In this document: one piece after another, positions 1-32,298 of the stretch | How the letters are laid out: each line of letters starts with the position of its first letter | How positions within the stretch are numbered: the first letter of the stretch is position 1 | NCBI RefSeq assembly: GCF_019599295.1 | Contig: NZ_JAIEWN010000052.1 | Span: 5,319 to 37,616 of the forward strand | Source of the DNA: Oscillochloris sp. ZM17-4 | Lineage (GTDB): Bacteria > Chloroflexota > Chloroflexia > Chloroflexales > Chloroflexaceae | Direction of reading: 5' to 3' | DNA length: 32,298 nt | The notes under the pieces: generated by a model | Database searches by the model: none | What the model was told of the DNA's origin: nothing | What the model saw: the letters and a program-made list of their open reading frames with translations, nothing else | Position numbers and translations under genes: made by a program

Positions 1-35
1 CAGGAAGGTTCCTTCGCCGAAGATGAGGTGAGATC

Positions 36-650
36 ATGAGCGAGCGAGTAGATGCGAGCGCCCCACGCCAGCGGGTGGGCCGGCGGCTAGGGCTAACGCC
101 CTACTACCGGATCGGCGAGCGCGGGCCAGGCCGTCTAGTGCTCGAGTCGCTGCCGGATGCGAATCGCGGGCCGGGCTACCGGATCGCCGCCGGGGGGGCG
201 GCCCTCATCCTGGCGGCGGCCCTCATTCTGATCAGCGGGCTGATCGCCAACACCCAGGGCGCCGGCTTCGGCGTGGCGGCCCTCGCCGCCATCGTCGCCG
301 GCGTGCTTGGCAGCCTGGGCATGCGGCGGGCCATCGGCGGCTACGCCGCGATCACCACCAGCAACCAGATCATCGCCGACGCCGATGATGCGAGCCTCAC
401 CTTCATCCAGGTCAGCCGGGTGGGAAAGCCGCGCCGCCAGATCCTCGCCTTCGATCAGGTGCGCGCCATACGCCTGCGCCGGCGCCCGCTGATGGTCGGC
501 TCCCTGCTGCGCCAAGTGCGCCCGATCGTCGCCCTGGAACTGGTGGTCGGCGCCGACATCTGGGTGGTCGATAGCGCAGAAAACGGCGGCGACCTTCAGG
601 TGGTCGCCGCCGCGCTGCAAGAGCTCATCGCTGAATCACGGAATCGCTGA
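36..650 (+). CDS. Two-helix membrane protein, function unknown
   Basis: A 204-residue protein with no function I can name. A hydrophilic N-terminus of about 48 residues is followed by two hydrophobic segments (about 49-70 and 76-95) separated by a short loop. The C-terminal half (about 100-200) is soluble, alternating and beta-rich and ends in an amphipathic helix. This layout resembles small bacterial proteins with a membrane hairpin and a PH-like domain, but that is inference. The ATG at 36 is supported by a purine-rich GAGGTGAG just upstream and by an in-frame TGA at 24-26, so the protein cannot start earlier. The gene converges on pufM, and its stop codon lies in the left arm of the hairpin between them. 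Confidence 0.7.
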   Translation: MSERVDASAPRQRVGRRLGLTPYYRIGERGPGRLVLESLPDANRGPGYRIAAGGAALILAAALILISGLIANTQGAGFGVAALAAIVAGVLGSLGMRRAIGGYAAITTSNQIIADADDASLTFIQVSRVGKPRRQILAFDQVRAIRLRRRPLMVGSLLRQVRPIVALELVVGADIWVVDSAENGGDLQVVAAALQELIAESRNR

Positions 651-703
651 ATAGTTGAGGCACTGAGGAGCGATTTTGCCCTCAGTGCCTCAACTATTCA
701 GCG
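645..703. terminator. 24-bp perfect inverted repeat between convergent genes
   Basis: Positions 645-668 and 680-703 are exact reverse complements (24 bp) around an 11-base loop. The repeat sits between the stop of the rightward membrane-protein gene and the stop of leftward pufM, where a bidirectional terminator is expected. It has no long T run, so it could instead stabilise the 3' ends or be a repeat element. Confidence 0.65.
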
Positions 704-713
704 CCTCAGTGAT

Positions 714-1631
714 CTACGGGCCAACGGGCGGTGCCTGCGGGAAGTTGATCCCAGCCTCGACGCCCCACTGGAACCAGTTGTTCACGAAGGCCGGCTGGCT
801 GAGGAAGATGCCAATTGCGCCAGTGACGCCGCAGAGCCAGGCGAACCAGAAGGCCCAGATGTGGATGGTGTAGGCGTTGGCGTTGAAGCCCATGCACCAG
901 CGCCAGAACAGCTGCGCCCGCTCGGTGCCCGTGCCCGGAGCCTGGAGCTCAGCCCACTCCTCGTGGGCGGCGTACTTCTCCAGCGCCCAGATCGTGCCGG
1001 CGTGCATCGCCAGGATCACCGTCGAGCCGAGCAGGAAGAAGATCGAGAGCATGTGGAAGGGGTTGTAGTAGAAGTTCCCGTAGCGCACGCTCACGTTGTT
1101 CGTCCAGTCCAGCAGCGCCTTGATCCCGTGCGAGGGTGCCTCGGACCAGTCGGCCATCCACATGGGCCGGATGATATAGATCGCCAGGTAGAGGATGATC
1201 GCGCCGGAGAAGCCGTAGGCCAGGTAGGGCTTGAGCCCCAGGCTCTGCGCCCGCGTGTAGATGTGCATGAACCAGCACAAGATCGACAGCGTCAGAAAGA
1301 AGGTGGCGATCAGCCACCAGCCGCCCTGCTCCAGGGGCGGGAAGCTCAGCCCGTAGCGCGCCGACGGCGGGTCGATCTGGAGCACCACGAAGTACTTCGC
1401 GAAGGCGATCGGGTTCCATGCCACCTGCGAGAGCATCACCGTCAGCCAGATGAAGGTGAAGGCCAGGCCGCTGAAGAAGGCGCTGATATTCCAGAAGCCG
1501 ATGTAGTAGGGGCCGAACTGGCTGTCAAAGCCCAGGTTCTCCAGCACTGGCAGAAAGAGCGCCTTGCCGATTCTGCTATCGCGGCCCGGTCCCAGCTTAA
1601 GATCCCCGGAGGGCGGTGTCATCGTTGCCAT
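714..1631 (-). CDS. pufM: Photosynthetic reaction centre M subunit
   Basis: M subunit (305 aa) of the type-II reaction centre, an integral membrane protein that with L binds the bacteriochlorophyll special pair, bacteriopheophytins, quinone and iron. Five hydrophobic helices are visible. Aligned by motif to the purple-bacterial M protein, the special-pair ligand is His193 in NPFH, and the iron ligands are probably His210, His257 and Glu224 or Glu225. The position matching purple-bacterial M-His182 is Leu173 in KALLDW, the Chloroflexus-type change that puts a bacteriopheophytin in place of one accessory bacteriochlorophyll. The start at 1631 has an AGAGGAG ribosome site 5 bases upstream and gives the family N-terminus (MATMTPPSGDLKLG). 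A longer frame running back to 1736 is not supported. It lies 17 bases after pufL and is probably cotranscribed. Confidence 0.97.
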   Translation of the reverse strand: MATMTPPSGDLKLGPGRDSRIGKALFLPVLENLGFDSQFGPYYIGFWNISAFFSGLAFTFIWLTVMLSQVAWNPIAFAKYFVVLQIDPPSARYGLSFPPLEQGGWWLIATFFLTLSILCWFMHIYTRAQSLGLKPYLAYGFSGAIILYLAIYIIRPMWMADWSEAPSHGIKALLDWTNNVSVRYGNFYYNPFHMLSIFFLLGSTVILAMHAGTIWALEKYAAHEEWAELQAPGTGTERAQLFWRWCMGFNANAYTIHIWAFWFAWLCGVTGAIGIFLSQPAFVNNWFQWGVEAGINFPQAPPVGP

Positions 1632-1648
1632 AGTCGCTCCTCTAATCG

Positions 1649-2584
1649 CTACACGCCGCTCCAGAATGGCAGGGTGTTCCAGAAGCTCCAGAAGCCTACC
1701 CAGTCCTTCACAACCCAGCCCGAGAGTAGAATACATAGGTCGGCCGAGAGGACGCCGCCGCAGGCGACGATGAAGCCCAGGCGGTGGATGCCTGTCTCGC
1801 CCACCGAGTAGTACTGCACGTCTCGGAAGAACGTATCCTCAATATCGTTGCCCTCTGGCCCGCGGTACTGCGCCGTGCTCAGGATGAGCGAGCCGTGGGC
1901 GGCGAGCAGGAAGGTCGAGGTGAACAGGCCGGTGATGCCGATCGCGTGGAAGGGGTTGTAGAAGAAGTTGTTGTAGCGGTAGCCGAAGTTCGACACCCAG
2001 TCCAGGTGCGGCATCACGCCGAGCACGAAGCCCTCGTGCCACTGGCCCATCGCGATCGGGCGGATGATCTGGATCGTCGACCAGGCCGAGAAGACCACCC
2101 CGTAGGCCACCGCGATGTGGTAGCCCATGTCCAGCTTCATGCTGATGTCGACCTGACGCATCATCCAGCTGAAGAAGGCCAGCGTGGCGAAGAAGACCGT
2201 CATCTGCCACATGAAGCCGGGCTGCCCCGGTGTGACGAGGGCCAGCCCCACGCTCGCCGGCGGCGGGTCGATCCGGCCAGCGAAGAAGTTCTGCGGGATC
2301 GAGTACGGCCCGTTGATCACGGTCGTGGTCAGGTAGAAGTAGGAGCCGGCGATGATCGCCAGCACCCCCAGAAATCCCCAGAACCCGACATAGAACGGCC
2401 CCACCCAGAAGTCGAACGGGTCGTACTTAAAGAGCGCGCTAAATGTCGTTCGCCCCTTGACCTTGTACTCCGGCTCAAGTTCCTGGATCGTCCGTCCTCC
2501 GGGCACCCGTGTCGAGCGTGCCCCGCTCATCACGGTGAAGGAGAGATCCGGAAAGCGCGGATCCTTCGCTGCTTTTCCACTCAT
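1649..2584 (-). CDS. pufL: Photosynthetic reaction centre L subunit
   Basis: L subunit (311 aa) of the type-II reaction centre, carrying the active electron-transfer branch. It has five transmembrane helices. His193 in PHLDW corresponds to the accessory bacteriochlorophyll ligand and is retained, unlike in M. His213 in NPFH is the special-pair ligand, and His230 and His267 are the likely iron ligands. The start at 2584 (MSGKAAKDPRFPD) matches my memory of the Chloroflexus N-terminus and length and has an AAAGGGA site upstream; the same frame stays open to 2752 but that extension overlaps the promoter. The gene is first in a pufL-pufM pair. No pufA, pufB or pufC lies nearby, consistent with Chloroflexus, where antenna and cytochrome genes sit elsewhere. 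Confidence 0.97.
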   Translation of the reverse strand: MSGKAAKDPRFPDLSFTVMSGARSTRVPGGRTIQELEPEYKVKGRTTFSALFKYDPFDFWVGPFYVGFWGFLGVLAIIAGSYFYLTTTVINGPYSIPQNFFAGRIDPPPASVGLALVTPGQPGFMWQMTVFFATLAFFSWMMRQVDISMKLDMGYHIAVAYGVVFSAWSTIQIIRPIAMGQWHEGFVLGVMPHLDWVSNFGYRYNNFFYNPFHAIGITGLFTSTFLLAAHGSLILSTAQYRGPEGNDIEDTFFRDVQYYSVGETGIHRLGFIVACGGVLSADLCILLSGWVVKDWVGFWSFWNTLPFWSGV

Positions 2585-2723
2585 TAGCGATTCCCTTTCC
2601 AGACGCTCGCGGCTTGGGGGACGAACAGATAGCCTGTTCATCAGGGGGCGCGCAGGTGCGTCCTGCGTTGCCCTGGCGGAGTGCATACTTTCAACATAAA
2701 TAAAAAACTGAGTGTTGACCCAA

Positions 2724-2752
2724 AGTATAATACCAGGGTATAGCCTTGTCAA
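2724..2752 (-). promoter_or_regulatory. Sigma-70-type promoter of pufLM
   Basis: Read on the minus strand, a perfect TTGACA (2752-2747) is followed by a 17-base spacer and TATACT (2729-2724), one base off the TATAAT consensus. Transcription would start near 2717, leaving an untranslated leader of about 130 bases before pufL. The spacer contains a dyad, ATACC-AG-GGTAT (2730-2741), lying directly against the -10 box, a plausible operator. No PpsR/CrtJ-type TGT-N12-ACA site was found here. Confidence 0.8.
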
Positions 2753-2877
2753 GCGCAGAGCTTACGCGTCTATGTTGCGCTGTGATGCGCAAAAGCCGTG
2801 CATCGCCACATAGGACAACCGTATTGTTTGGGGGATTGCTCTTGCATATAGGTAAGGAGCGCGCCAGACAAGTGATC

Positions 2878-3492
2878 CTAGACGCCCGCGATCAGCCGCC
2901 GGGCGAGGGCCAGGTCGTCCGGGGTGTTGATGTTGAGCATCGCGCGCCCGCCCGGGTCGTGGCAGGCGATCATGGCCTGGTCAGGGATCGCCATCTGGAG
3001 GCGGGCGAGCAGCGCGGCTACCCCGTAGCTGCCGCACTCCAGGGCGGCGCGCATGGCGGGCAGGCAGCTCGCCCGATACACCGCGTGCAGCGGCTCGCGC
3101 CCGCTTCGGCTGGCCGGCCCGACCGCCAGCGGCACCAGGGCATCGCCATCGAACGGAGACTCGGCGAGTGCCCGCAGCAGCCCGGCGTTGAGCAGAGGCA
3201 TGTCGGAGGCCACCACCAGAGCCGTCGGCAGCGCCGCCGCCGTCAGCCCGCTGTAGATCCCGCCGAGCGCGCCCGCGTCGGGGTAGCGGTCGCCCACCAC
3301 CCGCGCCGCCAGCCCCGGCCACTCCGCCGGGTCGTTCAGCACCACCAGCAGCTCGGCGCACAGGGGCGCCAGCACCCCCAGCGTGTGCTCCAGCAGCGTC
3401 GGCCCCGCATCGCCCCACAGCCGCACGCGCCGCTTGTCAAACCCCAGCCGCCGCGATCGCCCGCCCGCCACGATGATCCCTGTGATCGCCAT
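2878..3492 (-). CDS. mobA: Molybdenum cofactor guanylyltransferase
   Basis: MobA-type nucleotidyltransferase (204 aa), a cytoplasmic enzyme that joins GMP from GTP to molybdopterin cofactor. The N-terminal signature is clear: a beta strand, then GGRSRRLGFDK at about 10-20, the GTP-binding loop of the family with its conserved lysine. An Asp in the SDMPLL motif matches the metal/GMP-binding position. The length is typical for MobA. The ATG at 3492 gives a standard N-terminus (MAITGIIVAGG) with an AGAGG upstream; the longer open frame up to 3558 is not convincing. The gene stands alone, diverging from the ParB-like gene and ending about 125 bases before the pufLM promoter. A related nucleotidyltransferase with another substrate is less likely. 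Confidence 0.88.
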   Translation of the reverse strand: MAITGIIVAGGRSRRLGFDKRRVRLWGDAGPTLLEHTLGVLAPLCAELLVVLNDPAEWPGLAARVVGDRYPDAGALGGIYSGLTAAALPTALVVASDMPLLNAGLLRALAESPFDGDALVPLAVGPASRSGREPLHAVYRASCLPAMRAALECGSYGVAALLARLQMAIPDQAMIACHDPGGRAMLNINTPDDLALARRLIAGV

Positions 3493-3508
3493 ACGCGCGC
3501 CTCTGGCC

Positions 3509-3526
3509 CTACGACATACGTCGTAG
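3509..3526. promoter_or_regulatory. Dyad in the mobA / ParB-like divergent region
   Basis: CTACGAC-ATAC-GTCGTAG is a perfect 7-bp inverted repeat 17 bases upstream of the mobA start, in the 157-base region between two divergent genes. It could be an operator or a leader hairpin. No strong promoter was identified here; a weak minus-strand candidate (TTGCGG, 17 bases, TATGTT) overlaps the region. Confidence 0.3.
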
Positions 3527-3649
3527 CACAACATACATCGAACGACGGATGTCCGCAAGCGCCTTTGTTCCGACGTTCACATACGCACAACGTGCTACCA
3601 TATGGCCGAAGGCAGTGGCGCCCATCTGCGGCGCGGCCGAGGAGTTGCA

Positions 3650-4195
3650 ATGCAGCCACATCATACACCCAGACAGCTAGAAAGCCCCCGGCAGCGTAGC
3701 CGAGCCTACCGCTATGACTGGCAGGTACAGTCACGCGTCATCGCGCAGCGCCACTTCGACCGCGTCCTGCGCCACGGCTGGGTCGGCCGCCTGATCGACT
3801 CGCTCAGGGGCCGCAGCTCCGCCCTGCTCTGCCTGGCCGATATCCAGTCGCCGCCGCCGCCGAGCGCCGAGGAGATCCTTGGCCTCCAGACAGTGCCGAT
3901 CAGCCAGATCTGTGGCAGCGAGGGCCGCGTCCACGACTTCGACCGGCGCTTCGCCCCGCTCCACGAGCATATTCGTGATCGCTGGGTTACCCTGGCGGCC
4001 ATGCGCAGCGAGGGCCACCCGCTGACCCCTGTCGAGCTCGTGCAGATTGGCGAGAGCTACTATATTCTTGATGGACACCACCGCATCTCGGTCGCTTGCG
4101 CCTTTAACGACGACACGATCGAGGCCCACGTGACGCGCTGGCCGGCGGTCGTGCAGATTGCAGATTGCAGATTGCAGGTTGCAGAGCTCGTCTAG
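3650..4195 (+). CDS. Small ParB-like (DGHHR) domain protein
   Basis: A 181-residue soluble protein. Near residues 125-160 it has LTPVELVQIGESYYILDGHHR followed by a helix, the signature of the ParB/sulfiredoxin-like fold (DGHHR at 141-145), known for nucleotide and phosphate binding. It lacks the DNA-binding half of a chromosome-partitioning ParB, so it is not ParB itself. The N-terminal 120 residues are basic and carry nothing I recognise. The ATG at 3650 has a GAGGAG site 6 bases upstream and is preferred to the ATG at 3602. The last residues are encoded by a 7-base tandem repeat that runs through the stop region, so the C-terminus may be a recent extension. Function unknown. Confidence 0.75.
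   Translation: MQPHHTPRQLESPRQRSRAYRYDWQVQSRVIAQRHFDRVLRHGWVGRLIDSLRGRSSALLCLADIQSPPPPSAEEILGLQTVPISQICGSEGRVHDFDRRFAPLHEHIRDRWVTLAAMRSEGHPLTPVELVQIGESYYILDGHHRISVACAFNDDTIEAHVTRWPAVVQIADCRLQVAELV
4153..4180. repeat. Four-copy 7-base tandem repeat (GCAGATT)
   Basis: GCAGATT occurs three times in direct succession (4153-4173), then once as GCAGGTT (4174-4180), with a partial fifth copy. It lies inside the 3' end of the ParB-like gene; slippage would alter that protein's C-terminus. Confidence 0.9.
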
Positions 4196-4207
4196 AGTTC
4201 ATGTGAT

Positions 4208-4256
4208 TGGCCCAGCGGAAACGCGGAAGCGATGCTTCCGCGTTTCCGCTGGGCCA
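4208..4256. terminator. 23-bp perfect hairpin after the ParB-like gene
   Basis: Positions 4208-4230 and 4234-4256 are exact reverse complements with a 3-base loop. The hairpin begins 12 bases after the ParB-like stop and faces the convergent glycosyltransferase gene ending at 4385. It is a likely bidirectional terminator, although no clear T run follows. The remaining bases to 4384 hold a short duplicated ATCGGCA motif (about 4265-4277) and no gene. Confidence 0.65.
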
Positions 4257-4384
4257 CTCTGTTATCGGCAATCGGCAATCCTAGTGCAGGTTCAAGCGAC
4301 CTTGTTGGGCACGAGGCAGGGCGCTCGCGCGTTGCAGCGCCCAACCCCCGACTCCCAACTCCTAACCCCTGCGCTGAAAGCGCA

Positions 4385-5668
4385 CTACGAGACCTGGGCT
4401 AGCGGGCGGCGGGCGGCGCGGGCGGCGGCGTTGGCCATCACTAGATCCTCATAGATCGCGGTGATCCGCCGCGCGACGCTCGGCCAGCCGTACTCTGCGG
4501 CCCGGCGCCGCGCCCCGGCCCGCAGCTCCTCAGCGTAGGCGGCGTCGTCCAGGGCGCGGCGGATCAGGCCGGCCAGCGCCGCGTGATCGTCGGGGGGGAA
4601 GAGCAGGCCGCCGCGCCCGTCCTCGATCGTCAGGGCCAGGCCGCCGGCGTTCGAGGCGATCACCAGCGCCCCGCAGGCCATCGCCTCCAGGGCGACCATC
4701 CCGAAGGACTCGTAGTGCGAGGGCACGGCCACCACATCGGCGGCGGCGAAGTAGTCGGCCAGCTGATCCTGCGGCTTCGCCCCCAGGAAGCTCACCCGGT
4801 CGGCCACGCCCAGCTGGTGGCGCAGGGCGTTGAGCCGGCGCTGCTCGCTATTCCACTCGCCCGGATGCGACTCATCATCGCCGCCGATCAGCAGCACGCG
4901 CCGGCGGTCGCGCCGCGCGGGCTCCGCCTCAGCCAGCAGCGCCAGGGCGCGGATGAGCGCGTCCATCCCCTTCAGCGGCTCCATCCGGCCCACGCAGATC
5001 AGCAGCTCCTCATCCTCGGGCAGGCCCAGGCGGGCGCGGGCGGCAGATCGGCCCTGCACATGAAAGCGGCGCAGATCCACCCCGCACGGCACCACCCGGA
5101 TGCGCTCAGTGTCGGCGCCATAGTTCCAGACCATCTGCGCCCGGTCGAGGGTCGTCGCCGCCACAATCGTGTCGACCTCCTGCATCAGGCGGCGCTCGAT
5201 CGCGATCCGCCGCAGGGTCTCGGTCTCCTCTTTGCTGCGGGCGATGCTATTCTTCATCGCGCCGAGGGTGTGGAACATATGCATCACCGGCACCCCCCAG
5301 CTGCGGCGCAGGCGCAGGGCCGCCTCCCCCGAGAGCCAGTAGTGGCTATGGATGAGGTCGTAGGAGAGATCCTCGCCCTCGGCGAAGCAGCGCACGCGGC
5401 TCACGAACTCCGGCAGGTAGGTGAGCACCCAGTCCTTCTCGTAGGGCGCGGCGGGGCCGGTGTGCAGGTTGATCACGCGCACCCCGCACGACATCGGCTC
5501 GACTGTCGGCGCGCGGCGATCCTGGCTGCGTGTAAAGATATCGACCGGGACGCCACGGCTGCCCAGCTCGCGCGCCAGCTCGCGCACATAGACGTTCATC
5601 CCACCTGCCTCTTTGCCGCCGAGGCGGGCCAGGGGGCTGCTGTGGACGCTCAGCATTGCGACTCGCAA
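4385..5668 (-). CDS. GT4-family glycosyltransferase, MshA-like
   Basis: A cytoplasmic GT-B fold glycosyltransferase of 427 aa. The N-terminus has the MshA/sucrose-synthase-like donor loop SSPLARLGGKEAGGMNVYVREL; the C-terminal half has GRMEPLKGMDAL and the retaining-enzyme E-x7-E motif in ESFGMVALEA. Family members transfer a nucleotide-activated sugar to inositol phosphate, lipid carriers or glycans; the acceptor here is unknown. I chose a TTG start at 5668 because AAGGAG lies just upstream and it gives the normal first beta strand (MRVAMLSVHSS); the alternative is ATG at 5656. The frame is open further upstream only because it reads through a repeat. It is the last gene of the exopolysaccharide block, and residues near the C-terminus are alanine/arginine-rich. 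Confidence 0.85.
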   Translation of the reverse strand: MRVAMLSVHSSPLARLGGKEAGGMNVYVRELARELGSRGVPVDIFTRSQDRRAPTVEPMSCGVRVINLHTGPAAPYEKDWVLTYLPEFVSRVRCFAEGEDLSYDLIHSHYWLSGEAALRLRRSWGVPVMHMFHTLGAMKNSIARSKEETETLRRIAIERRLMQEVDTIVAATTLDRAQMVWNYGADTERIRVVPCGVDLRRFHVQGRSAARARLGLPEDEELLICVGRMEPLKGMDALIRALALLAEAEPARRDRRRVLLIGGDDESHPGEWNSEQRRLNALRHQLGVADRVSFLGAKPQDQLADYFAAADVVAVPSHYESFGMVALEAMACGALVIASNAGGLALTIEDGRGGLLFPPDDHAALAGLIRRALDDAAYAEELRAGARRRAAEYGWPSVARRITAIYEDLVMANAAARAARRPLAQVS

Positions 5669-5686
5669 GTCTCTCTCCTTGTTCGA

Positions 5687-5775
5687 AGGGCACAGGGTAC
5701 AGGGCACAGGGTACAGGCAGGCGCACGTCATCTGCGACGTGCCCTGTGTCCTGTACCCTGTACCCTTGCCTGTAT
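5687..5775. repeat. GGGTACAG / GGCACAG repeats in inverted arrangement
   Basis: Short units of the form GGGTACAG and GGGCACAG occur in tandem at about 5687-5720, and their reverse complements at about 5749-5775, giving an imperfect long hairpin between the GT4 and GT2 genes. The array lies immediately upstream of the GT4 ribosome site. It could act as a processing or attenuation element, or be a simple-repeat expansion. Confidence 0.7.
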
Positions 5776-5851
5776 TGTTGTACCACAACTTGCCCGCGCC
5801 GTCTACGACGCGTGGCCGTGCGGCACAGCGCTGTCGCCCCATGCCCCCGAT

Positions 5852-6550
5852 TTATGGCCAGAGGCGGTATTTCACCAGGGCGAAGATGGCGTAGAAGCCC
5901 TGGCTCGGCTTCATCTTCTTGCCCTCCTCGTAGGTCCGACCGAGGTAGCTCACCGGCACCTCGTAGATCCGGTGTCCGCGGCGCAGCACCTTGGCCGTTA
6001 TCTCCGGCTCAAGGCGAAAGTCGCTGCTCTCGAGGTCTAGGCTGCGGATGATCTCGGTGCGCATGGCCTTGTAGCAGGTCTCCATATCCGAGATCCAGCA
6101 GTTGAAGAGGAAGTTGGTCAGAAAGGTCAGCGCCTTGTTGCCGATCGCATTCCAGAAGTACATGCCCGTGTGGCTGCCCATAAAGCGGCTGCCATAGACC
6201 ACATCGACGCGCCCATCGATGATGGGCTGCACGAGGCCGTAGTAGTCGCCTGGGTCATACTCCAGGTCCGCGTCCTGAATGATCGTGATCTGGCCACGGG
6301 CGTGGGCGATCCCGCTCCGCACCGCCGCGCCCTTGCCGCTATTTACGGGGTGGCTGATCACCTTCAGGCGCGGGTTATCCGCCGCCGCCGCCTGGAGGAT
6401 CGCGAGGGTGTCGTCCGAGGAGTGATCATCGACGGCGATGATCTCTTTGTCGATGTTGACCGACCAGACCTTCGCCAGGATGTCGGGGAGCGTGGCGGCC
6501 TCGTTATAGCACGGCATGATCACTGAGAGGATCGGGCGGTCCGTTATCAT
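5852..6550 (-). CDS. GT2-family glycosyltransferase, dolichyl-phosphate-mannose-synthase-like
   Basis: A 232-residue GT-A fold enzyme of glycosyltransferase family 2. It opens with the classic strand and loop (SVIMPCYNEAATLPDIL), followed by VDDHSSDDT for nucleotide binding, and has a DAD metal motif in QDADLEYDP. Its length and lack of C-terminal transmembrane helices match catalytic domains that load a hexose onto a polyprenyl phosphate. Such lipid-linked sugars are donors for GT-C enzymes, and a DUF2142-like GT-C protein lies in the same block, so a functional link is possible. The start at 6550 lacks a strong ribosome site; MITDRPILSVIMPCYNE is the expected N-terminus. Confidence 0.88.
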   Translation of the reverse strand: MITDRPILSVIMPCYNEAATLPDILAKVWSVNIDKEIIAVDDHSSDDTLAILQAAAADNPRLKVISHPVNSGKGAAVRSGIAHARGQITIIQDADLEYDPGDYYGLVQPIIDGRVDVVYGSRFMGSHTGMYFWNAIGNKALTFLTNFLFNCWISDMETCYKAMRTEIIRSLDLESSDFRLEPEITAKVLRRGHRIYEVPVSYLGRTYEEGKKMKPSQGFYAIFALVKYRLWP

Positions 6551-6625
6551 ATATCTAGGTATCTGCTATGGCGGCCATCGGCGAGCGTACGACCGACGTA
6601 TTCAGATGGGCTGTGCGAGGCTACA

Positions 6626-6647
6626 GGGGCGCATCGCGATGCGCCCC
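6626..6647. terminator. 22-base perfect palindrome between wzz-like and GT2 genes
   Basis: GGGGCGCATCG and its exact reverse complement abut with no spacer, 28 bases past the stop of the Wzz-like gene in its reading direction. It could act as a weak terminator or 3'-end stabiliser. There is no T run. Confidence 0.5.
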
Positions 6648-6675
6648 CACCCATCAAAGGAACATGGACAGACGA

Positions 6676-8064
6676 CTAGTCGCCGGTCATCGGGCGATCA
6701 GCGGGTCTATCGCTGCGGGGCGCTGGCTGCGCTGGCGCCGGCTGCGTGAGGCGGCGCACGGCGGGCAGGAGCACATCGAGGAGCAGGGCCAGCATGACGC
6801 CGAGCACCAGGCCAACCACCCCCGCCGCGATGCCGCTGAGCGCCGCCCGCGCCACCACTGATGGCTTTGGGTCGAGGGATGTGCTCACGAAGCGCACCTC
6901 GATCTGCGGCGAGCTGCGCGCAATCTCCTGCTCGTCACGCTTGCGCTGGAGCAGTATCAGGGTGTCGCGGGCTAGATCGCGCTGCTGGGTCAGGATATCC
7001 TGCTGGGCGCGGAGCTGCTCGTAGCTGCGGTTGAGCGTGGCGAGCTGGTTGATGTAGCGATTTCGGGTGGCAGAGTCCATCCCCATCGCGGTATCTTTGT
7101 CGTCGGCGATCGCGCTGGCGATCTCGTCGGCCTGAGCGCGCAGCTCATCGCGGCGCTGTGAGATGACCCTGATCAGCCGATCCAGATTCGCGAGCGCGCT
7201 GCCGGACGCCGCATCGACCGAGCCGATGTCGCTGGCGCTCAGCTGAAAGGTCGTCGCCGCTCCACCAACGGCCCGCGCCTGGAGCAGCAGGGCGGCGAAG
7301 CTATCGGAGAAGCTGCTCGCGCCCGAGGCGTTGGCCTGATCGCGCAGCGTCTGCGCGTCCTCAAGAATCAGGTCGAGCTGGTGGGTGCGCGAGAGATAGT
7401 CTGTGTACAGCAGCTGCTGCGCCTCGCGCGATCCGCCCAGCAGGCCGTTCAGCTGCGCGATCTGGCTCTGCATCTGGATGATCTCCCCGCTGCCCAGGAA
7501 GGTCTCCAGCGACTGCTGGGCGCCGTCGTAGCGCTGCTGGGCCGCCGTGAGCTCTGAGGCCAGGAGATCAGAGCGAAACTGGCTGCGGGTGTAGACATCG
7601 GCCACGAGCCTCTCATAGGCCTGGCCCCATGCGTCAGCGATCTTCACCGCCCGCGCAGGGTCGGGGTCGCTCACCGTGATCTTGAGCAGGTCGCTCGACG
7701 ATGACACCTGAACCTGATCGATCAGAGCCTGTATCGGATCAGCTTCACTGCCCCCGGGCGCAGCGCCGACTGCCTCAAAGACCTTCTCGGCAACAGCGTG
7801 GCTAGTGGCGAGGCCGATCAGGGCCTGGCGCTGGGCCGCCGGCGTCGTGGCCTGGCTTCCGCTCGTCGTCTGGAAACGCGGGTCAAGGGTAACCTGGGAT
7901 GACACCGGGACGATCATGATATCGGCGCTGGCGCTGCGGCGCTGCTGTGCGGCGACTGGAATCACAATGCCTATGATCATGAGACCGATCACACAGCTAA
8001 GGATGAGGCGCCAGCGCTTGAGGAGCACAAGCATATATGGCCGTAGGTCGATCTCTTGATCCAT
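6676..8064 (-). CDS. Wzz-like chain-length regulator (polysaccharide co-polymerase)
   Basis: An inner-membrane protein of 462 aa with the polysaccharide co-polymerase layout: a short cytoplasmic N-terminus (EIDLRPYMLVLLKRWRLI), a first membrane helix at about 17-38, a large extracytoplasmic part rich in coiled-coil helices (about 160-410), and a second helix near 418-440 ahead of a proline-rich tail. Such proteins set chain length with the Wzy polymerase. There is no Walker A motif or tyrosine cluster after the second helix, so it is not a fused tyrosine autokinase. The ATG at 8064 gives the usual N-terminus; an upstream TTG at 8100 is possible but less likely. Confidence 0.87.
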   Translation of the reverse strand: MDQEIDLRPYMLVLLKRWRLILSCVIGLMIIGIVIPVAAQQRRSASADIMIVPVSSQVTLDPRFQTTSGSQATTPAAQRQALIGLATSHAVAEKVFEAVGAAPGGSEADPIQALIDQVQVSSSSDLLKITVSDPDPARAVKIADAWGQAYERLVADVYTRSQFRSDLLASELTAAQQRYDGAQQSLETFLGSGEIIQMQSQIAQLNGLLGGSREAQQLLYTDYLSRTHQLDLILEDAQTLRDQANASGASSFSDSFAALLLQARAVGGAATTFQLSASDIGSVDAASGSALANLDRLIRVISQRRDELRAQADEIASAIADDKDTAMGMDSATRNRYINQLATLNRSYEQLRAQQDILTQQRDLARDTLILLQRKRDEQEIARSSPQIEVRFVSTSLDPKPSVVARAALSGIAAGVVGLVLGVMLALLLDVLLPAVRRLTQPAPAQPAPRSDRPADRPMTGD

Positions 8065-8156
8065 AGGAGCTCTCTTCACCGTCGTGGCAGGTATGGGCAA
8101 TGCCGCCGGATTGTAGCAGACGGCCTGTTCTGCGTCAACCTTCTACGGATCGCCGG

Positions 8157-8332
8157 CAGGGCATGAGCAACGTCAGCGGGCGAGTAAACTCACGCCCGCA
8201 GGGCCTGCTGCCGACCGCCCACCTTCGTGGGCGGATCCGGCGTCGGCGTAGGCCGACACCCGGCGCGCAGCGCCCCGTTGGCGCGACTTCCAGTCGCCAG
8301 CCGGGGGGGCCAGGGGCGTTGCTCATGCCCTG
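8157..8332. repeat. Structured intergenic element bounded by 16-bp inverted repeats
   Basis: The gap 8065-8362 has no convincing gene. It holds a 176-base element whose ends, 8157-8172 and 8317-8332, are exact 16-base reverse complements. Between them lie several hairpins: 8176-8199 (GCGGGC/GCCCGC with an inner GAGT/ACTC stem), 8215-8234 (8-bp perfect stem, 4-base loop), 8242-8257 (GTCGGC/GCCGAC), and shorter stems at about 8269-8297. This could be a palindromic mobile repeat, a folded RNA, or an attenuator between the two-helix envelope gene and the Wzz-like gene. Confidence 0.6.
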
Positions 8333-8362
8333 GGGGTCGCCGGCGCGGGTCGGGTCGCGCCA

Positions 8363-9085
8363 TCACGGGCCGCCGGGGTCTGCTGTCTGTGCCCGACGCA
8401 GGGCGAGAGCACCTTCGACGATCAGAAGCATGTAGAGGTAGGCCAGCAGAACGTAGAAGGCTGGCTGCCCGAGGAGCCCTGGCTTGCCCGCAGCCATCGC
8501 TGAGATCGGCCAGATCCTATCGGCCCAGCGGATCTGGTAGAGCGTGGTGATCGCAAGATCCACATCGGGCTGCTGGGTCCCGTCGATGCTCATGCCGCCC
8601 TGGGCTCCAGAGTTTTTGCGTAAGGTGATCTTCGGGCCAGTGTTCGGGGAGATCGCGGGGATATCGAGGCTGAGCCGAAGGGTGCCGGTGATCAGATACG
8701 GGTCGCGTGATGCGATCAGCGGCGGGAAGCGGATGCTGACCACCCCATCCTCGGCGCTGCCCACCACGATGGTGGCGCTTACCAGATCGATCGGCGGCCC
8801 ATCGGCGTAGCGCAGGTGTACCGGAATGCTGATCGCGGCATCGCCCGAGTCGCCCGGCCTGATCCGCACGCCCAGCCCCACCAGGCCTGGCCGTGTGGTG
8901 GTGAAGGTCTGCTCGATTGAGCGAATTCCGCCCAGCGTGATCTCGAGATCGTTGAGGGATGGGTCCGCCTGCTCCTGCTCGAGCGTTGTGATCTGGCTGA
9001 GGGCGATCAGCAGCAGCGCCCCGAGCAGGGCCAGCGCCCAGCGGATGTATGTGCGCGTGGCATGTGCTGCGGAGACGTCTGTCAT
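8363..9085 (-). CDS. Envelope protein with two membrane helices, exopolysaccharide cluster
   Basis: A 240-residue protein I do not recognise. A hydrophobic helix near 15-32 is followed by an extracytoplasmic region of about 170 residues that reads as beta-rich, and a second helix near 205-225 ends in a short basic tail. The topology resembles a scaffold or accessory protein of polysaccharide export. Its ATG at 9085 overlaps the stop of the upstream GT-C gene as ATGA, so the two are translationally coupled and probably act together. The frame is open further upstream, but that would run deep into the GT-C gene. Confidence 0.75.
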   Translation of the reverse strand: MTDVSAAHATRTYIRWALALLGALLLIALSQITTLEQEQADPSLNDLEITLGGIRSIEQTFTTTRPGLVGLGVRIRPGDSGDAAISIPVHLRYADGPPIDLVSATIVVGSAEDGVVSIRFPPLIASRDPYLITGTLRLSLDIPAISPNTGPKITLRKNSGAQGGMSIDGTQQPDVDLAITTLYQIRWADRIWPISAMAAGKPGLLGQPAFYVLLAYLYMLLIVEGALALRRAQTADPGGP

Positions 9086-10524
9086 AGGGTGAAGCGATAG
9101 TAGTAGTTGGACAAGGCGACGCCCCAGGAGATGAGATCGAGGCCGAGCCAGATCCCCAGCAGGAGGAAGGGCCCGGCTGGCTTCCATCTGGCGGGCAGCA
9201 GCCCCTGCCAGCCGAGGGCGATCAGCCAGATCATCGGCAGCATCATGGTGAAGATATAGCGCCCCGTCGGGATGTACGGGCTAGTGCCGTTTGTCGGCAG
9301 CGGGTGTAGCCGCCCGACCATGCTCAGCGCTCCCAGCGTGATCGCGATCAGAAAGAGCCAGATGCAGCGCTCCTGCCAGAGCGGCAGCTGGCTGCGGCCG
9401 CGCCAGCCCTGGATGATCAGCCCGACCCCGCAGAGGGCACAGATCACCGCCATCGACACCTCGGCCCACGTGCCGATCATGACGTGGCCCCAGCCGAAGC
9501 GCACCCAGAAGCTGGTAAACCCGACGACGAGCAGGCGCTCGTAGATATCTCCCGCCTGCGCGGTACTTGTCGCCGAGCGCACCCATGCGTCCAGATTCAG
9601 GCGCAGGTAGCTCACGTCGAACTGCTTGAGCCAGGGGCGTATCGTGAGCAGCGTGGTGCCATCGTCGGCGCGGCCGAGCTCCAGGCCGGACATGGCCAGG
9701 GCCAGGGCCACCCCCAGCATGGCACCGGCGACCACCCAGGGGCGCATGGGTGTGCGCAGCCATGCCCAGAGCAGCGCCAGCAGATAGATCACGATCAGGA
9801 TCACGGCGGTGCGCTTGGTGCCGAGGGCCGTGCCGAGGGCAAGGCTCGCCAGGACGAGCGGTGCCGGGCGCAGCCCGTCGCGGATGAGCAGGGCGCAGCC
9901 GAGCAGCAGGGCGACCGCGCAGAAGTTCACCAGCACGTCGTTGTTCACCGCCGTCATCAGGTCGGCGAAGGTGGGCGTGAGCAGCAGCAGCAGCGGCACC
10001 GCCAGCTGCATAGTCGGCTCATCGGGGACGACCACGCTGGCCACGCGCCATGCGGCCACGATCGTGAGCGCGTAGAGGCACAGGCTGAGCCCGCGTGCGG
10101 CGTAGAGCTGCTGCTCAATGGCCAGGCCGGAGCTGAGGCGCAGCGGCAGGGCGGCGAGGATATAGTAGAGCGGGGGGTGGACGCGCTGGTTCTCGCCGAG
10201 GGTTGGGCCTTCGGGCTTCATCAGATCCGGTATCTGGCCGGGGTCGTAGAAGCGAAAGCGGTACATCGAGTCGGCCACCTCGCGGCGCAGCGCTGGATCA
10301 GAGTCGCTGCGGCTCGGCAGATGGCTGAGGTTCGCGATCAGCCAGGCGTACTCAAACTGGGTCGGCTCGTCGTAGTGCTGCCATGGCGGCACGATCGTCA
10401 GGTAGAGCAGGCCGTGGAGCAGGGCGAGGGGTATCAGCCAGCGCAGCGGGTGATAGACGGCGCGATCCTGGCCAGTGATCGCGGGGGCTGGCGCTGTTGT
10501 AGTGCTCAACTTAACACGCAACAC
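9082..10524 (-). CDS. DUF2142-like GT-C membrane glycosyltransferase
   Basis: A polytopic membrane protein of 480 aa with about ten or more helices. The first extracytoplasmic loop has PPWQHYDEPTQFEY, an acidic DE pair (about residues 52-53) at the place where GT-C enzymes keep their catalytic aspartate/glutamate; the style matches DUF2142 proteins. Such enzymes take sugars from polyprenyl-phosphate donors on the outer face of the membrane. The start is uncertain: a GTG at 10524 is the first in-frame choice after the upstream stop, with TTG codons close by, and a short tandem repeat of ACACGCA sits at the junction. It lies 6 bases after the initiating transferase and is coupled by ATGA overlap to the next gene. 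Confidence 0.8.
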   Translation of the reverse strand: MLRVKLSTTTAPAPAITGQDRAVYHPLRWLIPLALLHGLLYLTIVPPWQHYDEPTQFEYAWLIANLSHLPSRSDSDPALRREVADSMYRFRFYDPGQIPDLMKPEGPTLGENQRVHPPLYYILAALPLRLSSGLAIEQQLYAARGLSLCLYALTIVAAWRVASVVVPDEPTMQLAVPLLLLLTPTFADLMTAVNNDVLVNFCAVALLLGCALLIRDGLRPAPLVLASLALGTALGTKRTAVILIVIYLLALLWAWLRTPMRPWVVAGAMLGVALALAMSGLELGRADDGTTLLTIRPWLKQFDVSYLRLNLDAWVRSATSTAQAGDIYERLLVVGFTSFWVRFGWGHVMIGTWAEVSMAVICALCGVGLIIQGWRGRSQLPLWQERCIWLFLIAITLGALSMVGRLHPLPTNGTSPYIPTGRYIFTMMLPMIWLIALGWQGLLPARWKPAGPFLLLGIWLGLDLISWGVALSNYYYRFTL

Positions 10525-10530
10525 GCAACA

Positions 10531-11931
10531 TTAGTACGCCCCGTGCCCCTGGAAGACCACAGCGACCGTCTTCAGCAGGATGCGCAGGTCGAGCCAGAAG
10601 GAGTAGTTCTGGATGTAGTAGAGGTCGTCCTCAGTGTGCAGGTGCATCGGCTTATCGCTGCGCCCGTTGACCTGCCACCAGCCGGTGATGCCCGGGGGCA
10701 CGCGGAAGCGCTGCCACTGCCAGGGCGCGTACTCGGCGGCGATGTAGGGCATCTCGGGGCGCGGACCGACCAGGCTCATCTGGCCAAGCAGCACGTTGAT
10801 CAGCTGGGGCAGTTCGTCGAGGCTGGTGCGGCGCAGCTTGCGGCCAACCCGCGTCACCCGCGGGTCGTCGCTGCTCTTGTGGACAATGTTGCCGTCCTCA
10901 TCGCGGCGGGCCACCTCGTGCCAGCGCCGCTCGGCGTCCTGGTACATGCTGCGGAACTTGACCATCTTGAAGTGGCGACCCTGCTCGCCGATCCGCTCCT
11001 GCATAAAGAAGATCGGCCCCGGCGACTCGAGCTTGATCAGCAGGGCGATCAGCAGCATCGCCGGCGAGAGGATGATCAGCAGCAGCAGGCTGGCCCCCAT
11101 GTCGAAGATCCGCTTGAGCACGCGCTGCGGCTCGGTCAGCGCCGACTCGCGCAGCGAGATCAGCGGGATGCCGCCGACCGTCTCCACCGGGGTGCGGGCG
11201 AAGGTTAGGTCGAGCACGCCCGGCATCATATGCACCATCACCGGCTGGTTGAGCAGGTCCAGCGAGAGCTGGACGATCCGGTTGTGCTGGCTGGTGGGCA
11301 GGGCGAAGATCACCTCGTCGATCGCGTTCTGGGTGACGATCTGGGTCGTGTCGACGATCCTGCCGAGGCGCGGCACCGCCGATGGCGCGTCATAGTCATC
11401 GCTGGCGTAGCCGGCGACCACCACGCCCGTCCAGGGTCGGCGGGCGAACTCCTCGGCCATGCGCTCGGCGGCGGCCGGCTCGCCGATCACCAGGGCCCGG
11501 CGCTGCCAGCTGGTGCGGAAGCGGAAGCGCACATAGGAGCGCATGATCAGGTGGAAGACCAGCAGCGCGCCGAGGTCGAAGGCGACGAAGGTGAGGAACT
11601 GGAGACGCGAGACATCACGGAAGGAGAGGTAGAGCAGCCCGGCGAAGCTGGCCGATGCCAGGGCCACTGAGGCCAGGAGGCGGCCGATCGCCTCGACCAG
11701 GCCGCGGGTGAAGAGGGCGCGCTGCGGGGTGAGCAGAAACATCACCACAAGCCAGATCAGGGCGACGGCAACGTAGAGCTGCCAGGGAAGAACGGCTTTG
11801 GCAGGGCTGACCTCAAGCCCCCACTCGATATGCGGGCGAAGTCTCGTTGTGGCGTAGAGCGCGAGGAGCGTTAGGAATGTGTCCCAAAGCAGGACGCTCC
11901 CAGTCAGCCGTGTCCGCAGACGTTCAAGCAT
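10531..11931 (-). CDS. Undecaprenyl-phosphate sugar phosphotransferase (initiating transferase)
   Basis: A polyprenyl glycosylphosphotransferase of the WbaP/CpsE type, 466 aa, which starts repeat-unit synthesis by moving a hexose-1-phosphate to undecaprenyl phosphate. The N-terminal half has several membrane helices (about 14-125) and a nucleotide-binding-like domain (about 140-250). The C-terminal catalytic domain starts at KRIFDMGASLLLL and contains MVKFRSM, TSLDELPQLINVL and MSLVGPRPE, all hallmark motifs. The sugar cannot be told from sequence; glucose or galactose is usual. The ATG at 11931 follows a CAAGG; an upstream ATG adds a poorly supported extension. It heads a subgroup with the two genes after it. 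Confidence 0.93.
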   Translation of the reverse strand: MLERLRTRLTGSVLLWDTFLTLLALYATTRLRPHIEWGLEVSPAKAVLPWQLYVAVALIWLVVMFLLTPQRALFTRGLVEAIGRLLASVALASASFAGLLYLSFRDVSRLQFLTFVAFDLGALLVFHLIMRSYVRFRFRTSWQRRALVIGEPAAAERMAEEFARRPWTGVVVAGYASDDYDAPSAVPRLGRIVDTTQIVTQNAIDEVIFALPTSQHNRIVQLSLDLLNQPVMVHMMPGVLDLTFARTPVETVGGIPLISLRESALTEPQRVLKRIFDMGASLLLLIILSPAMLLIALLIKLESPGPIFFMQERIGEQGRHFKMVKFRSMYQDAERRWHEVARRDEDGNIVHKSSDDPRVTRVGRKLRRTSLDELPQLINVLLGQMSLVGPRPEMPYIAAEYAPWQWQRFRVPPGITGWWQVNGRSDKPMHLHTEDDLYYIQNYSFWLDLRILLKTVAVVFQGHGAY

Positions 11932-12030
11932 AGTAGAACCTTGCGCTACACTCCAGGGTGTCCCCGCGCGCGGCGAATGTGGCCGCATTATCTCCATGGA
12001 TGTGCTGGAATGATCGTCTGAAGCGGGCGT

Positions 12031-12059
12031 AGTGTACCACTGCTTTCCTGATACAGCAA
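12031..12059 (-). promoter_or_regulatory. Candidate promoter of the initiating-transferase gene
   Basis: In the 303-base gap between the DUF1972 GT4 and the initiating transferase, the minus strand has TTGCTG (12059-12054), a 17-base spacer, and TACACT (12036-12031). The match is partial (3 of 6 and 4 of 6 bases) but correctly spaced. The rest of the gap, 11932-12234, shows no gene I believe. Confidence 0.4.
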
Positions 12060-12234
12060 ATCTAGATCTTCACCCGCTTGTCAGAGTAATGAATGGTAGA
12101 TCGTCTTCCATATGGTGATCAGTGCGTTATGCACAATGCCGTGCCGGATATCTGTGGCGCATGATTGTGATGCAGGCATGGCAGCCCCTCGCGGGCGCGG
12201 GCGAAACGCACCAGCGTGGGAAGGGGCAGAAAAT

Positions 12235-13380
12235 CTAACGTGTCGTACGCGTATTGCACAAGTGACGAGGGAGCGGCCGGTTGAGCGTCTGGTAAAACAA
12301 CACCTCATAGGCGTCGGTCACCGTCTCCCAGGTATAGACCGTACTGGCGCGTGTCGTCGCCCGTTGGCGATAGGCGGCGATCGTTGCCGGGTCGCTCAGC
12401 AGGCGGGCGAGGAGCGGGCGCAGGCTGGCCGCGCCCTGGCGGCCGGCGTAGCTAAAGCCGGCATCGCCAATTGTCTCCAAGTTCTCGGGGGTATCGTTAG
12501 CGATCACACAGGCCCCGTGGGCCATGGCCTCGATCAGCGCTGGGTGGGTGCCACCCACCCCAGAGGTCTCCACAAAGATGCTGGCGTTCGAGCCAAGCTC
12601 GTGGTACCCATTGCCGAAGACATAGCCGGTCAGCACCACACGTGGGTCGCGCGCGGCAATATCGCGCAGGCGCGCCTTATATTCCTCAGCATAGGGCGCA
12701 TCGCCGACGATGACGCACTTCATATCGGTGTCGAGGCCCTGGAAAGCCTCGACGAGGTGGTGCGCGCAATTCTCGGGCACCATCCGCCCCACAAAGAGGA
12801 TGTACTTCCCTGGCTCAAGCCCGAACTGGGCCAGCGTCTCGCCGGGGGGGAGCCGCTCCACATCAGAGCCGTAGGGGATGTAGGGCGGCTCGCTGCCGAA
12901 GCGGTCGCGGTAGAAGCCCTGCACCACGGTCGAGTCGGTCAGGTAGACATTTGGCATCCAGGTGGCCAGCCACTCGGCGATCTGAATGTAGGCCTTGGCG
13001 AAGGCCGGCCACTTCTCGCGCTTCCAGTCGAGCCCATCGACATTTAGGATCGTCTTTGTACCGACAAGGCGTGGGATCCAGGTGACCGGGCTGTTGCCGG
13101 CGATGAAGTAGAGCGCGATATCGTAGCGCTGCGGCAGAGCATACGCCGAGGAGATGAAGGAGTGGGCCAGGGTGTCGAAGTACTTGTTCGTGATCGTCGG
13201 CAGCTTGATCAGGCGCATGCCCTTGTAGGTCGGCTCGGCGTAGGTGATGTGATGGCTGCGGCAGTACACATCTACCGTGTGACCACGCTCAACAAGGCGC
13301 TGCCCCAGCTGCTCAACACAGGTCTCGAAGCCGCTGTAGCTGGCCGGGATCCCGCGCGTGCCCATCAGTGCGATTTTCAC
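12235..13380 (-). CDS. GT4 glycosyltransferase with DUF1972 N-terminus
   Basis: A 381-residue GT-B enzyme. The N-terminus MKIALMGTRGIPASYSGFET is the DUF1972 signature found in rhamnosyltransferase-like GT4 proteins. The C-terminal domain has FVGRMVPENCAHHLVEAF and SGVGGTHPALIEAMAHG, the nucleotide-sugar-binding E-x7-E region in modified form. It probably adds one sugar (rhamnose is a reasonable guess) to the lipid-linked repeat. The start is GTG at 13380, forming a GTGA overlap with the stop of the upstream acyltransferase; the N-terminus matches the family, so this start is secure. Confidence 0.9.
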   Translation of the reverse strand: MKIALMGTRGIPASYSGFETCVEQLGQRLVERGHTVDVYCRSHHITYAEPTYKGMRLIKLPTITNKYFDTLAHSFISSAYALPQRYDIALYFIAGNSPVTWIPRLVGTKTILNVDGLDWKREKWPAFAKAYIQIAEWLATWMPNVYLTDSTVVQGFYRDRFGSEPPYIPYGSDVERLPPGETLAQFGLEPGKYILFVGRMVPENCAHHLVEAFQGLDTDMKCVIVGDAPYAEEYKARLRDIAARDPRVVLTGYVFGNGYHELGSNASIFVETSGVGGTHPALIEAMAHGACVIANDTPENLETIGDAGFSYAGRQGAASLRPLLARLLSDPATIAAYRQRATTRASTVYTWETVTDAYEVLFYQTLNRPLPRHLCNTRTTR

Positions 13381-14117
13381 GAATCCTGCTCCTGGGTCGT
13401 ATCTTCAGTCGGCCGCCGGCTGCGGATCACCCGCGCCGGCACGCCGGCCACCACGCTATCGTCCGCTATATCGCGGGTCACCACGCTGCCCGCGGCGATC
13501 ACACAGCCCCGGCCGACCCGCACGCCGTCGAGGATGATCGCGCCTGTGCCGACCCAGCAGTCATCGCCGATCGTCACGCCGGCCCGGCTCTCGCCCTGGA
13601 GCCGGATCGGCCTGGTCACGTCATCATAGCGATGGTTCTCGGAGTGGATGCTCACCCGAGGCCCCATGATCACATGCTGCCCGATCCGGATGCCGCCCTG
13701 CCCCCCCAGGAAGGAGAAGGAGCCGACGGCGGAGTTGTCGCCGATGGACACGCCGGTGCCAAGGTTCTGGATCACGCCGGTACACTGGATGATGCTGCCT
13801 CGGGCGACCGTGACGTTGTTGCCCAGGCGCACCCCCTCGCGCGAGAGGGCGTCGATCAGCACCTGCTCCTCGATGATGCAGCTGCGCCCGATGCTGATCA
13901 GCTGCGGGTGGCGCAGGCGCACACGCGGCCCCAGGAAGAGCGGGCCGCCCCCGCCGATCCATGGCCGGCGCAGGGCGCCGCGGGCCAGGGCCGCCAGGCG
14001 GTATGACAGCACCTGGAGGAAGCTGCGCCCGCTCAGCGCAGGGTCGATCCGGTAGCCCCGGTCGCCCTTCAGCGTCTGGATGGTGCGCTCGGCCAGGCTG
14101 TGCAGGTAGTCGGGCAT
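13377..14117 (-). CDS. Left-handed beta-helix acyltransferase (hexapeptide family)
   Basis: A 246-residue protein with isoleucine-patch hexapeptide repeats from about 60 to 230 (for example LGNNVTVARG, IGDNSAVGSF, IGDDCWVGTGAIILDGVRVG) and the typical late motif VVAGVPARVIRSRR. Family members acetylate sugars using acetyl-CoA; the HSENHRYDD segment carries the likely catalytic histidine region. The first 60 residues are helical and resemble the N-terminal extension of colanic-acid-type transferases. The ATG at 14117 has AGAGG upstream. It overlaps the DUF1972 GT4 by 4 bases and follows the methyltransferase after 11 bases. Confidence 0.88.
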   Translation of the reverse strand: MPDYLHSLAERTIQTLKGDRGYRIDPALSGRSFLQVLSYRLAALARGALRRPWIGGGGPLFLGPRVRLRHPQLISIGRSCIIEEQVLIDALSREGVRLGNNVTVARGSIIQCTGVIQNLGTGVSIGDNSAVGSFSFLGGQGGIRIGQHVIMGPRVSIHSENHRYDDVTRPIRLQGESRAGVTIGDDCWVGTGAIILDGVRVGRGCVIAAGSVVTRDIADDSVVAGVPARVIRSRRPTEDTTQEQDS

Positions 14118-14128
14118 ATACCTCTTTG

Positions 14129-14872
14129 CTACTGACGCCTACAATAATAGATCTCTCCGCTTTCCGGTGAGAGGCCAGCGCGAACGATCTCTTCGGGAGA
14201 ACTCAGGTTCGCAGGCGTGATGACATCGACGATAAAGCCGACCTCACGCAGGCGATCAACATAATCCGGGCCATACCGGCGCACATGATCATCCTGCCCA
14301 AACAGGCGCAGCCGCTCGGCAGGGTCAGTAATAGTGGGGTCTTCGATCGTTTGCCCGACAGTAATTGGCACAAGAAGGATCGCCCATCCCTCGCGCTTTA
14401 GGATACGATACAGCTCACGCATCGCTTTGCGATCATCGGGGACATGCTCTAACACATGGCTACAGTAGATAATATCAATGCTCTGATCGGACTGGGGCAG
14501 CCTGGTAATATCGAGCCGCACATCGACATGGGGGTCAAAGAGGTCGGCCGTAATATACCCTGGGCCGATAGCTGCGCGCATCTGCGACTCCAGACAGGAC
14601 TCCGGCGCAAAGTGGAGCATGGTGCGAGATCGACCATTGAAGAAATCGGTAGATCGTCGCAGAAACAGCCACAAGAGCCGATGTCGCTCGACCGAGCCGC
14701 AGTAGACGCACATGGCATTTTTGCGCCGGGGCACGCCAACTGACCGAAATCCCCGGGACTGGCGCTCGCAGACCGGGCAGAGGTGGCTCCTGCCTCGATA
14801 GAGCACCTTATAGGCATTATCACGAATCCCCCGGAGCAATACGTAGAGCCTCGTCGGCAACACGGCTTTCAT
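14129..14872 (-). CDS. SAM-dependent methyltransferase with N-terminal zinc-ribbon-like motif
   Basis: A 247-residue class-I methyltransferase. Residues 32-35 (CPVC) and 55-58 (CVYC) form two Cys-x2-Cys pairs, a probable zinc ribbon. A Rossmann-like domain follows: the first strand reads MLHFAPE in place of the usual glycine-rich loop, DLFDP and DVRLDITRLP follow, and IIYCSHVLEHVPDD is a classical post-motif. It probably methylates a sugar of the repeat unit or a lipid-linked intermediate. The region looks less GC-rich than most flanking genes. Confidence 0.85.
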   Translation of the reverse strand: MKAVLPTRLYVLLRGIRDNAYKVLYRGRSHLCPVCERQSRGFRSVGVPRRKNAMCVYCGSVERHRLLWLFLRRSTDFFNGRSRTMLHFAPESCLESQMRAAIGPGYITADLFDPHVDVRLDITRLPQSDQSIDIIYCSHVLEHVPDDRKAMRELYRILKREGWAILLVPITVGQTIEDPTITDPAERLRLFGQDDHVRRYGPDYVDRLREVGFIVDVITPANLSSPEEIVRAGLSPESGEIYYCRRQ

Positions 14873-14901
14873 ATGCTGACCTCGGTATGTAGTTTCAACC
14901 T

Positions 14902-16128
14902 TCAGATTGCACGACCCTGTGGAAGCTGGCGTATGGCCGCAGCCATGATAGTGTCGGCCTTGTAGGCCCAGGTGCTCTGCTCGGGCACCGGCCAGCGCAC
15001 GATCTGCTCGCCGGCCCGCAGGCGGGACACAAACTCACCGACGGCGGCGGTGAACTCGGCCGGATTCTTTGCCACACGGACCTGGGGGTAGGCGGCGAAG
15101 TCCTGGGCCTTACCGATCTGGGTGCTCACCACGAGCTTACCCATCGCCAGGTACTCATAGAGCTTGATCGGATCGACGCCGTGCTGGCGGGCCGTATGGT
15201 ATGGGATCAGGCAGATATCGAAGGCGGACAGGTAGCCAGGCAGCTGATCATAGGGCTTGTCGCCCAGGTAGTGGGCGTTCGGCTCGCTCCAGACGCGCGC
15301 CATCCAGGCTGGGTTCAGCTGCTGGCCGATGAACACCATGTGGACATCGGGCAGCGCGCGCAGTGTGGCGACGAGCGCCTCGACGTCGATCATCTCCTGC
15401 ATCTTCCCGGCGTAGCCGATGATCGGCCCGGGGATGCCGGCCATATCCGCAGGGCGGGGGCGCGGGATCGTGGGGTCAAATACCTCTAGGTCAACGCCAT
15501 TTGGGATGCAGAGCGCGTCGGGGCGGCGCTCGGCAAACCAGCCGGCCGTCTCCGGCGAGTTGGCGTAGAGCAGGTCGGCGTGCTGCATCCAGTAGTCATA
15601 CTCCTCGGCTAGGCCGGGCACATCTCTGTAGAGAGCGTGCTTGAGCAGGTTGTCCTGGGCATCGGCGATCAGGATGGGCGGCCGCAGCGCGCGGGCGAGG
15701 GGCGTGAAGAGCGGCGCGGAGAGGAACATCGCATAGTCGTCGCTCAGGCCCATGTCGCGCATCGCGGCGCGCACGGCGGCGGCCACATGTGGCCTCGCGA
15801 AGATATAGCGCGTCCAGGCGCGGCGCATGGCGAGCGGGCGCAGCACCTCCGGCACGACGATGTCGAGCGTGTAGGTTTTCGGGCCGACCTGCGAGAGGTA
15901 GGCGCCGCCGCGCCGGCGCAGCAGGCGTCCGCGGCGCACGCGCCAGCCGTGCCGGTAGATCGCGATCTCAGAGAGCGAGATCGGTCGGTTGACCACCAGC
16001 ATCCGCCCGACATTGGGGTGCCGACCGATCTGCTGCATCAGATGCGCGTCGCGCGTGCGGAAGCCCTCGCGCTCACACTTCCGCCAGTCGTGGAAGGGGA
16101 CGAAGAGAAGGTCAAGCGGGGTGCTCAT
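14902..16128 (-). CDS. Glycosyltransferase, GT-B fold (GT4-like)
   Basis: A 408-residue cytoplasmic glycosyltransferase. The N-terminal domain is divergent (LLFVPFHDWRKCEREGFRTRD). The C-terminal domain shows IPNGVDLEVFD, IGYAGKMQEMIDVEALV and HGVDPIKLYEYLAMGKLVVST, the latter two matching the sugar-nucleotide-binding part of GT4 enzymes that use a KLYEY loop. The acceptor is unknown. The ATG at 16128 overlaps the stop of the upstream polymerase as ATGA, indicating coupling; the longer open frame reaching 16317 is only read-through into the polymerase gene. Confidence 0.88.
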   Translation of the reverse strand: MSTPLDLLFVPFHDWRKCEREGFRTRDAHLMQQIGRHPNVGRMLVVNRPISLSEIAIYRHGWRVRRGRLLRRRGGAYLSQVGPKTYTLDIVVPEVLRPLAMRRAWTRYIFARPHVAAAVRAAMRDMGLSDDYAMFLSAPLFTPLARALRPPILIADAQDNLLKHALYRDVPGLAEEYDYWMQHADLLYANSPETAGWFAERRPDALCIPNGVDLEVFDPTIPRPRPADMAGIPGPIIGYAGKMQEMIDVEALVATLRALPDVHMVFIGQQLNPAWMARVWSEPNAHYLGDKPYDQLPGYLSAFDICLIPYHTARQHGVDPIKLYEYLAMGKLVVSTQIGKAQDFAAYPQVRVAKNPAEFTAAVGEFVSRLRAGEQIVRWPVPEQSTWAYKADTIMAAAIRQLPQGRAI

Positions 16129-17654
16129 GGTGTTGGCCCAGGGATGATCATAGAGGGAGGGAGGCTCGCCGGGGCGGCTGCCAGCTGCGTGGCCTGGCCC
16201 CATGGTCGGGTCATCAGGCCCAGCAGGAGCCAGAAGTAGTAGTTCGCCGGGTAGGCGTCGAGCACTGGAGTCACTAGGCCGCTCACCAGGAAGGCGCATG
16301 CGACAGCGATCGCCCACTGGGTTGTCTGCAAGCGGCCCGGCGACGTGCGAGCATAGTATCTCAGGCTAGAGAGCCCGCGCCGCAAGCAGAGCCCGATGAT
16401 GGCAAGGAATATGAGCAGCCCGAAGGCCCCGAGCTCGATCTGTACCTTTAGGAAAAGGTTGTGGCTGGCGACGAAAAACGAGGTGGCCCCCTCATAATAG
16501 ACTGACAACCCCTCGCCAGCGCTGCTGGTGCCATAGCCGATCAGGGGATGTTGCACCAGGGCTGGCAGCAGCTCGTCCCGCCAGATCTGCAGCCGGTAGA
16601 TAAAGGTTGGCGCATTCAAGGGGTCGAGGACAGCGCCCAGGGCATCGGTGAGCACGGGGATGCGACCGCTCAGGGCGACCGCCAGCAGCGCCACGACAGC
16701 GACCGACGCGATCGCGGTGCCGACCATCAGCCGGCGCAGCTTCTGGCGCAGGTTCGGCGAGAGGGCGATCTGGAACAAAATGATGACGCCGACCCCGACG
16801 GCCATACCGACCCAGTTGCCCTTGGTGCGGGTCAGGAATAGGGTGATCATCTGCACGCCCAGGGCCATGCCGAGCGCCCAGAAGCGGATCGACCAGAGGC
16901 GGGTGGTGAGCATCATCCGAAATGTGATCAGCCCGGCGACAACCAGATACAGGCCCAGGTGAAATGGGCCGGGGAGCGTCGCAAAAGGGCGCAGCCGACC
17001 GCCCATCAGGTAGGTCACCTCGCTGGCGGTCGATAGATCGATCAGCCGATAGTCCAGGCTTGACGGCATCAGAAACTGCTTGATCCCATAGGCGGCGATC
17101 GGCACCGAGAGGATGATCAGCAGCCACTCAAAGCGCCGGGCCATCGTGTCGGTAAAGGTATAGCGGCCCGCATAGAGCGCGATGCTCATATAGGCGAACT
17201 TGCGAAACCCCTCGACCCCGGCCTGGAGTGAGGGCACATTCGGGTTGAACATCTGAAAAAATGCCAGCCCCAGGAAAAGCACGTGAAGCAGATCAACCCA
17301 GCCGACGCGCTGCCGCCCGCGTGTGATCTGGCCCGCCATATAGATCGCGAGCGCCGCCAGAATGCCGAGGTCGAAGGTGAGCGGTGCAAACCGGCTCCCG
17401 CTGATCGCCTTGAAGATCCCGGTCAGCGGCACCAGGATGAGCATGAGTAGCAGGGCGTTGGCCCGAAACTGCCGCAGAAACACCAGGCTGGCGAGGGGGG
17501 CGCCGAGCAGAAGCACGGCGGACAGGAGGATGTAGCGCTCGGGGAGCAGCTGCACCGCTACCACCGCCCCAACGCATGCCAGGATCGCGCCACCGATCAG
17601 GAGGCGCTCGTGTGGTAGCAGGTTCGGGGATGTCTCTTGTGGTACTGTCCGCAT
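16125..17654 (-). CDS. O-antigen polymerase/ligase-like protein (Wzy)
   Basis: An integral membrane protein of 509 aa with about eleven to twelve helices and a large loop between the later ones, the layout of the O-antigen ligase/Wzy_C family. Recognisable family pieces are LFLTRTKGNWVGMAVG, and HPLIGYGTSSAGEG followed by SHNLFLKVQIELGAFGLLIF. It would join lipid-linked repeat units into a chain, working with the Wzx flippase and the Wzz-like protein in this cluster. Being in an exopolysaccharide cluster without lipid-A genes, polymerase is more likely than ligase. The ATG at 17654 has only a modest ribosome site. Confidence 0.88.
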   Translation of the reverse strand: MRTVPQETSPNLLPHERLLIGGAILACVGAVVAVQLLPERYILLSAVLLLGAPLASLVFLRQFRANALLLMLILVPLTGIFKAISGSRFAPLTFDLGILAALAIYMAGQITRGRQRVGWVDLLHVLFLGLAFFQMFNPNVPSLQAGVEGFRKFAYMSIALYAGRYTFTDTMARRFEWLLIILSVPIAAYGIKQFLMPSSLDYRLIDLSTASEVTYLMGGRLRPFATLPGPFHLGLYLVVAGLITFRMMLTTRLWSIRFWALGMALGVQMITLFLTRTKGNWVGMAVGVGVIILFQIALSPNLRQKLRRLMVGTAIASVAVVALLAVALSGRIPVLTDALGAVLDPLNAPTFIYRLQIWRDELLPALVQHPLIGYGTSSAGEGLSVYYEGATSFFVASHNLFLKVQIELGAFGLLIFLAIIGLCLRRGLSSLRYYARTSPGRLQTTQWAIAVACAFLVSGLVTPVLDAYPANYYFWLLLGLMTRPWGQATQLAAAPASLPPSMIIPGPTP

Positions 17655-17737
17655 ACGTCTTACGTCCCAGCGCAGGGCGATTATGCCAAATGACGCCTTG
17701 CACTATCCCAAATGGTAAAGCTGCGACGAACCTTGTC

Positions 17738-18904
17738 TTACGTGATGAGGCTATGATAGCGCGCGCCGAGGGCCGCACCCTGCTTCTGCGCATCAAAGTT
17801 CGTCTCGATATGCTGCCGCCCGGCCCAGCCCATCGCCTCCCAGCGCTCGGGGTGATCTGCCATCCATGCGAGGTGATCCGCGAGCGCTGGAGCGTCGCGC
17901 TCCTCGGCCAGCAGGCCATTGGCCCCGTGGATAACAACCCCTGGGATGTCGCAGTGGCGGGTGCTGATGATCGGCATGCCCGAGGCGGCCATATCGATCA
18001 GGCTCACCGGCGCGCCGCCCTCGCTATCGCCGTCGCCCGCAGTGACGCTCGGCGAGAGAAAGATGTGGTGCGCGTAGGCCTGGGCGAGTAGCTCGGCGTA
18101 GGGCCGGTAGCCGAGCATACGGGTCGCCGGCTCTAGATTATACCGTCGAATGACATCCAGGATGGCACGCTTCTCGGCCTGCTCCCTGGGCGTGCCCGAG
18201 GAGTCGCCGATCACCGTGACCTCAACCGGGACGCCGCGCGCGGCCAGCATGCCGATCGCCTCCAGGGCGTAGGGGATGCCCTTCTTCTCGCGGAAGCTGC
18301 CGGCGATCAGCACGCGCAGCGGCTCTCCTGCCTGGCGCCGACGCGGCGCAAAGGCGATCTCGCCAACCTCAACGCCGAGGCGCTGGACGCGCACCTTCTC
18401 GGGCGGGCAGCCGAGATCAGCCAGCCGTGCGGCCATAAACTCGCCCTCGCAGAGGAACAGGTCGGCCCGGCGGAAGAGCTCGCGGTAGCGGCGACGCCAG
18501 TAGGGCCGCGAGCGCGGCAGCATGCTGATATCGTAGCCATAAAAGGTGACGACGTGGGGCAGGCGGTAGCGGCGCGCCAGGGGCAGATCGAACCACGCCC
18601 GGTCGCCAAAGTGCGAATGGAGCAGAGCAGGGCGCTCGGTATCAAGCAGTGTTCGATAGTTCGCCGGCACAAAGCGTACCCCGAGGCGGCGCTGGAGCGA
18701 CACCAGGCGCGGCGGCATCGGGCGGCGCGGCGTATAGAGTCGCTCCATCGGGAACTGCTCGGGGTGATCGAGTCTATCAACAAGCACCAGCGGCGAGGTG
18801 TCTGGCGTGTTTCGGATCTGCGTGTAGACCCAGATCATCGTTGTCGACAGCCAGATCGGGAGCGAGTGGACAATGCGTGGTGACGCTGATGGCAGGCGGC
18901 TCAT
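17738..18904 (-). CDS. GT4 glycosyltransferase, WcaL/AmsK-like
   Basis: A 388-residue GT-B enzyme. The middle contains LLHSHFGDRAWFDLPLA and VVTFYGYDISML, characteristic of colanic-acid-type (WcaL/AmsK) galactosyl- or mannosyltransferases. The C-terminal domain has AGSFREKKGIPYALEAI and GGAPVSLIDMAASGMPIIST; where most relatives carry a second glutamate the motif reads Asp, a mild deviation. The start at 18904 has a GGTGGAG site. It follows the flippase gene after 13 bases and precedes the polymerase by 83 bases, so cotranscription is expected. Confidence 0.9.
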   Translation of the reverse strand: MSRLPSASPRIVHSLPIWLSTTMIWVYTQIRNTPDTSPLVLVDRLDHPEQFPMERLYTPRRPMPPRLVSLQRRLGVRFVPANYRTLLDTERPALLHSHFGDRAWFDLPLARRYRLPHVVTFYGYDISMLPRSRPYWRRRYRELFRRADLFLCEGEFMAARLADLGCPPEKVRVQRLGVEVGEIAFAPRRRQAGEPLRVLIAGSFREKKGIPYALEAIGMLAARGVPVEVTVIGDSSGTPREQAEKRAILDVIRRYNLEPATRMLGYRPYAELLAQAYAHHIFLSPSVTAGDGDSEGGAPVSLIDMAASGMPIISTRHCDIPGVVIHGANGLLAEERDAPALADHLAWMADHPERWEAMGWAGRQHIETNFDAQKQGAALGARYHSLIT

Positions 18905-18917
18905 CGCTCCACCCCAC

Positions 18918-20384
18918 CTAATACTTCTGCTGGTGGCGAGCGATCCATAACGGTATTCCTGTGATCTCTAAAATGTTGCGCAGCTGTTCCCGGTTGATCA
19001 GGAAGTTCACCAATAGATAGACCAATGCGCCAGTCGGCACGGTGATCAGCAAGACCCACAGGCTGTTGGCATGGGATAGGAGCGTGACCCTCAACCCGAT
19101 GATGGCGATGAGCATCAGGGCACCACTTACAAAGGGTTGCCACAGTGCTGGGATCAGGTGGCTTATCGGAAGACCGATAAGTTTAAAGGGTATGGCAAAG
19201 TTCGGGTAGGCCAGAATGATGGTGATGATCGCATATGCCGAGGCAACCCCAACAATCCCCCACCGCAAGCCTATAACAATAGAGAGAATGGCAAGCGATG
19301 TAGATACGACCCCCCAGCGGAACAGCCATTCGGTACGGCCCATAGATTGGTAGATCGTGCCGACGGTCGTTATAATAGACTGGATCATCCCAACCGGCGC
19401 GAGAATGATCAGCACGTCAGCCACCGGCATCCATTGGTCTCCAAGAACAAACACGACGAAAGAGTCGGCGACACCCATTAGGCCAAACATTAAAGGGCAT
19501 GTGATCAGTGCGATCAAGCCAACCGCTTTGAGATAGACCCGGCGAAACCTCGCCGGGTCATCTTGCATCAGGGCAAATGACGGAAACATAACACGCCCGA
19601 TGACTTGGGAGATATTCTGTAGGGGGTAGAGCATGATACGGTAGGCGAGCGTGTAGTACCCGAGCGGCTGAGACCCGAGATAGCGCCCGACGAGAAGGTT
19701 GTCGACATTGCGCGAAAAATAGTTCAGGATATTAAAGCCTGCCAGATTCAAACTGTAGCGAAGGGCAGATGTCGCCTCAGACCATTGGAAGGAAACCATC
19801 GGTCGCCAGGTCGAAAATACCCAGAGCAGAACAGCGGTTACCGTCGTGAGTGCCAGGGTCTGATAGACTAAACTCCATGCCCCTGCGCCCCCCAGGGCTG
19901 AACCAATGCCGATGGCGGCCCCCGCGAGCGAAGCTGCGATCTCTACTTTGGCCAGGGTGCGAAACGCAAGCTGGCGCTCAAGCAGTGCTTTTTGGACGAT
20001 CGCTGTCTCAGATATCAGAAAGGTTATAGCGAAAAAGCGGAGCATTGGCAGGACGCGCGGCTCCTGGTAGAACATAACGATCAGCGGCGCAGCCATATAA
20101 AGGGCACACCCTGCAAAAAACCCGAAAAGAAGGTTCATCCAAAAGATGCCACTTAAGAAATCTTCCGATATCTTCTGTCTCTGGATGATGGCGGCAGCAG
20201 TGCCAAGATCCGTGAAGAGCATGACAAAGCCTGTGACGACGGTCGCCATGCCTACCAGGCCAAAATCTGACGGCAGAAGGAGGCGCGCAAGGATGATCAT
20301 GGTAAGGAGCTGTAGTATCTGTCGCCCAACCTGTGAGACGGCAGACCACTTGACCCCTGAGATAGCTGCTCGTTTGATCTCCAT
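18918..20384 (-). CDS. Polysaccharide flippase (Wzx, MOP family)
   Basis: A membrane protein of 488 aa with about twelve to fourteen helices, belonging to the lipopolysaccharide-flippase branch of the MOP superfamily. The N-terminus (AISGVKWSAVSQVGRQ) and the early motif (ARLLLPSDFGLVGMATVV) are typical, as is RNVDNLLVGRYLGSQPLGYY in the middle. It moves lipid-linked repeat units across the cytoplasmic membrane. ATG at 20384 is preferred; a GTG at 20408 in the same frame is possible. The gene looks less GC-rich than the glycosyltransferase genes around it, common for wzx. Confidence 0.92.
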   Translation of the reverse strand: MEIKRAAISGVKWSAVSQVGRQILQLLTMIILARLLLPSDFGLVGMATVVTGFVMLFTDLGTAAAIIQRQKISEDFLSGIFWMNLLFGFFAGCALYMAAPLIVMFYQEPRVLPMLRFFAITFLISETAIVQKALLERQLAFRTLAKVEIAASLAGAAIGIGSALGGAGAWSLVYQTLALTTVTAVLLWVFSTWRPMVSFQWSEATSALRYSLNLAGFNILNYFSRNVDNLLVGRYLGSQPLGYYTLAYRIMLYPLQNISQVIGRVMFPSFALMQDDPARFRRVYLKAVGLIALITCPLMFGLMGVADSFVVFVLGDQWMPVADVLIILAPVGMIQSIITTVGTIYQSMGRTEWLFRWGVVSTSLAILSIVIGLRWGIVGVASAYAIITIILAYPNFAIPFKLIGLPISHLIPALWQPFVSGALMLIAIIGLRVTLLSHANSLWVLLITVPTGALVYLLVNFLINREQLRNILEITGIPLWIARHQQKY

Positions 20385-20493
20385 AGCGTTATGTGGTTGG
20401 CTCGGCACGCCTATGCGCTCGCCGAATCGCCTGTTGCATCCATAATATTGATGTCAGATGCCGCCCGACCGATGATAGCTGTGGCGTAGGATC

Positions 20494-21213
20494 TTACTCA
20501 GGGTCGCGGTATCTGTTTTTGACACGCCTTGCCGGGGTGCCGCTGAGTAAGGAGTTCTCCTTGAAAGAGGAGGTCACAACACTACTCATCGTAACAAAGG
20601 AGTCTTTGCCGATAGACACGCCCGGAAGAACGACCACATTGAGCGCCACTCCTACATTGGCACCAAGAAAGATCGCCCCCTCGATCATATACTGTTTTGA
20701 ATGATCGATGAGCGGGTTAAATTGTACTGAGCGGTCTGACGGGTCATCGTCGGAGCGAAAATGATGGGAGAAGGAGTAGGCCTTAAAGCCGGATGAGAGG
20801 CCGCAATCATCTGAGATGTAGACGCCCCCGATACCAGAGATGATCGACTGCGGTGCAATATGCACTCGCTTGCCAATATAAACCTGGCCCTTCTCAAGAG
20901 GAAAGTCTGCGTTTGGGAGCAAGCGCCTTTGCCTTTTGCTCCTATCGGGGCCACCCATAATGATGACGCCTCTATCTATCCATGCGTTGTCATCAATTGA
21001 GATAGACTGGGGATTCTGAAAATAGACCCCCTCTTCGATCCTGACGCCTTTGCCCAGGAATTTGAGCTGCGGCTTCCACACCCAGTACCGTAATATAGGG
21101 CCAATCGGCCCCGGGAAATGGTTGACCAGCATATGGAGTATATTGGCAGGCAGGGCTGCCAGTATCCGCACCCCTTTGTAGAGGCGTCTTAATCGCTGCT
21201 GAAGTGAGCGCAT
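20494..21213 (-). CDS. Left-handed beta-helix acyltransferase (second hexapeptide protein)
   Basis: A 239-residue protein with hexapeptide-repeat segments (LGKGVRIEEGVYFQNPQSISIDDNAWIDRG, IGKRVHIAPQSIISGIGGVYISDDC, LGANVGVALNVVVLPGVSIG) and a typical closing motif (LLSGTPARRVKNRY). SFSHHFRSDD is the likely catalytic histidine region. It probably O- or N-acetylates a sugar; two aminotransferase genes immediately upstream make an amino sugar a plausible substrate. The ATG at 21213 follows a good CAGGAG. Base composition is visibly more AT-rich than the neighbouring aminotransferases, a possible sign of separate acquisition. Confidence 0.86.
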   Translation of the reverse strand: MRSLQQRLRRLYKGVRILAALPANILHMLVNHFPGPIGPILRYWVWKPQLKFLGKGVRIEEGVYFQNPQSISIDDNAWIDRGVIIMGGPDRSKRQRRLLPNADFPLEKGQVYIGKRVHIAPQSIISGIGGVYISDDCGLSSGFKAYSFSHHFRSDDDPSDRSVQFNPLIDHSKQYMIEGAIFLGANVGVALNVVVLPGVSIGKDSFVTMSSVVTSSFKENSLLSGTPARRVKNRYRDPE

Positions 21214-21269
21214 CGTGTGCTCCTGGTATCTTGTGCAACGCGGGTGCCCCAGGGATTCCCGGAGCGGCT

Positions 21270-22511
21270 CTATGCTAGGCAAGGCAGGTTAATGCAGCGC
21301 GCCACGGCCTCGTCGGCCTGCGGGCAGCCGGCCACGACGCCGGGCGCGGGGTGGCGGTGGGAGACGAACCAGACCCCGGGCTTGACGCCGAGGCTGCGCA
21401 TGGCCCAGCGCAGATCCTGCTTCTGCTCGGGGCGAACCAGCACCGGGTAGCGCAGGTACACGGGCCGAGATCCCGGCAGGACAAGGGGCTTTGCCAGGCC
21501 CTGCGCATCGCACCAGGCATCCCAGCGCGCCGCCGTCGCGCGCCGCCGGCTGTTGTATGCGTCTACCTTGGCCAGCTGGCTCATCCCGAGGGCGGCGATC
21601 GGAGCCGCCATCCGCCGGCCATAGTACGGCGGGCGACGCCCATCTATCTCCCCGTCTGTCGTTGAGATCAGCTCCGTATGCCCGTACCGCAGGTACCACA
21701 GATCGCCAAGCCACCAGCGTGACGGGTGCTTAAAGCGGTAGTAGTTCAGCGCCACCTGGTGCAACTGTCGGTCGATCCATGTGTCATCGGGCAGGGGCGC
21801 GGCGTCTCGGATATCCGCCAGACGCGCCGCGAGATCGGCGCGGTTGGTCGTGGCGATACCGCCCTGGATCGTGGTGAGCACTTTTGACTGTTCGAGAGAG
21901 TAGAAGGCGATATCGCCATAGTTGCCGACGTTCACCCCGCGATACGCCGCGCCCGTGGCGTGCGCGCAGTCCTCAATCACCGGCAGGCCATGCCGCCGGG
22001 CGACATCGAGAATAGCCTCATAATCGCGGCAGACCAGGCCGAACAGGTGCTGGAGCAGGATCGCCTTTGTGCGCGGGGTGATGCGCCGTTCGAGCGATGT
22101 GACATCCAGCCCGTAGGTCTCGTGCTCGATATCTGCGTAGATGGGCGTGAGGCCGGCGTAGCTCAGGGCATTGGGCACGACCACACAGGTGTAGCCGGGG
22201 ATGGCGACCTCATCACCAGGCCGGAGATCCAGCGCGGTCAGGCAGGCGCTCAGCGCCTCGCGTCCACTCATAAAGGCATACGCGGCGGCCGAGCCGTTCC
22301 ACTGCGCGAAGGCTGCCTCGAAGCGCGCGACTGGCTCGCAGGCGTCCCAATCGGTGCGATGGCGCAGCCAGCGCCTGGCGACCGCCAGATCATCGGCGTC
22401 GAGGGTCATTGATGTGAGGGATGGAGCCTGGAGGGGCAGCCGATTCGCCAGATACCAGAGGTTGCGCACCTGACCTCGACCGACTGCACGTATCACGCGG
22501 GCAATGCTCAT
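21270..22511 (-). CDS. DegT/DnrJ/EryC1-family aminotransferase (divergent)
   Basis: A 413-residue PLP-dependent enzyme of the sugar aminotransferase family. The PLP motifs are present: VIEDCAHATGA with Asp181 for the ring nitrogen, and SLEQSKVLTTIQGG with Lys210 as the Schiff-base lysine. It has an extra N-terminal stretch of about 35 residues, and an unusual tryptophan/tyrosine-rich insert around 265-300. Members make amino sugars from keto nucleotide sugars with glutamate. Its ATG overlaps the stop of the upstream aminotransferase by one base (TGATG); GTG at 22514 is the alternative start. The family also contains dehydratase-like members, but those lack the lysine, which is kept here. Confidence 0.87.
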   Translation of the reverse strand: MSIARVIRAVGRGQVRNLWYLANRLPLQAPSLTSMTLDADDLAVARRWLRHRTDWDACEPVARFEAAFAQWNGSAAAYAFMSGREALSACLTALDLRPGDEVAIPGYTCVVVPNALSYAGLTPIYADIEHETYGLDVTSLERRITPRTKAILLQHLFGLVCRDYEAILDVARRHGLPVIEDCAHATGAAYRGVNVGNYGDIAFYSLEQSKVLTTIQGGIATTNRADLAARLADIRDAAPLPDDTWIDRQLHQVALNYYRFKHPSRWWLGDLWYLRYGHTELISTTDGEIDGRRPPYYGRRMAAPIAALGMSQLAKVDAYNSRRRATAARWDAWCDAQGLAKPLVLPGSRPVYLRYPVLVRPEQKQDLRWAMRSLGVKPGVWFVSHRHPAPGVVAGCPQADEAVARCINLPCLA

Positions 22512-23665
22512 CACCCGATCACATCCCGCACGCTGGCGATCACAAACGCCACATCGTCATCGCTGAGCTTGGGCGAGAGCGGCAGGCTGACCGTCTGGCG
22601 ACCGATCCGCATGGCGTGGGGGTAGTCCTCAGGCTGCCAGCCGTAGGCCTGCTGGTAGTAGGGGTGCTCGGGGACGCTCATGTAGTGGACGCCGACGCCG
22701 ACCCGGTGGGCCGTCATCGCGTTGAGGAAGGCGTCGCGGCTGATCCCGGCGCGGTCCTCATCGACCAGCACCGTGTAGAGGTGGTAGGCGTGGCGCGTGT
22801 TGGCCTCGGGGGGGGGCGGCAGGGTCAGCGGCAGGTCGGCGAAGGCATCGTTATAGCGCCGCCAGATCTCGCCGCGGCGCAGCCAGCTCTGCTCAACTCG
22901 ATCAAGCTGGTGGATGCCGATGGCGGCCTGGAGATCCATCATGTTGTACTTGAAGCCGCACTCGACCACCTGGTAGTGCTTGTAGCCCTCGTCGCTGAAG
23001 CGCTTCCAGGCATCCCGCGACATCCCGTGCAGGGCGAGCATCTTGATCCGGGCGATATCCTCCTCGCGGCGGGCGATCACCATGCCGCCCTCGCCGGTGG
23101 AGACATTCTTGGTGGCGTAGAAGCTGAAGCAGCTAAAGTCGCCGAAGGTGCCGGCCTGCTCGCCGTGGTACTGAGTCTCGATCGCGTGGGCGCAGTCCTC
23201 GATGATCCGCAGGTCGTGGCGCTCGGCGATCTCGCGCAGGGCGTCCATGTCGCAGGGCCGGCCGGCGAAGTGGACGGGCAGGATCGCCCGGGTGCGCGGG
23301 GTGATCGCCGCCTCCACCCGGGCCGGGTCAATATTCATCGTCTCGGGGTCGACATCAGCCATCACTGGGCGCAGGTCGGCGTGGATGATCGCGTTGACCG
23401 AGGCACAGAAGGTGAGCGGGGTGGTGATCACCTCATCGCCAGGGCTAAACCCAGCGGCAAGCATGCTGAGGTGGAGGGCCGCCGTGCAGGAGTTCACCGC
23501 GGCCACATGCTCCACGCCCTTATAGGCGGCGAAGTCGCGCTCGAAGCGGGCCACCTTAGGGCCGGTGCCAAGCCAGCCGCTCTTCATACTTGCGACGACC
23601 TCGGCGATCTCCGCGTCTTCGATCTGCGGGGCACCAAAGATCAAGAATGGCCGTTCGCCGCTCAT
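22511..23665 (-). CDS. DegT/DnrJ/EryC1/StrS sugar aminotransferase
   Basis: A 384-residue PLP enzyme with the canonical motifs of UDP/dTDP-4-keto-sugar aminotransferases (ArnB/PseC/WecE type): GWLGTGPKVARFE near the N-terminus, IIEDCAHAIET with Asp157, and SFYATKNVSTGEGG with Lys186 as the Schiff-base lysine. It would transfer an amino group from glutamate to a keto nucleotide sugar. No dehydratase gene that would make such a substrate is in the window. It begins 13 bases after the TPR protein and overlaps the second aminotransferase at TGATG, so both are likely made from the same message. Confidence 0.93.
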   Translation of the reverse strand: MSGERPFLIFGAPQIEDAEIAEVVASMKSGWLGTGPKVARFERDFAAYKGVEHVAAVNSCTAALHLSMLAAGFSPGDEVITTPLTFCASVNAIIHADLRPVMADVDPETMNIDPARVEAAITPRTRAILPVHFAGRPCDMDALREIAERHDLRIIEDCAHAIETQYHGEQAGTFGDFSCFSFYATKNVSTGEGGMVIARREEDIARIKMLALHGMSRDAWKRFSDEGYKHYQVVECGFKYNMMDLQAAIGIHQLDRVEQSWLRRGEIWRRYNDAFADLPLTLPPPPEANTRHAYHLYTVLVDEDRAGISRDAFLNAMTAHRVGVGVHYMSVPEHPYYQQAYGWQPEDYPHAMRIGRQTVSLPLSPKLSDDDVAFVIASVRDVIG

Positions 23666-23678
23666 ATCGTTCTCCAGG

Positions 23679-24740
23679 CTAGTGCTTTATGGGGTTCAGT
23701 GTTATCGACTGCACAAATACGTCGCCGACATCGGCGAGGTAGCGTAGGCGCAACAGGTGAGTGCCCGGCTGAAGGCTCACAGACATCTCGTAGTTCTGCC
23801 AGGCGGTGCCGAGGGTGATCGTCTCGATATCTGCCGAGTCGATCTGCACCGCGAGCTGTCCGCCGGGCGCGGGGAGGTGGTGGGCGCGCACGACGAGGCT
23901 GTACTCGCCCGCCTGATCGACCTGGAGGAAGGTTCCCGCCTGCCCTGCCCACCAGAAGACGCCCTGCTTCAGGTTCCCGCTTGGAAAGGCGTTGAGTGGC
24001 TTGCCGTAGATTGGGTTGCCCTCTGGCTGCTCCGGCATCCAGATCAACTCGCCGCCATCGAGCGTGAGGCCGACATCAACGGGATGCGTCAGCGCCTCCA
24101 TATGGCTCAGCAGTTCTGCTGGCAGGGAGGCTTTGGCTAGCGCCGCCGCTATTGTCACCTCGACCTGAAGGCTCAGATCATTGGCGGACAGCCCAGCTCG
24201 CAGTGCGCGCTGATACCATGCCATCGCCTCATCATACGAGCCAACGGCGGCGTAGGATCGACCGAGTTGCAAGAGGCGATCAGCCCTTAGCCCCTGCGAT
24301 GTCCAGATCGCATCCGCAGCATCTGTATCGCCTACGACCTCATAGGCTTCGGCAAGAGCTTGCTGGGTTACTAAGTCTTGCGGCTGGAGACGGAAGGCCT
24401 CCTGAAGTACAGACAGAGCCTCTTTATTGTGGCCTGCTGTCAGGTAGGCATCGGCGAGGCGTCTGAGGATCGTTAGGTCATCGGGATGATATCGGCGTGA
24501 TTGCTCAAATATAACGATTGCGTGATCAGCCTGCGCGGAGTAGCCCGATGATGCAGCTTGGATCGATGCCTCAGCCTCGCTGATCCGCAGCTGCCCGACA
24601 CTCACAAAATACGTCAGAGCAAATGCGAGGACAAGGAATGTCCCAAGACTTACCTGTGTCGATATCCGAGACCAGTGAGGCGTTTCAATAGTTGTCCTGG
24701 AATCTACAACAGTTTTTTTGGTAGCGTGCAGTATATCCAT
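23679..24740 (-). CDS. Membrane-anchored TPR protein with beta-rich C-terminal domain
   Basis: A 353-residue protein. One membrane helix at about residues 32-50 is followed by tetratricopeptide-like repeats from about 65 to 190 (YHPDDLTILRRLADAYLTAG, LQPQDLVTQQALAEAYEVVG, LLQLGRSYAAVGSYDEAMAW). The C-terminal 120 residues read as beta strands with a pattern like secreted carbohydrate-binding modules (AGEYSLVVRAHHLPAPGG, LQPGTHLLRLRYLADVGDVFV). The topology suggests an extracytoplasmic scaffold. It is the first gene of the exopolysaccharide block, 13 bases before the aminotransferase. The start is uncertain: ATG at 24740 or at 24788, both without a strong ribosome site. Confidence 0.78.
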   Translation of the reverse strand: MDILHATKKTVVDSRTTIETPHWSRISTQVSLGTFLVLAFALTYFVSVGQLRISEAEASIQAASSGYSAQADHAIVIFEQSRRYHPDDLTILRRLADAYLTAGHNKEALSVLQEAFRLQPQDLVTQQALAEAYEVVGDTDAADAIWTSQGLRADRLLQLGRSYAAVGSYDEAMAWYQRALRAGLSANDLSLQVEVTIAAALAKASLPAELLSHMEALTHPVDVGLTLDGGELIWMPEQPEGNPIYGKPLNAFPSGNLKQGVFWWAGQAGTFLQVDQAGEYSLVVRAHHLPAPGGQLAVQIDSADIETITLGTAWQNYEMSVSLQPGTHLLRLRYLADVGDVFVQSITLNPIKH

Positions 24741-24814
24741 AGACCCACAGCGGCATTTCGGATACAGGACATGGCCCGACAATACCATAAATTTTTCTAG
24801 CTGCGTGCAAACCC

Positions 24815-24823
24815 ATTATAACA
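24815..24823 (-). promoter_or_regulatory. Extended -10 promoter of the exopolysaccharide block
   Basis: On the minus strand the sequence reads TGT-TATAAT, a perfect -10 with the TG extension. No good -35 lies 17 bases upstream, which is normal for extended -10 promoters. Transcription would begin near 24808, 20 or 68 bases before the two candidate starts of the TPR gene, and could drive the long run of closely packed genes after it. Confidence 0.6.
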
Positions 24824-25092
24824 CACCGATCAGGCCGTACGATGGGTGGTACGATCCTTCCCCAGTAAGGGGTTTAGGGGCGGACAGAACGTTCGGGCGG
24901 CGAGACAATTCATGGTGTGGCGTATGTTCGCGCACCCCCAAGCCCGCCCGGCAGATCGGCGAAGGCACCACAGCCATCCTCCGTGAAAAACCGCAACCAC
25001 CCTGTAGGGGAGATTGTTTGAGCGAAGGGCGCTCATGGAGCATTTGACGACAGCATCCTCAAGCCGCGGGCTCGCGGTGTGCGAAGCCGCAC

Positions 25093-25335
25093 TCCAGCGG
25101 CTCGCCGTATGCTGGAGAACTGAGCCGGGGCACCCGCCGTTCCACCGCCGAGCGCGTGATGGAGGCTTTCGACAACCTGACGCTGACCATGGTCACGCTG
25201 CCCACCCAGATCATCTGCCAGCTGCCCCCGCTGTCGAGCTTCCAGCAGCGGCTGCTGGCGCTGACTGGATGCCGCTGCTATATGTGTCTAGCTGCGCATT
25301 CGTCCAAACCATCTAGAGAAGTAAGCAAACGATAA
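25093..25335 (+). pseudogene. Transposase C-terminal remnant
   Basis: One frame ending in TAA at 25333-25335 reads SRGTRRSTAERVMEAFDNLT, then LTMVTLPTQIICQLPPLSSF, then QQRLLALTG before a short tail. This style resembles the end of a transposase, but no start, catalytic core or terminal repeat is visible. The 5' limit is approximate. The stretch before it (24830-25092) has no open gene on either strand that I trust and includes short inverted repeats; it may be more of the same dead element. Confidence 0.4.
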
Positions 25336-25432
25336 GAATAAGATTTCTTAACCAGAATTTATATTGCCATCTCCGATTCTATATGCTACTCTAGGGGCGA
25401 AGGACTACAACCACCCCCAATAGTCATAGTCG

Positions 25433-25549
25433 TATAGCAATCCTACGCCAGTTATGAAACCTGTCAGGTGCGGCCAGCAGTGAAATGTCGCATCCTGATG
25501 CATCAGGGGCCGCTCCTGACAGGTTTACGACCCCGATAGGATTGCTATA
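25433..25549. mobile_element. 117-bp MITE-like inverted-repeat element
   Basis: The ends are exact 12-base inverted repeats, 25433-25444 (TATAGCAATCCT) and 25538-25549. Inside, 25457-25468 and 25515-25526 are a second exact 12-base pair (AAACCTGTCAGG), 25470-25475 and 25508-25513 a third (GCGGCC), and the centre holds the palindrome CCTGATGCATCAGG (25494-25507). The outer TA on each side would fit a TA target duplication. It has no coding capacity, so it would depend on a transposase elsewhere. Confidence 0.7.
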
Positions 25550-25728
25550 GCCATGTTTACTTTATTAGGCACAAAGCGGAAAGGATATCAATCCATATCT
25601 AAAAATGTAGGAAGATTCATATTTAGTGTGTTGCGTATTACCAGTGGTGGAGTAAAGCAGCATACGTATGGATCTGTGGCTTGACATGTTGGATAGATCA
25701 AAAGTTCGGCGATCTTAGGGGGGAAATC
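25550..25728. other. AT-rich leader upstream of the serine protease
   Basis: This 179-base stretch before the protease is more AT-rich than its surroundings and holds no gene. TTGACA occurs at 25681-25686, but no -10 box follows at the right distance, so I do not call a promoter. An AGGGGGG ribosome site ends it just before the ATG at 25729. The bases 25336-25432 are likewise AT-rich and empty. Confidence 0.5.
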
Positions 25729-26904
25729 ATGAAGACCCACGGTAGGATTCTGGTTCTCATCGGCATGTTCGTTGGCCTCATGGCGCTTTTCGTCGTAAGC
25801 ATGCCCACTGCGTTCATGCGGACAGCATCACCGCAGGACAGTAGCACCGTACATCTGCCCATGGTGATGAATGGCTCGGCGTTTAATACAGCCGCTGCCA
25901 ACAAGACCATGACGCACGATATGACCGTCGGAGAGATGGGCGGTGATGCTTTCTGGACTCAGGCGCGGCGTGATGCGGCTATCTCGATGGACACCCTAGA
26001 GGTGAGCGACCAGAAGATGTCCGATGTCGAGGCGGCGCTGGCGGCAGAGGCCACCAATGCAGGCTCGCTCATCATGGAGTCCGGCGCAACTGGCGATGAG
26101 AATCTGACCGCGCTCGCCCATCAGATGTATGCTGATCAGTGGACTGCTAGCCCGGCACCCGCCGAAGGTCAGGCGACGCTCGAGGGTTATAACTATCCGC
26201 CACCCTATTCGCGCTACCTGGTCAATGGGTATGCTGAGTCCTGGACCCAGTACCCGTATCGCACGATTGGCCGAATCTTCTTTACCATCCCGAACACCGC
26301 TGGCACCTATGCCTGCACGGCTTCAGTGCAGGGAGGGCGCTCGCTGTGGACTGCCGGGCATTGTGTGTATACTGCCGGCAAGGGCTGGCATACCAACGTG
26401 ACCTTCTACCCGGCCTACCGCTATGGCTATACGCCCTATGGCTCATTCAGTGCATTCTCCCTGTCCTCGCTAGTCGGGTGGACGACATACGGCAATCCTG
26501 CCTATGATATTGGTGTCGTCTCGGTGTCGGACAAGAGCGGCTACAAAGTGAGCCAGTGGCTGGGTTGGCTGGGCTCGATGTGGAACAGCACCTCGACACG
26601 GCACTTCCACACGTTTGGCTACCCAGGCAATATCTATAGCGGCGAGTTTCTGATCGCCTGTACAGCCTCGACTTCTCGGCTCGACACGAGCTTTAGCCCT
26701 GCCACAGTGGGCATCGGCTGTGATATGGGCGGCGGAAGCAGCGGTGGCCCCTGGATCATCGGCTTCCAGCCCTATGCTAGTGGGTCAATGAACTACGTGA
26801 ACGGCGTGACTAGCTACGGATACACCAGCCGGCCAAAGGAGCTATTCTCGCCCTACTTTGGCGCGGGTGCCTACGAGCTATACAACCTGGGCCTCTCGAA
26901 GTAG
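25729..26904 (+). CDS. Secreted trypsin-like (V8-type) serine protease
   Basis: A 391-residue extracellular protease. Residues 1-30 form a signal sequence or signal anchor (MKTHGRILVLIGMFVGLMAL). A 150-residue propeptide-like region follows, then the chymotrypsin-fold domain with its triad visible: His211 in WTAGHC, Asp260 in AYDIGVV and Ser338 in GGGSSGGPW. Cys197/Cys212 and Cys311/Cys331 could form disulfides. The short segment VHLPMVMN after the signal resembles a motif I associate with secreted Chloroflexota proteins. The ATG at 25729 follows AGGGGGG. It is a single gene with its own terminator; a glutamyl-endopeptidase-like specificity is a guess. Confidence 0.9.
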   Translation: MKTHGRILVLIGMFVGLMALFVVSMPTAFMRTASPQDSSTVHLPMVMNGSAFNTAAANKTMTHDMTVGEMGGDAFWTQARRDAAISMDTLEVSDQKMSDVEAALAAEATNAGSLIMESGATGDENLTALAHQMYADQWTASPAPAEGQATLEGYNYPPPYSRYLVNGYAESWTQYPYRTIGRIFFTIPNTAGTYACTASVQGGRSLWTAGHCVYTAGKGWHTNVTFYPAYRYGYTPYGSFSAFSLSSLVGWTTYGNPAYDIGVVSVSDKSGYKVSQWLGWLGSMWNSTSTRHFHTFGYPGNIYSGEFLIACTASTSRLDTSFSPATVGIGCDMGGGSSGGPWIIGFQPYASGSMNYVNGVTSYGYTSRPKELFSPYFGAGAYELYNLGLSK

Positions 26905-26934
26905 CCACAGGCGCAATAGCGGATAGGGTAGATC

Positions 26935-26986
26935 AGAGATGCGCCGGGGCCGTGAGCGTAAACGCTCACGGCCCCGGCGCATCTCT
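26935..26986. terminator. Strong bidirectional hairpin terminator
   Basis: Positions 26935-26958 and 26963-26986 are exact reverse complements (24 bp) around a 4-base loop, followed by TTTT on the plus strand. It starts 30 bases after the protease stop and ends 15 bases before the convergent lipoprotein gene, so it probably ends both transcripts. Confidence 0.9.
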
Positions 26987-27001
26987 TTTAGCCCAGGCGC
27001 T

Positions 27002-27661
27002 CTACTGCGTGAAGCTGAGACGATCCAGCATCTGGCTGCCAATATCGTCGTAGGGCACAAGTTGGTAGATGCGGCCCTGGCTGGCAAGGTAGAAGGCGCA
27101 TCGCGGGGCGATCATCTGCATAGAGCACGCCTGCACTCCGCTGGCATTGGCGAGGCTGAATAGCGCATACTCCGCACCCGGCGGCTCGTCGGGGCGGTAT
27201 GTTGTGGCCCAGTCGGCAGGGGCGAGCTGGTCGGGGTTATCGAAGACACGGATGACCATCGTGGGCAGCATCAGCTCGGCTGACCCCTGGGATCGGGCAA
27301 ATGTGATCTCGGCGCGCTGCGGCGCGGCGAGCCCCGCAGCGTCAGCCAGGGTTGGGCTGAGGATAGTCGGGTGTTCGATGCGAAAGCCCCACTGCTGGCT
27401 GCTGTAGCTCTGCCAGGTAAATTCGCTGGCTGTACCGAGCGGAGGCGGCGTGATGCTGTCCGGGAGAAGGGGTGTGCCAGAGTCGCTCACACCTCCCGGC
27501 GCTGCGCCTGGATAGGGATTCTCGATAGGCGGCATAGGTGTGTCACTATCTGAGCTGACGACCGTATCGTTGGGGGTGCTGCTCTGGTGCTGGCTACAGC
27601 CGAATAGCAGCGCGGCTCCAAGCAATCCGACCAATGCCAGAGCGATGCGAATCAGGTACAT
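27002..27661 (-). CDS. Lipoprotein of unknown function
   Basis: A 219-residue protein with a lipoprotein signal peptide: hydrophobic residues 1-20 end in LLFGC with the lipidated cysteine at 22. A serine/threonine/proline-rich linker (about 24-78) precedes a soluble domain of about 140 residues that begins with a WQSYSSQQWGFRIEHP motif, reminiscent of small beta-rich lipoprotein domains. I do not recognise the family. The ATG at 27661 has a near-perfect AAGGAGG site. It lies 57 bases after the GT-C/TPR gene and is probably cotranscribed with it. Confidence 0.8.
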   Translation of the reverse strand: MYLIRIALALVGLLGAALLFGCSQHQSSTPNDTVVSSDSDTPMPPIENPYPGAAPGGVSDSGTPLLPDSITPPPLGTASEFTWQSYSSQQWGFRIEHPTILSPTLADAAGLAAPQRAEITFARSQGSAELMLPTMVIRVFDNPDQLAPADWATTYRPDEPPGAEYALFSLANASGVQACSMQMIAPRCAFYLASQGRIYQLVPYDDIGSQMLDRLSFTQ

Positions 27662-27718
27662 GTGTGCCTCCTTTGCCAGTATGGTCTCTGGAAGTTCATC
27701 AGCGGCATCCCGCGCCTA

Positions 27719-29800
27719 TCAGGGGGCTGCGGCCGGATCACTGAGCAACTGCTCTGCCTGGGCGGCGGCGGGCGTATTGGGGAAGCGCTCGCGTACCTCG
27801 CTGAGCAGCGGGGTCGCGCGGTCGGTCGCGCCCGCATTAAGATACATCTGGGCTTCGATCAGAAGCATATCCGGGTTGTCCTGGATCGTAAATGCCATGT
27901 GGTAGGCGTTCGCCGCGCTCACCCACTGCTCCTGACAGCGGTAGGCGCTGCCAAGAAAGTTATTTGCCCAGTAGTTATCGTTGAGGCGTGGGCTACCCTC
28001 GAGCACTGACACCGCGTCATCGCAGCGCTTCTGCTGAAGGTACATGTACCCCAGCGTATTAATGGCATCCTGATCGCGTAGGTTGTAGCCGCGGGCCCGC
28101 TCCACATATCCTACTCCGGCAGCCTGCTCCCCAGTGTCAAACAAGACGCGACCTGCTTTTGTGAGCAGCATGCCCGCCTCGTTTCCTGTAAGCGGCTGTA
28201 CCTTAGACTCGAACTGCCCGATGAGATCCCTGGCGCTCTGTGCCGCGATTTGGGGCTGGTCACGCGCGAGCGCGTAGAGCATATTCGACTGGGCTGCCAG
28301 GCTAAGCGGAAGATTGATCTGCTCGACCTCTTTCCACAACGAATCCACAGTCGCACTCCCCATATAGTACAGGTGGAATCGGCCCAGCGCTCCACTTACC
28401 TCGACCTTCTGCCACCCTTCCGGTGGCGAAACTGCGGCACTGGGCTCGGCGACAAGCCAGATGCGCTGCGGTGCCGGGCCTGTGGCGGCAAGCGAGCTCA
28501 GCGTGGCGCGCGGGACGATATACTGTTTCAGGCTCGGCTCGTAGTAGAGCAGGTATGTATTTAGCGGATCGGGGTCAAGGGCGAGGATCGTGTCGCTATG
28601 TGTGAGCGCGCCGCGCAGAAAGAGGGCGGTATCGCGCCAGTTTGCCTTGGGATACGCGTAGTATGCCTGTATCTGTGGGGTGAGCAGACCGCCAATGATG
28701 ATAGCGATGATTGCCGCCGCACCGTTGGCTATGGCCGGGCGGCGCAGCAGCGCTGTGGCACCATAGACGATCCCTACGGCTACCAGCAAAATATAAAAGG
28801 GGACGGTGAAGAGGATTTGCCGCGGGGTGTAGAAGTAGGAGAAGGTGCTGTCGAGGGCGAGCGTTCCGGCGACCGCCACTGCCGGAATGAGGGTGAGGAC
28901 AATTACCCAGGGCTGTCGGCGCGCGAGCCCGAGGCCGAGCCCCACAAGGGCGAGGGCAGGAAAGACTCCATACCCGATCAGGTGGTTGGGCCAGTACAGT
29001 CCGCTGAGCGGCGCGGCAAAGATATCTGTGGCACTAGGGAATGTGAAGGTGAAGGGCGAAGGCCGACCGCCTCCGCTGAGCATATACCAGGCCCCGATCG
29101 CACCAATGGCGCAGGCCACCGACGCGGCGAACGGGATCAAGAAGCGGAGATCTGGCCTGAGTCGAAACAGTGCCATCCGATCGGTGCGGGTGCCTCCGGC
29201 GATCAGTAGGGCGAAGATTCCAAGCACAAGGATCACGAACACCGTGTAATAGTGGGTCAGTGCCGAGAGTATCAGCACTGTCGCGAAACCCATCCAGCTC
29301 ACCCATGTGCCACGTTCCAAGGCCCGGGCGAACATCAGGACGCTGATTATCGAGAGCAAGGTGAACAGGCTGTAGAAGCGAATCTCCTGCGAGTATTCGA
29401 TGTGGGTGGGCGACACGGCGAGCAGAAAGGCCGCGCACAGCCCGATCACCGGCGACCCGAGCACCGAGCTGCCGATACGATAGATGAAGTAGATCGCCAG
29501 CACGCCCCAGATCATCGCTGGCATGCGCAGCCCGAAGTCAGTTTTGTCCAGCATCGCCATCAGGCTCGTTACCACGTAATCGAGCGGTGCTGCGGCGACG
29601 TGGGTCATCGCGCCTTTGATCGCGGCGATTGGCCCGATGCGGGCATACCAGACCTGTCCAATCTCATCTACCCAGAGGCTCTTCAGCCCAAGCTCATTGA
29701 TGCGCAGCAGCGTCCCCAGCGCGATTATGGATATCAGCAGGATAGAGCGTATGTCGCGCGGGGATGTGTTCGGCTCGGGGGGGATTGTTGGCTGTTGCAT
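27719..29800 (-). CDS. GT39-like GT-C membrane protein fused to C-terminal TPR domain
   Basis: A 693-residue protein. The first 390 residues are polytopic (about ten or more helices) and belong to the dolichyl-phosphate-mannosyltransferase-like GT-C group: the first outer loop has SLWVDEIGQVW with an acidic pair at 45-46, and SPTHIEYSQEIRFYSLF is a typical second motif. From about 470 on, the protein is soluble and contains TPR-like repeats (INTLGYMYLQQKRCDDAVSV, NFLGSAYRCQEQWVSAANAY). It may glycosylate lipids or proteins outside the cytoplasm, with the TPR part recruiting a partner. ATG at 29800 is preferred; a GTG six codons upstream is possible. Confidence 0.82.
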   Translation of the reverse strand: MQQPTIPPEPNTSPRDIRSILLISIIALGTLLRINELGLKSLWVDEIGQVWYARIGPIAAIKGAMTHVAAAPLDYVVTSLMAMLDKTDFGLRMPAMIWGVLAIYFIYRIGSSVLGSPVIGLCAAFLLAVSPTHIEYSQEIRFYSLFTLLSIISVLMFARALERGTWVSWMGFATVLILSALTHYYTVFVILVLGIFALLIAGGTRTDRMALFRLRPDLRFLIPFAASVACAIGAIGAWYMLSGGGRPSPFTFTFPSATDIFAAPLSGLYWPNHLIGYGVFPALALVGLGLGLARRQPWVIVLTLIPAVAVAGTLALDSTFSYFYTPRQILFTVPFYILLVAVGIVYGATALLRRPAIANGAAAIIAIIIGGLLTPQIQAYYAYPKANWRDTALFLRGALTHSDTILALDPDPLNTYLLYYEPSLKQYIVPRATLSSLAATGPAPQRIWLVAEPSAAVSPPEGWQKVEVSGALGRFHLYYMGSATVDSLWKEVEQINLPLSLAAQSNMLYALARDQPQIAAQSARDLIGQFESKVQPLTGNEAGMLLTKAGRVLFDTGEQAAGVGYVERARGYNLRDQDAINTLGYMYLQQKRCDDAVSVLEGSPRLNDNYWANNFLGSAYRCQEQWVSAANAYHMAFTIQDNPDMLLIEAQMYLNAGATDRATPLLSEVRERFPNTPAAAQAEQLLSDPAAAP

Positions 29801-29889
29801 AGTGATTTTCAGCACCACGGGCGCTCATTGCACGCAGGTGATGCCACTTAATAATCTGGCACCTTGCACGCTGGTCGGGGGACCGCCGT

Positions 29890-29918
29890 ATTATAGTGAT
29901 AGGTCGATGTTGGCGCAA
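29890..29918 (-). promoter_or_regulatory. Sigma-70-type promoter of the GT-C/TPR gene
   Basis: On the minus strand, TTGCGC (29918-29913), a 17-base spacer and a perfect TATAAT (29895-29890) lie between the glycoside hydrolase stop and the GT-C/TPR start. The predicted start is near 29883, with a leader of about 80 bases. The -35 matches consensus in only three bases. Confidence 0.65.
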
Positions 29919-29928
29919 TCGCGCCGGG

Positions 29929-31884
29929 TCAACTGTCGGCCATCTCCACGATCTGCGGCTCAGACCCGACGCGCAGGCGTGCGCCGGCGGGCGCGCTCGC
30001 GCCGTCCAGCGTGTAGACTGTCCGCGCCCCGGCGGGGAGCGGGATCTCCACGTCGCTGCCATCGTTCGTCCAGCAGATCGTGTAGCTGCGGTCGCCCTTG
30101 CGGAAGCTGTGCCGCTCGACGCCGCCCGCGACCTCGCCGGAGACATATGTGGCGCCGCCGAGCAGCCTGGAGAGGAACGCGAGGGTCTGGAATGCCGGCC
30201 GCGGCTGCTGCGCGGCGTCGAGCAGGCCGCCCTCCTGCCAACCGGGGCCGTTGAGCGTGAACCAGACCGCCCCCTCCAGGCCGCCGGCCGCCGCGCGGGC
30301 GTAGAGCCGCGCCATGTAGTTGGCCTGATCCGCGTAGAACCCGCCCGGCCCGCAGGACGGGTCGCTGCGGTAGCAGAGCAGCCCGCCCTCGTTCATCAGC
30401 ACGGGCTTGTCGACCGCGTAGCGCCGCATCACCTCACGCAGGAGCTGGAGCTTGCCGAGGGTGATGCCGCCGCGGCGCGCCCAGCCAGGGCTCTGGAGAT
30501 CCCAGTCCATCCCCTTCGTGTCCCAGTAGGTGTAGGCGTGGTAGGCCACGACATCGAGGTAGTCGCCGCCGCCGGCCTGGAGGACGCCCTCGAAGAATCG
30601 GCCCGGCAGGCATGGCGCCGCCGCAGGCTCGCCAGGGTCGCAGAAGAGCAGCAGGCCGCCGAGGATCACCTGGGCCTGCGGGTCGGCCGCCTTGATCGCC
30701 GGGTAGGCCGCCTTGAGCATCGCGGCGTACCCCGCCCCGCCATAGTCTGCCCGGCCCGCGTCGCCCCAGCAGCCGAAGGGCGAGCCCCCCGCGACCAGGT
30801 TCGGGTCGATGTCCGGCTCGTTGCCGAGCTCCCAGCGGTGGACGTTATAGGGCGGCTGGCTGTAGCGGGCGACGACCTCGCCCATGAAGGCGGCGAAGTC
30901 GGGCAGGGCATCGGCCCGGATCGGGCCGCAGGCGCTCCCCGGCACCTGCCTGGCCCATGTGGGCGCACTGCGCACGATCACCGTCGGCGCGGCCCCGGCC
31001 GCGCTGATCGCGGACAGCTCGCCCTCGACGCTGGCGAGGTTCTCCCAGCGCCGCTCGCCCTTCGTCGGCTCGACCTCGGCCCAGAGGATGCCGTTGTAGC
31101 GCACCTGCGTCACGCCGAGCTCGCCGAGGCGGCCGGCGACCCCGGCGACGGCCCCGCGATTAATCTCGACGCCAAAGGACGTGGGTGCTGTTACAGTCCC
31201 AGTATCGGGGCCACGCAGCTCACTGCCCAGCCGCCCCAGGAGCACCCGAAACTCGGCGGGCTTGTCGGGGTGCCACTCGAAGCGGGCGCGCTCGAACCAC
31301 TGGGTGATGACCGGCTCGCCATCGGCCGACGGCTCAAGCTGGGCGGCGGTCAGCGGCAGGCCGAAGAGGGCCAGTGATCGCTGGTAGGCGCTCAGCCCGC
31401 CGATCGTCAGCCCGTGGCGCTCCCAGTAGCTGCGGAACCCCAGCCCGTCGCCCTGGTCGCACACAGTATGTCGCGTCTCGGCGAACCAGAGGCAGCCATC
31501 TATGGGGCCGCCCTCCGCCGGCTCGGCGCTCGGGTCGCGACCAAGCTGGGCCAGCCGCTCGGCGCCCACGCGCCCGAGCTGCACCCGGTAGTCCGGCGGC
31601 GCGTCGGGGTGCGCCTCCAGCCGGTTGCGCTCGGTCCACTGCATAGCGATCTGCGCGGCCCCCGCCTCGGGCGCGCCCAGGGCGCGCGGGCCGAGCGGGT
31701 AGCCAAAGACGGGCAGACCGCCGTTGCCCTGCCAGTAGCTGGCGAACTGCGGCGCGATACACTGCTCAATCCCGGGCACGCCGGGGAAGCAGATCCCGCC
31801 CTGGGCGGCGGGCGCGGCCGCCGCCGGGGAGTAGCAGATCAGAAGGGCACACGTAAGGATGGCGAAGGCCCACGTATTTCGCAT
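29929..31884 (-). CDS. Secreted glycoside hydrolase with two N-terminal repeat modules
   Basis: A 651-residue extracellular protein. A signal peptide (about 1-23) precedes two related modules at about 41-110 and 134-223; each has a SYW core and ends in LGRxGxERL or LGRLGSELR, a repeat I associate with Chloroflexota secreted proteins. A TIM-barrel hydrolase domain follows, with HRWELGNEPDIDPN carrying the probable acid/base Glu356 and VLMNEGG the probable nucleophile Glu499. The pattern fits clan GH-A, closest in style to GH39 or GH5. A small beta domain closes the protein. The substrate is unknown; trimming of self-made exopolysaccharide is a reasonable guess. The start at 31884 has TGGAG upstream. 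Confidence 0.85.
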   Translation of the reverse strand: MRNTWAFAILTCALLICYSPAAAAPAAQGGICFPGVPGIEQCIAPQFASYWQGNGGLPVFGYPLGPRALGAPEAGAAQIAMQWTERNRLEAHPDAPPDYRVQLGRVGAERLAQLGRDPSAEPAEGGPIDGCLWFAETRHTVCDQGDGLGFRSYWERHGLTIGGLSAYQRSLALFGLPLTAAQLEPSADGEPVITQWFERARFEWHPDKPAEFRVLLGRLGSELRGPDTGTVTAPTSFGVEINRGAVAGVAGRLGELGVTQVRYNGILWAEVEPTKGERRWENLASVEGELSAISAAGAAPTVIVRSAPTWARQVPGSACGPIRADALPDFAAFMGEVVARYSQPPYNVHRWELGNEPDIDPNLVAGGSPFGCWGDAGRADYGGAGYAAMLKAAYPAIKAADPQAQVILGGLLLFCDPGEPAAAPCLPGRFFEGVLQAGGGDYLDVVAYHAYTYWDTKGMDWDLQSPGWARRGGITLGKLQLLREVMRRYAVDKPVLMNEGGLLCYRSDPSCGPGGFYADQANYMARLYARAAAGGLEGAVWFTLNGPGWQEGGLLDAAQQPRPAFQTLAFLSRLLGGATYVSGEVAGGVERHSFRKGDRSYTICWTNDGSDVEIPLPAGARTVYTLDGASAPAGARLRVGSEPQIVEMADS

Positions 31885-31965
31885 ATGATGGCTCCAGGAT
31901 GGGGAAGATCCTAGGTGCGGCGCGGGGGATGCGCGAGACTGACCTCAACACTCACCGCTCGCCGC

Positions 31966-32298
<333 letters not shown>

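Follow-up and report, generated by a model that had tools for sequence, protein, structure and literature searches.

A hairpin-rich MITE of Oscillochloris with ISAs1-type ends and its spacing to predicted promoters

An inverted-repeat element upstream of a Wzz-like gene

The window, by which we mean the whole 32,298-nucleotide stretch of Oscillochloris sp. ZM17-4 DNA that was analysed, holds a cluster of genes for glycosyltransferases, a sugar transferase and a Wzz-like protein. Within this cluster a 298-bp gap separates two minus-strand genes, the Wzz-like gene and its upstream neighbour. The start of the Wzz-like gene at 8064 is our choice and is supported by a matching start in relatives. 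In the gap lies a 176-bp element, which the original prediction, made from the sequence alone, had described as an intergenic structure with exact 16-base inverted ends and at least four further stems between them. Each part of that description holds, the stems in a predicted fold. The features of the locus are as follows.

8157–8332, no strand assigned: MITE copy of 176 bp without a transposase gene, supported by at least 42 matches in its own genome and an alignment of full-length copies
8157–8172, plus strand: left terminal inverted repeat, 16 nt, exact
8317–8332, minus strand: right terminal inverted repeat, 16 nt, exact
8176–8199, plus strand: internal hairpin 1 (predicted fold)
8203–8271, plus strand: internal branched stem around hairpins 2 and 3 (predicted fold)
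8215–8234, plus strand: internal hairpin 2 (predicted fold)
8242–8257, plus strand: internal hairpin 3 (predicted fold), its tip reverse-complemented in 8 of 25 aligned copies
8272–8310, plus strand: internal hairpin 4 (predicted fold)
8147–8156, plus strand: left copy of a 10-bp target duplication (GGATCGCCGG)
8334–8343, plus strand: right copy of the target duplication (GGGTCGCCGG), 9/10 identical, after one extra G at 8333
8133–8138, minus strand: −35 hexamer TTGACG, 18 bp outside the element end, the same hexamer in G005 and G004
8110–8115, minus strand: −10 hexamer TACAAT, spacer 17, preceded by TG
6676–8064, minus strand: Wzz-like chain-length gene (Pfam PF02706, E 4.5e-6), downstream of the promoter
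8363–9187, minus strand: upstream gene, no Pfam family at E 0.001

The two arms are 100% complementary and enclose 144 nt. Folded as RNA, the region 8150–8340 reaches −127.4 kcal/mol on the plus strand and −129.1 on the minus strand; shuffled versions average −98.3 and −95.7 (z = −6.3 and −6.8, respectively), and 0 of 200 shuffles folded as well on either strand. The G+C content of this copy is 73.9%, versus 63.8% for the window. Between the element and the Wzz-like gene stands a sigma70-like promoter (8138–8110, minus strand), the only one found in 7900–8500.

Repeat family, target duplication and hairpin interiors

The element is multi-copy, with inverted ends, 10-bp duplications and an orthologous site that is empty in two relatives, which bears out the suggestion of a mobile palindromic repeat family. 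At least 42 matches were found in its own genome (6.69 Mb in 182 contigs), where 40 of 299 first-look candidates were scored. Matches also occurred in 10 of 41 genomes, namely its own, four of five genus mates, one genome of the same family and four of the same order; the sequence is not unique in its own genome or among other Chloroflexota, where the original prediction had proposed to look. With up to 3 mismatches allowed, the end pattern occurs at 161 places in the own genome, where the reversed pattern gives 11. When GTDB contigs were scanned for complete elements of 130–190 bp with exact ends, 46 stretches came up, from Ca. Oscillochloris fontis, uncultured Oscillochloris (two bins), Chloroflexales bacterium ZM16-3 and a Herpetosiphonaceae bacterium. 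All carriers in that scan belong to the class Chloroflexia; the spread may be wider, as exact ends were demanded and the own genome was perhaps outside the scan. By a home-made gene caller, none of 31 own-genome elements reached more than 40 bp into predicted coding sequence, and the 31 lay between divergent (15), tandem (10) or convergent (1) genes, with 5 undetermined. The interiors fall, by our reading, into four families that have ends and folding in common and share little sequence.

Several loci have peculiarities of their own. Five loci of the own genome (L140, L143, L151, L152 and L158) have a hairpin interior of the O. fontis type, with ends that are mostly CAGGGCTTCTGCAACGTC. Copies of the window's family at L138 (from 701) and L174 (701–1105) appear to hold other palindromic insertions, and at L171 (618–754) and L128 (488–936) elements lie in tandem with a duplicated target between them, as if one had landed at the other's edge. 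The single-contig genome G030 of the same order (L038, L045) has four occurrences of a 58-bp piece that matches the interior, and three of these lie within 1.5 kb. Runs of N at L129, L130, L142, L147 and others place scaffold gaps inside hairpin repeats.

The target duplication was assessed on 72 end pairs with at most 4 mismatches per end and 90–320 bp apart, taken without a screen for duplications; two of the pairs reuse a left end with a second partner. Their 10-bp flanks were 79% identical, with 33 perfect, versus 27% and 0.5 perfect for re-paired flanks, and at lengths of 5–9 and 11–13 bp nothing stood out in the same pairs. The family has the features of a MITE: it is short and multi-copy, lacks a transposase gene, and has terminal inverted repeats and a target-site duplication.

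Orthologs of the two neighbouring genes are adjacent in G005, and in G004 as far as the contig reaches; the gap between them is roughly 80–95 bp in both and lacks the element. Because these empty sites keep TTGACG-N17-TACAAT, the element is most likely younger than the promoter and most likely entered upstream of a Wzz promoter that already existed, an order of events seen at this one locus only. At L003, where a second empty site was sought, the upstream gene had three orthologs, and beside none of these was the downstream gene found. In G003, a remnant of another element family lies 3′ of the ortholog of 8363–9187 (L126) and suggests a repeatedly used site.

Interior fold z-scores across the tested copies lay between −1.1 and −12.2. 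For the O. fontis family, double changes were counted in 9 of 63 pairs (5.5 in shuffles) and in 41 cells (12.6 in shuffles); in the window's family, double-changed cells numbered 20 versus 5.7, and double changes affected 5 of 56 pairs, a count reached by 98 of 500 shuffles. Tips occurred in both orientations in three of nine hairpins examined, and in none of the other six. The window-family tip reads GCGCAGGC in 12 and GCCTGCGC in 8 of 25 copies. Across 22 O. fontis copies, one hairpin has GCTTCGC in 5 and GCGAAGC in 4, with GCTGCGC in 4 and GCGCAGC in 3; another has GCGAAGC in 11 and GCTTCGC in 3, with GCTACGC in 3 and GCGTAGC in 2. The reverse-complement tips sit on otherwise similar stems (alignment A2, columns 44–50 and 86–92; A3, columns 93–100).

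Template switching, as described in passages of PMC8794818, predicts both loop inversions and instantaneous compensatory changes. In the covariance check proposed in the original prediction, double-changed cells do exceed shuffles, and template switching explains the covariation equally well, so that an RNA role is not proven by it. The hairpins are probably held perfect at least partly through template switching in replication, and they serve as a warning that covariation in mobile hairpins need not imply RNA function.

About half of the elements stand at a fixed distance from a predicted promoter

Promoters were called as predicted matches to the sigma70 consensus, with at least 9/12 as the main threshold. 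An exploratory look at 41 outward-flank intervals, from 27 rows picked by hand, gave many promoters at 18–19 bp. The discovery set comprised 79 elements from six genomes: 69 of the 72 end pairs above, all of at most 200 bp, together with 10 pairs of different sizes from the own genome, the latter with duplications of at least 8/10 and including two (in L128 and L171) that span tandem elements. Removal of short, N-bearing and duplicate flanks left 150. In these, −35 hexamers (TTG, at least 5/6) numbered 16 at offset 18 and 19 at offset 19, with at most 2 elsewhere, and −10 hexamers numbered 17 at offset 41 and 26 at offset 42, with at most 3 elsewhere. Promoters of at least 9/12 stood at 18/19 in 41 of the 150 flanks, versus a mean of 0.93 over 14 control 2-bp bins. 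Counted by element, 41 of 79 have such a promoter at offsets 17–20, none at both ends, versus 0 of 79 at 57–60; the other 38 have no promoter of at least 9/12 at the fixed place. When the threshold was lowered to at least 8/12, the count rose to 50 elements at offsets 17–20 (2 at both ends), with 5 at 57–60.

The peak recurred in a hold-out set drawn from 72 stretches of G041 (O. fontis), 48 stretches of G001 and uncounted own-genome ends. G041 had 193 end matches, of which 100 were listed, and G001 had 154; after removal of 41 ends already used and 13 that were short or contained N, 156 new ends were left. Promoters stood at 18/19 in 43 of them, with a mean of 0.64 and a maximum of 5 in control bins, and a mean of 0.245 and a maximum of 2 in 200 shuffles of the hold-out flanks. 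By source, the counts were 17/72 for O. fontis, 21/53 for G001 and only 5/31 for the own genome. The anchor seems to be the −35 side rather than the −10: for promoters of at least 10/12 with spacer 18, both sets combined, the −35 lay at 18/19 in 12 of 14, with the −10 also at 41/42 in 7. We set aside an anchor read from the −10, which fits less well than the −35 side on these small numbers (14 promoters). The duplicated 10 bp and the gap gave no strong consensus in 84 promoter-bearing flanks, and the orientation of the element toward the promoter had no bias (8/8 and 7/6).

Elements with similar ends and a transposase frame link the family to ISAs1. NF033564 transposases were found in 17 of the 41 genomes searched, including the genus mates G003 and G005. 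At L056 (G032), an element whose transposase frame is 409 aa long has CAGGGCATGTGCAAAGTC at each end; this end is one base off the window-family consensus end and identical to the common end of O. fontis elements. A degraded transposase element at L077 (G005) has the left end of L056, again with a single mismatch to the consensus, and its right end differs from the consensus at three bases. Through these two loci the ends of the MITE match those of ISAs1. Their own flanks have no duplication (4/10 and 2/10); perfect 10-bp duplications, the same length as in the MITE, occur elsewhere, at 7 of 30 ISAs1 loci when the best-scoring end pair is used per locus. In passages of PMC11946415, the Frankia ISAs1 elements Francci3_2330/2941 have ends that begin CAGGG and a 10-bp repeat, and ISArsp11, 1,306 bp long, is given with CAGGGCTGATGCAAAGTCG and a 10-bp repeat in passages of PMC6305408.

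An autonomous partner in the same genome, as expected of an ISAs1-derived MITE, was not found for the own genome (G000), which gave no match to NF033564 or PF13808 at E 0.001; by eye, no IS-sized pair of the same ends was present among the 100 listed of its 161 places. NF033564 was not found in G001 or G041 either, both rich in end-like sites. The partner of the element-rich genomes must have been lost, been missed by the draft assembly, or be another transposase. As a side observation, element ends were most numerous in G000, G001 and G041, three genomes with no ISAs1 match; G003 and G005 had fewer ends and an ISAs1 match, and G004 had the fewest ends (25) and no match either.

Autonomous ISAs1 elements whose ends resemble those of the family have the spacing as well. 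Elements were drawn from relatives, from a phylum survey (an ISAs1 match in 78 of 400 genomes, with loci added from 20 further stretches) and from plasmids, which gave 62 elements with accepted ends, some of them loose. Under a post hoc division by end type, class A (ends like CAAAGTC or AATTCTA, n = 28, several being near-identical copies at different sites of one genome) had a promoter at 18/19 in 12 elements at 9/12 or better and in 18 at 8/12 or better; the corresponding counts were 2 and 5 for class B (GCAT-type ends, n = 23) and 2 and 3 for the remaining ends (n = 11). Class A promoters of at least 9/12 numbered 3 at offset 17, 5 at 18 and 8 at 19, with at most 1 elsewhere; L056 had no promoter of at least 9. 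When 39 transposases were placed in a tree, most class A members fell together; L062 was among the exceptions. For plasmids of other phyla, 12 ISAs1 loci were taken from 40 listed of 842 records, clinical isolates being left out. Ends were found in 11 of the 12 and a 10-bp duplication in 6; none had a promoter of at least 9/12 and two reached 8, most of these loci having GCAT-type ends and hence hardly testing class A.

Interpretation and comparison with known systems

We consider it highly probable that 8157–8332 is an ISAs1-mobilised MITE whose family is targeted to a fixed place upstream of sigma70-type promoters. An ISAs1-family DDE transposase would move the MITE in trans, recognising ends of the form CAGGGC...GCAAnGTC and making a 10-bp staggered cut. 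The complex would prefer a fixed site upstream of a sigma70-type promoter, whose −35 box would then begin 18 or 19 bp outside the element, a distance made up of the 10-bp duplication plus 8–9 bp; either end of the element could face the promoter. The source of the precision may be that the transposase docks on promoter-bound RNA polymerase, or that it reads the −35 box itself, and the benefit would be a site where insertion does no harm in a genome crowded with genes.

The same MITE could also insert without targeting, with selection sparing only the copies just upstream of promoters. The lack of coding overlap among the 31 own-genome elements, and their distribution over divergent, tandem and convergent gaps, would suit such a filter; an insertion placed another 10 or 20 bp upstream ought to do equally little harm, yet other offsets are nearly empty. 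We favour targeting because of this 2-bp precision, which would then arise at insertion and not by later selection, and we regard the filter as unlikely. An attenuator or terminator that reduces expression of the Wzz-like gene, as the original prediction had also proposed, would agree with a strongly folded element between two co-directional genes. This proposal is not supported: the element lies upstream of the conserved promoter of that gene, whose hexamers and spacing are kept in the two relatives that lack the element, and a terminator scan returned no site; we hold it to be very unlikely. The element could have an effect on read-through from the upstream gene. Being interspersed, intergenic and palindromic, the element also recalls REP/BIME- or ERIC-type repeats unrelated to ISAs1. 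In passages of PMC3733652, REP/BIME are defined as a 20–40 bp palindrome with a GTAG or CGTC tag, linked to RAYT; a size of 176 bp sets the element apart from them, as do its inverted ends and 10-bp duplications, which are common to ISAs1 elements, and we give such an origin next to no chance.

The last option of the original prediction was a structured RNA. If a non-coding RNA or a cis-acting mRNA element preserved the hairpins through its function, the folding z-scores of the interiors and the excess of double-changed cells in both families would be accounted for. Against this, the window-family count of double-changed pairs is readily matched by shuffles, the families are alike in ends and foldedness and little in sequence, and all four Rfam matches in 7900–8700 fall below the gathering score. 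The tips found in both orientations in three hairpins form a pattern credited to template switching in passages of PMC8794818, and either end faces the promoter without bias. We judge an RNA function to be quite unlikely, and of the three options it is the mobile family that stands.

A wider picture, to which we give somewhat less than even confidence, would extend the reading of the element as an ISAs1-mobilised, promoter-targeted MITE. One ISAs1 transposase lineage may have evolved the reading of promoter-bound RNA polymerase independently of TnGBS/ISKra4, with hairpin MITE families riding on it, so that an element would stand at a constant distance upstream of many promoters in Oscillochloris-type genomes. 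The interiors, interchangeable and arm-copied by template switching, would insulate the promoter from upstream transcription.

ISAs1 insertion sequences resemble the element in their CAGGG-starting ends and 10-bp direct repeats, and ISArsp11 also in GCAAAGTC (passages of PMC6305408 and PMC11946415); they differ in carrying a transposase gene, which the 176-bp window element lacks. Bacterial MITEs such as RUP, NEMIS, ERIC, Nezha and MITEPye1 are likewise described, in passages of PMC3733652 and PMC11578231, as 70–300 bp long with inverted ends and no coding capacity, with folded transcripts and often beside genes. The window copy differs from them in its G+C content of 73.9%, MITEs being typically AT-rich according to passages of a review (PMC10969869), and in its ISAs1-type ends and fixed promoter distance. 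In passages of PMC9208149, which contain no fixed distance to promoters, insertion sequences generally are said to lie often in promoter regions, less than 100 bp from genes, and ISAs1 is named among the families with preferential insertions. We found no report of promoter targeting by ISAs1 or by any MITE, or of an ISAs1 MITE, in the titles, opening lines of abstracts and passages covered; passages of PMC3542288, PMC10433421, PMC3281130 and PMC4133298 contain neither ISAs1 promoter targeting nor an ISAs1 MITE. Yeast Ty3 and other tRNA-targeting retrotransposons also rely on a transcription-start landmark to find a safe place for insertion (passages of PMC5911963), but they are retroelements, are tied to RNA polymerase III and bear no relation to the element.

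TnGBS and ISLre2 (p-MULT 3) insert upstream of sigmaA promoters at 15–17 bp from the −35, and some ISKra4-group elements (p-MULT 4) at 13–17 bp, according to passages of PMC3942029, a paper in which ISAs1 has 0 occurrences. With our family they have in common that insertion occurs upstream of a sigma70/sigmaA −35 at a constant distance, in either orientation for those with near-perfect inverted repeats. The abstract of that paper speaks of promoter-upstream targeting by some Mutator-like transposases as a "unique insertion specificity", and its authors proposed contact with the RNA polymerase initiation complex. Those systems use Mutator-like transposases with the −35 at 13–17 bp, whereas here the ends are of ISAs1 type and the distance is 18–19 bp; we keep the element out of their class because the transposases found in elements with such ends are of the NF033564 (ISAs1) type. 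Fixed-distance promoter targeting, previously described for other kinds of bacterial transposon, here appears in ISAs1-type elements, including a MITE, and such elements may mark promoters where genomes have no start-site maps. A different DDE family, a 2-bp peak and its confirmation in the hold-out together suggest that the transcription machinery has been adopted convergently to mark a safe place to land, as in yeast Ty3, a mechanism that becomes testable by comparing unrelated transposases.
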